Below are positions 1 through 64,000 of a DNA stretch of 64,000 nt, one piece after another. Both the position numbers and the translations under genes were made by a program. The stretch is taken from NCBI GenBank assembly GCA_030750765.1, contig JASMHM010000003.1:1-64000 (forward strand), written 5' to 3'. Under the pieces are notes generated by a model, which saw only the letters and a program-made list of their open reading frames with translations, was not told the DNA's origin and did no database searches. Within the stretch, counting starts at the first letter, position 1. Each line of letters begins with the position of its first letter. This DNA is from Candidatus Woesearchaeota archaeon (GTDB lineage Archaea > Nanobdellota > Nanobdellia > Woesearchaeales > ARS49).

Positions 1-39
1 GAGACTGGCGAGCATGCAGAGCCAGATCAAGAGCGTTGG

Positions 40-735
40 GTGGCCGACCCTGTAGACGGAACCACCGTGCGTCTGATAGGAGGAAACTTGTGGAGTAGCG
101 TGCTGGCACTTATTGATCCCGTAACCCAAAACATATCCTTTGTCAGCGTCTACCAGCCTACCGCCCACACACAATATCTTTTTGTTGATGGAAAGGGAAG
201 TTGGAAGGAGACCGTCGTCCACGAAGTCGGACGGCGTCCTAGAAGGCAATCAACGTGGATGTATGGAGAGGATAGTTCTGCACTAGGAGAACTCAGAGGG
301 TGCGCATACATTCCTGCAAGATACAAAAAAAACGTTCCAGGCATGGATTGCAAGCTCGAAAGCATTTTCAGATACATCCATCACCCCGAAATCAAAGACG
401 GTCGCGACTATCGCATCGCTGACGTCAGACCCGGAAGTGGAAGTGCGTCCTTGATGGCGTGTCATGTTGCAGATGGACGCATGGAATTCCAAGTCTTGTA
501 CCAGCAAGGAGCCTACGATCTCTTAGGATTTAAGATAGCAGAGGCTGCACACCGTGAGGCTAGCGCAGGATTCAAGGACCACGAAGAGGGAGATATCAAC
601 TTAATCACAACCGCAGGTCTAAGACGCGTGAACGGTGCAGTGTACAACAAAGAAACTACCAAGCGATTAGTGAATACTCTTTTGCTCCACCCAGAAGCGA
701 GCACCGTCGACGAGTTAACAGCACTCATGGAGTAG
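40..735 (+). CDS. hypothetical protein (231 aa)
   Basis: Long ORF in the direction of the following operon; no family recognised; start uncertain because the window begins here. Confidence 0.6.
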   Translation: MADPVDGTTVRLIGGNLWSSVLALIDPVTQNISFVSVYQPTAHTQYLFVDGKGSWKETVVHEVGRRPRRQSTWMYGEDSSALGELRGCAYIPARYKKNVPGMDCKLESIFRYIHHPEIKDGRDYRIADVRPGSGSASLMACHVADGRMEFQVLYQQGAYDLLGFKIAEAAHREASAGFKDHEEGDINLITTAGLRRVNGAVYNKETTKRLVNTLLLHPEASTVDELTALME

Positions 736-771
736 CAAACCTTTATAAACTCCCAACTTGTGAGCAGAATC

Positions 772-1170
772 ATGGATACAAAGAATGTTCCTGCTAATAA
801 CATCAAGGTTGGCAGTTTCATCCTAATCGAGGGTGTGTGTTGCAAAGTAGTAGACACAGCCACGAGCAAGAGTGGCAAACACGGCCATGCAAAATGCAGA
901 ATAGTGGCAGTAAGTCTTGTAGGTAACAAGAAAAAAGACATTGTCATGGGTTCACAATCAAGCGTAGAAGTTCCCATCATCGAAAAGAAGAACGCCCAAG
1001 TGATGAGCGTCTCTGGCGATACCGCCAACGTGATGGATCAAGAAACATACGAAACCTTAGACTTGCCCATCCCAGAAGAACTCAAGGGCCAAGTCAAAGA
1101 AGGCAGCCTAGTCCTCTACTGGGTGATCGGCGATGACAAAGTGATCAAGCAAGTGAGGGAGGGTAACTAA
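772..1170 (+). CDS. translation initiation factor aIF5A
   Basis: TSKSGKHGHAK hypusination loop and IF5A N-terminal fold MDTKNVPANNIKVGSFILIEG; start chosen at MDTKN. Confidence 0.95.
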   Translation: MDTKNVPANNIKVGSFILIEGVCCKVVDTATSKSGKHGHAKCRIVAVSLVGNKKKDIVMGSQSSVEVPIIEKKNAQVMSVSGDTANVMDQETYETLDLPIPEELKGQVKEGSLVLYWVIGDDKVIKQVREGN

Positions 1171-1331
1171 TGGCAAAATTTCCAGAAGCTGAGGCAAGAC
1201 TCAGAATCAACAAGTTCGTCTGCAGACGGTGTAAAACTGTCATGCGCGGACCCAGTATCAAGTTCGTCAAAAAAGAGATCAAGTGCCGCAGTTGTGCGGG
1301 CAGAGCTTTCAAGGCGAAACGCAAAAAATGA
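1170..1331 (+). CDS. rpl40e: 50S ribosomal protein L40e (53 aa, below ORF-track cutoff)
   Basis: Translated by eye: MAKFPEAEARLRINKFVCRRCKTVMRGPSIKFVKKEIKCRSCAGRAFKAKRKK, a C-x2-C...C-x2-C zinc ribbon; ATG overlaps aIF5A stop. Confidence 0.93.
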   Translation: MAKFPEAEARLRINKFVCRRCKTVMRGPSIKFVKKEIKCRSCAGRAFKAKRKK

Positions 1332-2458
1332 TTAACGACGCTTCACTGACTTTAATCTTTGTAGCGTTGGTATGTCTGCTTTTATGGAGGCACCGACGCA
1401 AGATCGAGTTTCAGGGAGCCTTTCCCCTCTTGTATGTTGTCTTAATGCGCACCGGCATCGGCCTCAAAAGCATGAGTCGGATCGCAAATCGATTCCCACG
1501 CTTGTTTAATGGTGTCTACACTGCAGGTATTGGCATCGGCTTTGCAGGTATGGCACTTATCTTAGTAGAATTGGTCCGTGTAACCATCAAACTCTTCCAA
1601 GGAGGAACCTCAGGTGTCGTTCCCGTACTCCCTATCGAAGCTAAGGGCGTCTTTTACGTTCCCTTCCTGTACTGGATCATCAGTATCTTTGTGATAGCAT
1701 TAGTTCACGAACTAAGCCACGGCGTGGCTGCAAGAACCTTCAAAGTTCCTGTAAGGAGTTCTGGCATCGCATTCTTATGTGCAGTACTACCCATCATTCC
1801 CGCAGCGTTTGTAGAACCAGATGAAGAATACCTACAAAAACAGGGCATGAAGAAGCAGCTAGGCATTTTCGCTGCAGGAGCGCTAGCAAACATCGTGTTC
1901 GGCTTCCTGTTCTTAGGATTCGCGTTACTAACAGCTTGGGCAGTCCAAGACATCGTCCACGCGCAAGGAGTCAGCGTGACCAGCGTTGTGGACAACAGCC
2001 CAGCAAGCACGGCAGGCCTGCCTGAAGGCATGCGCATCACCGAAGTGAACGGACAAGAGATTACCGACACCCGCGATCTTATGGAAGTCTTAGAAGCATC
2101 AAAGCCCAACCAGGAATGGCAACTTACGACTAACGAAACCGCGTATCCTTTTGTGCTTGGAGCACGAGAGGACGATGCAAACAAAGCTTACATGGGGCTG
2201 AACCTTCAAGACAGCGTGATGATCACACCAAGAAACGTTATAGATCATGCCGCCATCTGGCTTCTAGGATTGTTTAGATGGTTGTTCGCCTTAAACATTG
2301 GCATCGCACTCTTCAATCTACTTCCTATCGGTCCTTTGGACGGCGGAAGAATGTTAAAACTTGTTCTTGACCGCTGGCAAAAACCCAAAGTGTGGAGATT
2401 TGTCAGCACTGCAGCATTTTTGCTAGTGATTGGCAACATCGCTGCTGGATTTATTTAA
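1328..2458 (+). CDS. site-2 protease-like M50 membrane metalloprotease with PDZ domain
   Basis: HELSHG (HExxH), LFNLLPIGPLDGGRML (NPDG-type) motif, multiple TM segments, PDZ-like PASTAGLPEGMRITEVNG; ATGA overlap with L40e. Confidence 0.9.
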   Translation: MINDASLTLIFVALVCLLLWRHRRKIEFQGAFPLLYVVLMRTGIGLKSMSRIANRFPRLFNGVYTAGIGIGFAGMALILVELVRVTIKLFQGGTSGVVPVLPIEAKGVFYVPFLYWIISIFVIALVHELSHGVAARTFKVPVRSSGIAFLCAVLPIIPAAFVEPDEEYLQKQGMKKQLGIFAAGALANIVFGFLFLGFALLTAWAVQDIVHAQGVSVTSVVDNSPASTAGLPEGMRITEVNGQEITDTRDLMEVLEASKPNQEWQLTTNETAYPFVLGAREDDANKAYMGLNLQDSVMITPRNVIDHAAIWLLGLFRWLFALNIGIALFNLLPIGPLDGGRMLKLVLDRWQKPKVWRFVSTAAFLLVIGNIAAGFI

Positions 2459-3398
2459 GATCTCTCAGATACTCAAGTTGAGGCGCGACAGAGGGCGGTA
2501 GAAGTCGTTCTTCTCCATCTGCAACGATACAAGCAGGATCCAGTAACACCTCATAGGTGTGTCTCCCTCTACCAGGAAGCGTGAAATCAAGGTACGGAGT
2601 CGCACCGAAGGCACATATGGTGAAGAGCTTTGCTCCCAACGCCTCCAAGCCTTCATCAGTTACGAGAGTAAGCAGGTTGGCGTAGTGATAATAATACCAC
2701 TGGAAGCGGGTTTCCCGGTATTGAGACGAGCAAGAAGAAAAGTCAGGGTGTTGTATCTCAACATAGTTGCTAGCGGTCTCCACCAGCGTTTGCAAGGTCT
2801 CTTCCTCGGTGTTCTTGAGATAGGTTGCTACCCTATCCCAGGGCATCCCATGCAAATCCACACAATACTGCTCTACATGGTCAAGTTCGTGATGGAACCA
2901 GGAAGCCACATCATACTCGTTCTGGGTATTCACATCCGTAAAAAGAAGGGGCAAGAAGTACAGGGTCAGATCGATCTTCTTTCCTAGTTTTGTGTCTCGG
3001 TCTTTTTCATGGGTTGCCTCCAGAGTCGCGACAAGTCCTTCTCGAAAAAACCTTTTGGGCATGGTTTGTAGTCTTTCTTTGTTCAAAAACTCCACAGTAA
3101 CATGGTCAGGAATGTGTACGCGATCGTCAAGGGATGCAAATTCACGCACAAATTGAGCCTGTACTAAAGGATTCTTCCTGGCCTGTTGGTAAAATATGGT
3201 ACGATCTGCTTTTGGTGGCTTTGCTGGAGCCGCAGCAGAAGATTCGATGAATTTAGGCGCATTAATAGTCGACGGAGTGTGAGAATGTCGAAGTTTTGGG
3301 CAGTATTGTAGAAACGCAGCTCCCGCAACGAAAGCAAGAATCCCTGATAACCACCACACACGACCCATAAGGAACATAAGTGGGGAAACCTTTATCAA
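2451..3398 (-). CDS. membrane-anchored putative zinc metalloprotease-like protein
   Basis: N-terminal TM segment; WFHHELDHVEQY (HExxH-type) motif; otherwise unrecognised. Confidence 0.55.
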   Translation of the reverse strand: MIKVSPLMFLMGRVWWLSGILAFVAGAAFLQYCPKLRHSHTPSTINAPKFIESSAAAPAKPPKADRTIFYQQARKNPLVQAQFVREFASLDDRVHIPDHVTVEFLNKERLQTMPKRFFREGLVATLEATHEKDRDTKLGKKIDLTLYFLPLLFTDVNTQNEYDVASWFHHELDHVEQYCVDLHGMPWDRVATYLKNTEEETLQTLVETASNYVEIQHPDFSSCSSQYRETRFQWYYYHYANLLTLVTDEGLEALGAKLFTICAFGATPYLDFTLPGRGRHTYEVLLDPACIVADGEERLLPPSVAPQLEYLRDLK

Positions 3399-3411
3399 TA
3401 TTGGGCAAGAA

Positions 3412-3699
3412 TCACGTCTTTCCTAAGGAATAATAACGTTTTTCTACCTTATCTCCCCAGCTGTACCTTCCCTTCTCAGTCTTCACAGAGACCACCTTGA
3501 ACAGCCCTATCTTGACTCCTTGGCGAAGATGATAGTACACATTCTCCAGCGTAGTTGGAGGAAATTTCTCAAGGTAGAGCTTGTGGATCTGGTAACCATA
3601 AGCTTTCTTAACGTTCGTCAGAATAGCAACTATACGTTCTCTCACAATGCTTCCTGGAGGACGACCCCTACCCATGTCCGAAAAACATCCGACAGACAT
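3412..3699 (-). CDS. winged-helix transcriptional regulator (PadR-like)
   Basis: IVRERIVAILTNVKKAYGYQIHKLYLEKFPPTTLENVYYHLRQGVKIGLF wHTH pattern. Confidence 0.6.
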   Translation of the reverse strand: MSVGCFSDMGRGRPPGSIVRERIVAILTNVKKAYGYQIHKLYLEKFPPTTLENVYYHLRQGVKIGLFKVVSVKTEKGRYSWGDKVEKRYYSLGKT

Positions 3700-3735
3700 A
3701 AAAACCTTCCGAATTTTCTTCTATATAGAAAAGAA

Positions 3736-4659
3736 ATGGATGTTGCGTGGATCTACCAAGACTTCCCGGAGATCGCAAGAGCAGAGATAGAGACGCTCGC
3801 AGGGAAAGCAAAAAGAGAGGATGACCTTGTTTTTGTAGATGCTTCCCTGAAGAACTTAGAAAAAAGGCTAGCCTTCACCAAGGCAACCTACAAAATACTG
3901 TTTTCTTGCAAAGAAGAAGATCTTGAAAGCACATGTAAGAAACACCCTTGGAAGATTACTAAAGATTTCCGTGTCAGCACAAGCAAGAGTCCGGTAGATG
4001 CGGCAAAGATAGGTCATTTCATCAAGACAGCATCAGGAAAACAAGTCAATCTTCACACCCCCACCAACCATTTCATGGTATTTGGTCGGGATCGCTTATA
4101 CGTTTGCGAGCTCCACGGCGTGAATGACTCACAATTCGAGAAAAGAAGAGGGAAACATCGTCCAGCCCCTCACCCTACCACGATGCATCCCAAACTTGCT
4201 AGAGCTTTAGTAAACTTGACAGGCATCAAAAAGGGAAAATTTACCGACCCCATGTGTGGAAGTGGGGGATTGTTGATAGAATCTGCACTGATCGGATTCT
4301 CCAGCGAAGGTATAGACCTGGATAGTCGGTTGCTTGCAAAAGCAAAACAAAACCTGCAATATTTTGGCGTCACAGCAACCTTGACAAAGGGTGACAGCAC
4401 CCAACTCAAGAAGAAACTCAAGCATACAGCCCTAGACCTTCCATACGGTAGAGGCACGACCAAAAAAGATCTTGAAAAAACCTACCAGGCAATGATTGCC
4501 ATGCTCGGACGCAACCTTACCGGTACTGCAGTCATCATGTACCCGCACTGGGCAGATGTGCCCACACTTGTCAAGAAAGCAGGACTATCCGTTCGCTACA
4601 CCTTAGAAGCATACTCACATCGATTGCTCACTAGAAAGATAGTAGTTTGCTATGCGTAA
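3736..4659 (+). CDS. tRNA (guanine(10)-N2)-methyltransferase (Trm-G10/Trm11 family)
   Basis: THUMP-like N-terminus, HPTTMHPKLARALVNL, FTDPMCGSGGLLIESAL SAM motif, DLPYG catalytic motif. Confidence 0.85.
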   Translation: MDVAWIYQDFPEIARAEIETLAGKAKREDDLVFVDASLKNLEKRLAFTKATYKILFSCKEEDLESTCKKHPWKITKDFRVSTSKSPVDAAKIGHFIKTASGKQVNLHTPTNHFMVFGRDRLYVCELHGVNDSQFEKRRGKHRPAPHPTTMHPKLARALVNLTGIKKGKFTDPMCGSGGLLIESALIGFSSEGIDLDSRLLAKAKQNLQYFGVTATLTKGDSTQLKKKLKHTALDLPYGRGTTKKDLEKTYQAMIAMLGRNLTGTAVIMYPHWADVPTLVKKAGLSVRYTLEAYSHRLLTRKIVVCYA

Positions 4660-5129
4660 ATGATCATGCTAGAGGCAATCTCGAAATCATTCATGACAGG
4701 GGTGCTTCCTTTAACACGACGATCCTTACGGTTGATCGCACCAACAAATCGAGCCATCTCATCTGCGTCGGTCACTGGACGAATGGCGCCCCACCCATCT
4801 TGAAGATGCTCCACAATCTCATCAACCCTCTCAGGGGTCACGGACTCTCCTCGCCCCATCGCCGCGGTAATAGCGACCGACGCCATGCCCATAACATGCG
4901 GAAGCGGCATCACTTGGAAGAGGTAGAGCATGCCGTTAGGAGTGTAGTTGCCGCGCGCGCCTAGATTGCCCACTCGCTCGTCAAACACCACATCTACGTA
5001 CCCATCTCCGAGCCTCACCCCGTTTCGGAATTCATCAAAAAAGGTAGACGCATAATCATCTAGAACGATGAGATCACTTCCTCTCCACACTCGGTTTGTT
5101 CGACGGTACATAGCCACTGCTACTCCCAA
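4650..5129 (-). CDS. hypothetical protein (159 aa)
   Basis: ORF between convergent/divergent neighbours; no family recognised. Confidence 0.5.
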   Translation of the reverse strand: MGVAVAMYRRTNRVWRGSDLIVLDDYASTFFDEFRNGVRLGDGYVDVVFDERVGNLGARGNYTPNGMLYLFQVMPLPHVMGMASVAITAAMGRGESVTPERVDEIVEHLQDGWGAIRPVTDADEMARFVGAINRKDRRVKGSTPVMNDFEIASSMIIYA

Positions 5130-5211
5130 ATCTTTACTTCAGATATAGATATCTACAGTCTTGTCGACGATAACACCATATAAAGTTTGTTTACTACTCC
5201 AGAATTGCGAC

Positions 5212-7611
5212 TCACTTTTTGAGGTGCTTGGCTAAGTACATCATTGTTGACACGATAGCATCAGGAGACAAAGAAATGCTGTCAATGCCTAGATTGGTCA
5301 ACCATACCGCCATCTCAGGATAGGTAGAGGGCATGTCACCACAGATGCCTATCTTCTTGTTTGCCTTCTTGGCGTTGTGGATGGCTAAGGAAAGCATTCT
5401 CTTCAATCCCTCTCCGCGCTCATCATACAAGTGCTCGATAAGCTCTGAATCTCTATCCACACCCATGGTGAATTGGGTGAGATCATTACTCCCGATACTG
5501 AAGCCATCAAAGATTTTAGCATACTCTTCCCCAAGAATGACATTAACAGGAATCTCACACATCACATACACTTGCAATCCTTTGTGGTGCTGCTTTAATC
5601 CGTTTTTTGCCATGATCTTCAACACTTTCTTGCCTTCCTCAGGAGAACGACACATCGGAATCATGCATTTGATGTTGTGGAGACCGAACTCATCTCTAGC
5701 TTTTGCCAGCGCTTTACACTCTAGCGCAAACGCAGGGGCGTAGCTTTCAGAATAGTAACGCGCAGCACCCCTCCAACCAATCATAGGGTTTGCTTCCACA
5801 GGTTCGAAATTTTTCCCGCCAATAAGATTGGCATACTCATTACTTTTGAAGTCAGAAAAACGAACGATGACATCCTCAGGATAGAATGCCGCACCAATCG
5901 TACCGATACCCTCGGCGAGCTTGTCCACGAAGAACTGCGCCTTGTCTTTGTATCCCTTTGTCAAAACAGCTATTTTTTTCTTTGCATCTTCCTCCACCTT
6001 CTCCGGACGCAGCAATGCTAAAGGATGTATCTTGATGTATTCATTGATGATGAACTCTTCACGCGCTAACCCAACTCCGTGGTGGGGTAACATGGCAAGA
6101 TCGAACGCTTCATCAGGGTTGCCAATGTTCATCATGATTTTTACTGGCAATTTTGGTATGCTCTTGAGAGATATGGTTTTGACAGCAAACTTGAGTTGGC
6201 CCTTCAAAACTTTGCCCAGCTCTCCTTCAGAGCAACACACAGTGACGTCTTGGCCTTGCTTCAGTTTTTCAGTAGCATCATTCGTTCCCACGATGCATGG
6301 GAGGCCTAGCTCTCTTGAAACGATTGCTGCGTGACTCGTTCTTCCACCTCTGTTGGTGACGATGGCCTTTGCCTGACGCATGATAGGCACCCAATCCGGA
6401 TCGGTCATCTCGGTAACCAATATCTCGCCAGGTTTGAACTTCTCGATATCGTGAGCTTCGCGGATGATGTTCACCTTACCCGAAGAAATCTTCTTACCTA
6501 CAGCTTTTCCTGAGACGAGCAATTCGCCTTGCTGCTCCAGTTTAAACTCTTCATAGGAATCCCTGTTCCTGTTGGATTGTACTGTTTCCGGTCGCGCCTG
6601 TACGATAAATAATTCCTTAGTAAATCCGTCAATAGCCCATTCGATGTCCATGGGCGTCCAGTGACCTCTTTTCTTGGAATAATGATCTTCAATAATGCAG
6701 GCCCATGCAGCAAGTTGCAACACTCCTTGGTCATCCAAACAAAACTTTTCACGATGGCTCTCTGGCGTGGGAACAGTCTTGATGGGCTTGCTGCTATCTT
6801 TGGAGTAAATAATCTTGGTTGCCTTCTCTCCGAGTCTTCTTTGCACGATGCTGTGGAAGCCTTGTTTGAGTGTGGGCTTGAAAACATACCATTCGTCTGG
6901 GTTCACGGCTCCTTGGACGACATTCTCTCCGAGACCGTAACTTCCCGTAATGTAGACAACGTTGGGAAAGCCACTTTCTGTATCTAGAGTAAAAATAACA
7001 CCTGCGCTGCCTGCGTCACTCCTCACCATGCGCTGACAGCCAATGCTGAGAGCTACCTTGAAATGATCAAATCCTTTTTCTGCACGATAGGCAATCGCCC
7101 GATTGGTAAACAAGGAGGCAAAGCAACGCTTGCAAGAATCCATAAGGTCGTGTTCGCCACGAACGTTCAAGAAGGTCTCTTGCTGTCCTGCAAAGCTTGC
7201 GTCTGGCAGGTCCTCTGCTGTTGCAGAGCTTCTCACCGCAACATCCACATGCTCGCGTTTGGCTTGTTTGGATAGTTTACGATAAGCAACAATGATCTCT
7301 TGCTTCAAATCATGAGGAAAATCACAGTGTGAGATGATGTGGCGGCAGGCTTCTCCTGCTTTTGCGAGCGCCTTGACATCAGTATGGTCTACACCCTTGA
7401 GCGCTTTTTTGATCTGCTCATCAGCATTATTTTTTTCCAAAAAGTGACGGTAGGCAGTGGCAGTAACTGCAAATCCATTAGGAATTCGAACTCCTTGCTT
7501 GGTAAGGTTTTGATACATCTCACCTAAACTTGCGTTCTTGCCACCTACAAGCCCCACATCTTCGATACCCACCTCATCAAACCAGAGCACCAGGGCATGC
7601 TTCTTGTTCAT
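5212..7611 (-). CDS. ppsA: phosphoenolpyruvate synthase
   Basis: 799 aa; VGGKNASLGEM N-terminus, GGRTSHAAIVSRELG phosphohistidine motif, C-terminal GICGDMPS. Confidence 0.97.
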   Translation of the reverse strand: MNKKHALVLWFDEVGIEDVGLVGGKNASLGEMYQNLTKQGVRIPNGFAVTATAYRHFLEKNNADEQIKKALKGVDHTDVKALAKAGEACRHIISHCDFPHDLKQEIIVAYRKLSKQAKREHVDVAVRSSATAEDLPDASFAGQQETFLNVRGEHDLMDSCKRCFASLFTNRAIAYRAEKGFDHFKVALSIGCQRMVRSDAGSAGVIFTLDTESGFPNVVYITGSYGLGENVVQGAVNPDEWYVFKPTLKQGFHSIVQRRLGEKATKIIYSKDSSKPIKTVPTPESHREKFCLDDQGVLQLAAWACIIEDHYSKKRGHWTPMDIEWAIDGFTKELFIVQARPETVQSNRNRDSYEEFKLEQQGELLVSGKAVGKKISSGKVNIIREAHDIEKFKPGEILVTEMTDPDWVPIMRQAKAIVTNRGGRTSHAAIVSRELGLPCIVGTNDATEKLKQGQDVTVCCSEGELGKVLKGQLKFAVKTISLKSIPKLPVKIMMNIGNPDEAFDLAMLPHHGVGLAREEFIINEYIKIHPLALLRPEKVEEDAKKKIAVLTKGYKDKAQFFVDKLAEGIGTIGAAFYPEDVIVRFSDFKSNEYANLIGGKNFEPVEANPMIGWRGAARYYSESYAPAFALECKALAKARDEFGLHNIKCMIPMCRSPEEGKKVLKIMAKNGLKQHHKGLQVYVMCEIPVNVILGEEYAKIFDGFSIGSNDLTQFTMGVDRDSELIEHLYDERGEGLKRMLSLAIHNAKKANKKIGICGDMPSTYPEMAVWLTNLGIDSISLSPDAIVSTMMYLAKHLKK

Positions 7612-7709
7612 GCTTTAAAAGTGAGCCCACCCCTATATAATGCTTACGACGAGGGCTTACCACTACCCAGAGCGAAAACCATATAAGAATGAACACTTGA
7701 CCCACACGC

Positions 7710-8294
7710 ATGGACCCGTTTAGCTGGTTGTTCCAGCACGAAGAAGGAACAAGTGTGGAGCACGCACTCTTACACGAACTCTTCCAAGCTAGACGGAGCA
7801 AACAGCACGTCATGATGCAAGCTCACGAAAGAAACAATCCTTTCTTGCTTCGCCATCTTCCTGCACTAAATGATCGCGTGCTGCAAGCGTTGGACAACAT
7901 CCAGCAGGCAGGTACCACACTCCTCATCCAGAAAGTGGTGGACCAGAGTCATGCACAACTCCAAGAAGCCATCCCACAATTGCAAGGAAGGCACAAAAAA
8001 CGGGCAACCCTTGCCAGACAAGCCCTAGCACAAGTTCAACAATCCAAGAAAAGTATGATCGCGTTTGCCGGAGAGGCTGCAGTAGATTGTTCTCGCCAGA
8101 TGGCAAGCGTGCACAAGAGTTTTGCACTCCTGGACCGTGCTCTCCATTCCCAGACCCAAAGCGTGGAGGACAAGGACTGGGAAAGCGTGGCACATTATAC
8201 AGAACAGGAACAGGATGCGCACGCCGCACTCAACACAAGCCTCCAAAATCTCACCCAGCACGTTATCGGATGCGCAGAAGCTAAACATTTTTAA
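7710..8294 (+). CDS. helical/coiled-coil hypothetical protein
   Basis: 194-aa ORF, Gln/Ala-rich helical composition. Confidence 0.55.
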   Translation: MDPFSWLFQHEEGTSVEHALLHELFQARRSKQHVMMQAHERNNPFLLRHLPALNDRVLQALDNIQQAGTTLLIQKVVDQSHAQLQEAIPQLQGRHKKRATLARQALAQVQQSKKSMIAFAGEAAVDCSRQMASVHKSFALLDRALHSQTQSVEDKDWESVAHYTEQEQDAHAALNTSLQNLTQHVIGCAEAKHF

Positions 8295-8316
8295 GGCAGA
8301 GGGAAACGATCACCTC

Positions 8317-8913
8317 ATGAAAAGAGCATTATTGCTGTTGCTATTGGTGGCCTGCGTACCTAGCTTTGACTTCGTAGGCATAGAAAAACAAGTAGACCAG
8401 TTGAGTATCAAACATGGTGGCCCAGGATGGAAATTAGAAGGCATTGATGGCTTGATGAATCCGTTAGACACCATAGACGCACATCTTACCGATCTTAAAG
8501 AGTTACAACTACAATTGGAAGGCAAACCGCAAAAAGAAGCGAGCAGTATGTTGATCGAGACCCGTATCAGCATGTTACAAAGCCAACAATACTTCTTAGA
8601 ATCGCAAGTACTAGACCCAAGACCTCTAGCAGAGATTGTGTTGACAGGAAGTGATACCTTGATCAACGCTAGCATCGAACGATTTAGCTGTGCAAACAGA
8701 AACAAAATAATCACGGCCACCATCCTCTTAGAACGCTCTTTAAACAGGGCCCATGACGCCATCAACCAACTAGACCTCTTGTTGCAACAACACGAGTTTG
8801 CCCGCCCTATCATTGGCACAGATGACACTCGTCCCAAGTTCTACACCGCAAGATTAGGCAAGGTTTGGACTACTATACGCGTGAATAACGTTCTCGTGAG
8901 CCAATGTCGATAG
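8317..8913 (+). CDS. putative lipoprotein, hypothetical
   Basis: MKRALLLLLLVACVPS lipobox-like signal; start moved to 8317. Confidence 0.6.
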   Translation: MKRALLLLLLVACVPSFDFVGIEKQVDQLSIKHGGPGWKLEGIDGLMNPLDTIDAHLTDLKELQLQLEGKPQKEASSMLIETRISMLQSQQYFLESQVLDPRPLAEIVLTGSDTLINASIERFSCANRNKIITATILLERSLNRAHDAINQLDLLLQQHEFARPIIGTDDTRPKFYTARLGKVWTTIRVNNVLVSQCR

Positions 8914-8950
8914 GACAACCTTTTTAAAGGAACCGAGTGTTGATACGGTA

Positions 8951-9223
8951 ATGGAAATCAAGATTCTCGAAGAGAGCAAAGATCGGTTGTTGTTTGATAT
9001 TGAAGGCGAGACCAGCACGTTAGCAAACGCGCTTAAGCAAGAGCTCACCCAAGACAGCCATGTCAAGAACGCAGGGTACAACGTACCCCACCCATTAATC
9101 GAGACACCACGCATTCTGGTAGAGACAGACGGTGCAGATCCTAAGAAGATCGTCGCGGAAGCTTGCAAAAGAATCCGCAAAGAAGTCTCTAAACTGAAAG
9201 ACCAAGCAAAGGTGTTGAAGTAA
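8951..9223 (+). CDS. rpoL: DNA-directed RNA polymerase subunit L (Rpo11)
   Basis: MEIKILEESKDRLLFDIEGETSTLANALKQELTQDSHVKNAGYNVPHPLIETPRILVET. Confidence 0.93.
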   Translation: MEIKILEESKDRLLFDIEGETSTLANALKQELTQDSHVKNAGYNVPHPLIETPRILVETDGADPKKIVAEACKRIRKEVSKLKDQAKVLK

Positions 9224-9477
9224 TGCCCGACTTCTTACAAACATTCTCGATTCCAGAACATGTTGAAGAGATACCTTCAGACGAAGCACCCACCGAAGAT
9301 ACTGCAGGAAGATTAATAGAGGAATTGGACGCAAAATACGAAGTTTTCAAAAGCAAAGACGTTGCGTTTCACCTTCCTAGACCCATAACTGTGATCGGTA
9401 CAGACGCTGAGGCAGCCGAGATAGTGCAAGAGATAGCTCCCGTGTACTCTCCTGGCCCCATACAGGGAAAAACCTAA
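9223..9477 (+). CDS. hypothetical protein (84 aa), translationally coupled to rpoL
   Basis: ATG overlaps rpoL stop. Confidence 0.55.
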   Translation: MPDFLQTFSIPEHVEEIPSDEAPTEDTAGRLIEELDAKYEVFKSKDVAFHLPRPITVIGTDAEAAEIVQEIAPVYSPGPIQGKT

Positions 9478-9509
9478 AACTATTTATCTTCTAGAGCGTG
9501 CCCAAAGCC

Positions 9510-10010
9510 ATGTTCGTACGTGTCAAGAAAATATCTGGGAATGACTATGCCTATCTTGTGGAGAATGCATGGACAAAATACGGCACTAGACAGCGAGTGA
9601 CTGCCTATCTCGGCAAAGTTATCCGACCAAAAACAGTAGAAGAGTATCCGTATCCTGAACTTAAGAATCATAAGCAAGCTATCCAAGAACTCATCAAAAG
9701 AGAGCTACAAAATAAGGGCTTCAAAGAAGAAGACAAGCTGTGGGTGCTGGAAGACTTATCTGTAAACCTAGAAAGCGGCGAAGTAAAGAAGAAAAACAAG
9801 GATGTTGCTCTAGGGATGAACGAAGGATTTCTCACCAAAGCAACATACCAACAAGCTTTGCACTTCAAGCTCGGCGAAACTCATGATGAGAGTGCAAAGG
9901 CGCTAGCAGCCGCCTGCTTGGAAGCAGGCATCAAACTTTCAGATGCAGCATTTGTGAGATTGTTCGAACTACAACAACCCCAAGAAACCACCACTAAAGT
10001 AGAGTATTGA
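9510..10010 (+). CDS. hypothetical protein
   Basis: MFVRVKKISGNDYAYLVENAW...; ORF downstream of TATA-like aaaactatttat; internal start at MFVRV preferred. Confidence 0.55.
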   Translation: MFVRVKKISGNDYAYLVENAWTKYGTRQRVTAYLGKVIRPKTVEEYPYPELKNHKQAIQELIKRELQNKGFKEEDKLWVLEDLSVNLESGEVKKKNKDVALGMNEGFLTKATYQQALHFKLGETHDESAKALAAACLEAGIKLSDAAFVRLFELQQPQETTTKVEY

Positions 10011-10053
10011 AGGTTTCACAACATTTTTAAAGAACCTCTTGATCCAAAGCCTC

Positions 10054-10749
10054 ATGGTTCCAAAACATATAGGCTTCATTCTCGACGGCAACAGAAGACT
10101 TGCTAAGCGATTAATGGTCAAACCATGGAAAGGCCACGAGTGGGGTAAAGACAAAGTATTGAAAGTGCTTGATTGGACCAAAAAACTAGGAGTGGAAGAG
10201 ATAACCTTCTACGCCTTAAGCATCCAAAACCTAGGAAGACCAAAACAAGAACTCGACCACATCATGAGACTAGCCCAAGAAGGCTTTGAGGAACTCAAAA
10301 CAAAGGCAGCAGACCTCAAAGAAGAAGGCGTGCGTATCAACATCATCGGACGCACACAATTACTACCCGCATCCTTACAACAGACCATCAAAGAATTGAT
10401 GGAACTCACGAAAAACAACACCAAAAGAATGGTCAATTTTGCGCTTGCGTATGGTGGCAGGGAAGAAGTCATAGATGCAGTTACCAACATAGCCAAACAA
10501 GTAAAGGAAGGCAAGCTAGACATTGACGCCATCAACGAAGAAAGTTTTTCTGAAAACCTCTACAGTAAAGGAGAGCCAGACCTTATCATACGGACGGGCG
10601 GAGACAAGAGAACAAGCAATTTCTTACCCTGGCAGTCCATCTACTCAGAATGGTTCTTCCTAGACAAGTTCTGGCCAGAATTCGAAGAGGCAGACCTTCT
10701 TGCCGTCGTGGAAGAATACGGACAGCGCGAAAGACGCCACGGAAAGTAG
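10054..10749 (+). CDS. uppS: cis-prenyltransferase (di-trans,poly-cis-polyprenyl diphosphate synthase)
   Basis: HIGFILDGNRRLAKR, ITFYALSIQNLGRP, FALAYGGREE, DLIIRTGGDKRTSNFLPWQSIYSEWFF. Confidence 0.95.
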   Translation: MVPKHIGFILDGNRRLAKRLMVKPWKGHEWGKDKVLKVLDWTKKLGVEEITFYALSIQNLGRPKQELDHIMRLAQEGFEELKTKAADLKEEGVRINIIGRTQLLPASLQQTIKELMELTKNNTKRMVNFALAYGGREEVIDAVTNIAKQVKEGKLDIDAINEESFSENLYSKGEPDLIIRTGGDKRTSNFLPWQSIYSEWFFLDKFWPEFEEADLLAVVEEYGQRERRHGK

Positions 10750-10800
10750 CAAAGCTTATATACTTCTTCGTCCTTATATAATAGTTACAAAAAGGTTCTT

Positions 10801-11124
10801 ATGGCAAAAGTAAAAGATCTAGCAACAGTTCTGACCGTCGGTCTAGGCACTATTGCGTTCGGAGTCACGAGCGTTGTTATCGCCGTTTCAGTAGCCCACG
10901 GAATGTGGCAGGAAAACCGAGTATGGTATCGTAACATGAGTAAGGCCAAAGTAGGCATGAGCATACAAGACGGACAACCCGGTCAAAGCGTGGCCGACCA
11001 AGCAGACTTCTGCCGCAGAGCAGGAATCGACCCCTGCCACATCAACTATGAAGGCCGTATGGACCTCAGAAAAGTAGACTCTGCTAAACTCGCAAGAGCC
11101 GTAGAGAGCTACAAACGCAACTAG
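10801..11124 (+). CDS. small membrane-anchored hypothetical protein
   Basis: 107 aa, N-terminal TM segment, TATA-like boxes upstream. Confidence 0.55.
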   Translation: MAKVKDLATVLTVGLGTIAFGVTSVVIAVSVAHGMWQENRVWYRNMSKAKVGMSIQDGQPGQSVADQADFCRRAGIDPCHINYEGRMDLRKVDSAKLARAVESYKRN

Positions 11125-11170
11125 CCAGATAAGCAATAACTATTTATACTTCTCTAACTTCTATAATTAC

Positions 11171-11239
11171 ATGAATTTAGTACTAGGAGCCAATGCAGGC
11201 GTTCTACCTAGTACTACTACAATGAAGCCAACGGCTTAA
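11171..11239 (+). other. candidate leaderless leader-peptide ORF MNLVLGANAGVLPSTTTMKPTA*
   Basis: ATG about 27 nt downstream of TATA-like ctatttatac; Thr-Thr-Thr-Met-Lys-Pro-Thr run; stop codon inside palindrome ACGGCTTAAGCCGT. Confidence 0.4.
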
Positions 11240-11280
11240 GCCGTGACACCTTCTCTTCTTCACAAAAACTGAGTTTTTTT
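11231..11280 (+). promoter_or_regulatory. candidate attenuator: perfect 14-nt palindrome followed by a T7 tract
   Basis: ACGGCTTAAGCCGT at 11231-11244 and GAGTTTTTTT ending at 11280, upstream of the aspartokinase-like gene. Confidence 0.35.
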
Positions 11281-11365
11281 GGGCTGGTAACCCTCTACAA
11301 TTTCTCGGCGGTGAGAAGCAAGATCGTGTTGGATGTTTGGTAACAACGATAGAGAGGAGGCTATC

Positions 11366-12106
11366 ATGATAGTGATAAAAATAGGCGGAAGTGTGCTCGC
11401 CAACGAGGCACGATATCAGCAGATGGCCAGGAACATAAAGCAGCTGCAAGATGACGTGTGTGTGGTGGTGAGTGCGAGACAAGGAGAGACGGAAGAAAGA
11501 ATTAGAGAGATACGAGCAGAAGACGAGGCACAGCTTCGGCTAGCCCTAGCTGGGGACCAGGAGTATGCCACATACAACGTACCTGAGGTAGCCAGACACA
11601 TGGTGCAAGGAGAGATTGACAGCGCCCATCGTCTGGCACAGTACATTGACGGAGCAGAGATCGTGGTACAGGACGGTAGGTTCCCTATCATCGCCAACCA
11701 CAGCTATCTCTGTGGACGCGTGGAAGAGGTAAAGGAATGGCAACCCAAAGGAAAGTGCGCGGTGATTGCAGGGTATGGTGCTATCAATGGCGCAAACGAA
11801 GTAGTGTTACTAGGAAGGAATTCCAGCGATCTCGTTGCAGCCTGGATGGCACGCATCGTAGACGCACAAAGACTCGTGTACGTCAAAGACGTAGAGGAAG
11901 TGTTTGCAGACTTTGGTAGTGATAACCAAAGAATGCTCGACCACATCAGCCTGGCAGAAGCCAGAAAGGCAGGAAAAGTGCTGGACGCGCGTATTTGTGA
12001 TGTTATAGAAGAACAACGCTTTGACGTGCGCATCGGTCACTTTGAGAACATAGAAGACCTTGCCGAAGGAAGAGGAGGAACGTGCATCCAAACAACAGCT
12101 TTATAA
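11366..12106 (+). CDS. amino-acid kinase family protein, aspartokinase-like, no ACT domain
   Basis: MIVIKIGGSVL N-terminus, AVIAGYGAINGANEVVLLGRNSSDLVAAWMA, LVYVKDVEEVF; ends after kinase domain. Confidence 0.75.
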   Translation: MIVIKIGGSVLANEARYQQMARNIKQLQDDVCVVVSARQGETEERIREIRAEDEAQLRLALAGDQEYATYNVPEVARHMVQGEIDSAHRLAQYIDGAEIVVQDGRFPIIANHSYLCGRVEEVKEWQPKGKCAVIAGYGAINGANEVVLLGRNSSDLVAAWMARIVDAQRLVYVKDVEEVFADFGSDNQRMLDHISLAEARKAGKVLDARICDVIEEQRFDVRIGHFENIEDLAEGRGGTCIQTTAL

Positions 12107-12143
12107 ACGGAGGGCCAACCTACAACATAACCCGAATACTACC

Positions 12144-12160
12144 ATGCGTCGCATGGCAGG
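12144..12160 (+). promoter_or_regulatory. 7-bp hairpin CCATGCG-T-CGCATGG in L1 leader, candidate autoregulatory site
   Basis: Perfect inverted repeat between TATA-like ctttataaac (about 12106) and the L1 start. Confidence 0.35.
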
Positions 12161-12167
12161 AGGGACT

Positions 12168-12818
12168 ATGAAAGAAGCATTCCTAAAAGCGTGGAAGACT
12201 GCAAAAGAAGGCTCACCTAAACGAAAGTTTACACAATCTGGCGAGCTAATCATCACGCTGAAAGATCTTGACATAAAAAAGCAAGACAATCAGATAGATG
12301 TGTTCTTACAGCTACCTCACGCTACCGGAAAGAAGATCAAACTCTGCGCCCTTGTAGGCCCAGAATTGGCAGCACAAGCAAAAGAAGCTTGTGACACCGT
12401 CATCCTAGCAGAAGAGTTCAAAACCTACAAAGACAAGAAGGTGTTGAAGAAACTAGCAGAAGACCACGATCATTTCATCGCACAAGCAAACATCATGGCA
12501 GACGTTGCCAAGACCTTTGGAAAGATTTTCGGACCAAAAGGAAAGATGCCCAACCCAAAAGCAGGATGTGTGGTGCCACCAAACGCAAACATCAAACAAA
12601 TAACCGACAGACTCAGAAAGCTCACTAGACTTCTTACTAGAAACCAGTTCAACACCAAATCGTTGATTGGTAAGGAAGACCAAGACGATGCAGAAGTGGT
12701 AGACAACTGCATTGCCATCTACAACCAAGTGCTCTCAAACTTACCAGGAGAAAAAGCCAACATCAAGAGTGTGCTGCTAAAAACAAGCATGGGCAAGCCC
12801 GTGAAGGTGAAAGTATGA
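12168..12818 (+). CDS. rpl1: 50S ribosomal protein L1
   Basis: FGPKGKMPNPKAGCVVPPNANI, genomic context L1-L10-L12. Confidence 0.95.
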   Translation: MKEAFLKAWKTAKEGSPKRKFTQSGELIITLKDLDIKKQDNQIDVFLQLPHATGKKIKLCALVGPELAAQAKEACDTVILAEEFKTYKDKKVLKKLAEDHDHFIAQANIMADVAKTFGKIFGPKGKMPNPKAGCVVPPNANIKQITDRLRKLTRLLTRNQFNTKSLIGKEDQDDAEVVDNCIAIYNQVLSNLPGEKANIKSVLLKTSMGKPVKVKV

Positions 12819-13750
12819 GCGAAAAACCTAAAGCTCGCGTGAGCGAATCAAAAAAGAAGCGCGTCAAGGAACTCATCGAGATACTCAAGGCTAACACCGC
12901 CATAGGCATTGCAGACCTAGAAAGCCTACCTGCAGGCGCCATGGCAAAGATCAAGAAAAACCTACGAGGCAAAGCCAAGATCATCGTAAGTAAGAAACCA
13001 CTCATCGAGATAGCCATCAAAGAAGCAGGCATCGACAAGCTCGACCAACTACTAGAACACAAAACCGTGATGCCCGCGTTTGTCGTAGGCAAAGAAGATC
13101 CATTCAAGATTTACGCCGCCATCAAAAAGGGCAAGACCAAAGCACCAGCCAAAGAAGGACAAGTAGCTCCCACAGACATCGTCGTTCCAGCAGGACCTAC
13201 CTCCTTCACACCCGGGCCCATCATCTCAGAACTAGCCCAACTAAAAATCAAAGCAGGCGTAGAAGAAGGCAAGATAGCCATCAAAGAAGACGCACACGTC
13301 ATAAAGGAAGGAGAGACCTTTAGCCCAGAACTTGCAGGCATGCTCTCACGACTGGGCATCCAACCCATGGAAATCGGACTGAACGTGAAAGCCATGTACG
13401 AAAAAGGCATGATCTATGCTAAAGATGTTTTGGGCATTGACGAAGACCAACTCATAGCAGACATCACACTCGCAGCACAACAAAGCATGAACCTGGCAAT
13501 AGAAGCAGGCGTTGTTAACAGCACGACAAGCGTGATGTTGATAGAGAAAGCCGCTCGCCAAGCGAATGCGTTGCAAAGCGTTGTTGACGAGGCCAAACCT
13601 GAAGAGAAAAAAGAGGAAGCCAAAACAGAAGAGGCTAAACCTGAAGAAAAGGCAGCGGAAAAGCCTGAAGAGAAGGCCGAACCCGAGAAGAAAGAAGAAC
13701 CAGCGAAAGCTGAGAAAACCGATCAAACTAAAGATCAAGGAGGAAAATAG
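12815..13750 (+). CDS. rplP0: 50S ribosomal protein L10 (acidic P0)
   Basis: P0 N-domain with E/K-rich C-terminal tail; downstream of L1. Confidence 0.93.
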   Translation: MSEKPKARVSESKKKRVKELIEILKANTAIGIADLESLPAGAMAKIKKNLRGKAKIIVSKKPLIEIAIKEAGIDKLDQLLEHKTVMPAFVVGKEDPFKIYAAIKKGKTKAPAKEGQVAPTDIVVPAGPTSFTPGPIISELAQLKIKAGVEEGKIAIKEDAHVIKEGETFSPELAGMLSRLGIQPMEIGLNVKAMYEKGMIYAKDVLGIDEDQLIADITLAAQQSMNLAIEAGVVNSTTSVMLIEKAARQANALQSVVDEAKPEEKKEEAKTEEAKPEEKAAEKPEEKAEPEKKEEPAKAEKTDQTKDQGGK

Positions 13751-14041
13751 ATGGAATATGTATATGCGGCACTGTTGATCCACAAAGCCGGTGGCAAAGT
13801 GGAAGAGGCTAGTGTGAAGAAGGTATTGGAAGCCGCGGGCATCCAACCTGACGAAGCCAGATTGAAGGCTTTGTGCGCAGCGCTACAAGACGTCAACATT
13901 GACGAAGCTGTAGAAAAAGCAGCAACCGTAGCAGCCCCTGCAGGCGACGCCGCACCCAAAGAGGAAAAGAAGAAAGAAGAGAAAAAAGAAGAAGTGAACG
14001 AAGAACAGGCAGCAGCCGGTTTGAGCGCACTCTTCGGATAG
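13751..14041 (+). CDS. rpl12p: 50S ribosomal protein P1 (L12e)
   Basis: [31 protein letters not shown] ... [26 protein letters not shown]. Confidence 0.95.
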
Positions 14042-14048
14042 ACCCACC

Positions 14049-14816
14049 ATGGAGGCAAAGATCAACGCCCTCAAACGTAGTCTGGAAGAGCTAGGCAGCA
14101 CTATCCGCGACGCGATAGCAAAGAGGAGGGCAACAGGGAAGCAGATCGCTTCAAAGATCAACCAAACCAAGGAGCTCAGAACAGAAAGGAACGAGCTCAC
14201 GGATGCCGTCAAGGATCTCAAACAACAGCGTAGACAGCAGAATAAAAAACTGAAGAGCGCGCTGGACAAAGTACGCAGCATTCCTCGAGAAAAAACTAAC
14301 TCTGCCGGTCTCAAGAAAAGAATTGATGATCTAGAGTATGAGCTGGAAACCGAAGCACCATCGTATGCACAAGAGCAAAAGATGATGAAGCAGATCAACA
14401 CACTACGAAAAGAGTTCAAAGCAGCGCAAGCACAGGAAGCGCTAAACAAAGACCGCGCCGTACTCAAAGATGATCTCACTGCCACTCGCGGAGAGGCAGA
14501 CGAAACGCACAAGAACATCCAAACTAAAGCGCAAGACAGCCAGGAAAGGCACGAGAAAATTATCACGCTCAACAAAGAAATAGACACGCTAAAAGCAGAA
14601 GAAGACAAGATCAAAAAAGAGATTGACGACAATACAACAGAAGAGGCCAAACAAAAAGTTCAGCTTAAGAAACTCATGAAAGAGGCCGGCATCGAAGAAG
14701 AACCAGATGCTAAAAGTCTTAAAAAGAAACTGCACGACAAGAAAAAGGTTGCAGAAACCAAACTCGCCAAAGGAGAGAAGCTCACGACTGATGATCTTCT
14801 AGCCTTACAAGGATGA
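14049..14816 (+). CDS. coiled-coil protein (archaeal COG1340-like)
   Basis: 255 aa almost entirely heptad-like charged sequence. Confidence 0.65.
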   Translation: MEAKINALKRSLEELGSTIRDAIAKRRATGKQIASKINQTKELRTERNELTDAVKDLKQQRRQQNKKLKSALDKVRSIPREKTNSAGLKKRIDDLEYELETEAPSYAQEQKMMKQINTLRKEFKAAQAQEALNKDRAVLKDDLTATRGEADETHKNIQTKAQDSQERHEKIITLNKEIDTLKAEEDKIKKEIDDNTTEEAKQKVQLKKLMKEAGIEEEPDAKSLKKKLHDKKKVAETKLAKGEKLTTDDLLALQG

Positions 14817-15121
14817 AAGTTGCGGGACAGATTGCGGACATCTCAGAAGCAATAAGTGGAGAGACTGAAAAAGCTATTAAGGTGCTTACACCGCTGGTGA
14901 TTTGTGACCCTGTTAAGAACGTGAGAGACGCAGGAATCTCCGCCCTCCTTGCCCAGCCCTGGATTGGCCCTTGGAAGGTCAGAGGAGGCAGGATGGCAGA
15001 CGGACAGCTGATGCTCAAACTAAGCGAAGATGACAAAACTTTTGTGTGGGCTATTGTTGATGAGGCTCCAAAAGAGTATCAAAACAAACCTGCAACATAC
15101 CATCCCTTTGAGGTAGAATAA
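14813..15121 (+). CDS. hypothetical protein (102 aa)
   Basis: ATG overlaps upstream stop. Confidence 0.5.
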   Translation: MKVAGQIADISEAISGETEKAIKVLTPLVICDPVKNVRDAGISALLAQPWIGPWKVRGGRMADGQLMLKLSEDDKTFVWAIVDEAPKEYQNKPATYHPFEVE

Positions 15122-15123
15122 AT

Positions 15124-15321
15124 CTATTGCGACTTAGCAAACTCTGTGTACTTACAATTGCCACAGTGTTTTCTTTCCTTGTGCACTGCTAAGAAATATC
15201 CTGCGCCACATTTGGGGCAGTGTGGGTTGACACGCGTTACCGTGTCTCCTTTAACTTCATACAAGGGCTTTCGCGGCTTCTTCTTTTTTTCTGGCTTCTC
15301 ACTCTTCTTGTCGTCAGCCAT
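15124..15321 (-). CDS. rps27ae: 30S ribosomal protein S27ae
   Basis: CPKCGAGYFLAVHKERKHCGNCKYTEF zinc ribbon. Confidence 0.95.
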   Translation of the reverse strand: MADDKKSEKPEKKKKPRKPLYEVKGDTVTRVNPHCPKCGAGYFLAVHKERKHCGNCKYTEFAKSQ

Positions 15322-15737
15322 TATTCCTTACTCTCCGCTTTTCCCTCAGGTTTAGCTTCTGGCTTTGCTTCAGGTTTAGCCTCAGCCTTCTCTTCGGGTT
15401 TAGCTTCTGCTTTTTCCTCAGGCTTAGCTTCAGCTTTCGCATCTGGCTTGGCTTCTTCTTCGCCTTCCTTCTTTGGCTTTGCCTTTACTTTAGGTTGGAA
15501 TTTTTTGAGTGCTTCTTCGGTTTCGTACACGCATGCTTTGAATTCCGCGTGTGTCCTTCCATAATCAGATTGAATGGTTCGGATGACTACAACTTTAGCG
15601 TCGCACTTGCATTCTTTTGCTAATGCTTCTTGCAACTCTTTGTTTGAGGGTGTTGCCTTATCAAATACTAAACTGCCAGAAAGACAGTGGCGTTTGAGTA
15701 GTGGCTGAGCCTCCTTCTTGGTTATTTCGAGTTTCAT
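15321..15737 (-). CDS. rps24e: 30S ribosomal protein S24e with KPEEKAEA-repeat tail
   Basis: MKLEITKKEAQPLLKRHCLSGSLVFDKATPSNKELQEALAKECKCDAKVVVIRTIQSDYGRTHAEFKACVYE. Confidence 0.93.
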   Translation of the reverse strand: MKLEITKKEAQPLLKRHCLSGSLVFDKATPSNKELQEALAKECKCDAKVVVIRTIQSDYGRTHAEFKACVYETEEALKKFQPKVKAKPKKEGEEEAKPDAKAEAKPEEKAEAKPEEKAEAKPEAKPEAKPEGKAESKE

Positions 15738-15919
15738 CCTAATTTAATTGCGTACTCCCCTTCATATGTTATCTCTAACTCTTTAGCTATGTGACTGGTC
15801 TTGGAGTCCAAGATGTGTAGTCTTCCTTTGAATCCGTTGGCTAGCTGCTCAGACTTGCAGTTTGGGCATTGTGCCTCGGTGTAGAATAGTTTACATTGCT
15901 TGCAGATTTTTCGTTTCAT
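15734..15919 (-). CDS. spt4: transcription elongation factor Spt4 (RpoE'')
   Basis: CKQCKLFYTEAQCPNCKSEQLANGFKGRLHILD, next to rpoE'. Confidence 0.9.
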   Translation of the reverse strand: MKRKICKQCKLFYTEAQCPNCKSEQLANGFKGRLHILDSKTSHIAKELEITYEGEYAIKLG

Positions 15920-16518
15920 TTTTTGGCCTCTTTTTCTTCTTTCTTCTTTTCTTTCTTTTCTTCCTTCTCTTCACCCGCTTCTTTTGCGGGTGCTTTCTCT
16001 GACCATTCTGGTTTTCCTAACCAGGGCTGTCTCATCGTCAACCCAATCTTTGGGTTTGCGATGTCTTTGTAAGAGACTGCGATGACTCGAGCAGTGCATA
16101 AGTCGCCCACTCGTAGCGTTCGCTTGGTGTCTCTTCCTAACAACACTTTGTCTTTGCTGAACGACACGAAATCGTCCATGGTCTGTGAAATGTGAATCAT
16201 ACCGTCTACTGGTCCCATCGTGAGGAAGGCACCGAAGTCTGTGATGTCTTTGATGCGGCCAAATACGACCTCTTGTAATTCGGGTCGTAGGGCGAGCACC
16301 TCAACAACTGCCTCATAGTAGGCTGCTCCGTCTCCTGCGATGATGGTTCCTTCTCCAACATCCTTCACGCCTAAGACATCTACAACAATACCAAGATGGG
16401 GGGCTATCAAACCCTCAAACTTGTTTCGTGCAGCCTTGGTCACTGCTACGTCTAAATCCTCCCCAAAAAATAGGGGTGGAACGCGTACGTGATCCCTTAG
16501 TTCGATCTTAAAGAACAT
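15916..16518 (-). CDS. rpoE1: RNA polymerase subunit E' (Rpo7)
   Basis: MFFKIELRDHVRVPPLFFGEDL; S1 domain VVFGRIKDITDFGAFLTMGPVDGMIHIS. Confidence 0.95.
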   Translation of the reverse strand: MFFKIELRDHVRVPPLFFGEDLDVAVTKAARNKFEGLIAPHLGIVVDVLGVKDVGEGTIIAGDGAAYYEAVVEVLALRPELQEVVFGRIKDITDFGAFLTMGPVDGMIHISQTMDDFVSFSKDKVLLGRDTKRTLRVGDLCTARVIAVSYKDIANPKIGLTMRQPWLGKPEWSEKAPAKEAGEEKEEKKEKKKEEKEAKK

Positions 16519-16548
16519 TTTGAGCTAAAACGAGAGTAAACAGGCGGT

Positions 16549-17028
16549 TTATAAAGCTTTTCCCTTGATTCGTTCTAATAATGCTGTGGTGGACCGTCCG
16601 GGAGTAAACGGGATCGCGACCAAACTGCCACCATTCTTGGTGACAGTCTCAGATTCAGGCATTTTTTGGACGTCATAATCTCCACCTTTTGCGTGAACAT
16701 CGGGTTGTATGGCTTCTAAAAGTGCCACAGGAGTGTCCTCATCGAAGACGGTTACGTAGTCCACACACTGCAAAGAAGCCAATAATAGGGCTCTATCCTG
16801 CTCGTTGGCGTAAGGACGGTTCTCTCCTTTGTATCTTTGTACAGAAGCGTCGCTGTTCAACCCCACAATAAGCACGTCACCTTGCTTTTTAGCATCCGCA
16901 AGGTAGGTTGCATGCCCTACGTGCAGAAGGTCAAAACAGCCATTCGTGGTGACTATCTTTTTCCCTGCTTGTTTCAAGCTTTGTACAACAAGGGCGATCT
17001 CTTCTCGTGTCTTAATTTTTTCCTTCAT
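16549..17028 (-). CDS. cytidylyltransferase/adenylyltransferase family (RfaE2/HldE C-terminal-like)
   Basis: TTNGCFDLLHVGHATYLADAKKQGDVLIVGLNSDASVQRYKG. Confidence 0.85.
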   Translation of the reverse strand: MKEKIKTREEIALVVQSLKQAGKKIVTTNGCFDLLHVGHATYLADAKKQGDVLIVGLNSDASVQRYKGENRPYANEQDRALLLASLQCVDYVTVFDEDTPVALLEAIQPDVHAKGGDYDVQKMPESETVTKNGGSLVAIPFTPGRSTTALLERIKGKAL

Positions 17029-17380
17029 GGAGTTTCACGTACTTTTGCTGTCTAATAATCAGCACAGGGACTTGTTTTTGCCTTAAAAGCTTGCGCAACT
17101 CCACGTCCATGGTGGCCACTGCATCCGCAGGTGTGGCGTTCCTAACAAACCAGTCATCCACCTTACCCTCGGATGGAAGCTCTTCCATGTTGTCTAAGAA
17201 TTTCAGGGCCAATTTTGCGTATCCTGCTCGTGCCGTTCCCCCAACAGACAGCTTGTCTAGCTCTGCACGCACTCCAGAAGGAAAGGATACTTGTTGGGTG
17301 GACACGTTAGCCAGCTCGCTAACAAGGTCTACACGCCACTCAGCGCAACAGATCAAAAAGCTCGTGTCCACGTACAGCAT
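17012..17380 (-). CDS. PIN-domain protein (Fcf1/VapC9-like)
   Basis: MLYVDTSFLI...; VRNATPADAVATMDVELRKLLRQKQVPVLIIRQQKYV. Confidence 0.75.
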   Translation of the reverse strand: MLYVDTSFLICCAEWRVDLVSELANVSTQQVSFPSGVRAELDKLSVGGTARAGYAKLALKFLDNMEELPSEGKVDDWFVRNATPADAVATMDVELRKLLRQKQVPVLIIRQQKYVKLHEGKN

Positions 17381-17440
17381 ACGGCCTATATCGATGTACG
17401 CTATAAAAAACTATTTAAAGACGACAAAAGTCAAAAGACC

Positions 17441-18628
17441 ATGACAAAAGCTGTACTCCAAGAAGTGTTGGACCTCATCAAGCCTGATGACAAGCTAGAA
17501 AAGGCAACCATGGAGCATGTAGAAGCATTCATCACTCGCCTCAACAAAATATTAGGGGCAAAAGCCAAAGTGAAGTTGGGCGGAAGCTTTGCCAAAGGAA
17601 CGTGGTTGAAGGGAGACCATGACGTGGATCTTTTTGTCGTTTTCAAAGGAAAGGCAGACAGTGATTGGCTGGAAAAGAAACTCAAAGGATGGAAGGCTCG
17701 CAGAGTACACGGTAGTCGCGACTACTTCCACATCAAAGACAAGGTAACCTTCGAACTAGTTCCTGTACAACAAAAACATGTCAACATAACCGATTACAGC
17801 TTGGGCCATGTTGCGTGGGTCAACAAGAAAGGGAACAAGGACGACATTCGACTAGCCAAACGCTTTTGCAAAGCAGCAGGCGTGTACGGAGCAGAGAGCT
17901 ACCTCCACGGCATCAGCGGTCATGTCTTAGACATTCTGGTTATCCATTACAAAGGGTTTACGAAATTTGTCAAGGCGATTAGCTCTTGGAAGCCACAAAC
18001 CGTGGTAGACGTGAACAACACGTACAAAGGAAAGGCATTGCAGGTTATGAACACCAGCAAAACTTTTGGACCGTTGGTTGTTGTGGATCCATTACAAAAA
18101 ACAAGAAACGCTGCCGCAGCACTCAACCAAGAGAACTATGACAAGCTCGTAAAGCACTGCAAAGCGTACGGTAAGAAGCCAAACACGAAATTATTCACTG
18201 CGCAACCTTTGGATTATGCAAAGTTGGCCAAGCAAGGATGCTTAGTCACCCTAAATGCCAAACTTAAGAGAGACAAGCCGGATGTGGCGCGCACCAAACT
18301 CGTGAAAGCCTTTGAATACTTACACAAACGAACCAAAGAGTATGGGATAAAGCAAGCAGGCATTGACTGGATGACCGACACCGTGTGGTTCGTGTACAAA
18401 GAAAAAAGCAAACCCACCATAGAAGTTATAGGCGGACCGCCTGTGAAGATGGAAAAGCACGTCAAAGCGTTTAGTAAAGGCAGAAAAACGTTTGTCAAAG
18501 CAGGAAGGGTTTGGGCAAAGCAAAAGCGAACCCACACCACACCAGGACAAGCGATCAAGCAACTACTTAAAGACAAGTATATCAAGGAACGCGTGAGTAC
18601 GATAACATGTGGCAAGCAATCATCCTAA
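17441..18628 (+). CDS. cca: CCA-adding enzyme (archaeal class I tRNA nucleotidyltransferase)
   Basis: KVKLGGSFAKGTWLKGDHDVDLFVVF nucleotidyltransferase motif and archaeal CCA architecture. Confidence 0.95.
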   Translation: MTKAVLQEVLDLIKPDDKLEKATMEHVEAFITRLNKILGAKAKVKLGGSFAKGTWLKGDHDVDLFVVFKGKADSDWLEKKLKGWKARRVHGSRDYFHIKDKVTFELVPVQQKHVNITDYSLGHVAWVNKKGNKDDIRLAKRFCKAAGVYGAESYLHGISGHVLDILVIHYKGFTKFVKAISSWKPQTVVDVNNTYKGKALQVMNTSKTFGPLVVVDPLQKTRNAAAALNQENYDKLVKHCKAYGKKPNTKLFTAQPLDYAKLAKQGCLVTLNAKLKRDKPDVARTKLVKAFEYLHKRTKEYGIKQAGIDWMTDTVWFVYKEKSKPTIEVIGGPPVKMEKHVKAFSKGRKTFVKAGRVWAKQKRTHTTPGQAIKQLLKDKYIKERVSTITCGKQSS

Positions 18629-19059
18629 GCGCACTACCCATCTTTGAGGTACGCGGAGGCATACCCCTAGGGATAGCCCAAGGACACCCCATCTGGTTAG
18701 TGTATGTAACATGCGTGCTTGCAAACATTTTAGTGGTACCCATCGTGTACTTCTTCTTAGAAGTCATCCATCACAGATTCATGCACTATGGCGCATACCA
18801 ATCCTTGTTTGACAAGTTCATGGAACGCACACGAAGAAAAGTCCACAATAAAGTAGAAAGGTGGGGAGTGTGGGGTCTCACGTTATTCGTTGCCGTACCT
18901 CTACCTGTGACAGGCGCGTATACAGGAACGTTGGCCGCCTGGTTCTTTGGCATGGATAAGAAACACACATTGATCGCCATAACTATAGGAATTTTGATCA
19001 GCGGAGCCATCACAACAGCCGTAGCCATCGGCGCCCTAAGCCTAGGTGGCTGGATGTGA
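18607..19059 (+). CDS. small multidrug export protein family (COG2426-like) membrane protein
   Basis: ALPIFEVRGGIPLGIAQGH ... LFVAVPLPVTGAYTGTLAAWFFGM. Confidence 0.8.
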   Translation: MWQAIILSALPIFEVRGGIPLGIAQGHPIWLVYVTCVLANILVVPIVYFFLEVIHHRFMHYGAYQSLFDKFMERTRRKVHNKVERWGVWGLTLFVAVPLPVTGAYTGTLAAWFFGMDKKHTLIAITIGILISGAITTAVAIGALSLGGWM

Positions 19060-19931
19060 AGTTGTTCGAACAAGAACCAGGAAAACAAGCACATCTCAAC
19101 GGCGCCATACCCTTTGACAAAGAAAACTTTCAAGATCTCAAGCTAGAAGAAAGGAAGATAGCATACATTGACGGAGGGAATGCAGAAATTTCCGGAGGAG
19201 CAAACTATTCAGTACAATTACTAAGAACATATGCCACGATATGGGGAAAAGAAAGACTTCATGCAGTAAGAAAAGAAAACCCGCTAGTGGTACAATCCCA
19301 AAACAAGGAAGGCATGCAGTGGGTAAGCACCTCAGGAAGCACGTTTGATTTTAACGAAAAAGGATTGATGCAGGGCCAGCACACCCCCACACCCGCAAGC
19401 GTGGCAGACCATCTACGAAGGATAGCAGAATTAAAGTTAGCATTAGAGGTGGTGCAGCACGCTCCTGACATCATCGTGCTTGATGGCAATCTAGAAACCA
19501 GCACCCCAACAGAAGCCAACGTCATGGACACGCTCAAAAGAGCGTGCCAACAACACAACATACTCCTTATAGGGTTAGCCAAAACAACAAGTTTAGTGAC
19601 CGACACAGGAATGGGACTGCCGGATGCGCTTATGCAACTCACCCAAAAAAAATCATGGGTCTACCACCCTATAACATCAGGCATGCTTAGCATGGTGAAA
19701 CTTCATGAAAGAGGTAGCGCGTATCGCATGGACGGCCCTCCTGAAGCAGCGCATGCACTTGCAGCCCATGCCAAGGACGCTGCTTTCCCTGGCTATCCTT
19801 ACCCGCTAATAGAAGCAGACCAATTAGCTCGCATAACCCAAAACGAAACCTTACGCTACAAACTATTATTAGAAAACACCAAACAAGCCAATGACGCTCA
19901 TGATGTTTTAAACATTATTACGGGTTGGTAA
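19056..19931 (+). CDS. NurA-like 5'-3' nuclease
   Basis: IAYIDGGNAEISGG, IIVLDGNLE, LIGLAKTTSLV, FPGYPYPLIEADQLARI in NurA order. Confidence 0.65.
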   Translation: MKLFEQEPGKQAHLNGAIPFDKENFQDLKLEERKIAYIDGGNAEISGGANYSVQLLRTYATIWGKERLHAVRKENPLVVQSQNKEGMQWVSTSGSTFDFNEKGLMQGQHTPTPASVADHLRRIAELKLALEVVQHAPDIIVLDGNLETSTPTEANVMDTLKRACQQHNILLIGLAKTTSLVTDTGMGLPDALMQLTQKKSWVYHPITSGMLSMVKLHERGSAYRMDGPPEAAHALAAHAKDAAFPGYPYPLIEADQLARITQNETLRYKLLLENTKQANDAHDVLNIITGW

Positions 19932-20751
19932 AAGCCTGGCTTCTCGTCCCAAATCAAGCTGAATAGCACCTTCCAACGGAGCAAGGATACCTGTGCGCTC
20001 TGCTTTCTTTTCCTTAGTTTCGACAAAAGCTTTTATAAGATCTTGCTGCCTTGCCCTTGTTATGGTATCTTCAGGAGAAAGAAAACCTTGAGCTGGCTCA
20101 CTGAACTCACCAATACTCCCACCGGGCGTGAAGACATCGCGCTTGGTCACGTCCTTGGCACGCTTATCGGAGCCTATATCTTTTATCGTATCCTTGCGAG
20201 CATCCTGCGGCACAACGCCCTTGAAAGACGCAAGAAGGCCAGCACTAAGAACAGCAGTCCCACCCACAGGAGCTAAATTAATACGTTCTTTCTCAACAAG
20301 AGTTGTTCCTATAGGTGCGAACCCAAAAAAGTTAAGTCCTTTCTCCACAATCCCTCTCGGAGCAACAGGACCGGTTCCCGGAACCAATACTGTCTCCCTG
20401 CTTTCAACACCCACGATTTCTCCTAGCCTTTCAGCATCAGGGCCTCTACCAAAAAGAACACTTTGAGCAATAACCTGTCGCAAAGCACGATCTCCTGCTG
20501 TACTCACCGACTCCTCTCCCTCAGGACTAATCCTTAGCTCTTCACCCTGCCCTCTTTTCTCCAAAACACTCAAGATAGCTTGTTCTCTAGCACGCAAACC
20601 AGCAGCAGCAGCTGCAACACCACTTCCTGGCCCAGAAGTAGAACTTTCATCAAGTAAACCCCTTCTTCTGGCTACACGAAGAACTCCCTCATATGCGTTT
20701 CGAAAGCGCCAACACTACGGGTAGTGGTCCCCTCTTGAAGGAAAACACCAT
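19908..20751 (-). pseudogene. hypothetical gene, apparently frameshifted near its 5' end (ORF-track part 19908-20597 lacks an ATG)
   Basis: Reading frame remains open upstream of the TTG at 20597 (NAYEGVLRVARRRGLLDESSTSGPGSGVAAAAAGLRAREQ) but has no start; adding one T in CTTTC at about 20701-20710 joins it to MVFSFKRGPLPVVLA / EYGVFLQEGTTTRSVGAF frames. Confidence 0.45.
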
Positions 20752-20811
20752 ATTCGACGAGAGGTCCCGCTTGTAGCTAAGGTTTAAAAACCGCCTGGCA
20801 GTGAAGATACC

Positions 20812-23094
20812 GTGGCAAAAGACGCCAAATTGAAGGTGGCAGAGGCCATCCAAGACGATGTCAACAAGGGCATCGTACGGATTGACAGCAATTTTATGCG
20901 TACGATAGATGTCAGACCAGGCGACATCGTAGAAATTGAAGGCGAAAGGAAGACCGTGGCCATCGTAGACCGTGCCTATCCTGGAGATATCGGATTAAAC
21001 ATCGTCAGAATGGACGGATTAATCAGAAAAAACGGCAAGACCAGCATTGGCGAAAGTGTCAAAGTACAAAAAGGAAAGGTAGACCAAGCCAAACGCATCG
21101 TAATCGCACCAGCCAAAGAAGGCATCGTGGTACGAGCGTCTGCTAACATCTTCAAACAAGGATTACTCGGCCGTGCACTAATGAAAGGAGATATCATCTC
21201 TTTAGGTGGCACCGGAAGACGACGCAGCACTATGAGTGATAATCCCATCTTTGACGAAATCTTTCCATTACTCATGGACGAACCCATGCCCGGCTTTGGC
21301 TTTGGAGACTTGAAATTCATCGTTGCAGAAACAAACCCTAGCAAGACCGGAGTCATTGTTACTGACCAAACAGAGATTGTCCTAAACCCCGAAGCCATCG
21401 AAGTCAAGGAAGAAGCCATCCCTGAGGTAACGTACGAAGATATTGGTGGTTTGCACGGAGAGATCACTAAAGTTAGGGAAATGATTGAACTTCCACTGAA
21501 ACATCCAGAAATTTTCGAACGTCTCGGCATTGAACCGCCCAAAGGAGTGTTGTTACACGGACCACCCGGAACAGGAAAAACGTTACTCGCAAAAGCTGTA
21601 GCAAACGAGACCAACTCACACTTCTTAGTCATCAACGGACCAGAAATCATGAGCAAATACTACGGTATGAGCGAAGAAAATCTTAGGAAAAAGTTTGAAG
21701 AAGCAGAAAAGAACGCACCCGCCATCATATTCATAGACGAAATAGATGCTATCGCCACCAAAAGAGAAGAAACAAAAGGCGAGGTAGAACGAAGAGTGGT
21801 CGCACAGATGCTTGCCCTCATGGATGGCTTGAAAAGTAGAGGCAAAGTCATCGTCATCGCTGCCACCAACGTACCCAACACCCTCGATCCCGCACTCAGA
21901 CGACCAGGAAGGTTTGATAGAGAGATCGAAATTGGCATCCCAAACAAGAAAGGACGAAACAACATTCTCAAGATCCACACCAGAAGCATGCCCTTAGCAA
22001 AAGAGGTCAAGCTGGAAGATCTAGCCAGCATCACCCACGGCTTTGTGGGAGCAGACCTAGCAAGCCTAACCAAGGAAGCAGCCATGATTTTACTACGCAG
22101 AGTACTTCCTGACTTCAAGTACGATGAAGAAGAACAAATACCCAAAGAGATACTCGAAAAGCTCATCATCACAAAAACAGACTTTGAAGACGCACTAAAG
22201 GTCGTAAGACCCTCTGCACTCAGAGAAGTCATGGTAGAATCTCCCTCCGTAGAATGGGATGCAGTAGGCGGACTGGAAGAAGTGAAACAAGAGATCAAAG
22301 AAGCAGTCGAATGGCCGCTCAAACATCCAGGAGCCTTCAAAAGACTAGGCGTGAGTCCACCAAAAGGCATCCTGTTGTATGGCGCACCCGGAACAGGAAA
22401 AACATTACTAGCCCAAGCAGTGGCCACAGAAAGCGAAGCAAACTTCATTTCTGTCAAAGGACCAGAATTGTTAAGCAAATGGGTAGGCGAAAGCGAGAAA
22501 GCAGTTAGAGAAATCTTCAAGAAAGCAAGACAGACCGCACCCACCATCATCTTCTTTGATGAGTTAGACTCCCTAGCACCAAAAAGAAGTGCAAGCGAAG
22601 ACAACAAAGTAGGAGAACGCGTCGTCAACCAGCTATTAACTGAGATGGACGGCTTAGAAGGACTACAAGATATTGTCATTATAGGGGCGACCAACAGACC
22701 CGACATGGTAGACACCGCACTACTACGACCAGGAAGGTTTGACCGAATCATACTCACACCTGTTCCCGACAAAAAAACACGCAAAGCCGTCTTCGACGTC
22801 CACCTTAAAGGAATGCCACTTGACGATGAAGTGTCTTCCGACGCTCTTAGTCAGAAAACCGAAGGGTTTGTGGGAGCAGACATCGAAGCAATATGTAGAG
22901 AAGCAGCCATCATGGCCATGCGCACCGACATCAAGGCAAAAACGATAAGCATGAAGCATTTCGAGGACGCCATGAAAAAAGTAAGACCTTCTGTGACGAA
23001 AGAAATCGAAAAAAGCTACCAAGACATCCAAGAAGGCTTCAGAAGCGCTCACGCAAAGCAAATGGGCGAAGACAAACCAAACTACTTTGGATAA
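20812..23094 (+). CDS. cdc48: Cdc48/VCP-like AAA ATPase (N-D1-D2), GTG start
   Basis: Two AAA modules: [27 protein letters not shown] and [28 protein letters not shown]; double-psi barrel N-domain. Confidence 0.97.
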
Positions 23095-23396
23095 TGGCAA
23101 TAACAAAACCCGTCGTAGGACAATACCGAAGGTGGGAACGCCACGATGGAAAATGGACCAATTTTTCCGAAGGATTCTTCTATAGACGCCTTCTGATACA
23201 AACTTTTCACCAAAAAGAGGCCCCAGGATTACCTTCCAGCCTCTTGGAGGAAATGAAAGGAGTCCAAGATTGGCACCCGTTTACAGGAAAAGAACAAGAA
23301 TGCAGACAGTTAGAGAATTGTCTTATCAAGTACGATGCACTGGACGAAAGACCCAGAGACGCATTGTTTGACGCCCTCGCACAGGATAAGGTTTAA
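23094..23396 (+). CDS. hypothetical protein (100 aa)
   Basis: ATG overlaps cdc48 stop. Confidence 0.55.
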   Translation: MAITKPVVGQYRRWERHDGKWTNFSEGFFYRRLLIQTFHQKEAPGLPSSLLEEMKGVQDWHPFTGKEQECRQLENCLIKYDALDERPRDALFDALAQDKV

Positions 23397-23420
23397 GTAC
23401 TCCTTCTTTACAGTGCGAAT

Positions 23421-23699
23421 ATGACAACAGAAGTACACGCACGACACATACTAGTAGAGACAGAGCAGGAAGCTGACGATATTTTGAAAGAGATCGAAGG
23501 CGGTAAAGACTTTGGAGAGATAGCACACGCCAAGAGTAAGTGCCCTTCTAAAGAACAAGGCGGCAGTCTTGGCTGGTTTGGAAAGAACGCAATGGTAAAA
23601 GAGTTTGAAGACCAAGCATTCTCCATGAAACCCGGCGAGGTAGCCAAGGTCAAGACACAATTCGGCTGGCACGTGATCAAGGTAGAAGAAGTCAAATAA
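23421..23699 (+). CDS. parvulin-type peptidyl-prolyl isomerase
   Basis: VHARHILVETEQEADDILKEIEGGKDFGEIAHAKSKCPSKEQGGSLGWFGKNAMVKEFEDQAFSMKPGEVAKVKTQFGWHVIKV. Confidence 0.95.
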   Translation: MTTEVHARHILVETEQEADDILKEIEGGKDFGEIAHAKSKCPSKEQGGSLGWFGKNAMVKEFEDQAFSMKPGEVAKVKTQFGWHVIKVEEVK

Positions 23700-23731
23700 C
23701 CTTTTAAAGAGCAACCGCTCTAGCACAACCC

Positions 23732-24985
23732 ATGCAGCCAGGTGACCGCGTTTCTGTAGTAACCGAGCAAGAAGAGTTAGAAGGCACGCTCATGCCAGAA
23801 CAGCAAGGCTTCTTTGTCCTCAAACTAGACACCGGCTACAATCTAGCGTTCAAGAAAAAAAGCGTCAAGAAAGTGGATGTTGTGCAACCAAGACAAGCAC
23901 AAAAAGATGCCAAGGAAAAGATACAACAACAAAAAGGATTACCTAAGATTAGCATTCTGCATACAGGCGGCACGGTAGCCAGCAAAGTAGACTACAAGTC
24001 AGGCGGCGTCATCTCACGCTTCACACCCGAAGAAATACTCTCCATGTTCCCCGATCTTAAAGGAGTGGCGAACATCTCCTCCAGATTGGTAAGAAACATG
24101 TGGAGCGGCGACATGCGAGTAACACACCATAACCTGCTCGCAGAAGAGGTAGCCAAAGAACTAAACAAAGCAGACGGCGTCATCATCACCCACGGCACTG
24201 ACACCCTCCACTACACTGCTGCAGCACTCAGCTTCATACTACAAAAATTGTCCAAACCCGTTATCATCGTTGGCGCACAACGATCCTCAGACAGAGGCAG
24301 CACCGACGCAGGATTGAACCTACTAGCAGCAGCTCAAGTCATCACACAAACAAAATGGACCGGCGTGGGCATCTGCATGCACGAAAACGAGAACGACGAT
24401 GTTTGCGTGTTGTTACCCGGAGCACAAACCAGGAAAATGCACTCCTCCAGACGGGATGCCTTCAAACCTATCAACGCCAAACCCATAGCACGCATCATAC
24501 CCAAAAACAAAAGCATCACCTTCACCTCAGAATTACAACCAGGAAGCAAAGCAGCACTAGAAGTAAAGGCCATAAAGCCACTCAAGGTAGGCATGATCTA
24601 CACCTACCCCGGCATTACTGCTAAAGAAATACAAAACTACAAAGGATACGACGGGTTATTGCTAGTAGGCACCGGTCTTGGACACTTTCCTGTAGACAAA
24701 ATCGATGATCTGACAGAAGAGAACGAAAAAGTATGGCAAGCCATCAAAGACCTGAAAGACACCGTCGTGGGCATGGCCACACAAACCATCTACGGAGAGA
24801 CCAACATGAACGTCTACCAATATGGAAGAAGGCTACAGGAAGCAGGAGTTGTAGGCGGGATGCACAACATGACGCCAGAAACAGCATGGGTCAAACTCTG
24901 CTGGTTACTTTCCCACCATAACAAAGACGAGGTAAAAAAATTATTCACGATAAACCTAGTCGGGGAACTCCCGGAACGACTATGA
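23732..24985 (+). CDS. gatD: Glu-tRNA(Gln) amidotransferase subunit D
   Basis: ISILHTGGTVASKVDYKSGGVISRF, ITHGTDTLHYTAAALSF asparaginase motifs with GatD N-terminal domain; followed by gatE. Confidence 0.97.
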   Translation: MQPGDRVSVVTEQEELEGTLMPEQQGFFVLKLDTGYNLAFKKKSVKKVDVVQPRQAQKDAKEKIQQQKGLPKISILHTGGTVASKVDYKSGGVISRFTPEEILSMFPDLKGVANISSRLVRNMWSGDMRVTHHNLLAEEVAKELNKADGVIITHGTDTLHYTAAALSFILQKLSKPVIIVGAQRSSDRGSTDAGLNLLAAAQVITQTKWTGVGICMHENENDDVCVLLPGAQTRKMHSSRRDAFKPINAKPIARIIPKNKSITFTSELQPGSKAALEVKAIKPLKVGMIYTYPGITAKEIQNYKGYDGLLLVGTGLGHFPVDKIDDLTEENEKVWQAIKDLKDTVVGMATQTIYGETNMNVYQYGRRLQEAGVVGGMHNMTPETAWVKLCWLLSHHNKDEVKKLFTINLVGELPERL

Positions 24986-26733
24986 AGTGCGGCATAGAGA
25001 TACACCAAGAACTAGAAGGCAAAAAACTATTTTGTCAGTGTCCTACTCAGCTAAACGATGATCCGCCAGAAAGCACGTTTGTGAGAAAATTACGCGCAGT
25101 CAAAGGCGAGACAGAAGAAGTAGACGTGGCAGCAGCACACGAACAAAAAAAAGACAAAGAGTTTGTATACGAATTCCTAGAAGACAACGCCTGTCTCGTA
25201 GAGATGGACGAAGCGCCACCTAGACAGCTCAATCAAGAAGCGCTAGAAACATCCATCACCATCTCCAGGCTCCTAAACTGCACGATAGTAGACGCAGCAC
25301 AAGTCATGCGAAAAACAGTCGTGGACGGCAGCAACACCTCAGGCTTTCAGCGCACCTCCTTAATTGGAAGAAACGGCTGGATAGAGGTGGATGGTAAAAA
25401 AATAGGCATCCAAACAGTAGTACTAGAGGAAGATGCCGCGAGAATCATTGACACCAAGGACAAGACCACCCACTACCGCCTAGACAGACTAGGCATCCCC
25501 CTACTAGAGATAGCCACCGACCCAGACATCACCTCACCCAAACAATGCAAAGCAGTCGCAGAAGCAATAGGCAGTCTTCTACGCAGCGTAAAAGTCAAGA
25601 GAGGGATAGGCACGATAAGACAAGACATCAATGTCTCCATACCTGGCGGAGCACGAGTAGAAATCAAAGGAGCACAAGACCTCTCCAAGGTTACCGATCT
25701 TTGCAACAACGAAATCAGCAGACAACAAGGACTCATCGAGATACAAAAACAACTCCACGGCAGCTTTGCCTTCAACATGCAAGAAATTCAAGCCTTTGCT
25801 AGCACCCAAAGCCAAGTACTCAAAGACAAAAACATTTTTGGCATCAAAGTAGAAGGTGCCAAAGGCATACTAGGAAAAGAACTCCAACCCAAGAAAAGAT
25901 TCGGCACAGAACTGTCCGACCATGCCAAAATGTACGGAGCAGGAATCATGCATTCTGATGAGCTGCCCAAAGCAGGCATCACCGAGGAAGAGGTCGAAGC
26001 AGTACGGCAAGAGCTACAATGCAAGGAAGATGATGCCTTTGTCATCACCGCAGCAGACGAGACAACCGCAGAAACAGCCCTCAAAGCGGTTGTTGAAAGA
26101 TTGCGCGAGGCAACCAAAGGCGTACCAAAAGAAGTAAGAAAAGCCAACCAAGATGGAACCACCAGCTACCTACGCCCCATGCCAGGAGCGGCAAGAATGT
26201 ATCCAGAAACAGATGTGCCCATCAACAACATACCCGAAAACTACCTCAAACAAACATTACCCGAAACCGTCCAACAAAAAACCTTCCGCTACCAAAAAAT
26301 GGGGTTAGGAGAGGACCTAGCAAAAGATATTGCAAAAGAAAACGCAACCCTCTTCGAAGCATGCCTAGACTACGGACTCAAAGAAGCGTACGTGGCAGAA
26401 ATACTTGTCAGCGCAGCCCCCACCATCAGAAGACAGCACAATGTAGAGATCAATCCTTCAGACGAAGACTATCACGACCTCTTCAAAGCGATAGGGAAAG
26501 GAGAAGCTGCAAAAGAAAACGCCTTAGACATTCTCAAAGAAAACAAACCTGTCAAGGACGTGCTCAAAAAGTACAAGAGCATGCCTGATGACGCGCTCAA
26601 ACAGCATCTAGAACGAATCGTGGCATCAAACAAGGGCGCACCCATGGGTGCACTCATGGGATTGGCCATGAAAGAGCTTCGCGGCAAAGCATCCGGAGAA
26701 AAGATTGCCAAGCTGCTAAAGGAATTGGTTTAA
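24982..26733 (+). CDS. gatE: Glu-tRNA(Gln) amidotransferase subunit E
   Basis: MKCGIEIHQELEGKKLFCQCPT, GatB/E family; overlaps gatD stop. Confidence 0.97.
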   Translation: MKCGIEIHQELEGKKLFCQCPTQLNDDPPESTFVRKLRAVKGETEEVDVAAAHEQKKDKEFVYEFLEDNACLVEMDEAPPRQLNQEALETSITISRLLNCTIVDAAQVMRKTVVDGSNTSGFQRTSLIGRNGWIEVDGKKIGIQTVVLEEDAARIIDTKDKTTHYRLDRLGIPLLEIATDPDITSPKQCKAVAEAIGSLLRSVKVKRGIGTIRQDINVSIPGGARVEIKGAQDLSKVTDLCNNEISRQQGLIEIQKQLHGSFAFNMQEIQAFASTQSQVLKDKNIFGIKVEGAKGILGKELQPKKRFGTELSDHAKMYGAGIMHSDELPKAGITEEEVEAVRQELQCKEDDAFVITAADETTAETALKAVVERLREATKGVPKEVRKANQDGTTSYLRPMPGAARMYPETDVPINNIPENYLKQTLPETVQQKTFRYQKMGLGEDLAKDIAKENATLFEACLDYGLKEAYVAEILVSAAPTIRRQHNVEINPSDEDYHDLFKAIGKGEAAKENALDILKENKPVKDVLKKYKSMPDDALKQHLERIVASNKGAPMGALMGLAMKELRGKASGEKIAKLLKELV

Positions 26734-26760
26734 ATACGCCCGCACCCTTATTCAAGTATT

Positions 26761-26835
26761 GCGCCCGTAGCTCAGCCTGGATAGAGCGACTGCCTCCTAA
26801 GCAGTAGATCCGGGGTTCGAATCCTCGCGGGCGCG
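26761..26835 (+). tRNA. tRNA-Arg(CCT)
   Basis: Cloverleaf GCGCCCG...CGGGCGC-G, anticodon loop CTCCTAA, GGTTCGAATCC T-loop. Confidence 0.95.
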
Positions 26836-26878
26836 TAGCACACTCAAATTTTTAAACCAACACCGCAGCTCCCATATT

Positions 26879-27292
26879 ATGGCAACAGATTGGCTCATGA
26901 TAGGTTTAGTAGTATTGGTAGCTATCGTCGTGGGCTGGGTACTTGGAACATTCTTTGCCAGGAAAAAAGAGGATGAACGAGTCTCTTACGAAAGAGAAGA
27001 TGCCATCTCACGCTCAAGAAGCGTGCTCACTGGCCAGATGTCAGAGCAGATAGCTCCGTTCTTGCCAGACTTTCCTTACAAACCCACCGAAGTAAAGTTC
27101 TTAGGCAAGCCCATAGACTTTATCGCGTTCAAAGGTTTAGACGACGTGCCTTCTGAGATCGTTTTTGTCGAGGTCAAGACGGGCAAGAGTAAGCTGAATG
27201 CTAACCAACAAAAAATAAAACAATTAATCAAAGAAAAAAAGGTGAGCTGGGAAGAATATCGACCCATGCGCAGCCCGCCTAAACCCTTATAA
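26879..27292 (+). CDS. Holliday junction resolvase-related membrane-anchored endonuclease (COG4741-like)
   Basis: N-terminal TM; FLGKPIDFIAFKGLDDVPSEIVFVEVKTGKSKLNANQQKIK (D...ExK core). Confidence 0.8.
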   Translation: MATDWLMIGLVVLVAIVVGWVLGTFFARKKEDERVSYEREDAISRSRSVLTGQMSEQIAPFLPDFPYKPTEVKFLGKPIDFIAFKGLDDVPSEIVFVEVKTGKSKLNANQQKIKQLIKEKKVSWEEYRPMRSPPKPL

Positions 27293-27317
27293 ATCGGCAA
27301 GCATCCTATTCTTGTAT

Positions 27318-27389
27318 GCCTCCATAGCTCAGCGGCAGAGCGGCTGCTTCGTAAGCAGCAGGCCGAGGGTTCAAATCCCTCTGGAGGCT
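27318..27389 (+). tRNA. tRNA-Thr(CGT)
   Basis: Cloverleaf GCCTCCA...TGGAGGC-T, anticodon loop TTCGTAA. Confidence 0.95.
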
Positions 27390-27458
27390 TTAGGATACAC
27401 CGGAAATCTTCCGGAACAAAAAGGAAACGCATAAAAAGGGACGCGCCAGCAATAAGGC

Positions 27459-27716
27459 ATGAAGCATTCTGTATGGCACTATATTTTTTTGCTTAGCTGG
27501 ACGGTACTGGCCATCTGGGTAGTGCTTAAAACGATTGGCGTCATCAACACACCACCATGGCTAGAATTTGGCCTGCCAGCATCGGCAGTAGTGATAGGTG
27601 TGTTCGCACTGTACACAGACATTGTTAAGCAGATTCACAAGATCGATCGCGACCTTTTGGAGTTCAAGCACGATACCTCACTGGAGATCCAACAACTCAA
27701 GAAGGCGCTAGTATAG
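27459..27716 (+). CDS. small membrane protein, hypothetical
   Basis: Two TM segments plus short helical tail. Confidence 0.55.
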   Translation: MKHSVWHYIFLLSWTVLAIWVVLKTIGVINTPPWLEFGLPASAVVIGVFALYTDIVKQIHKIDRDLLEFKHDTSLEIQQLKKALV

Positions 27717-28287
27717 GCACCTCGTGATGTTGTAAACATCTCGGCTCGTAGCCTTCCTCCTTATCCCCTACAAGAATCTCAGGACTGTCGTACGGTGCTG
27801 GTTCCCCATCAATCAATCGCTGGGTTAAGGGTGCTTCCTTGTTGCATCCTTCCACCTCACATACAGCGGTGTACTTCTGCACCTCGCTTGCAATCCCTAT
27901 TAGGTGGGGCATATACCCAAACGGCTCACCCCGAAAGTTGGTATCCAAGCCTGCCCCGATGATGTTCAAGCCATCCACAAGCAAACTTTTGACAACACCA
28001 ACGATCCCTTCCTGAAAGAATTGCAATTCATCAATCACCACCACTCTTTGCTCAGGTGTTAATAGCGTGAGCATCTCTTCAGGAAAACTCACCACAAGAG
28101 GATCATAGCTTCTTGACCCAAAGCGAGATTCCACAGTAGGAGAACGATTATCCAGGAAAGGTTTCACAAACACCATGTCCACATCATCCCTATAATTCAA
28201 TCCTTCCACCCTATGGATAGCGGCTAACGTCTTTCCACTCTTCATAGGCCCCACATATAATTCCAGTACTCCAGGTTTCACGTGCAT
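27697..28287 (-). CDS. tdk: thymidine kinase
   Basis: LELYVGPMKSGKTLAAIHR Walker A, VVIDELQFF, GLDTNFRGEPFG lasso motif. Confidence 0.93.
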   Translation of the reverse strand: MHVKPGVLELYVGPMKSGKTLAAIHRVEGLNYRDDVDMVFVKPFLDNRSPTVESRFGSRSYDPLVVSFPEEMLTLLTPEQRVVVIDELQFFQEGIVGVVKSLLVDGLNIIGAGLDTNFRGEPFGYMPHLIGIASEVQKYTAVCEVEGCNKEAPLTQRLIDGEPAPYDSPEILVGDKEEGYEPRCLQHHEVPILAPS

Positions 28288-28370
28288 TTTTTATCACCAA
28301 AAGTTTGATGATTTCATCCCAAAAATGCTTCACGCCTCCATGTCCAGTGTCCAGTGGCTAGCTTTTTATA

Positions 28371-29939
28371 ATGCGAATCTGTGCTATCTTCGTGAAGCTA
28401 CGAATCAGTAAAAAATTGTTAACCACGATACTAATCTGCCTAGCGCTGTTCATCGTGGCGTACGGTGTCAGAGTGTATGATTTGAACGGGACAGGCGCTA
28501 CCTGGGACGAGTGGGGCTACCACTACCCGAGCATGGTGTACTACAAAGCCATCACTGATGGTAGCGCTTCTGAAGATTTTTGGAAGGTCAACAACGAGCA
28601 CCCACCCTTGGTCAAGTATCTATACACGTACGCTTATTCCAAAGATCAAAGTTTTTTGGACATGCTTAGCGGCAAGACTCAACGCCACAACTACTTTACT
28701 GGCACTCCCTACACTAACGCAAGAAAAGTAAGTGCGCTTCTCAACGCTCTTACCGTACTGCTCTTGTTTGTCTACGCCAGAAGATACTGGGGACTGCCCA
28801 TTGCCATCGTGGCCAGCAGTATACTAACTTTCTTGCCACACTTCTTAGGACACGGAAAGATCGCAGCGTTAGACAGTCCCACCACGTTCTTCTATGTTTT
28901 GGCCGTGTTTGGCTTCCATTATGCAATAGAAAAGGATACCTGGAAGACGTGGGGGCTTGCGTGGCTGCTTTCGGGATTAGCCATCTCCACAAAATACTCC
29001 AACTTTACGATCTTCCTGTTGTTTGGCGTTATGTATCTCATATGGCGATGGCCAAAGATCAAAGAAAACCCTAAGCACGCATGGTACTGGAAGACCGCAC
29101 TATTACCCGTCGTGGCGTTGCTCATCCTTTATCTCATGTGGCCGTGGTTATGGTATCATCCGATTGACAACTTCCAAGCGAGCGTCTCCCACTGGACAGG
29201 TTCGCCCCCTAAGGAATTCTTCTTAGGCACACAACGAGAAGCACCTCTGCATTACTTCATCGTGTACTTCTTTGCCACCACACCTTTGCTAGTCCTGCTT
29301 CTCATCTTCCCAGGCATATGGCGTTTGGTGAGAAAAAGATCCTTCAAAACATGGTTACTGCTGTTATGGTTCTTGATTCCGTTCTTGTGGAGCTTTAGCA
29401 CAGGGATACAGGATGGTATCCGATACATCTACGTTATTTTCCCACCTCTAGCGTTGGTTGCTGCGGTAGGATGGAGAAAGCTCCCCAAATGGAGGTGGCA
29501 AGTGTTTGCCATCATCATGGCAAGCTTGCTCTTGATTTCTGTGCGAATCCACCCGTACTACATTGATTACTACAATCCTTTGGTGGGCGGTCCGCAGGGC
29601 GTCCATGAAGGACAATTATTCGAGTTTGGCTGGTGGGGTGAAGGAAAGAAAGAGATGATTGACTGGATCAATGGAAATGTTCCACCCAACGCCATCGTTG
29701 GCACAAAATTCTCTCCTTACATCGACTTGAGTGGGTGGAGGAGTGACGTTCGCTATGTTGATCTAGAATTATTGAACTATTCTGGGCATTTAGATTATGT
29801 CGTCACCAACACGTATTGGGAATGGTTCAACGCAGAGGGCGACAAGTATCCTATCTATGAAGCAGATTTAGAAAACTATAAGGTGGTGCACACGATAGAC
29901 GTTATGGGTGCGCCATTAGTAAAGATCTATAAAACTTGA
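28371..29939 (+). CDS. membrane glycosyltransferase, PMT/GT39-like
   Basis: Many TM segments; GATWDEWGYHYPSMVYYKA first-loop acidic motif; GHGKIAALDSPTTFFY. Confidence 0.75.
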   Translation: MRICAIFVKLRISKKLLTTILICLALFIVAYGVRVYDLNGTGATWDEWGYHYPSMVYYKAITDGSASEDFWKVNNEHPPLVKYLYTYAYSKDQSFLDMLSGKTQRHNYFTGTPYTNARKVSALLNALTVLLLFVYARRYWGLPIAIVASSILTFLPHFLGHGKIAALDSPTTFFYVLAVFGFHYAIEKDTWKTWGLAWLLSGLAISTKYSNFTIFLLFGVMYLIWRWPKIKENPKHAWYWKTALLPVVALLILYLMWPWLWYHPIDNFQASVSHWTGSPPKEFFLGTQREAPLHYFIVYFFATTPLLVLLLIFPGIWRLVRKRSFKTWLLLLWFLIPFLWSFSTGIQDGIRYIYVIFPPLALVAAVGWRKLPKWRWQVFAIIMASLLLISVRIHPYYIDYYNPLVGGPQGVHEGQLFEFGWWGEGKKEMIDWINGNVPPNAIVGTKFSPYIDLSGWRSDVRYVDLELLNYSGHLDYVVTNTYWEWFNAEGDKYPIYEADLENYKVVHTIDVMGAPLVKIYKT

Positions 29940-30274
29940 AGGAGGCCGTCGTCCTCAAATTCGTTTTCCATATCTGAAGGAGTGCTATTGTGCACGGTTA
30001 CCTCTACACCGTCTAACGTTGCCACAATTCTGTCTCCGGAATCCACTTTCACTGTTCCTGAAGCATAGGCTGCGTCCTTCATCTCAGAAAATACTGGCCA
30101 GATTTCGTATCTTCTGTTTGAAACGTTCCCCTGCACGACCACGGATAGAGAAACACCCTCCCCATACGTTACTGTGAGCCGGGAAAGAACATCACCCACC
30201 TCTCTTTGTGCGTCTCCCTTCATACCTAGCACATCATATCGAAACTCAGAAGAGTTTAGTGTGATTTCTTGCAT
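29927..30274 (-). CDS. hypothetical protein (115 aa)
   Basis: ORF downstream of GT2 gene. Confidence 0.5.
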   Translation of the reverse strand: MQEITLNSSEFRYDVLGMKGDAQREVGDVLSRLTVTYGEGVSLSVVVQGNVSNRRYEIWPVFSEMKDAAYASGTVKVDSGDRIVATLDGVEVTVHNSTPSDMENEFEDDGLLQVL

Positions 30275-30298
30275 TACTAACGGAAATTAGGGTGATTT

Positions 30299-31000
30299 TT
30301 AAACCTGTCCATACCTGCCAAACAAACTGTGCCATCTGATCCTAAAAATGTCTCTGAACATACGTAGCGCGTCCTTGACCGGCTTCACCTTAGAGTCCGG
30401 ATTGTCAATCCACGTTACAGGAACTTCTTTGATGCTAAAACCTAGTTTTCTTGCCAAAAACAATGCTTCCACGTCAAAACCAAAGCCGTCAATGAAACTT
30501 CTAGAAAAGATTTCCTTGGCTGCTCTTTGTGAGAATAACTTAAAGCCACACTGTGTATCCCACACGCCAGGCACGGCTAGTACTTGGACTATTTTGTTGA
30601 ACGTCTTGCCTAACAATTCTCTATAAAACGGTTGATGTACAGATATGACACTATCTTTCAACGCTCTGCTTCCCACAACCACGTCTGCCTTCACCTTCCG
30701 ACAGTTTGCGAGCTCTTTTATGGGCGTGCTCATGTCTGCATCCAAGAATAGAATGTGCTGGCCATGAGCCTCTAGCATGCCTCTGCGCACTGCTGCTCCT
30801 TTGCCCATGTTTCTTGGCTGGCGAACCCTACGAACACGTTTGTCCTTGAAATCGTCCACTAAAAAGGGAGTTCTGTCGGTGCAGCCATCATCCACCACGA
30901 TTATTTCTACCGCTTGACGACCAAAATATACAATTATTTCTTCTAGAGCCTTTTGGATGGTGTCTTGCTCATTAAATGCAGGAATCACGACGCTCAGCAT
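30299..31000 (-). CDS. family 2 glycosyltransferase (dolichyl-phosphate glucosyl/mannosyltransferase-like)
   Basis: LSVVIPAFNEQDTIQKALEEI, VVDDGCTDRT, FLDADMSTPIKEL, WDTQCGFKLFSQRAAKEIF. Confidence 0.9.
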   Translation of the reverse strand: MLSVVIPAFNEQDTIQKALEEIIVYFGRQAVEIIVVDDGCTDRTPFLVDDFKDKRVRRVRQPRNMGKGAAVRRGMLEAHGQHILFLDADMSTPIKELANCRKVKADVVVGSRALKDSVISVHQPFYRELLGKTFNKIVQVLAVPGVWDTQCGFKLFSQRAAKEIFSRSFIDGFGFDVEALFLARKLGFSIKEVPVTWIDNPDSKVKPVKDALRMFRDIFRIRWHSLFGRYGQV

Positions 31001-31051
31001 GCCACAAACTGCAAAGGAAAGCTTATTAAGCTATCCCTTCTCGGTTGTCAC

Positions 31052-31675
31052 ATGAAGAAGTGGATATTTTTGTTGTTGATACTCGTTGTGGCGTGCCAAA
31101 AACCCATGCACCTTCCTAACGTAGACCCAGACGTGGTAGCTCCACCAGTAGATGAGGCTCCTGCAGAACCCACGCCCGTAAATACCACACCTACTAACAC
31201 CACCCTTACCAACGTAACACCCCCACCAGAACCCGTGGTGAAGAATGTTACCCAAAACATTAGCGATCTTATCAAAGGCATAGAGAACACTCTCAACCTT
31301 ACCATTAATGATACCGAACCAGAAGAACCCTTAGACATTCCCGCAGTTCCCGAAGGAGAGGTACGCCCAGACTTTGAGTTCAAGTATCCTTCAGAAGGGA
31401 CACGCGTCAAGGGAGAAGTTGTCTCGCTCACGCTACGCATCCTAAACTTTACGCTAGGAAGAATGGGCGAAAATGTTTCCTGGGGAGAAGGGCACTTCCA
31501 CGTCACGACACAGAACGCCTCCCTCATCGAGATGGAGCGCGCAACCAAAACATTACGCGGATTGCAACCCGGTGAGCAGTTCCTCACCGTAGAGATGGTC
31601 ATGAACAACCACAGTTCGTATGGTGTGAGGAAGCGCATCACTATCGAAGCACAAACCGTGACATCCAAACGTTAA
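31052..31675 (+). CDS. putative lipoprotein with Thr/Asn/Pro-rich sequon-rich linker
   Basis: MKKWIFLLLILVVACQKP lipobox; NTTPTNTTLTNVT, NVTQNIS sequons. Confidence 0.65.
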   Translation: MKKWIFLLLILVVACQKPMHLPNVDPDVVAPPVDEAPAEPTPVNTTPTNTTLTNVTPPPEPVVKNVTQNISDLIKGIENTLNLTINDTEPEEPLDIPAVPEGEVRPDFEFKYPSEGTRVKGEVVSLTLRILNFTLGRMGENVSWGEGHFHVTTQNASLIEMERATKTLRGLQPGEQFLTVEMVMNNHSSYGVRKRITIEAQTVTSKR

Positions 31676-31713
31676 AGAATACGTTTAAATACGAGCAGAC
31701 TCTTTTTACACGC

Positions 31714-32640
31714 ATGTACGACATCATCATTGTTGGCGGAGGTTGCGCAGGATATGCAGCAGCCATGTATGCTGGAAGGTTAAACATGAAAACCCTCTTG
31801 CTAGAGGGCCAGCGAGGTGGCGTGCTTGCCGTAGCAGGTGCAGTAGAAAACTATCCGGGCTACATCAACATCGATGGCTTTGAACTTGTTGAGGAGATGC
31901 GCAAACACGCTCTGGAATACGACATTGACTTGAAAGGAGAGTTTGCCAAAGACATAAAAAAGAAGGGCAAAAATTTCGTGGTTACCGGCAGCAAATCATA
32001 CGAAGGCAAAACAGTACTCTTTTCCACGGGAAGCGAGTGGAGAAAGTTAGGCGTTGAAGGCGAAGAAAAGTTTGCCGCAAAGGGCGTGCATTATTGCGCC
32101 TTGTGCGACGGACCATTGTACAAAGGAAAGACAGTAGCGGTAGTGGGAGGCAGCGACAGCGCAGGTAAGGACGCTTTGGTGCTGTCAGAACATGCCAAAC
32201 ACGTTTTCATGATTTACCGAAGAGAAAAGATACGACCAGAACCAATCAACCTTGCAAGGGTAGAAGAAAAAGTAAAAAAAGGAAAGATCACGATCATCAA
32301 CAACACAAACGTAAAAGAAATCAAGGGTAAAGACATGCTGACTAGCGTGGTTTTGGACAAAACTTTCAAAGGAAAGAACGACCTCGAGTTGGATGGCTTG
32401 TTTATCGCCATCGGCCACATTCCCCTCTCAGATCTTGCAGTAAAGGTAGGGGTTAAAGTCAACAAAGGTAAAGAAATAATCATCAACCGCAAGGCAGAGA
32501 CCAACGTGGCAGGTGTCTTTGCTGCAGGGGATGTTGCAGACACACACTTCAAACAAGCCATCACCGGTGTTGCAGAGGCCGTGCTCGCAGCGTATGGTGC
32601 GTATGAGTATGTGTCAAAGCAAGAAGTTATCGCTACCTAA
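31714..32640 (+). CDS. trxB: thioredoxin reductase
   Basis: MYDIIIVGGGCAGYAAAMYAGRLNM, CALCDGPLYKGKTVAVVGGSDSAGKDALVLSEHAKHV, VFAAGDVAD. Confidence 0.93.
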   Translation: MYDIIIVGGGCAGYAAAMYAGRLNMKTLLLEGQRGGVLAVAGAVENYPGYINIDGFELVEEMRKHALEYDIDLKGEFAKDIKKKGKNFVVTGSKSYEGKTVLFSTGSEWRKLGVEGEEKFAAKGVHYCALCDGPLYKGKTVAVVGGSDSAGKDALVLSEHAKHVFMIYRREKIRPEPINLARVEEKVKKGKITIINNTNVKEIKGKDMLTSVVLDKTFKGKNDLELDGLFIAIGHIPLSDLAVKVGVKVNKGKEIIINRKAETNVAGVFAAGDVADTHFKQAITGVAEAVLAAYGAYEYVSKQEVIAT

Positions 32641-33877
32641 GCGTGTCTCGCAACTCATCCATGACATCCATCAATCTATCTCTTGATCGATACACGTTGA
32701 AATCATCCGCTTTCCACTTGTCCAAGAACTTTCCTAGCCACACATCCCCCACAAACGGGTGGAAGGTGTTCAAAAAGGCGAACACAGGACTTTGGGAGGA
32801 CTTCCGTATAACCCGACCTCGGTCTGAGTAGGGTTGGGTTATCTTGGTCCATGAATCATCTCTTGACTCCCACAACGACAGAACCTGAGGAGGCGGGGCA
32901 AAATAGTCATGCGAAGAACTTTCTTGCATTGTAGGAAGCATATACCCATCCAGATCCTGTTTGTGGATGGCTGGCCCTGAAGTAAGACCTAGGAACGCAA
33001 ACGTGTCCCACGCCTTAGCCGTGGTGTATTGCACTGCCGCATACGCTTGGGAGAGAAAGCTCTCCACATCCTCATAATGTTGCAGAACAACGGTAGGTCT
33101 GCCTGCGATAGGGTGGAGTGCGAGAAAAGCCAAATACTGTAGTTCCTCAACAACATACTGCTTGGCCACCCCCTGTTTTTGGTGCTGGGAAATGTCTGCG
33201 AGCGCCACTGCAGCATCAGCTAGCTCGGGAGTTGGATCTGCAGAAAAGGTAAACGTTAGTTGCAATTTGGGAAAATATTCGTCTCGAATCTTAACCAGCG
33301 TATGCTCATATCGCTGTTGGACCTTTTGCAGAGTGCTCTCAAGAACTTTGCCTCGCAACCCTATACGGTTGGCGTTGAAAGCCCTCACCCCTACGTACAC
33401 CTCTGTAGGAATGGCGACCTCAAGTTCTTCACCAATATGCGAAGCGGCGTCCAACATTTTGAACATTTTGGCAACTCTACCAAGGGTGGGTTCCAGTCTG
33501 GCACCGCTCACATCCCACTTGGGTCGGGCAAGAAAACTGCTCACGTCCATATCTGCGTATCGCTCTTGCACACTCCATCCACCCCCCTCCATAACCTCTA
33601 TCGGCGGATCCCAAACATCATAGAGATAGCCCCCTTGATTTACGCTAATCCTTCCTGCACCAACAGGACAGAATCCGCCTTGGAGATGAACTTTTTGCTG
33701 CGAGAGTACGTGTTGCAAATTTTCAGAATACATCACTGGTTGGGGGATGGCCCCAGGAAAAATCTCATCTAGCGTGCCAAACTGAACCTTAAGATCTGCC
33801 GCTCTAAGAGCAGGACACGAGCGAACGTCTCGACGCCAGTGGTTCTTAGCTCCATGATATAATGCATCCTTGTGCAT
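32633..33877 (-). CDS. hypothetical protein (414 aa)
   Basis: Long uninterrupted ORF; no family recognised. Confidence 0.6.
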   Translation of the reverse strand: MHKDALYHGAKNHWRRDVRSCPALRAADLKVQFGTLDEIFPGAIPQPVMYSENLQHVLSQQKVHLQGGFCPVGAGRISVNQGGYLYDVWDPPIEVMEGGGWSVQERYADMDVSSFLARPKWDVSGARLEPTLGRVAKMFKMLDAASHIGEELEVAIPTEVYVGVRAFNANRIGLRGKVLESTLQKVQQRYEHTLVKIRDEYFPKLQLTFTFSADPTPELADAAVALADISQHQKQGVAKQYVVEELQYLAFLALHPIAGRPTVVLQHYEDVESFLSQAYAAVQYTTAKAWDTFAFLGLTSGPAIHKQDLDGYMLPTMQESSSHDYFAPPPQVLSLWESRDDSWTKITQPYSDRGRVIRKSSQSPVFAFLNTFHPFVGDVWLGKFLDKWKADDFNVYRSRDRLMDVMDELRDTLR

Positions 33878-33914
33878 GGAGAAAAATAACCTTGCTGACC
33901 TTATAAGTTTCAGC

Positions 33915-34415
33915 CTAGAATCGTTGCATGTTCAAGAAACTTTTCACGTTCTCTATCAAATGCGTGGTTTCCTCATCCACTTGGGCTTTCCACCCACTCA
34001 TGTAGGGTACGAAGACAAACTTGTCAAAAAGCGTCTTAATGAAGAAAAAGGCAGGTTTGCTCTCCCATCTTGCCTCGTAATCAGTCGCTAATACTCCATC
34101 AACGATGAAGCTGATGTGCCCGTTGAGGATCTTCTTTTTCTTACTGCCCACCTTGAGAACATTCTCTTTGGCATCCTTAATCTGGATGCGTACGTCCACC
34201 TCTGAACGCGCATAATCCGTAATTTTTTTGGTAAAACTGATGATATAGTCATGGAACTGCCCTTCAGGTGTCTTTTTCTCGATATGGCGTTTTTCGATGA
34301 TCAAATAGTGCTTGTCTGACCCAAACTCTCGGAATAACCCGCTCAACCCTTTGAGGTCAAAGGGTCCGGTGAACTCGACCCTTGCACCATCAATGATGAA
34401 ATCTCTCTCTGCCAT
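33915..34415 (-). CDS. hypothetical protein, member of local three-gene paralog family
   Basis: VDVRIQIKD...GHISFIVDGVLATDYEARWESKPAFFFIKTLFDKFV compares with neighbours. Confidence 0.6.
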   Translation of the reverse strand: MAERDFIIDGARVEFTGPFDLKGLSGLFREFGSDKHYLIIEKRHIEKKTPEGQFHDYIISFTKKITDYARSEVDVRIQIKDAKENVLKVGSKKKKILNGHISFIVDGVLATDYEARWESKPAFFFIKTLFDKFVFVPYMSGWKAQVDEETTHLIENVKSFLNMQRF

Positions 34416-34918
34416 TAGTGGAAGACCTCCATACCCAAGAACTTCTGGAGCTCTCTCTTAAGATTGTCCACCATAATCAGTAAGTTGTCCTCATAGATGT
34501 GCTCCAAGTCTTGGTGAATAATAAACTTTCGGAAAAAGAAATCTAGTTGTTGGATCCATTCATGACCGCCCCATCTCTTTTGCCAGTCTGCGACAAACTT
34601 CCCAGAAATGTCTACAGAAAGATGTCCTTCAAACCCTTGTACGATGCCATTGGGTGTTTCTATCTCTGTAGGTTTGATGTTTATGAAGCGTATCTCCACA
34701 TCGATGTAGTAGCGGATATACCCGGTTATTCTTCTGTCAGAGGTTATGAGTATCTCTCGCTCGTCCGTTCTACTCTTGTGCTTGCGTTCGATAAACGTGA
34801 ATTTTCGGTCAGTCAACCATGCGTACACAAGATTAAGGACTCCGTTCCAGTCTACTTTTCCCTTGTAGTTAATGTTAACTATGGGAATAGACCTGCTTTC
34901 CATGAACTTTACGGACAC
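34415..34918 (-). CDS. hypothetical protein, paralog of neighbours
   Basis: IDVEIRFINIK...GHLSVDISGKFVADWQKRWGGHEWIQQLDFFFRKFI; overlaps previous gene by one base. Confidence 0.6.
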   Translation of the reverse strand: MSVKFMESRSIPIVNINYKGKVDWNGVLNLVYAWLTDRKFTFIERKHKSRTDEREILITSDRRITGYIRYYIDVEIRFINIKPTEIETPNGIVQGFEGHLSVDISGKFVADWQKRWGGHEWIQQLDFFFRKFIIHQDLEHIYEDNLLIMVDNLKRELQKFLGMEVFH

Positions 34919-34935
34919 ACACCTCTATATAAAAG

Positions 34936-35547
34936 CTATCCTGGCTTTTGGTTCCAGAACTCCACCTCAGTCTCGGGAAGATATTTGTCCAGTTTGAGGT
35001 ATTCTTTCATTGCGTCTTGGAATTTTGAGGCTTCCTCAGTAAGCAATCGCTTATACTTGGAGAAGGTCTTTTGGTACAAGTTATTGTACAAGAACTCACT
35101 CTGTCCTTTGAAGAAGGGGCTCTTTGCCCAAGACTTGTTGTAGTCAAAGACAAGGTTGGCTCGGCAGTCAAATTCTAACTGACCCTTCTGTGCAGAGACC
35201 TTCTTTCCGTCTACCACGATCTCCACGTCCTTCATACCTAGTATGTGGATGTCCACATGGAAGTCAAAACGCCACATGGGATTGTTAAGGGGCGGTAACT
35301 TCTTTTCAAATCTCCACGCCACCCAGATTTCTTTTCCTACCTCTGGATTGTCGCGCACGATCATGCTTTTTTCTGGAAACTCGTTATCCACCCTAGTGGC
35401 GTAATCATTCTCAATAAACCATTCCCTAGCAATGTAGTAGACATACTGCATGTCAAACACGTCTTTGTAGTCAATCCTAAACCGGTGGATCTCTGTCCTG
35501 TGCTCTCCATGCTCTTTCCATCGGTTACGAATGGTAGGAAGGGCCAT
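34936..35547 (-). CDS. hypothetical protein, paralog of neighbours
   Basis: VDIHILGMKDVEIVVDG...GQLEFDCRANLVFDYNKSWAKSPFFKGQSEFLYNNLY. Confidence 0.6.
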   Translation of the reverse strand: MALPTIRNRWKEHGEHRTEIHRFRIDYKDVFDMQYVYYIAREWFIENDYATRVDNEFPEKSMIVRDNPEVGKEIWVAWRFEKKLPPLNNPMWRFDFHVDIHILGMKDVEIVVDGKKVSAQKGQLEFDCRANLVFDYNKSWAKSPFFKGQSEFLYNNLYQKTFSKYKRLLTEEASKFQDAMKEYLKLDKYLPETEVEFWNQKPG

Positions 35548-35571
35548 GCGGAAAACTTCGGGTTTGCAACT

Positions 35572-36252
35572 TTATAAGTCTTGCCCTAGCTGGTAGATGT
35601 TTCCCCATGTCGCAAGAAGCACTTGCTGAGGGATTTGCCGGAAAAAAGGAGGAGGAACATGCTCTACTTTGCCTTCCTTAACTGCGCGTATCACACCCTC
35701 TGCAGTAGGTTTTGCGTCTACCCACGTATAAGACTTTCCCACCTGCCATAGTGCGTGCACATCTCCCGTGGCCACGAGAGGTTTGCCATGCTCCTTTGCG
35801 GTTATCGCTGCTTGCTTGTTCCAACTTAGGATGTTGGAGAAAAAGTAGGACCATTCAATGGCGTCAAAAACGTCGATATTTTTGTCCAGCTGATCACGCA
35901 ACGAACAACCCATAGGATAGTACGGGTGTGGCGCGATAACCAAGTTATCTTCCTTTTTCTTCCTTCTCAAATGGTCAAGAGTGAGAATACTATCGCATTC
36001 TGCTTTTGAAAAATTAAGGAGTAGCACGTGCGCCCCTTCGATAGTACGCTCTTGGCCAGACAACAACAACACCCCTTTGTCTTTGGCATATTCTGCTAGA
36101 CTATCTGTGTAGCCATACCCTTCATGCCAGGTGAGCGCGCAAACGTCGTAGTCATGTTGAGCATACATATCAATCAATGCTTCTGCAGAATATTTGAGGT
36201 ATCCATCGATAGGATCCCCTCGGGAATGTGAGTGGAAATCACATTTCAACAT
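35572..36252 (-). CDS. PHP-domain phosphoesterase
   Basis: MLKCDFHSHSRGDPIDG, ALTWHEGYG, VIAPHPYYP, VATGDVHALWQVG. Confidence 0.88.
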   Translation of the reverse strand: MLKCDFHSHSRGDPIDGYLKYSAEALIDMYAQHDYDVCALTWHEGYGYTDSLAEYAKDKGVLLLSGQERTIEGAHVLLLNFSKAECDSILTLDHLRRKKKEDNLVIAPHPYYPMGCSLRDQLDKNIDVFDAIEWSYFFSNILSWNKQAAITAKEHGKPLVATGDVHALWQVGKSYTWVDAKPTAEGVIRAVKEGKVEHVPPPFFRQIPQQVLLATWGNIYQLGQDL

Positions 36253-36305
36253 TACGCATACACAACCGGGACGTTTAAAAAGGCGATGAACTTCCTATAC
36301 CTTAT

Positions 36306-36377
36306 GCCTCCATAGCTCAGCGGCAGAGCGGTGGTTTTGTAAACCACAGGCCGAGGGTTCAAATCCCTCTGGAGGCT
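36306..36377 (+). tRNA. tRNA-Thr(TGT)
   Basis: Same body as tRNA-Thr(CGT), anticodon loop TTTGTAA. Confidence 0.95.
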
Positions 36378-36424
36378 TCCTACCTCTAGGTAACCTTTTT
36401 AATCACTCCTTTAGAGTTATTTCA

Positions 36425-39217
36425 ATGCTTTACCGACCTGTGGGAGGAGAAAGATTAGAACCTAGATGTTATGTTGATGAAATTAAAGCACACAAACCTC
36501 TAGATTTCCACATCGCCAACAGAGACAGAGACATCACCCGTATCCTTCTAGAGACAACACACGGTAAGAAAGCCAATATAGCCATCATAGGCGAGCCGGG
36601 CAATGGAAAAAGCATAACTCTGGGCTACCTGCTGGATGTGGTCACCGGGAAAATTAACCTTGATGAAAAGCATCAATGGTACTCGTTGTTCGAAGACCTC
36701 AAGGACATGGTACGCCAATTCCAAGCCAAAGACTATATCTTCCTGCCTAATCTTCAGGACCCCTCACGCCCACTCACCTTAGATTTTGAGCCTAGCCAGA
36801 TTAACAGTGCAGTCAAGGGAGCCAGAAAGTTTTCCCGGGATGTTAGCAGACTCTCTGGAGGCTTGGGGACGAATACCGAAGTATATCCTCGCGCCACGAA
36901 AGAACAATATACTGCATTCGTGAGGGGTGAAGTACAAAGAGTGTATGAAACATTGTACCTCAAATTAAATGAGGTCACTTCTTCCAACGCTGATTTTGAC
37001 ATCAAAGCAATACGAAATTGTAGTAGTTTTAGATTCAGCTACAAGTTCTTGGACGAACCCCACTGGGACAACATGTGTCACAATCTTGGCCTAAACAAAA
37101 CCGTGAAGGTATCTGGAAAGAGAAAGAAGGTTGATCCTGAAATGGTAGAACGCTCTTTGAAGGGCCAACTTCGTAATAGCATCGTACATTCCATGACCGA
37201 ACTTCTGAACTCACCACACGAATTCAAAGTTGACGGGTGGGGTTCTAAAGACATGGTAAAAGTGGTGGAAGAGACCCTAATCACGGTTGACGCAGAATAC
37301 CAAAAGATATCTAAAATTCACAAAGAAGGAATTGGCCCTTACTTTCGTGAGATAGCAAAAATGAATTTGGAACCAAAACCTGGCTTCCGCATCTCACCAG
37401 AAAGCGTAGATTGGTTCTGTACGCGCATAAAAGACATAGGGAATGAGATTGATGCTCCAGATTCCATCAAAGCATGGATGGCGAGCGTCGCCAGATACTT
37501 CGATGAAAATCGAGAGATGACGGAACAAGCTTTGCGTTCCGTCTATACTCGTACTCGACTATTCCACACAGCAGGGAGAAGAGTGAACCCTCGAAAGGTT
37601 TGGGAAATGCATCCGCTGTCAGAAACACAGTATGGAACATTCCTTGAAATTGATCATGGCAAGGGGCAATTCTACCTAGATGATGTTCTGGAGCCCGTGC
37701 CCGTCTACCTTAGCAAAGGTGGCGAGCTCAGCATAAAATATCCCAAGAGTTTCTCTGACGAAGAGATGTGGGGAACCATCCGCAATCCAAACCTTAAGAG
37801 CTATACAGATAATGGTCATCTTCCCCCACATCGATGCTATTCCCCCGGATACCTCATGCAGGCGGGCATCATAGTGCTGCCTGACAACATGGAAGGTTTC
37901 TTCAAAGCGTTGCTAGGCAGTGAGGTGAAGGAATCAGCAGCTCGCAGGCAGCAAGTGCTCAATCTGGTCGAGGAACAAGAAATCATGGTAGAACAATTTG
38001 GGGTTTCTTTCAACATTCACAGCCCACTCATGATCATCGGTTGTGACAACAAGCTTCCGTTCTACCGCCATCACAGTGAAGAAAAGCATCTCTACGAACC
38101 TGACATGGCCATGGGGAGGAGGTTTGTAATGTACGATTGGCAGGACTTCACACCAAACACCCAAGAAGCAAGAAGGGGGAGCATCGATGTCATCCTGCAA
38201 GCCGTGGAAGGGTTCAACCAGAAACATCACAGCAACGTTAGCCTGGAAGCGGAAGTCATCAATGTCTTGCTCACCGAAACGATTAGCGCAGATCTAATCC
38301 AGCTCAACTATAGTAAAGTCACAGATAGCGTGTTTGAGCTCCTGGGTTTCGGAATCGCCCACAAACAGAAAACAGTTGGCTTGGACGCCTTGGTAGCCCT
38401 CAATTTAGAGAAAGAGAAAGCCAATAGATTCAAATTAGTTGCTAGAAACATGGAAAATATCATCTCTCCTCCTAATGCTTACAACGTGGGTCGCGTATGG
38501 GCTGTGGCTGCACGAAAGGATGGGCCAGGTGAGGTGGATACGGTTAAATCTGGGCACATCCTCGACCTAGCGAAGGATTCTGATCGTTCGTTCCAGCTGT
38601 TTGACAGTGAAGCAGAGCTTGCAGGAGATGATACCGTGAAGGGATACCAAGAGGCAGTAGGTTTTGTAAAAGGACAACTGGGAATTCCAGTGCGATACCT
38701 GATGCGGACCACCTTTGATCGGCAGTACGGCGTGCATGGTCCCTCAGGTTCCTTGACCATCGCTACATCACTCATGTCCGCAATCAGCAACACCCCTGTT
38801 CGCGGAGACACCGTAATGACGGGAGGAGTGAGTTTCCAGGATGGCACGATTGGCCCTATGGGGTCCCTATACGAAAAGTCACTGGCAATCTGGAGAACAA
38901 GCAAATTCTTCAAAGAGAAAGGTATGAAAGGTAATATGCGGTTTGTGTTCCCTGTAGAAAACTACCGAGAACTAAAACAACAACTTGTAACCTGCCCGTA
39001 CCCCGTGGAGAAGGAAATCGATCTCATTCCTGTTGAAACCTTCGAGGAAGCATTCCATCTTGCCACCACCAAAAGTAAGGTCAATCTCAAGAAAATCCGG
39101 AAGAACAGCCAAAAAAGTTACGCAAAAGCGATTAAGAAAGCCAGAAAAAACACCACGACGTGGAACAAAAGAGTTCTGCAAGCCTATGGCGGAGAGCCCA
39201 TGCCCCCAAATCCTTGA
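36425..39217 (+). CDS. divergent Lon-like (LonB-type) ATP-dependent protease
   Basis: IIGEPGNGKSITLG Walker A; C-terminal YGVHGPSGSLTIATSLMSAISNTPVRGDTVMTGGVSFQDGTIGPMGSLYEKSLAIWR with Ser/Lys dyad positions. Confidence 0.85.
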   Translation: MLYRPVGGERLEPRCYVDEIKAHKPLDFHIANRDRDITRILLETTHGKKANIAIIGEPGNGKSITLGYLLDVVTGKINLDEKHQWYSLFEDLKDMVRQFQAKDYIFLPNLQDPSRPLTLDFEPSQINSAVKGARKFSRDVSRLSGGLGTNTEVYPRATKEQYTAFVRGEVQRVYETLYLKLNEVTSSNADFDIKAIRNCSSFRFSYKFLDEPHWDNMCHNLGLNKTVKVSGKRKKVDPEMVERSLKGQLRNSIVHSMTELLNSPHEFKVDGWGSKDMVKVVEETLITVDAEYQKISKIHKEGIGPYFREIAKMNLEPKPGFRISPESVDWFCTRIKDIGNEIDAPDSIKAWMASVARYFDENREMTEQALRSVYTRTRLFHTAGRRVNPRKVWEMHPLSETQYGTFLEIDHGKGQFYLDDVLEPVPVYLSKGGELSIKYPKSFSDEEMWGTIRNPNLKSYTDNGHLPPHRCYSPGYLMQAGIIVLPDNMEGFFKALLGSEVKESAARRQQVLNLVEEQEIMVEQFGVSFNIHSPLMIIGCDNKLPFYRHHSEEKHLYEPDMAMGRRFVMYDWQDFTPNTQEARRGSIDVILQAVEGFNQKHHSNVSLEAEVINVLLTETISADLIQLNYSKVTDSVFELLGFGIAHKQKTVGLDALVALNLEKEKANRFKLVARNMENIISPPNAYNVGRVWAVAARKDGPGEVDTVKSGHILDLAKDSDRSFQLFDSEAELAGDDTVKGYQEAVGFVKGQLGIPVRYLMRTTFDRQYGVHGPSGSLTIATSLMSAISNTPVRGDTVMTGGVSFQDGTIGPMGSLYEKSLAIWRTSKFFKEKGMKGNMRFVFPVENYRELKQQLVTCPYPVEKEIDLIPVETFEEAFHLATTKSKVNLKKIRKNSQKSYAKAIKKARKNTTTWNKRVLQAYGGEPMPPNP

Positions 39218-39229
39218 CCTCGTAAATGA

Positions 39230-39487
39230 TTACGCAGCTAAACTCGAGACATCAGGTACTTTTGCGACAACTTCGACAAAATCAGTATTGAGCTTCTTTA
39301 TTTGCTGTCGCATCCTCTCAAGATCTATCTCTGGCGTGTCCGCTTGAATTTGGGAATCTACCGTATCGGTAAGAACATTCCCTATTTTATCAATTTCGAT
39401 AACTAAGGCACGCATTTCGTTGGAAAAACTGTTCATCCGGTCGCGCAATCCACTACACTCATTCCTAACTTCGGTTACGGTTGGCAT
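39230..39487 (-). CDS. small coiled-coil hypothetical protein
   Basis: 85 aa heptad-like. Confidence 0.5.
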   Translation of the reverse strand: MPTVTEVRNECSGLRDRMNSFSNEMRALVIEIDKIGNVLTDTVDSQIQADTPEIDLERMRQQIKKLNTDFVEVVAKVPDVSSLAA

Positions 39488-39569
39488 AATTAACGCGTAT
39501 ACTGCTAGTATTTAGAGTTTATGGACCTCCAGCGTAAACGTTTATAAATGACCCCGGATTTGCCTCTTC

Positions 39570-40025
39570 ATGGAAGACGAGTACGCACCATTACAAAAAG
39601 AGTTTGGGCTGCCAAGTTTTGCCAAACTAGATGAAGAGTTTGACATCAGCACGATAGAAAGCAAGGGCAAACCCTTACAGGATGTTCTCACAAGAATGAA
39701 GGACCGCGTAGAACACACCGTACACTTGTTACAAGATCTTATCCATCCAAGCGGAGACACCGTGATGGAATTAGTAGAAAGCAGTTTTTTGACGCAAGAA
39801 GACAAGAAAAAGCTCGTCCTCATAGAAAAAGATTTGATGGTTTTGTACAGAGAGTTTCTCGTGGCAAAGTTTGCCAGAGAAAACAAGAAAGACGCCCAGG
39901 TCATCAATGACGTGGCAGAAAAATTCCCACCCTTACGTAAGGCGATCCTGCCATACATAGAGAAAATAAAGCAAGGATGGGAAAAAGAAGGCGAAAGCGA
40001 AGAAGTTCTTAACTACCTAGGATGA
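39570..40025 (+). CDS. hypothetical protein, coupled to adk
   Basis: Stop overlaps adk ATG. Confidence 0.65.
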   Translation: MEDEYAPLQKEFGLPSFAKLDEEFDISTIESKGKPLQDVLTRMKDRVEHTVHLLQDLIHPSGDTVMELVESSFLTQEDKKKLVLIEKDLMVLYREFLVAKFARENKKDAQVINDVAEKFPPLRKAILPYIEKIKQGWEKEGESEEVLNYLG

Positions 40026-40633
40026 AACTCGTACTACTAGGCCCGCCAGCGAGCGGCAAAGGAACACAAGCCGAAAGACTTAGTAAGAAGCTCAAACTCC
40101 CACAAATTTCTGTAGGCGAACTTCTCAGAGAAGAGTACAAAAAAGGAACTAAGGAAGGAAAACAAGCAGAAAAGTACTTTGACAAAGGAACCTTAGCGCC
40201 TTATGCGTTGGTCATCAAGATTGTGAACAAACGCTTAGCAAAGAAAGACTGCACGAAAGGATTTATTTTTGATGGATTTCCTCGAGAATTACAGCAAGCC
40301 AAGACATTGCTCAAGACGTGCGATGTGGACAAGGTACTCTACTTCAAAGTGTCAGACAAGGAGTTAGTCAAGCGCATGGTGAGTAGAACACAATGCCCAA
40401 AGGGGCATACGTACGGGATAGGCCACAGACCTAAGAAGAAGGACGTTTGTGACGTGGACAAGCTACCTCTATCTCGCAGGCATGATGACACTCCTGCCAT
40501 CCTAAAAAGCCGTATCAATGTCTTCCATAAAAAAACAGAACCTGTGCTGCGCTTTTTCAAGAAGATGGGTATCGTCCAGACAGTATCCGGTGTAGGCACG
40601 CCTAACCAGATTTTCAAGAGAATAAAACTATAA
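40022..40633 (+). CDS. adk: adenylate kinase
   Basis: [49 protein letters not shown]. Confidence 0.93.
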   Translation: [203 protein letters not shown]

Positions 40634-40777
40634 CTTTTCTACCAATTCTTTGTGCGGTAACTTCTTTTGGCACGCAAAGCACACCACATGGCGTTTGCTG
40701 TCCTTCTTCACATACGTGCCTATAATCTTGTTCAGAAACGTTTGTTCGATGGTAGCCTTGCAAATAGCACAGTTCAT
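40628..40777 (-). CDS. 49-aa zinc-finger protein (below ORF-track cutoff)
   Basis: Translated by eye: MNCAICKATIEQTFLNKIIGTYVKKDSKRHVVCFACQKKLPHKELVEKL with two CxxC knuckles. Confidence 0.65.
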   Translation of the reverse strand: MNCAICKATIEQTFLNKIIGTYVKKDSKRHVVCFACQKKLPHKELVEKL

Positions 40778-40816
40778 GGTGCTAAGAGTAAGGGGTGAGC
40801 ATAAAAAAGTAACGGC

Positions 40817-41251
40817 TTATTCATCTAAGTCGGATTCGTATTCCCTTCGATCGTCATCTACAATCAGATCATCCATAGAACCCTCTTGGAAGGCCCGGTT
40901 GGGAGGTCGCCCGGCAGAATCGTAATCCTCTGTGAACTCCTCGCTTGAACAGGATTGCAACTCCTCGAGGTCATCTTCAATGTCTTCAGCAGCGTAGTCT
41001 GAATCATCCACTCCGTGGTCACTATAGAAGCGGTCTGGTGATGGTCTGAAATCGCCCGACTCCCAAGCTCCATCTTGGACTGAAGATATAAGCTCCTCCA
41101 GAGCTGCTATATTTCTTTCCGCAGGAAGGTTATCCAAAACGTACAACGCTGCCTCGGCATACCGAGGATACTGTCTAAGAAAATCTACAATAGCTCCTGC
41201 CTCTTCGCACAATTCGTGCACTAAAGGCCGATCATACATATCTCCGTTCAC
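40817..41251 (-). CDS. acidic hypothetical protein, paralog of 41307-41603
   Basis: LCEEAGAIVDFLRQYPRYAEAALYVLDNLPAERNIAALEEL aligns with neighbour. Confidence 0.6.
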   Translation of the reverse strand: MNGDMYDRPLVHELCEEAGAIVDFLRQYPRYAEAALYVLDNLPAERNIAALEELISSVQDGAWESGDFRPSPDRFYSDHGVDDSDYAAEDIEDDLEELQSCSSEEFTEDYDSAGRPPNRAFQEGSMDDLIVDDDRREYESDLDE

Positions 41252-41306
41252 TTGTAACCTCTAAGAGGAAACATTTACGGGTGACATATAAACCCGACGG
41301 GAGGAG

Positions 41307-41603
41307 TTAGGCGACGTCAGGACGCTGCTCTTCTGACCATTGCCGGAACCACGCACCCCACTTTTCTACTAGCTCCTTCCGAAGGTCCTCATCTGCTTCG
41401 GCAAACTCTTCGGCAAAGCTGTCCATGTCGTCCAGACGATCGTACAGTGCGTCTACATCCCTATCAGGATCCAAATTATTTGCGATGTAACGTCCAGCAG
41501 CCACGTATCCTGGCCCTCTCTGCGCCGTCTCCATAACGGCCATTGCTTCTTCTCGCAACACGTCTACAGGCGGTTGGTTTCTTTCATAGTCTCTTTCATT
41601 CAT
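41307..41603 (-). CDS. acidic hypothetical protein, paralog of 40817-41251
   Basis: LREEAMAVMETAQRGPGYVAAGRYIANNLDPDRDVDALYDRL; start at MNERDYERN preferred. Confidence 0.6.
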   Translation of the reverse strand: MNERDYERNQPPVDVLREEAMAVMETAQRGPGYVAAGRYIANNLDPDRDVDALYDRLDDMDSFAEEFAEADEDLRKELVEKWGAWFRQWSEEQRPDVA

Positions 41604-41630
41604 TGTTTCTCTCTCCTGTAAAACGTAAGA

Positions 41631-41656
41631 CACGCTAACTATATAAAGTTAGTGTG
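41631..41656 (-). promoter_or_regulatory. TATA box embedded in 10-bp inverted repeat (candidate operator)
   Basis: CACGCTAACT-ATATAA-AGTTAGTGTG, arms complementary at 9 of 10 positions. Confidence 0.55.
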
Positions 41657-41694
41657 ACATTTTAGTCATAGTTAGACCGAAGGAGAATTTGACA

Positions 41695-42833
41695 CTATCC
41701 GCTATTGTACTGCTCATCAGAGTTCTTTTTTATGAGTACAATCTGCCAAAGACGCTGCGTGTTAGCAAGTGCGGTTGCGGGACAGCAGAGAAGGTAGAAC
41801 TTCCACATGCGATAGAACCGTTCATCATATTTTTGCTTTAGTTTTGGCCAGTGATTATCAAAGTTTTTGTACCATTCCAGCATGGTTGTGTGATAATCTT
41901 TGGTGAAATCTTGCCAGTCAACAATACTGAACAGCCCTTCTGTTGCACAAGAGACTTGTTTTGGTGATGGTGTGACCGAGTTGGGAAAGATGTACTTCTC
42001 AATCCACCGATCATTTCGGGTAACCGACTCATCTTTCCCATCAAACTGCAATAAGAATAATCCATCAGGCTTTAGGCATTTTTCCACCGCGTTCATGAAT
42101 GCGCGATGGTTCTTAGGTCCCACATGTTCGAACATCTCAATAGAAACCGCACAATCATACTTACCTGTAAGATCGCGATAATCCGTCATTTCTATTTCTA
42201 CATCAACATTTTTACAATAGATGCGGGCATAGTCGTATTGCCGTTGGGAGAGCGTTATTCCCTTCACTTTCACGCCATATTTTTCCGCGGCGAATTTTGC
42301 AAATCCACCCCAACCACAACCAATGTCCAGAACGGTCATGCCTGGGCGAAGGTTAAGTTTCTTACATACCAACTCAAGCTTTGCCTCTTGAGCCTCATCC
42401 AATGTTTTTGCATCTTTCCAGTACCCACAACTGTAGTTCATTCGCTTGTCGAGCATGGCCTCGAAGAGGTCGTTTCCCAAATTGTAATGGTACTGCACGT
42501 CCTTGGCTGCTTGCCTTCTTGTCTGTCGATTTGTAAACAGCGGGCTCAACATCCTCAGCGTCTCAAAAAACCGGCCGCCAAAAGCATTCAGGGAGTAAGT
42601 CTTTGCGTCAACGACTTTTGCTTTCAGAAGTCGGTAGATGAACTGGTCTATGGCTTCACAGTCCCACCACCCATCCATATATGATTCACCCAGCGCGATA
42701 GTACCACGCAAGAATAATCTCCTATAGAAATGTGGATTCTTGATCTGGATATCCCACGGTTGCCCCCGTTAACAGTTATTCCCGCCTTTTTGAATAACGC
42801 AACCCCCTTTTTCTCCATATACTCCATACGCAT
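41695..42833 (-). pseudogene. cfa: cyclopropane-fatty-acyl-phospholipid synthase, frameshifted at G5 tract
   Basis: 41695-42711 encodes LGESYMDGWWD...LDIGCGWGGFAKFAAEKYGVKVKGITLS; upstream MEYMEKKGVALFKKAGITVNGG and PWDIQIKNPHFYRRLFLRGTIALGES lie in different frames joined by one added G. Confidence 0.85.
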
Positions 42834-42917
42834 TCTCAAAAAGGACAATTCTTAAAGATTTCTGTACAGAGCACGCTGTAGCAACGGTTTAAATACTACA
42901 CGAGCTCCAATCAGCCT

Positions 42918-44657
42918 ATGAAACGAATAGCTGTCGTGCACAAAGAAAAGTGCAATCCTGAAGCGTGTGGAGGCTACCTATGTATGCGCGTCAACCCAGA
43001 AAACAAGACGGGAAAAGAGTGCATCGTGATAGATGCAGACAAAAAAATCAAGATCAACGAGGACCAGTGCGGAATTGGCGTGCAGATAAGCGCCAACAAA
43101 TGTCCCTTTAACGCCATCGACATCGTAAAATTACCCGAAGCACTAGAAAAAGATCCGGTCCATAGCTTTGGAGAGAACGCTTTCAGATTATTCGACCTGC
43201 CCATTCCCAAACAAGAACATGTTGTAGGCATTATTGGCAGAAACGGCATCGGAAAGAGCACGGCCGTAAAAATTCTGAGCAGCATGATCCAACCCAATCT
43301 TGGAAAAGATGAAGGAGCAACCATTGACGATTTAATCCAGTACTACAAAGGCAAGGAAGCACAAACGTTTTTTGAAAAAGTAAAAGAGAACAAGCTTAGC
43401 GTCATCTACAAACCACAACAAGTAGATGCAATACCCAAGCTCGTGAAAGGAACCGTCAAAGATGTGCTCACCAAGGCAGACGAACGAGAGATGATGGACG
43501 AAGCTATCGCCTCCTTAGACCTCAAACACATTTTAGACACCCAAATAGACAAGATTAGCGGAGGAGAACTGCAAAGAGTGGCCATCGCGGTGGCTGCGCT
43601 AAAAAAGGCTGACGTCTACGTGTTTGACGAGCCCACCAGCTACCTCGACATAAAACAACGACTCAAAGTTGTTACTTTCATAAAATCCTTAGCACAACAA
43701 ACCTCAGTCATTGTCATAGAACACGACCTCATCATCTTAGACGCAGTATCTGACCAAATGCACATCATGTTTGGAAAAGCAGGCGCGTACGGCATCGTGA
43801 GCTTGCCAAAAGCAACCAAAGCAGGCATCAACACGTTCTTAGACGGATACATTCGAGAGGAGAACATGCGCTTCCGAGACCACCCCATAAAGTTCTTAGC
43901 AAAAAACATCACCAAACGCCCCAACACGCACGTGGTGGCCAGCTGGGAAGGACTAAAAAAACAAGCAGGAAAATTCCATCTTAGCGCACCACAAGGAGAA
44001 CTCAAAAAAGGAGAGGTAGTGGGCGTGCTAGGAGAGAACGGCATAGGAAAAACAACCTTTGTCAGATTAATTGCAGGAGTGGACAAGCCCGATGAGGGAA
44101 ACATAGAGACCGCCCCCGTAAGCTACAAACCACAATTCTTAGAAACGGATGATGATAGAACAGTTGCAGAAATAGTCAACCTCGCCAAACACGGGACAAA
44201 ACTACGCCACCTCAATCTTCACGAGCTGGCCTGGAAAAAACTCAAGCAACTCAGCGGAGGAGAGCTACAAAGAGTTGCCATCGCACAATGTCTAAGCCAG
44301 GATGCAGAAGTCTACGTTCTAGACGAACCATCAGCATACCTCGATGTGGAACAAAGAATGATGGTGGCTAAGATGATCAAAGATATTGCCGAAACAAACG
44401 AATGCGCCGTCCTTGTCGTAGACCACGACCTGCTCTTCTTAGATTACCTATCAGACAGATTGTGCGTTTTTGTTGGCGAGCCAGCCATCCACGGCGACTG
44501 CACCGGCCCCTACCCTATGGAAGAAGGGATGAACCATTTTCTCAAAGAATTAAACATTACCTTTAGACGAGACCCACAGAACAACCGCCCTAGACTCAAC
44601 AAGCTAGACTCGCAGATGGACCGAGAACAAAAGTCCAGCGGCAGATTGTATTACTAA
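42918..44657 (+). CDS. abce1: ribosome recycling/RNase L inhibitor ABCE1 (Rli1)
   Basis: N-terminal Fe-S cysteines (KCNPEACGGYLCMRVNP), two ABC domains with SGGELQRVAIA signatures. Confidence 0.97.
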   Translation: MKRIAVVHKEKCNPEACGGYLCMRVNPENKTGKECIVIDADKKIKINEDQCGIGVQISANKCPFNAIDIVKLPEALEKDPVHSFGENAFRLFDLPIPKQEHVVGIIGRNGIGKSTAVKILSSMIQPNLGKDEGATIDDLIQYYKGKEAQTFFEKVKENKLSVIYKPQQVDAIPKLVKGTVKDVLTKADEREMMDEAIASLDLKHILDTQIDKISGGELQRVAIAVAALKKADVYVFDEPTSYLDIKQRLKVVTFIKSLAQQTSVIVIEHDLIILDAVSDQMHIMFGKAGAYGIVSLPKATKAGINTFLDGYIREENMRFRDHPIKFLAKNITKRPNTHVVASWEGLKKQAGKFHLSAPQGELKKGEVVGVLGENGIGKTTFVRLIAGVDKPDEGNIETAPVSYKPQFLETDDDRTVAEIVNLAKHGTKLRHLNLHELAWKKLKQLSGGELQRVAIAQCLSQDAEVYVLDEPSAYLDVEQRMMVAKMIKDIAETNECAVLVVDHDLLFLDYLSDRLCVFVGEPAIHGDCTGPYPMEEGMNHFLKELNITFRRDPQNNRPRLNKLDSQMDREQKSSGRLYY

Positions 44658-44688
44658 GCTTTATAACTCCCACGTCGATAAGTATCCC

Positions 44689-45438
44689 ATGGCACGTTTA
44701 CTCATTTTCAGAGGAATCTCCCACGAAGGAAGGCAACTCCATCCTCCGCAGACCTTCTTTGTGCAAGAAGATAAGGATTTCACCTGCCAGCACGGAACGA
44801 TAGCAAAAGAAGAGCTAACAAAGCCTGATGGAAGCGTCATCAAGAGCAACATTGACAAAGAATTCATTTTACTAACACCCGACTTTGGGGACCTGCATGG
44901 CCGACTCAAGAAGGCCCCTCAAACCATCCCGCACAAGGATCTCGGAAGAATCATCGTCCAAACAGGCATGACTCGAGAAAGTGTTGTCGTGGATGCAGGA
45001 CTAGGAAGTGGGGCCCTAGCCATCCAGATGGCTAACACGTGCAAAGAAGTTATTGCCTACGAAAAAGAAGAAAAAACCATCAACGTAGCAAAGGACAACC
45101 TAACCTTTTGCAACACAAAAAACGTGACGATCAAACACCAAGACATCTACGAAGGTATTGACGAAACAAACGTAGACGTCATCACGCTAGACCTGCCAGA
45201 ACCCTGGAAAGTTGTGGCACACGCTGCCAAAGCCCTACGTCACGGAGGGTGGTTGGTAGCCTACAACCCAACTATAGGACAGATAGCCAAGTTTAATGAT
45301 GCACTTGGTGAAGCGTTCATGCACGAAAAGAACTTAGAGATCATCGAGCGTGCATGGGATGCTCACGGAAACATTCTCCGACCTAAGAAAACACCTATTG
45401 GTCACTCTGGCTTTTTGAGTTTTGCTCGGAAGGTATAA
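44689..45438 (+). CDS. trmI: tRNA (adenine(57/58)-N1)-methyltransferase TrmI
   Basis: GRIIVQTGMTRESVVVDAGLGSGALAIQMA, ITLDLPEPWKVVAHAAKALRHGGWLVAYNPTIGQ. Confidence 0.9.
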   Translation: MARLLIFRGISHEGRQLHPPQTFFVQEDKDFTCQHGTIAKEELTKPDGSVIKSNIDKEFILLTPDFGDLHGRLKKAPQTIPHKDLGRIIVQTGMTRESVVVDAGLGSGALAIQMANTCKEVIAYEKEEKTINVAKDNLTFCNTKNVTIKHQDIYEGIDETNVDVITLDLPEPWKVVAHAAKALRHGGWLVAYNPTIGQIAKFNDALGEAFMHEKNLEIIERAWDAHGNILRPKKTPIGHSGFLSFARKV

Positions 45439-46054
45439 AGTTCCAGGCTTGCTGGCCATAATGCTGGGTTTGCAAACCCTTCCACACCATTATCTTGGCA
45501 CCCATGTTTGCTGCCTTTCTGCAAAAATACCAGTCTTCAGAGAACACACGCACTTCACTACCTTGTCCGCCATCCTCAATATGGAAGCGAGGAGCCTGCA
45601 TGTTCCTTAGCCAATCTCCTGGCTTGATGAGTATGCAACCTGCACCTACCAAATCTGCAGGGAAAACCTCAGAGCAGGCTTCAACCTCTTTCAAAGTGAG
45701 ACTTGAAGCGTCAAACCCCTCCTTACCCATGGCGATGTTTGTTTGGTCTTTGTTACCCTTTAACATGACAATGCCTGCTAACATATCCGCCTTGCTCTCT
45801 TCAAGCTTTGCAATCATTTTTGGCAGCCAGTCAGGTTGGGGAAGTCCCACGTCTGCATCCAACAACAAGATGTAGTCAGGAGATTGCTTTAGGGCATCCA
45901 CCATCAACGTGTTTCGACTTCTCGTCAACAAACTCCCCGTACGGAAGTTACATCGCACGTCAGCGTGCTGGTACGCGTTGAATATAGCGGCAAAATAAGG
46001 AATACTTACGTGGCCATCATACGCAGGTGTTGATACCACCACTACAGGTTTCAT
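45395..46054 (-). CDS. glycosyltransferase-like (GT-A fold) protein
   Basis: MKPVVVVSTPAYDGHVSIPYFAAI, TRSRNTLMVDALKQSPDYILLLDADVGLPQPDWL; 3' overlap with trmI. Confidence 0.75.
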   Translation of the reverse strand: MKPVVVVSTPAYDGHVSIPYFAAIFNAYQHADVRCNFRTGSLLTRSRNTLMVDALKQSPDYILLLDADVGLPQPDWLPKMIAKLEESKADMLAGIVMLKGNKDQTNIAMGKEGFDASSLTLKEVEACSEVFPADLVGAGCILIKPGDWLRNMQAPRFHIEDGGQGSEVRVFSEDWYFCRKAANMGAKIMVWKGLQTQHYGQQAWNFIPSEQNSKSQSDQ

Positions 46055-46078
46055 ATGCGTATGAAGAATGCCTGCCTT

Positions 46079-47272
46079 TTAAGGTTTCTTTAATCCGAAG
46101 AGTCTCGAAATGCTGCCCATGAAGGTATTGTTCACGAACTGCAAAAGCACATCCAAGAATCCTTGGACGTACAACAGGTAGATGATGATGACTATGATGG
46201 CCATCAACGGCCAAAGCATTGGCCAAGTGATAAACCAAAAGAACAACCATAGACCATGATCTGTCGTGCTAGGAGCGCGGATAGGAGAGGGTGCGATGGC
46301 AGGTGCTGCAGGTATGGCCTCGGCTACGTTCTCCAGTGCCGTGTCAGGAGCGGCAAGCGCAACAGGCGCGCTCACTTCTTGTGGCGGCTCCTCAAAGTTG
46401 GGCAGGGTAATAATGGGCAAGAAGCCTTCTTCAGGTGGAAGGATCTCTGGCGTCTCTATCGCACTGGGCGGCAGCGAGCGAAGTACAGGAAGGTCTGCAA
46501 GTTCGTCTGCGTCTGGCGTGTCAGTATCTGGATCACTAAATGCTAAGTCGTTGGACGTGTCAGGAACAGCCGCCGGCTCTTCTGCAGGCTGCGTGATCGC
46601 AGGTGTCGCAGTCACTTCAGGAGCTGGCTCAGCAGCAGGTTGTGGAGTTACTACAGGAGCAGGTTCTGGCGCTACAGGAGCTGGTTGTGGAGACGGTGCA
46701 GGAGCAGGGTCTTGGACCGGCGGAGATGAGACAACAGGATCGGGTACGGGTACAGTTGACTCGGGAACAACTGGTTCAGGATCCACAATAGGCTCTACGA
46801 ATGGTTCGGGTACTTGGGTTGGAGTTTCAGGAATGACAGGCTCAGCAGGTTCTAAGGTTGCGGAATTGGGAAGGGTTACTGGATTTTCAGGGAGAACCTC
46901 TTCTATCTCCTCTGCCAAGTCATCCGCCTCTTCTAGAGGCTCCTCTTCCACAGGCTCAAGCGGTTCGGGTAAGTCGAGAACCGGTTCTTGACTGCTTATC
47001 AACACTTGCTCGCCAACAACTTTGGTTTGGATGAATAGGGCAGAGATGGCCTGCTCCATGTTGGTGAGGGCACGTGCCTTGGGTAGTTTGGGGAATCGCT
47101 TGAGTTTTTTCTCCAAATCTCGAGCGTCCTTGTCCAAGTTTTTCAAGCGTTTTTCTTGTGCTTTGAATGATTTGTGTCTTTTGACCTCTTTCTTCACTTC
47201 TTTCAAGCACTTTTGCAAGCGATCAACATACTTTTCTAGATCTTTTTTTGGTGAGTTGGGTACCTGTCTCAC
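46079..47272 (-). CDS. coiled-coil/Pro-Glu-rich/tail-anchored hypothetical protein
   Basis: N-terminal helical region, long P/E/V/T low-complexity stalk, C-terminal Trp-rich TM. Confidence 0.65.
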   Translation of the reverse strand: MRQVPNSPKKDLEKYVDRLQKCLKEVKKEVKRHKSFKAQEKRLKNLDKDARDLEKKLKRFPKLPKARALTNMEQAISALFIQTKVVGEQVLISSQEPVLDLPEPLEPVEEEPLEEADDLAEEIEEVLPENPVTLPNSATLEPAEPVIPETPTQVPEPFVEPIVDPEPVVPESTVPVPDPVVSSPPVQDPAPAPSPQPAPVAPEPAPVVTPQPAAEPAPEVTATPAITQPAEEPAAVPDTSNDLAFSDPDTDTPDADELADLPVLRSLPPSAIETPEILPPEEGFLPIITLPNFEEPPQEVSAPVALAAPDTALENVAEAIPAAPAIAPSPIRAPSTTDHGLWLFFWFITWPMLWPLMAIIVIIIYLLYVQGFLDVLLQFVNNTFMGSISRLFGLKKP

Positions 47273-47744
47273 AGTATGCTTGCATCACGGTTACTAAGGC
47301 AGGTGGTTGAGGAACGTTGACTATGCTCACGTCGAGATTCACCACTGCTTCTACTGTGGCACGCAAGTCATCATCAAGAGCAAAAATCTCTGCCTCGGAC
47401 GCGCGAAGAGACATCTCACGTGAACGCTGACGCACTCTTTCAATGCGTTCCCCTAAGAAGTTGAGCTCTCTTTCAAAAGCATCATCCAAGTCGGGAGGCA
47501 AGTCTGCTCTCCGTACGCGAGAACGCATGACATTGACGCATGCTTTCGCTTTTTGTGCACGAGTGACGAGAATCTTACCGTCGCCAGGATTGCGGAAAAC
47601 CAGCGGATCAGGGATGCTACATACGGTATCTTGTTGGTGATTACGACCAAAAGCAGGCGCAAAGCCCGTCATGGACGCATCTGTCATGATGAGCATGGTT
47701 GCTACTGCAAGAACCAGCGTCAGATACATGTGGTGCTTGACCAT
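47223..47744 (-). CDS. secreted/anchored hypothetical protein with TG-type N-terminal signal
   Basis: MVKHHMYLTLVLAVATMLIMTDASMTGFAPAFGRN... Confidence 0.6.
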   Translation of the reverse strand: MVKHHMYLTLVLAVATMLIMTDASMTGFAPAFGRNHQQDTVCSIPDPLVFRNPGDGKILVTRAQKAKACVNVMRSRVRRADLPPDLDDAFERELNFLGERIERVRQRSREMSLRASEAEIFALDDDLRATVEAVVNLDVSIVNVPQPPALVTVMQAYCETGTQLTKKRSRKVC

Positions 47745-47834
47745 ATAAGTCGAGACTAGGGGTGTCCGTTTATATATGTTTACCAAAATTCGCTTATCCA
47801 AAGTTTTTTAAAATACGGGCGGTTGCGGACTGCC

Positions 47835-49421
47835 ATGGCAAAAGTTGTCGCAGAAAAATTGGCCACAAAGCACAAAGAAGTCAGTGTTGCTGAATTCTTT
47901 GAACGCAACAGACACTTGCTAGGCTTTGACAACAAACGCAAGGCATTGCTGACTGTTGTTAAGGAAGCGGTAGACAACGCTATCGACGCCTGTGAAGAGG
48001 CAAAAACCATGCCTGAAGTCAAGGTAGACATCATTGAGATGAGTGAAGATCGCTTCAGGGTCATCGTGGAAGATAACGGTCCAGGCATCGTAAAAAAGCA
48101 AATTCCTAACATTTTTGCCAAATTGCTGTACGGAAGCAAGTTCCACACCATGAAACAGAGCCGAGGCCAGCAAGGAATAGGAATTTCCGCAGCAGTGCTG
48201 TACTCACAACTCACAACAGGAAGACCTGCCAAGATCGTCTCTAAAATATCTAAAAGCCATGACGCACATTACTACGAATTACACATTGATACACGAACAA
48301 ACAAGCCAGAAATCGTCAAAGAAGAGGTCATAAAGTGGAAGAAGGATAGAGGTACTAAGATAGAACTGGATATCGAGGCCAGCTACCAAAAAGGGGACCA
48401 AAGTGTGGATGCCTACATCAGGAGTACCGCAATAGTGAATCCCCATGTCAGCATAGTCTACACCAACCCTAAAGCTGAACAATTCGTGATGGCAAGAGTG
48501 GCAGAAAACCTTCCTAAAGAGGCAAAAGCCATCAAACCCCACCCCTACGGAGTGGAATTAGGCATCTTATTGAAGATGGTCAGAAATTCTGACTCTAGAA
48601 GCGCCCAGAGCTTCCTTACCAACGAGTTTTCAAGAGTGGGACCTGGAACAGCCAAAGAGATACTCTTCAAGTCAGGAATAAAACCTGCAACAAAACCTAA
48701 AGATCTAGCCCTCCCCCACGTCGAGGCCATGATGAAAGCCATCAAAGACACCAAAATCATAGCTCCACCAACGGATTGCATCGTTCCTATAGGGAGAGAA
48801 TTGTTAGAAAAAGGACTCAAAAAAGAGGTTAATGCAGAATTCTACTCCAGCGTCAGTCGAAGCCCGCAAGTGTATCGCGGTATTCCTTTTGTTGTAGAAG
48901 CAGGCATCGCCTACGGAGGAGAGCAACCCGCAGATAAGAGTGCCAAACTCCTACGATTTGCCAACAGAGTACCATTATTATTCCAACAGAGTGGAGGGGC
49001 CAGTTTCAAAAGTGTGGTGCAAACAAATTGGAGAAGCTACGGCATGAACCAAAGTTCAGGCAGTTTGCCTCAAGGACCCATCACGATCGTTATACACATG
49101 GCAAGCGTGTGGCCACCTTTTACGTCAGAAGCCAAAGAAGCCCTAGCGCACTATCCAGAAATCATCAAGGAAATGAAGCTAGCCTTGCAAGAAGCAGGTA
49201 GACAAGTAGGCATCTACGTGAACAAACAAAAGCGTGCCAAGCAAGAACAAGAACGAGTTAACATTTTCGAGAACTACATTCCCGAAGTCGCAGCATCCCT
49301 CAACAGGCTCACCGGCAAAAGCAAGGAAGGGATTGTAAAAAACATGCGCGTGATGTTGAAAAAATCCAAAGAATTCATTGAAGCAAACAAAAAAACACTC
49401 AAAGGAGAAGTAGATGAATAA
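47835..49421 (+). CDS. top6B: type 2 DNA topoisomerase VI subunit B
   Basis: LTVVKEAVDNAIDACEEA, VIVEDNGPGI, SRGQQGIGISAAVLYSQLTTG GHKL motifs. Confidence 0.97.
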   Translation: MAKVVAEKLATKHKEVSVAEFFERNRHLLGFDNKRKALLTVVKEAVDNAIDACEEAKTMPEVKVDIIEMSEDRFRVIVEDNGPGIVKKQIPNIFAKLLYGSKFHTMKQSRGQQGIGISAAVLYSQLTTGRPAKIVSKISKSHDAHYYELHIDTRTNKPEIVKEEVIKWKKDRGTKIELDIEASYQKGDQSVDAYIRSTAIVNPHVSIVYTNPKAEQFVMARVAENLPKEAKAIKPHPYGVELGILLKMVRNSDSRSAQSFLTNEFSRVGPGTAKEILFKSGIKPATKPKDLALPHVEAMMKAIKDTKIIAPPTDCIVPIGRELLEKGLKKEVNAEFYSSVSRSPQVYRGIPFVVEAGIAYGGEQPADKSAKLLRFANRVPLLFQQSGGASFKSVVQTNWRSYGMNQSSGSLPQGPITIVIHMASVWPPFTSEAKEALAHYPEIIKEMKLALQEAGRQVGIYVNKQKRAKQEQERVNIFENYIPEVAASLNRLTGKSKEGIVKNMRVMLKKSKEFIEANKKTLKGEVDE

Positions 49422-50490
49422 GACAAGAAAAGCGATCGTGGACTTAGGACAAGATCTGGTAAAAAAAATCGAAAAGAAAAAACAACCACAGATCATCGTA
49501 CCAGTACGCGCGCTATCCAACGTCATCTACAACAGGAAAACAAAACAACTAGAATTAGGTAATAAAAAATCAGAAAGACAGTTCTTTAACGTTGCCCATG
49601 CTAAAAAATTCTTGCAAACCTTAGAGATAGCCGCCATCAGCAAAGAGCTCATGGAAGAGACCAAGCACGCGAGCTTGCGAGACGTCTTCTACATGGCCAA
49701 ACGCACCATCCCGAATACCGACACGAATATCGTCGACGAACAAAGCGAAAGTGACAAGGCCATAGAAGATTTGGAATTGATCACTGGCGGAAGTAGAGAG
49801 CAGTTACATGTTAACGCTAACAAGAACGGAAGTGTTGCAGGAAAAGTCACCATTGTTGACAAAGGAGACACCATCCAATGGGATAAGATGGGAAGTGGAG
49901 GTTGGAGCATACCCTCCAACGTTGAAGAGATAAAGTTCAAGAAAATGCAAGCAAAATATGTTCTGTACATGGAAAAAGCAGCCGTGTGGGAAAGATTGCA
50001 TGAGGACAAATTCTGGGAAAAACACAAATGCATCATCATGAGCTCACAAGGACAGACCACCCGAGGAATTAGGAGGTTGTTGCAACGATTGAGCAGCGAA
50101 CACAAGCTCCCCATCTACGTCCTGGCAGACTTTGACCCGTACGGAGTGTACATCTACTCCGTCATCAAGTACGGAAGCATCAACCTTGCGCACATGAGCG
50201 GCAAGATGAGCATTCCAAGTGTAAGATTCCTGGGCATCACAGCAGACGACATCATAAAATACGATCTCAAAAAACATTTTATCAAGCTCAAAGACATCGA
50301 CATCGCACGCTTGAAGCAAATTGGAAATTATGAATGGTTCAAAGACAACAAACCATGGCAACGCCAGTTCAAGATGATGAAAGACTTCGGCGCCAAAGCA
50401 GAAATCCAAGCCCTGAGCAGCAGAGGCATCAGCTTTATTTCTGAAAAATATCTTCCAGAGAAGATCAAAAAGAACGAAGTGATCGACTAA
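49414..50490 (+). CDS. top6A: type 2 DNA topoisomerase VI subunit A (Spo11-like)
   Basis: LRDVFYMAKRTIP catalytic Tyr region; SSQGQTTRGIRRLLQRL, YVLADFDPYGVYIYSVIKYGS. Confidence 0.97.
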   Translation: MNKTRKAIVDLGQDLVKKIEKKKQPQIIVPVRALSNVIYNRKTKQLELGNKKSERQFFNVAHAKKFLQTLEIAAISKELMEETKHASLRDVFYMAKRTIPNTDTNIVDEQSESDKAIEDLELITGGSREQLHVNANKNGSVAGKVTIVDKGDTIQWDKMGSGGWSIPSNVEEIKFKKMQAKYVLYMEKAAVWERLHEDKFWEKHKCIIMSSQGQTTRGIRRLLQRLSSEHKLPIYVLADFDPYGVYIYSVIKYGSINLAHMSGKMSIPSVRFLGITADDIIKYDLKKHFIKLKDIDIARLKQIGNYEWFKDNKPWQRQFKMMKDFGAKAEIQALSSRGISFISEKYLPEKIKKNEVID

Positions 50491-50523
50491 AGACTTAAAT
50501 ATTCTAAGTGTTGATCGAACCGC

Positions 50524-51774
50524 ATGGGTAAGCACGAAACCTCAGTTCTTGCAATCGTCGCCATTGTTACCATAGCAACGATAGGCCTTCAGGTAGACAC
50601 CCAACTTACCGGGCACAACACCTTCGCTGACTACGCCACCCTTTCAGACTACTGTCCTCAACCCAAACAAATAGATACTGATTGTTTTGATAGCTGCTCA
50701 GACTGTGGTGAACCACCCGTGAATACGTGTGAAGAAGAGTTTATGGACTGCTACGAATGCGGAGAGTCACCTTTGAACATGTGCGAGCCAGATATGGGCT
50801 GCTACGAGTGTGTCATGGCACCCGAAAACAACTGCATGGACCAATACACGGAGTGCTCAATGTCTTGCCCTGTGGCAGAGTACGAACCGTGCTGGATGAA
50901 CCCAGATCCAGAAGACATGGATGGTTGCCACGACCGCAACCAACAACGGGCAGAGGCTGCGAATCGCCAGTGTAATAGAATCATGGAAGGTTGCGACAGG
51001 GAAAACGAAGCCTGCGAGCAGGCTGCGCAAGAGGCTCAGGATAGACATAACGAACACTGCACGAGGGTTTCTGAAGGCTGCATGCCAGAGGAAGCAGACT
51101 GCGAGCTCGCCGCACAGCAAGAACAAGAAGAACACAACCGGCAGTGTCAAGAACAGTCTGATGAATGTCAGCGACAGAAAGACCAGTGCAATCACGATCA
51201 CAACAGCGCAACTAACGCGTACAACGACCGTTGCACAGCCAAAGCTAGAGAATGCACAGAACAGTGCTGTGGCTGCAATGAAGACACAACCGAATGTGGG
51301 GATACCTGCTGTGGAAACGGAGAAGTCTGCAATAACGGGGAGTGCGAGCCCGGCTGTCCGAGAACAGACGCAGATGGAAACAGGGTGAAAAAATGTGGTC
51401 AAGGATCCGGACTTGCCTGCTGCATACGAAGAGACTCTAATTGTGAGATCGTGTACGGTCAAGGCACCTGCATGGCAAAAAATGGTTGCATGGTTAAGTA
51501 TGTCAGCGTCCCTAGTACAAATATTCGATCAGCCATTTCTGCGGAAGCAGAAGACGTTGGTGAAGTTACCCGAGGCACACCCGTATACGTTAAAAGTGGC
51601 GGTAACAGGTACTGGTTTGAAGTGTTCACCGACCGAAAATGCACAAACTCCGCAGGATTCATGTACTTTACCAAACTCGTTAACGAACCGCCAAGAGATG
51701 TAGGCGAACACCCGGCATACGGCGGCGGAATAGAAACCTCAGATCTCGAAACCGGCGGCGCAATTAGAGGATAA
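50524..51774 (+). CDS. secreted Cys-rich repeat protein with SH3b-like C-terminus
   Basis: TG-type N-terminal signal; CxxC-x7-C repeats; C-x6-C-x6-C-x14 ladder; CCGNGEVCNNGECEPGC; SH3b-like TNIRSAISAEAEDVGEVTRGTPVYV. Confidence 0.75.
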   Translation: MGKHETSVLAIVAIVTIATIGLQVDTQLTGHNTFADYATLSDYCPQPKQIDTDCFDSCSDCGEPPVNTCEEEFMDCYECGESPLNMCEPDMGCYECVMAPENNCMDQYTECSMSCPVAEYEPCWMNPDPEDMDGCHDRNQQRAEAANRQCNRIMEGCDRENEACEQAAQEAQDRHNEHCTRVSEGCMPEEADCELAAQQEQEEHNRQCQEQSDECQRQKDQCNHDHNSATNAYNDRCTAKARECTEQCCGCNEDTTECGDTCCGNGEVCNNGECEPGCPRTDADGNRVKKCGQGSGLACCIRRDSNCEIVYGQGTCMAKNGCMVKYVSVPSTNIRSAISAEAEDVGEVTRGTPVYVKSGGNRYWFEVFTDRKCTNSAGFMYFTKLVNEPPRDVGEHPAYGGGIETSDLETGGAIRG

Positions 51775-51784
51775 TTCTAAAAAA

Positions 51785-51874
51785 CGCGCCCGCAGGGATT
51801 CGAACCCTGGACCTACTGCTCTCTTCAACGTATTGTAGAAGGCAGTCGCTCTATCCAGGCTGAGCTACGGGCGC
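51785..51874 (-). tRNA. tRNA-Arg(TCT) with ~15-nt intron in anticodon loop
   Basis: Reverse complement GCGCCCGTAGCTCAGCCTGGATAGAGCGACTGCCTTCTA[CAATACGTTGAAGAG]AGCAGTAGGTCCAGGGTTCGAATCCCTGCGGGCGC; body nearly identical to tRNA-Arg(CCT). Confidence 0.9.
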
Positions 51875-52010
51875 ACATCTACGTCTAATGTCATCATTTT
51901 GTTTAAAAATGTATCCACCAAGTCCTTCTTGGAGGACCAGAGAACCCAAGAACCACTATCACGCCCCTGCCCAAACGTTTTTAAGCAACACGCTTCCTAA
52001 GAAGACTATT

Positions 52011-52083
52011 GCGGAGGTACCCAAGCGGCTAAGGGGAGCGCCTGCAGAGCGTTTATTCGGGGGTTCGAGTCCCTCTCTCCGCT
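52011..52083 (+). tRNA. tRNA-Cys(GCA)
   Basis: GCGGAGG...TCTCCGC-T, anticodon loop CTGCAGA, T-arm GGGGGTTCGAGTCCCTC. Confidence 0.92.
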
Positions 52084-52124
52084 TTTACATCAACTTTTTA
52101 TAGTATAGACCATCTCGTAACGGC

Positions 52125-52178
52125 ATGATGACTAGCAGACAGCAGATGTTGTTGTTATTGCTAGTTGCACTACTATAA
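52125..52178 (+). other. candidate leader peptide ORF MMTSRQQMLLLLLVALL*
   Basis: ATG about 26 nt downstream of TATA-like tttttatag; Leu run; stop codon in 5' arm of hairpin. Confidence 0.4.
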
Positions 52179-52209
52179 GTGAATCCCAAGGTTGAGGGGT
52201 TCACTATAG
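52173..52209 (+). promoter_or_regulatory. 14-bp hairpin CTAT(a)AGTGAATCCC-AAGGTTGA-GGGGTTCACTATAG
   Basis: Arms pair with one bulged A and one G-U pair; followed by T-rich sequence at 52217-52232. Confidence 0.6.
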
Positions 52210-52248
52210 ACAGAATTCTTTAGCCTTGTTTTCACGGGAGAAAAAACA

Positions 52249-52464
52249 ATGGAAAACTATGAAAGCCCAGGAACGATAGACATAACTACAGGAAGAAGAG
52301 TGGACGTAGAGGAAATGAGAGCGCGAGCGCCAATCTTCAAGGCAGACAGTTGTGGCATGCCAGACCTGAACAAAGGCAACAGGGTTGCGTACACGGGAAA
52401 TATTGTTACAGATACGTCAGCCAGTGATTGTACTCCGGATTCCGACCGTGAACAAGATCCATGA
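52249..52464 (+). CDS. hypothetical small protein (71 aa) downstream of structured leader
   Basis: ORF after purine-rich gggagaaaaaaca; overlaps 3' end of ilvE on opposite strand. Confidence 0.4.
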   Translation: MENYESPGTIDITTGRRVDVEEMRARAPIFKADSCGMPDLNKGNRVAYTGNIVTDTSASDCTPDSDREQDP

Positions 52465-53302
52465 ACGCCTCACGGAGCTCCTTGGTTACCGGACCGGGCA
52501 CGTTAGGTAGCTCTTTCCCGTCAAAGGAAGCAATAGTTGCCACCTCTGCAGCAGTACCTGTGAAGAACGCCTCATCCACAGTAGAGAGTTGATCTTGGGT
52601 GATCTTCTGCTCCTGCACGGTATGACCTAGGTTTTTGGCAAGAATCATAACGGCTTCGCGCGTGATACCGGGAAGTATCGTGCCTAGCTTTGGTGTGATG
52701 ATTACTTTATCCTTGACAAGGAAAAGATTTTCGCCAGAACCCTCAGCAACATTACCCTCGTGGTCTAACAATAGCGCTTCATCATATCCTTCTTTCCTCG
52801 CTTCGTTGCCTGCTAGCAAACTGTTGAAGTAATGACCAGAGATTTTGGCTTCTTGTATGGTACTTTTTGGGTGGAGTCGGATAAAGGAAGATATCTTTAC
52901 CTTGGTAGGTTCATCTCCCAAGTATGCACCCCATGGCCACACAGCGATAGCTACTTGAACCGGTGTGTCTTTAGGAGAAACACCTAAGTTACCATAACCA
53001 TAGAAGCAAAGAGGTCGAATGTATCCTGCAGATAGTTTGTTTTCCTTGACGGTTTGTATGATCGCGTCAGTAAGCTGCTTCTCGTTATACGGAAGTTCCA
53101 TGCCCACGGTTTTTGCTGAGAACATCAAGCGTTTGACATGCTCTTCTAAGCGAAAGATGGCAGGACCTTTTTCTGTTTCGTAAAATCATATACCTTCAAA
53201 CACCGCGCTACCGTAATGTAACGAGTGTGCTAGAACGTGAATCTTAGCCTCATCCCAGGGTACAAGCTTGCCGTCAAGCCAGATGAATTTTGTCGCCTTC
53301 AT
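52406..53302 (-). pseudogene. ilvE: branched-chain amino acid aminotransferase with in-frame TGA at codon 39
   Basis: Continuous frame [58 protein letters not shown]...; rest intact through GNVAEGSGENLFLV and GTAAEVATI. Confidence 0.9.
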
Positions 53303-53333
53303 ACAAAGAAAAAAAGGAAGGCGGTTTAAAAAA

Positions 53334-53449
53334 TTACGCTTTAGGCGTCATGAGCTCGGCAATCTTGCGCATGACTTCAGCGTTGTCATCAGTTCCCAGA
53401 ACATTAAATGGTTTATACCAAGGCTTATTCTCATCCCTAGTTTCACCAT
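53334..53449 (-). pseudogene. possible ~38-aa gene with 1-nt deletion after its start
   Basis: MVK + (one added A) [35 protein letters not shown]; open frame has no start codon otherwise. Confidence 0.3.
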
Positions 53450-53511
53450 GTCTCTAAACCTTGTCAAGTACGTACGTAACATTGATATACCTCATCACTC
53501 GACGGAGAAGT

Positions 53512-53838
53512 ATGTCAAACCACGAACTTACCGTACTCGCAGTAATCGCAGTAGTTGCACTAGGTGTCCTAGGTATGAGTGGCCAGTTTACTGGACTCGC
53601 ACACCACATTGAAGGACAATCCCCTAATGTAAAAGGTAGCAGCTATATTGGTATTCCGACAGGACCAAACGTTCCTGTAAGAGCCCAAGAGATGCCGTAC
53701 CTGACGCAGGAAGAATGGAATTTTGTTGACTATTCGACATTACCGAATATCGACATAGACCAAACTCCTCGAAGCCCTGCTGGCGAGTACACGCAAAGAG
53801 CAGCTCCTAACCGAGCAAAAACGCTACACAGAGGATAA
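53512..53838 (+). CDS. secreted/anchored small protein with TG-type N-terminal signal
   Basis: MSNHELTVLAVIAVVALGVLGMSGQFTGLAHH; TATA-like gatata upstream. Confidence 0.65.
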   Translation: MSNHELTVLAVIAVVALGVLGMSGQFTGLAHHIEGQSPNVKGSSYIGIPTGPNVPVRAQEMPYLTQEEWNFVDYSTLPNIDIDQTPRSPAGEYTQRAAPNRAKTLHRG

Positions 53839-53878
53839 TTCTATCCTTTGAATTTTTATTTTATGATTTTAGTAGAAA

Positions 53879-54271
53879 TTACTCAGATTTAGCTTTTAGA
53901 GCCTTTCCTTCTCGAGTCTGCATGTAATCGTGAAGCTCTTGTAGGCCTACCCTGTTGTTGCGGTCTTTGTCAACACGTCTCCAGTCGATGCCAGGAGGTG
54001 CCTTTTTCTCAGCAAAGCGGTTGACCTTCATTACGTGGCTGCCGCCCTCATAGACCACAGACCTTATCCACTTGGATTCATAAGTGCGAATCCCAGGACG
54101 AGGATCATCAAGAGCAGGACCAACATCCTTCTCACTCACCTTGACACTTCTCTCGTACTGAATGCCGCTGGTTTGGTGGTGAGGCGTGAAGATTACATCA
54201 TTTGCCTTGCGATAGATGCTTGAACAGCCAGAAACCACAGGTGCAACGAATGCGCCAATAAGCAATGGCAC
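53879..54271 (-). CDS. putative lipoprotein with EF-hand/dockerin-like loop, GTG start
   Basis: MPLLIGAFVAPVVSGCSS lipobox; DKDRNNRVGLQEL calcium-loop motif near C-terminus. Confidence 0.6.
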   Translation of the reverse strand: MPLLIGAFVAPVVSGCSSIYRKANDVIFTPHHQTSGIQYERSVKVSEKDVGPALDDPRPGIRTYESKWIRSVVYEGGSHVMKVNRFAEKKAPPGIDWRRVDKDRNNRVGLQELHDYMQTREGKALKAKSE

Positions 54272-54363
54272 AATAGCATTTTAAAGTCTCATAGCAGTAG
54301 TAACATAATGACAGTTTATAAAGGTGAGGGCAGTTTTATTAAGCAAGCGTAAACAGCACCGAC

Positions 54364-55065
54364 ATGACCAAAGCGCTCTATCTTGATGATGCATATCTGA
54401 AAGAATTCGACTCTAACGTAACAAAAGTAGAAGGAACGAGCGTTTGGTTGGACGAAACAGCATTCTATCCTACTAGTGGTGGACAGCCACACGATACAGG
54501 CATCATAAAGGCAGACAAGGATTACAAGGTAATCGAGGTACGAAAGCAAGATGGAGAGATCCTGCACACCGTAGATGCAGAAGGATTACAACTAGGACCC
54601 GTATCGTGCGTTATTGATTGGGAAAGACGATACAAACTCATGAGAATGCACACCTCTGCACACGTTCTTTCCCAAATAATCTTCAACGCAACCGACGCAT
54701 TGTGCAGCGGAAACGAGTTAGGGGTAGAAAAAAGCAGGATGGACTTCTCTGTACCCATAACCAAAGAGCAATTCTTAGGTTTTGTGGAAGAAGCAAACAA
54801 GATCATAGACCAAGACTTACCAATCTCTTGGAAGTTCGTACCCAAAGAAGAAGCTATCAAGATGGGAGAGGCCTTCCGCCTTATGGGGAAGAGTCACCCA
54901 GACCTAGATGTTCTTCGTATGGTCAGCATCGGAGACTTTGACATCCAAGCAGATGGCGGAACGCACGTGAAAAGCACCAAACTCGTCGGGCATCTGCAGT
55001 TACTCAAGTTCGAAAACAAGGGAAGTAAAAGAAAGCGAATCTACTGGGAACTAACGCAAGCCTAA
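54364..55065 (+). CDS. alaX: alanyl-tRNA editing protein AlaX
   Basis: TAFYPTSGGQPHDTG, MRMHTSAHVLSQII, DIQADGGTHVKSTKLVG. Confidence 0.93.
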   Translation: MTKALYLDDAYLKEFDSNVTKVEGTSVWLDETAFYPTSGGQPHDTGIIKADKDYKVIEVRKQDGEILHTVDAEGLQLGPVSCVIDWERRYKLMRMHTSAHVLSQIIFNATDALCSGNELGVEKSRMDFSVPITKEQFLGFVEEANKIIDQDLPISWKFVPKEEAIKMGEAFRLMGKSHPDLDVLRMVSIGDFDIQADGGTHVKSTKLVGHLQLLKFENKGSKRKRIYWELTQA

Positions 55066-55731
55066 CTTTCTTTGCAGGTTATGCCACCAATGTTTGCACT
55101 TCTTGATGCGTAACGTTTGCAGTCTTCTTCTGTTTGCTATCTTCAGCTTTCGCAACTCTTCTTCCTTCTCACGCTGCTTGCGCAGAACGTGCTCTGCCTC
55201 AGAGCTAGGACGCACTGCCTCTCGCACCAACCATTGTAAGACGGTAAAGACCACCAAAAACAATCCGGCAGCAGCTATGGTTCTTTGGTCTAACGTCTGC
55301 GTGGTCTGGACCAAAATAATCGCCATCACCCCTAACCCATTAATGACTGCAGACTGGGAGAGAAACATGAAAAACTTCTTCGGGCGAGCATGCTCAAGGT
55401 TGGCAACAGCCATCAACAAGCCGGTTAACAGCACAAACACCGTTATCCACAGACGGACCATGGCATCCCCAACGTTCAACGCTTCCCACGTTTCGTATGT
55501 GGTAAACAGATAGCGTAACAGACTTGCGGACACGAACGCGAATGCCACCGAATTTCCAAAGGCAGAGTTCCATCCTAACTCTTCAGTACGGTTTCTTCCA
55601 AAATATATTTGCATGGCTAGTGCAGCCACCATGAACGGGAGTACAGTCCAGAAAATACCTGGCTGGTTTAGGACATCGCTGATAAGCTCTCCGAAGAGGG
55701 GAGCGAGTTCACTGTACACATACTCTGTCAT
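55051..55731 (-). CDS. membrane protein with basic C-terminal tail, hypothetical
   Basis: Several TM segments then Arg/Lys/Glu-rich helix. Confidence 0.6.
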   Translation of the reverse strand: MTEYVYSELAPLFGELISDVLNQPGIFWTVLPFMVAALAMQIYFGRNRTEELGWNSAFGNSVAFAFVSASLLRYLFTTYETWEALNVGDAMVRLWITVFVLLTGLLMAVANLEHARPKKFFMFLSQSAVINGLGVMAIILVQTTQTLDQRTIAAAGLFLVVFTVLQWLVREAVRPSSEAEHVLRKQREKEEELRKLKIANRRRLQTLRIKKCKHWWHNLQRKLGLR

Positions 55732-55751
55732 GACGTACGCCTAGAGTAGTG

Positions 55752-56300
55752 TTATAAATTCTTTTCGACAAGCTCTCTCTGAACACGAGCTTTCTTTTGG
55801 TTTTCCAACCATCGATAGATATGCGCGTGCGAGCTTCCGCTAATCAATCCTCCCACAGCACGTCTTGCCAGGCTCACCCCTTCATAATCTCCGATGATGG
55901 CAACGGTCTTGCCATAAACACTAATGTTTGTATCAGTTAGCTCCTCCATTATGTGACGAGCCTTGCCTCCTTCCCCAATAATGCGCCCGCGTAGGCGTTC
56001 TAACTTGTTTTTCTTAGAATGTGGCTCTAAACTTATCACCTCAAGCATAACATCTTGCTTTAACAATTGCGTGGCTATCTCCGGGTTAAACCCTCTTCCT
56101 ACTGCTTTTACGATCTCCCGGCACTGAAAGAGCTTGAGAGCATCCTCGCCCGTCACCGTAGTAGAACCATCCGTGCCGTCCACCACCAACTTGGTTTTGG
56201 TGGCCTTCTCGATCTGACGTTTCATGATACCTTTGCTTCCTATGAGCACAGCTACCCGTTCTCTTGGTATCTTGATATCATACTTGAACTCTTCTGCCAT
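55752..56300 (-). CDS. KH-domain rRNA-processing protein (Dim2/Pno1-like)
   Basis: VAVLIGSKGIMKRQIEKATKTKLVVD, RGRIIGEGGKARHIMEELTDTNISVYGKTVAIIG. Confidence 0.9.
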   Translation of the reverse strand: MAEEFKYDIKIPRERVAVLIGSKGIMKRQIEKATKTKLVVDGTDGSTTVTGEDALKLFQCREIVKAVGRGFNPEIATQLLKQDVMLEVISLEPHSKKNKLERLRGRIIGEGGKARHIMEELTDTNISVYGKTVAIIGDYEGVSLARRAVGGLISGSSHAHIYRWLENQKKARVQRELVEKNL

Positions 56301-56324
56301 TATCAGTAAAGGGTAGAGGATAAT

Positions 56325-57008
56325 TTAAAGCTTATCCTTAAGCTCTTGAGGAGTGAGTTTCACCCCTATTTTTGTGAAAAACGCGGCCATCACGCGAAGG
56401 TCTCGTTCTAAGAGGTCCTCTGCGTTCGGATTCTGGAAGGACGTGGTCTGGCTGACGTCAATGATGTACGGTTTTTCGTTCCAATTCAGTAGATTGAACG
56501 GACTCAGGTCACCATGCACCATGCCTGCTTTGTGCATCGCCTTCATTTGAACAATTAATCTCTTCAAAAACTCCTTAGGTTTTTTGGGTTTTTGGCTCAC
56601 CACTTGTGGTGCTGGACCGTCATCACCGATGAACTGCATCACCACGATATTGTCGCGGTGCGCGATGAGTTTAGGGGTGTGCATTCCCATCTTTCCCAGC
56701 TTGGAAAGGTTGCTTGCCTCGCGTTTTGCCCAAGCAAACACCACTTTTCTGCGTTTTCGCTTCAAACCATCAAAGCGAGGGTCAGTACGTAAGTTTTCGA
56801 ACATGCGATTGAAGTCGCAGGTTTGTAATCTGTAGATTTTTACCAACACTCTCTTCCCTTTGCGTATGGCAGAGAAGGTGTTGGCTTCCTTCCCCACACC
56901 TATTGGGCTCTCCAACCCATCAAAATGGCCCTGTCCCATCATGTGAAAAAGGTTTTTTTCTGTATACAGGTCAAAAACGTCCTGGAGTGTCTTAAACTTC
57001 TCTTTCAT
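56325..57008 (-). CDS. rio1: RIO-type serine/threonine kinase Rio1
   Basis: PIGVGKEANTF, VLVKIYRL, MVHGDLSPFNLLNWNEKPYIIDVSQ. Confidence 0.95.
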   Translation of the reverse strand: MKEKFKTLQDVFDLYTEKNLFHMMGQGHFDGLESPIGVGKEANTFSAIRKGKRVLVKIYRLQTCDFNRMFENLRTDPRFDGLKRKRRKVVFAWAKREASNLSKLGKMGMHTPKLIAHRDNIVVMQFIGDDGPAPQVVSQKPKKPKEFLKRLIVQMKAMHKAGMVHGDLSPFNLLNWNEKPYIIDVSQTTSFQNPNAEDLLERDLRVMAAFFTKIGVKLTPQELKDKL

Positions 57009-57090
57009 GGTCTTTTGATACCCTCAAGCCTTTTATGCTTTTGGCATGGAACAGAGCACCGTAACCTTTATAAATCAACAACACCTTTTT

Positions 57091-57265
57091 GTGTCAGGCC
57101 AAGGCCCGACACGAGAGTACCCAATCGAGCAAGGTGCATAACCTGCAAGGAACTTGGGGGTTAGTGTCTTGGGCTACATTTATTGGCCTACAAAGGAAGA
57201 GTCACTTGTTCACCATTCACCAAAGGCACAGACGGTAACCAGGCAGCTCTTTCTGGGGGAAAATC
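57091..57265 (+). ncRNA. long structured 5' leader/RNA upstream of dnaG, class unknown
   Basis: TATA-like ctttataaat at 57066-57075; AGGCCAA (57096-57102)/TTGGCCT (57183-57189), GACAC (57108-57112)/GTGTC (57164-57168), ACCCAA/TTGGGGGT, GCAAGGTgcataACCTGC pairings. Confidence 0.45.
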
Positions 57266-58465
57266 ATGGGAAAAATAGCACCAGTATCATCAAAGTACAT
57301 CATTCATACGACCATAAAGATTGAAGGCATCGTAGACAAACCAGATGTCATAGGCGCAGTATTTGGGCAAACCGAAGGTTTGCTTGGCGCAGACTTAGAA
57401 CTAAGAGAGTTACAACGCTCTGGTAGAATCGGCCGCATCGAAGTGGATGTAGACACCAGAAGCGGAAAAACAGAAGGGTCCATAGTCATTCCTTCTAGCT
57501 TAGACAAGGCTGAGACAGCCATCGTAGGAGCTAGTTTAGAGATCATACAACGCATTGGACCGTGCAACGCCCAATTACGCGTAAAAAACATAGAAGACGT
57601 ACGTACGAGCAAGAGAAGCTTTGTGATTGAACGCGCAAAGGAACTCTTGCAAAGCCTACAAAACGAAGTCATGCCAGACTCTTCAGAGCTAGCAGACGAA
57701 GTGGGCGAAGCAGTACGTGTTATGGAAATCACCGAGTACGGTAGGGACAGACTCCCTGCAGGACCTGGCATTGCTGAAGCTGATGAAATAATCATCGTGG
57801 AAGGCAGAGCCGATGTTCTTTGCCTGTTGAAAAACGGATTCAAGAACGTTATCTCCCTGAACGGAACAAGCGTACCAAAGACCATCATAGAATTGTCACG
57901 ACAAAAAGACACCGTGGCTTTCGTAGATGGTGACAGAGGCGGCAACCTCATCATAAAAGAGTTGCTCTCTGTTGCTGAACTAGACTTTGTCACGCGAGCT
58001 CCAGATGGTAAGGAAGTGGAAGAGTTAGCAAAGAAGGAAATCCATAAAGCGTTGCGCAGCAGATTGACTGCTGAACAAGCAAAATTGGAACTCCAAGCAA
58101 ACGACACCACCAACAGAATTCGCAAGCCCATAGCAAGAAGTCGCGAATCACGCCCTAGCACAAGACGTGTAGTGTTGAAGGATGATGAAAAGAGCAAGTA
58201 CGGCAAGATGTTAGAAGGTCTTGTGGGAACACGCGGCGCTTTCATCCTAGACAACAAGATGAACGTCTTAGGCAAGGTACCAACATCAGAGTTGAGCACC
58301 ACGATAAAAAGCTTGAAGCAAGGCATCCACGCCATCGTGTTTGACGGCACTGCAGACGAAACATTAGTTCGTGTTGCAGAAAACGCCAACATCAAACACG
58401 TTGTTGCAATGGACGCAAAAACCTCAGGCAAGCGCGTGAACGTCATAACTGCAACCACGTTATGA
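57266..58465 (+). CDS. dnaG: archaeal DnaG-like primase
   Basis: KYIIHTTIKIEGIVDKPDVIGAVFGQTEGLLGADLELRELQRSGRIGRIEV, Toprim EIIIVEGRADVLCLLKNG, AFVDGDRGG. Confidence 0.96.
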   Translation: MGKIAPVSSKYIIHTTIKIEGIVDKPDVIGAVFGQTEGLLGADLELRELQRSGRIGRIEVDVDTRSGKTEGSIVIPSSLDKAETAIVGASLEIIQRIGPCNAQLRVKNIEDVRTSKRSFVIERAKELLQSLQNEVMPDSSELADEVGEAVRVMEITEYGRDRLPAGPGIAEADEIIIVEGRADVLCLLKNGFKNVISLNGTSVPKTIIELSRQKDTVAFVDGDRGGNLIIKELLSVAELDFVTRAPDGKEVEELAKKEIHKALRSRLTAEQAKLELQANDTTNRIRKPIARSRESRPSTRRVVLKDDEKSKYGKMLEGLVGTRGAFILDNKMNVLGKVPTSELSTTIKSLKQGIHAIVFDGTADETLVRVAENANIKHVVAMDAKTSGKRVNVITATTL

Positions 58466-58905
58466 AGCTAGCGCACTCTGTCGTAGTGAGCGTGTTTGTC
58501 AAAGACGAACCAATAATGCCTGTCAAAAAGGCACTTTCTTCTTTATTTCCTTTTTCTGTAACCAAATTGTTAGATCAAAAAAAAGTCACCGGTTTGGAAA
58601 AGCAAGATATCAACGTGCTTACCGTGAAACTCACCAAAGATAGCAACATCAATGCCTTTCTTGTCCATCTTCAAGAACAACTTAGCGACACGGACAAGAA
58701 GATGGTGCTGCAGCAAAAACACTCTAGACTAGATGCAGATCTAGCCTTCTATCTGCGTTTGGGAAAATCGCAACTCTTGAAAGAGAAATACAAGATCGTA
58801 GAAGGTGGGAACTGCTTCCATATTCGTATACTGCTTGCTTGCTATCCTAAGAGCAGGATACAGGGTCTCAAACTTATCGACGAGATACTAACGAAACCTA
58901 TATAA
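58462..58905 (+). CDS. RNA-binding protein (COG1325-like, exosome-associated)
   Basis: AHSVVVSVFVKDE..., follows dnaG; IRILLACYPKSRIQGLKLIDEIL. Confidence 0.6.
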   Translation: MKLAHSVVVSVFVKDEPIMPVKKALSSLFPFSVTKLLDQKKVTGLEKQDINVLTVKLTKDSNINAFLVHLQEQLSDTDKKMVLQQKHSRLDADLAFYLRLGKSQLLKEKYKIVEGGNCFHIRILLACYPKSRIQGLKLIDEILTKPI

Positions 58906-58928
58906 AGAAAAAGGTTTGCCTGTAAAGC

Positions 58929-59174
58929 ATGAGTAATCATGAACTTTGGAGCGTAGTCTTGGTAGGCATTGTAGCCCTTGCTGCAGTACTCATCCAGATG
59001 AACGTCGAAACGACAGGACAAGTCGTGAGCGACACAGTCTATGGAAGTGGAGCAGACCAAGGATACGCAGACACGGGAATTGGCGACGAAGGAAGGTATT
59101 TTGGCAATAGACTAACGCACAACACGGCAGACTATGACCAAGACCCCTATGCCGCAGGCCCCAACTATCAGTAA
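58929..59174 (+). CDS. secreted/anchored small protein with TG-type N-terminal signal
   Basis: MSNHELWSVVLVGIVALAAVLIQMNVETTGQVV. Confidence 0.65.
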   Translation: MSNHELWSVVLVGIVALAAVLIQMNVETTGQVVSDTVYGSGADQGYADTGIGDEGRYFGNRLTHNTADYDQDPYAAGPNYQ

Positions 59175-59206
59175 AGCTTAAGAAGCTCAACTTCTGAAAG
59201 CCCACC

Positions 59207-59761
59207 GTGAATAAGCAGACACTCTCTTTAGTCATTGTCGCGTTGGTAGCACTAAGCCTGATTGGTTTACAATCAAGAAATACAGGCATGGCTCAAGCCT
59301 ACCAGCATATCATGAAGGACTTTGACCAAACTCCTGAGTTTAATTGCTTGTACTACAACATTCTTAGAGAAATCATGCGAAAGCAAGAGCCCATAGCGCT
59401 CAAAAAGCAGATAGCTCGAGGTGAATACGACGCCAGCGTGGATTCTTACCTAGAACGAGGGTATCCTGCCAACGTGCTCATCACCGAACAATGGAAAGAC
59501 GTGTCCATCCAGCAATTCAGGCTAGAACGCCTAGACTGGGATAGATCAACCTACTGTGCGCTTGCTGCCAAAAAATGTGAAGGTGACGATTGGACAAGAG
59601 AAGCCATGATACTGGCTCAAGAATGCTATCAATGGTTCTCCCACTACCGAGCCCGAGTGCCAAGATGCTGTGAGAGAGAGCCAATACTCCCTACTGCGCT
59701 GCCACAATCACCCAACCTAGGAATGATAAAGTCCTGGAGCGACTACTATGACCCAGAGTAA
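59207..59761 (+). CDS. TG-type secreted Cys-containing protein, paralog A (GTG start)
   Basis: MNKQTLSLVIVALVALSLIGLQSRNTG; FDQTPEFNC; CYQWFSHYRARVPRCCEREP. Confidence 0.7.
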   Translation: MNKQTLSLVIVALVALSLIGLQSRNTGMAQAYQHIMKDFDQTPEFNCLYYNILREIMRKQEPIALKKQIARGEYDASVDSYLERGYPANVLITEQWKDVSIQQFRLERLDWDRSTYCALAAKKCEGDDWTREAMILAQECYQWFSHYRARVPRCCEREPILPTALPQSPNLGMIKSWSDYYDPE

Positions 59762-60428
59762 GCTCGTGGTGGTAGCTCTGCTAGCCATAGTGGCCATGAT
59801 GTCACTGCAACAGCCAGGGGCCACAGGAGATTTCTCGTTTGACAAACGATTCAAAAAGTTTGACCAAGAACCTGAATATTTATGCATGGTCAACGAGATA
59901 CTCGACCTGGCAAGAGGAGAACGCAACAGACTTGCTCTTGAGACACAACGAAACGAACAGCGTTTTAGCGGAAACATCCAACGATACAAAATCACAGGCA
60001 GTCCAGGAGAGATCCTGTTGGACAACCAGTGGGGCCAGGTAGCCGTGGTACGCCACCGACAAAGACTCTCCACTTGGGACTTGGGAGTGTACTGTGATAC
60101 CGCCGTACCTCGATGCACCAGAGACCAAAGAAAGATACGAGACCTCATGCCACAATGCAGAACCTGGTTCCGACACTATCGTACCGCACGACCAGAATGC
60201 TGTGATGAACGACCCGATCTTCCACAAGTGGAAAGAAAATACGGCAGGACAATATATCCCGCTCCCTATCGTGTCACAGTCAGAACAGGAGAGGAAGAAG
60301 AAGAAAATGAGGTGACCAGCAAAAAGAGCACACCGATAAGTGAATTAGAGTGCGGGAAGAACCCGCAGCAGGACCAACTCTTGTGTGCCCGGGCCAACAA
60401 GTGCTGCCAGAACAAGGACACGGTTTAG
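59748..60428 (+). CDS. TG-type secreted Cys-containing protein, paralog B
   Basis: MTQSKLVVVALLAIVAMMSLQQPGATG; FDQEPEYLC; CRTWFRHYRTARPECCDERP. Confidence 0.7.
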   Translation: MTQSKLVVVALLAIVAMMSLQQPGATGDFSFDKRFKKFDQEPEYLCMVNEILDLARGERNRLALETQRNEQRFSGNIQRYKITGSPGEILLDNQWGQVAVVRHRQRLSTWDLGVYCDTAVPRCTRDQRKIRDLMPQCRTWFRHYRTARPECCDERPDLPQVERKYGRTIYPAPYRVTVRTGEEEEENEVTSKKSTPISELECGKNPQQDQLLCARANKCCQNKDTV

Positions 60429-60464
60429 GATCAGTTATTTATAGGAGGACACCAAAAAACAATC

Positions 60465-61793
60465 ATGGTTTATGAGATCATACTGGGGAGAGGGAAAAAG
60501 GATCGAGACAAGTTCGGCACCACAGGGTGTGTGTTCCTCGCGAAGCAGTATGTAAAGATGGCACAGATCACCGCCCTCGCCCAAAAAGTGTTCTTAGACA
60601 TGAACAACGCACATGTCGTGTTTGTTTGCGGAAAACGCGGATCAGGCAAATCGTATTGTATGGGAGTCATAGCAGAAGGCATCGTAGAATTGCCCGAGCA
60701 GTTCAAGAAGAAGTTAAGCGTGATACTCCTAGACACGATGGGGATCTACTGGACGATGAAATACCCCAACCACAAAGATGAGAGCATGCTCAACGAGTGG
60801 GATCTCCACGGTAAAGGTTTCAATGACGTGAAAATATACACGCCAGAAGGGTATTACCATGATTACAAGAAGCAAGGCATCCCTACTGATGTGCCATTCA
60901 GCATCAAACCCTCAGAACTAACAACCGAAGACTGGTTCATCAGCTTTGAGATAAACTCTACCGACCCCCTAGGCGCGTTCATCGAAAAAGTTATACTCAC
61001 GATTAAAGAAGAAAAGGAAGACTACGACATTGACGACATCATCGCACAAATAAGGATGGAAGAAGAAGAGCCACACATGAAGTTGGCAGCCACCAACAGA
61101 TTTTTGGTTGCGAAAAGTTGGGGTCTGTTCAGCAAAGAAGGAACGAGCATCAAAGAACTTGCCACCGGAGGCCAGATTACCGTGCTGGATCTGAGCTGTT
61201 ATGGAACGATGCCAGGAGGATGGAAGGTCAAGAACCTTGCCATGGGCATAATTTGCAAGCGATTGTTCATCGAGCGCATGATGGTGAGAAAGTTTGAAGA
61301 GTTTGACAGCATTGAACAAGCCGTCCACTACTTGGAGAAGCCGGAAGAGAAAGACCACAGTAAAGACATGCCACTCGTCTGGATCATGATAGATGAGGCA
61401 CACGAGTTCCTACCAAGAACAGGGAAAACCGCAGCGTCGGATGCACTGATCACGTTGTTGCGAGAGGGCCGCCAGCCAGGTTTGGCCATGGTAATGGTGA
61501 CGCAACAACCCGGCAAGATCCACACAGACGCACTCACCCAGTCAGACATCGTTCTCTCTCATAGACTAACCGCAAAAATAGATACTGACGCGCTAGGAAT
61601 GTTGATGCAGTCCTACTTGCGAACAGGACTGGACAAACAATTAGAGGTTTTGCCACAAATTACCGGAGCGTGCTTAGCCATCGATGACGTGAACGAAAGA
61701 ATCTTCCCTATGCAGATACGTCCGAGAAGCTCATGGCACGGCGGCTCTGCCCCCAAGATCATGGAAGATAAGAAAGATCCGTTCGCATTCTAA
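60465..61793 (+). CDS. HerA-like FtsK-superfamily ATPase
   Basis: VVFVCGKRGSGKSYCMGVIAEGI Walker A; LVWIMIDEAHEFLP Walker B; LLREGRQPGLAMVMVTQQPGKIHTDALTQSDIVLSHRL. Confidence 0.88.
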   Translation: MVYEIILGRGKKDRDKFGTTGCVFLAKQYVKMAQITALAQKVFLDMNNAHVVFVCGKRGSGKSYCMGVIAEGIVELPEQFKKKLSVILLDTMGIYWTMKYPNHKDESMLNEWDLHGKGFNDVKIYTPEGYYHDYKKQGIPTDVPFSIKPSELTTEDWFISFEINSTDPLGAFIEKVILTIKEEKEDYDIDDIIAQIRMEEEEPHMKLAATNRFLVAKSWGLFSKEGTSIKELATGGQITVLDLSCYGTMPGGWKVKNLAMGIICKRLFIERMMVRKFEEFDSIEQAVHYLEKPEEKDHSKDMPLVWIMIDEAHEFLPRTGKTAASDALITLLREGRQPGLAMVMVTQQPGKIHTDALTQSDIVLSHRLTAKIDTDALGMLMQSYLRTGLDKQLEVLPQITGACLAIDDVNERIFPMQIRPRSSWHGGSAPKIMEDKKDPFAF

Positions 61794-61969
61794 GAAAAAC
61801 TTGTCACCAAGCTAGAGATGAACATGAGGATAAAGGCAACAGCGAAAGCAAAGCCAAAACTCATGTTTATCTCCCAAACATACGTAACCGAGATGGTGAA
61901 TCCAATTATACTCGCGATAAACATCGCAGTAGCCGGACTGTGGATCATCTTGTACTGGTAGGAGCCCAT
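61790..61969 (-). CDS. 59-aa two-TM membrane protein (below ORF-track cutoff)
   Basis: Translated by eye: MGSYQYKMIHSPATAMFIASIIGFTISVTYVWEINMSFGFAFAVAFILMFISSLVTSFS. Confidence 0.5.
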   Translation of the reverse strand: MGSYQYKMIHSPATAMFIASIIGFTISVTYVWEINMSFGFAFAVAFILMFISSLVTSFS

Positions 61970-62021
61970 ACACTTTTCCCAAAAAGAAGACTATTTATAT
62001 GTTTCCCCTCGCTAAGATGTA

Positions 62022-62887
62022 TGAAACATCCACTCGGGCCTACAACCAGCCTTGTTGTGCTCTTTATACTTGCCCAAGTGGTAGGACTCTTCATCACGCA
62101 AGCATACATCCCTGTAGAGGCAGGCGTTGTGGTGATCAAAGACTTGCCAACAGTTGCAGGTATGGAGATTGAAAGACCTGACGTACCCCCACAACAAGGA
62201 TTGTGGATAGTTGTGGGCGCTATCGTCGTTGGCACAGTACTCATGTTAGGCATTGTATGGATGGGAGCAGGATGGCTCTGGAAATTATGGTACTTTATGA
62301 GTGTATTAGTACTTCTTAACATCGCACTTGCGAGCGTGCTTGAACCCACGCCAAGCTTGGTGTTTGCGCTCATACTTGCCTTCTTGAAAACGTACAAGAA
62401 GTCCAGCATCGTCCACAATTTCACCGAAATATTAGTGTATGGTGGGTTAGCCGCCATCTTTGTTCCGCTGCTCAAAGAGCCCTGGATCATGCTTGTCTTA
62501 TTAGGGTTGATCAGCGTATATGACGTCATTGCAGTGAGAAAGACTCAGCACATGGTCAAGATGGCCAAATTCCAGATGGAACACAAAACCTTTGGGGGGA
62601 TCATGTTACAATATGGAAAAGAAGGTAAGCCAGGTAAGATCCCAAAGAATACTAAACCCGTAGGAGGGACTGCAATCCTGGGTGGAGGCGATATTGGCTT
62701 TCCTCTACTCTTCTTAGGAACGCTCTTGTATACTAGAGGGATGACCGCCAGCTTCATAGCCCTACCCTTTGTGGTAGCTTCCTTGGTGTATCTCTTATGG
62801 CAGTCAAAGAAAGACAAGTTCTACCCAGCAATGCCATTTCTTACTGTAGGTTGCTTGGCAGGCTATGCTATCGTGCTTCTTGTTTAG
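62022..62887 (+). CDS. presenilin/signal peptide peptidase-like intramembrane aspartyl protease
   Basis: Multi-TM with SVYDVIAV (YD) and ILGGGDIGFPLLF (GxGD) plus conserved C-terminal PAMPFL. Confidence 0.9.
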
Positions 62888-63322
62888 CTATGCACTAGCG
62901 GTTTTCTCTGCTAGACCAGAAGCGTATTTCCTTGCGGCAGCCGAGGTTCTTGCTATGCTTAGGGCGTGATCTGCCCAATCACAAACCGCCCCTACGTCTG
63001 TGGGAGCGGCAATGTAAGCAGAATGCTCTTCTGGCACGTCAATGCCTGCTTTGTTATCAATCACGTATGGCAAGCCTCTGCGCGCTAGGTCCTCTGCAAC
63101 AGATTCCCACCCCGGGACATATGTGCTGACCACCGCTAGACTTAAATCGGAGCCCCTCTCATCGAGCAACATAAGTGCACCAACCGTGTCTTCCTTGTGA
63201 AAGATAAGCCACCGCGGATGGCGGGCGTGGAGATCGCGCACAGTGCAGGCAGCAGTGCGTTCATGCTCCTCTAATACGAGCACGTCTGCGAATCTTAAAT
63301 GCTGCCAGATTATTTGTGACAT
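62888..63322 (-). CDS. hypothetical protein (144 aa)
   Basis: ORF convergent with presenilin-like gene; no family recognised. Confidence 0.5.
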   Translation of the reverse strand: MSQIIWQHLRFADVLVLEEHERTAACTVRDLHARHPRWLIFHKEDTVGALMLLDERGSDLSLAVVSTYVPGWESVAEDLARRGLPYVIDNKAGIDVPEEHSAYIAAPTDVGAVCDWADHALSIARTSAAARKYASGLAEKTASA

Positions 63323-63402
63323 TGTTTACCCAATGCCTGCATAGATTAAATATGTTATGGTTCGGCGGATAGGTTTTTAAGTAGGGAATGACTGCACACT
63401 CT

Positions 63403-63671
63403 TGCGGGCTAGACCGGGAGGGTAGCAGTCTCCTGCCTCGTCAATCTGCTTTAGATGAGGTCGAAGCTTGGAGGGCGGTTTTGTTTGTAAAAGCCGGTCT
63501 TGAGTCGGACGTTGAGGTCCTGTCCTGTTGGATGCTTATGCCAGGAATGGGTCAGGCGGGGAACCGAGCAGCCATAACTTTTATGGGTCATGCTTTCAGG
63601 GTCGCGGGACTGAGGAAGATTCAAGAGTCACTGGATTTTGCGTTCAAAATCCACCTTCTTGCGTGCCCGCA
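63403..63671 (+). ncRNA. ffs: signal recognition particle 7S RNA (archaeal SRP RNA)
   Basis: Terminal helix TGCGGGC/GCCCGCA; helix 8 signature GGGTCAGGCGGGGAACCGAGCAGCC; TATA-like tttttaag at ~63374. Confidence 0.88.
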
Positions 63672-63673
63672 CT

Positions 63674-64000
63674 TTATTCTACTAAGATAGCAGGCTTGCC
63701 GGGTAAGGCTTGCTTTGCCTTGTCATGGCTTGCTTTTTCTTCAGCAACAACCATGACTTCGGCCTCTAGTTGTAGTCCTTCTAAGAATTCCCTTTCCTGC
63801 TTTTCATCAAAGATGATAGCAGGGATGCGTTGTGGGCTGCTAACAAGTTTTGGAACCATTTTGGCGATGGCCTGACCGTGCGGCTTGAGTTTTCCACTCA
63901 TAAGAGATTGCATAATCTTGCCCACGTCTCGAGTATCCTTCATGAGCTCTTTGAGTTCAGCGTACAACGTTCTCTTCCAGGGAGCAGCGACGAATAGCGT
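63674..64000 (-). CDS. leuS: leucyl-tRNA synthetase, C-terminal part (runs off window)
   Basis: Frame open to window edge: TLFVAAPWKRTLYAELKELMKDTRDVGKIMQSLMSG...PGKPAILVE, archaeal LeuRS C-terminal pattern. Confidence 0.75.
   Translation of the reverse strand, partial: TLFVAAPWKRTLYAELKELMKDTRDVGKIMQSLMSGKLKPHGQAIAKMVPKLVSSPQRIPAIIFDEKQEREFLEGLQLEAEVMVVAEEKASHDKAKQALPGKPAILVE

Follow-up and report, generated by a model that had tools for sequence, protein, structure and literature searches.

The window, by which we mean the whole 64,000-nucleotide stretch of DNA that was analysed, carries a gene (50524..51774, + strand) for a 416-aa protein with 42 cysteines. Its upstream neighbours, identified by Pfam, encode DNA topoisomerase VI subunits B and A (47823..50490, +), and the 1.14 Mb genome has an archaeal gene content that includes TopoVI A/B and RLI/ABCE1. 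The gene order is conserved in a congeneric sister species (genome G001), where a 417-aa homolog with 71% identity is encoded behind topoisomerase VI subunit A. A putative TATA-like box, CTTAAATATT (50494..50503, +), is found at the same spacing in the two species; in both, the CTTAAATA element starts 30 nt 5' of the ATG, a spacing that would fit a leaderless archaeal transcript.

Conservation of the cysteines in homologs had been set beforehand as a test, and the sole homolog retains 42 of 42, with nine of the cysteine codons synonymously different between the two genes. Among the non-cysteine residues of the cysteine ladder described below, 68% are identical. The dN/dS ratio of the whole gene is 0.30 (NG86) or 0.35 (YN00), and that of the ladder part is about 0.4 by NG86, YN00 being noisy on sub-regions. 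On sequence grounds, the open reading frame is a real gene. A tRNA-Cys gene (gca, window 52011-52083) lies about 240 bases 3' of the 42-cysteine gene, with a tRNA-Glu gene in between; this proximity is probably a coincidence.

The protein begins with a hydrophobic segment (residues 6-23; 50539..50592, +), a signal anchor or signal peptide, which forms a helix over the same residues in a low-confidence full-length model and supports the earlier proposal that the protein is secreted or anchored. The start MxxHExxVLA is common to the proteins encoded at window positions 50524 and 53512. Of the 124 single-span, exported-looking ORFs of the genome, 34 have a Thr-Gly dipeptide behind their N-terminal hydrophobic segment, against about 7% expected, the N-termini at window positions 50524, 53512, 47223 and 59748 being examples; the dipeptide is possibly a sorting or processing motif.

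Behind the N-terminal segment, the modules that the sequence-only reading had described are present, with one reservation. Three C-x2-C-x7-C modules (residues 58-104; 50695..50835, +) place their cysteines at 58/61/69, 76/79/87 and 93/96/104. The ladder is followed by CCGC and a knot-like, cysteine-rich segment, CGDTCCGNGEVCNNGEC (residues 248-322; 51265..51489, +), which aligns with the sister protein and has the pattern CC..G..C..G.C at residues 262-274. The SH3b-like beta domain proposed for the tail (residues 331-386; 51514..51681, +) is tentative: strands are predicted in the low-confidence model, but matches to PF08239 (SH3_3, bacterial SH3) score 16.5 and 20.0 bits, below the Pfam cut-off of 27, and the isolated tail gives an E-value of 8e-4.

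Between these modules lies a 29-residue cysteine ladder (residues 135-249; 50926..51270, +). Recomputed from the DNA, its 12 cysteines fall at residues 135, 150, 157, 164, 179, 186, 193, 208, 215, 222, 237 and 244, exactly as first read, with gaps of 15, 7, 7, 15, 7, 7, 15, 7, 7, 15 and 7 and a period of 29 residues. The periodicity is well beyond chance. Nine pairs of cysteines are exactly 29 residues apart, whereas shuffling the segment 200,000 times gave at most seven. The best repeat lag of the non-cysteine residues is also 29 (p = 0.0014); since cysteines and other residues repeat at the same lag, the ladder is a genuine repeat of 29 aa. It divides into four units, CHDRNQQRAEAANRQCNRIMEGCDRENEA, CEQAAQEAQDRHNEHCTRVSEGCMPEEAD, CELAAQQEQEEHNRQCQEQSDECQRQKDQ and CNHDHNSATNAYNDRCTAKARECTEQCCG, and all four carry an asparagine three residues before the cysteine that closes the x14 stretch (one of these is glycine in the sister species).

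At 3.63 residues per turn the ladder cysteines share one helix face (R = 0.94, where 20,000 random placements reach at most 0.84), as had been claimed, and they recur along that face every two or four turns. A six-frame search of most of the genome (about 1.06 Mb) for helices with cysteines on one face recovered only the 416-aa protein. Outside its cysteines the ladder is very hydrophilic (GRAVY -2.19, with one each of I, L and V), and the cysteine strip is therefore the only plausible core.

Structure modelling agreed with the expectation that the ladder is strongly helical, and predicted two long helices. In the full-length AF2 model (pLDDT 41 overall) helices 132-184 and 190-249 are the most confident part; with the ladder alone, pLDDT is 72 overall and 85-88 in mid-helix, and the helices span residues 129-184 and 190-249. 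These are monomer models built from a two-sequence alignment, and because the alignment holds only two sequences AF2 is not decisive. Both models break the helix at residues 185-189 (G-C-M-P-E; 51076..51090, +), a predicted hairpin turn centred near C186 in which Gly185 and Cys186 are kept in the sister species. C186 is also a centre of symmetry: the positions 179/193, 164/208, 157/215, 150/222, 135/237 and 123/249 each sum to 372, the first five being ladder pairs and the sixth 123/249. A second centre, with a sum of 401, likewise yields six pairs. Because a periodic ladder is symmetric about several points, its symmetry alone is no proof of a fold; the turn modelled at 185-189 picks one among them.

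Several lines of evidence thus bear on how the ladder is held together, and we consider it somewhat probable (about 0.55) that the protein is a disulfide-stapled helical-hairpin stalk, anchored N-terminally in the membrane, on the cell surface. The sequence-only reading had left the choice between a disulfide-stapled and a metal-loaded structure; the former is favoured because the AF2 turn falls on a symmetry centre, the hydrophilic helices have no other core, the protein has cysteine-rich knot modules and the genome encodes a VKOR, whereas the metal-loaded alternative finds no homology to the copper-storage proteins (Csp). The middle of the protein would form a long antiparallel alpha-helical hairpin, turning at residues 185-189, in which a disulfide ladder stands in for the hydrophobic core. 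Five staples (Cys 179-193, 164-208, 157-215, 150-222 and 135-237) would face each other across the helices, with C186 in the turn and C244 and CCGC leading into the disulfide knot. The result would be a stiff, protease-resistant hairpin of about 8-9 nm, serving as a stalk or spacer that presents the SH3b-like C-terminal end. We infer the disulfides, their pairing and the stalk function from the evidence above; a role as adhesin or stalk is suggested only by the anchor, the modular cysteine-rich make-up and a giant relative described below.

Other arrangements are possible, including other registers of the hairpin, an up-down four-helix bundle and a disulfide-linked parallel dimer. In the four-helix bundle, built of the 29-residue units, the helices would centre on C135/C150, C164/C179, C193/C208 and C222/C237. 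The chain would turn at the middle cysteines 157, 186, 215 and 244 (near G156/C157, C186 and C215), and two CHCH-like hairpins, 135-179/150-164 and 193-237/208-222, would be tied by 157-215 and 186-244. Such a bundle would let all 12 cysteines pair, in both species residues 156 and 185, each just before a middle cysteine, are glycine, and Csp show that a 29-residue, 7-7-15 cysteine period is possible in an up-down bundle (fold: PMC5171941). We regard it as unlikely: the AF2 helices run unbroken for 55-60 residues and break only at 185-189, and residues 214 and 243 are not glycine. The one-face placement of the cysteines, at 3.63 residues per turn, would suit a straight parallel pair equally well, and hence a parallel, disulfide-linked dimer of one long continuous helix that forms a coiled-coil rod; the break at 185-189 in both AF2 models, which were monomer runs, and the conserved Gly185 speak against this rod, and we find it improbable.

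The genomic context is relevant to the disulfides of the favoured hairpin. VKOR is a disulfide-forming enzyme, and the genome encodes one (C8:370529-370903; PF07884, E = 1e-22), as do the sister species and, in all, 14 of the 30 genomes searched. Another ORF, which is membrane-anchored and contains the motif WCPHC, resembles a thioredoxin-type partner, although a Pfam search of it gave no match. Because both genes are present in the genome, disulfides are favoured over metal, and VKOR with the thioredoxin-like partner would form the disulfides during export. Counting against the favoured reading is a second, non-homologous one-face ladder protein of the same order (L231, below), from a genome in which a search detected no VKOR. 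The genome also contains an ORF (G000:C9:114664-115365) that has multiple membrane spans and CxxC in its C-terminal stretch, and that by eye resembles a heavy-metal transport/HMA fusion.

Should the ladder instead bind metal (Cu(I), Zn or a toxic metal), its thiolates would line a helical bundle as in copper-storage proteins. A scan of genome contigs with an 8-cysteine ladder DNA pattern, the matches being translated, did recover Csp/DUF326, with cysteines that include the same 0-7-14-29-36-43 positions; among the matches listed, the translations were low-complexity, knottin-like or Csp, and Csp/DUF326 was the only other helical ladder. Csp resemble the ladder in their cysteine-lined helices, with a subset of cysteines at 7-7-15 spacing and a 29-residue period, and their cysteines point into the core of a four-helix bundle (PMC5171941). 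They differ in their extra CxxxCxxC cysteines, and the window protein is exported. The ladder gave no DUF326 match at E<=10 (a Csp control scored 38.6 bits), hhalign of the ladder against a Csp alignment returned a probability of 3%, and the ladder has single cysteines with gaps of 7 and 15 only, whereas the Csp alignment has invariant cysteines at 4/3 spacing. Since the profiles do not match and the CxxxCxxC sets are absent, the ladder is not a Csp. Export to an oxidising location, knot-type cysteine modules and a genome with VKOR also argue against metal binding, which we consider improbable.

Alpha-hairpinins are antiparallel helical hairpins with Cys-Cys staples between the helices. CHCH proteins likewise form a helical hairpin with two interhelix disulfides (PMC12114033). 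The predicted hairpin, if stapled as proposed, would share with both the antiparallel arrangement and the interhelix Cys-Cys bonds, but they have two staples and short helices and the window protein has a 12-cysteine x6/x14 ladder on helices of 55-60 residues. The spacings are x6 and x14, not the C-x9-C of the CHCH (twin CX9C) proteins, and Pfam gave no CHCH match. In mechanism, the ladder protein is likely a variation on the disulfide-stapled helical hairpin.

Protein, profile and pattern searches, which covered 98 relatives, 359 genomes from the order and 370 from the phylum, found no full homolog beyond the sister species; they gave otherwise weak knot or ladder matches in the order and phylum. 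The 29-residue repeat, which the sequence-only reading had proposed to seek across the group, is confined to one genus in the 359 genomes of the order, and by these searches the protein is a genus-restricted orphan. Pfam gave only the sub-threshold SH3_3 match in the tail, NCBIfam no meaningful match and a PDB sequence search no match, so that no described repeat family was found in any of the three. Foldseek against PDB returned, among the matches listed, only generic two-helix hairpins (best E 1.3, TM up to 0.57, for HlyD). For the coiled-coil hairpins of solved structure (iSH2, HlyD and Smc), there was no significant fold match among those listed and no PDB sequence match. A literature search found no paper combining DPANN with cysteine-rich surface proteins, and the Woesearchaeota papers found were unrelated. 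The first impression of an unrecognised architecture held, in that no known family was found.

A related cassette does occur within the genus. Both species encode a giant cysteine-rich protein with FG-GAP repeats (G000:C12:46466-62137 and G001:C27), which a profile (HMM) comparison matches to the 416-aa protein at E = 3.4e-5. It resembles the 416-aa protein in its related CxxxC-x7-C modules, in a helix of the form C-x6-C-x14-C, and in a second helix that ends in C-x6-C-x3-CCGC and leads into the same knot. In the protein of the present genome (G000), C-x3-C-x7-C is followed by ESC-VNAEVA-C-HEREEEANIQNREV-C-MND-C, where x6 and x14 are the ladder spacings; in both species, a helix with C-x21-C-x6-C-x3-CCGC leads into a CG.TCC..G..C..G.C knot as in the 416-aa protein. 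Unlike the latter, the giant protein is several thousand residues long with FG-GAP repeats, and its ladder is limited to a single short unit, its amphipathic helices are longer and it lacks the 29-residue repeat. Judged by these motifs, the cassette recurs there in degenerate form. Because the giant protein carries a related cassette in both species, the 416-aa protein is probably best read as a stand-alone form of a surface cassette specific to the genus, with its helical unit multiplied in tandem. A single in-frame TAG (locus L218, about 10690; G000:C12:50690) splits the giant gene into ORFs of 1408 and 3789 aa, and the corresponding region of the sister genome has no stop and reads through; the TAG may be a nonsense mutation, an error or a recoding.

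Another family of the order has a one-face cysteine ladder of its own, in a 178-aa exported-looking orphan (L231:1366-1899). Its cysteine gaps are 4, 11, 11, 14, 14, 7, 7, 7, 7, 22 and 7, and one-face placement is reached in 0.02% of random placements. Like the 416-aa protein it has an N-terminal anchor, looks hydrophilic and helical and carries its cysteines on one face, but its spacing is heptad, with no 29-residue unit and no knot or CxxC modules. The two proteins show weak similarity (E 0.007) and are non-homologous, and searches with the orphan as query returned only proteins without cysteine ladders. A tentative and rather doubtful extension is that the order has repeatedly evolved exported 'cystine-core' helical hairpins as rigid surface stalks, the 29-residue ladder and the L231 heptad ladder representing two origins.

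If true, such 'cystine-core' helices would be a structural class not described before. Provided that its cysteines are disulfide-bonded, the ladder would be a long rod of two helices, almost devoid of a hydrophobic core and with evenly spaced staples. Its 7-7-15, 29-residue spacing would then be a natural design rule, one without a match in the Pfam, NCBIfam and PDB searches, and the ladder would offer a compact, testable model domain; it would also point to heavy oxidative folding at the surface of an archaeon with a small genome.
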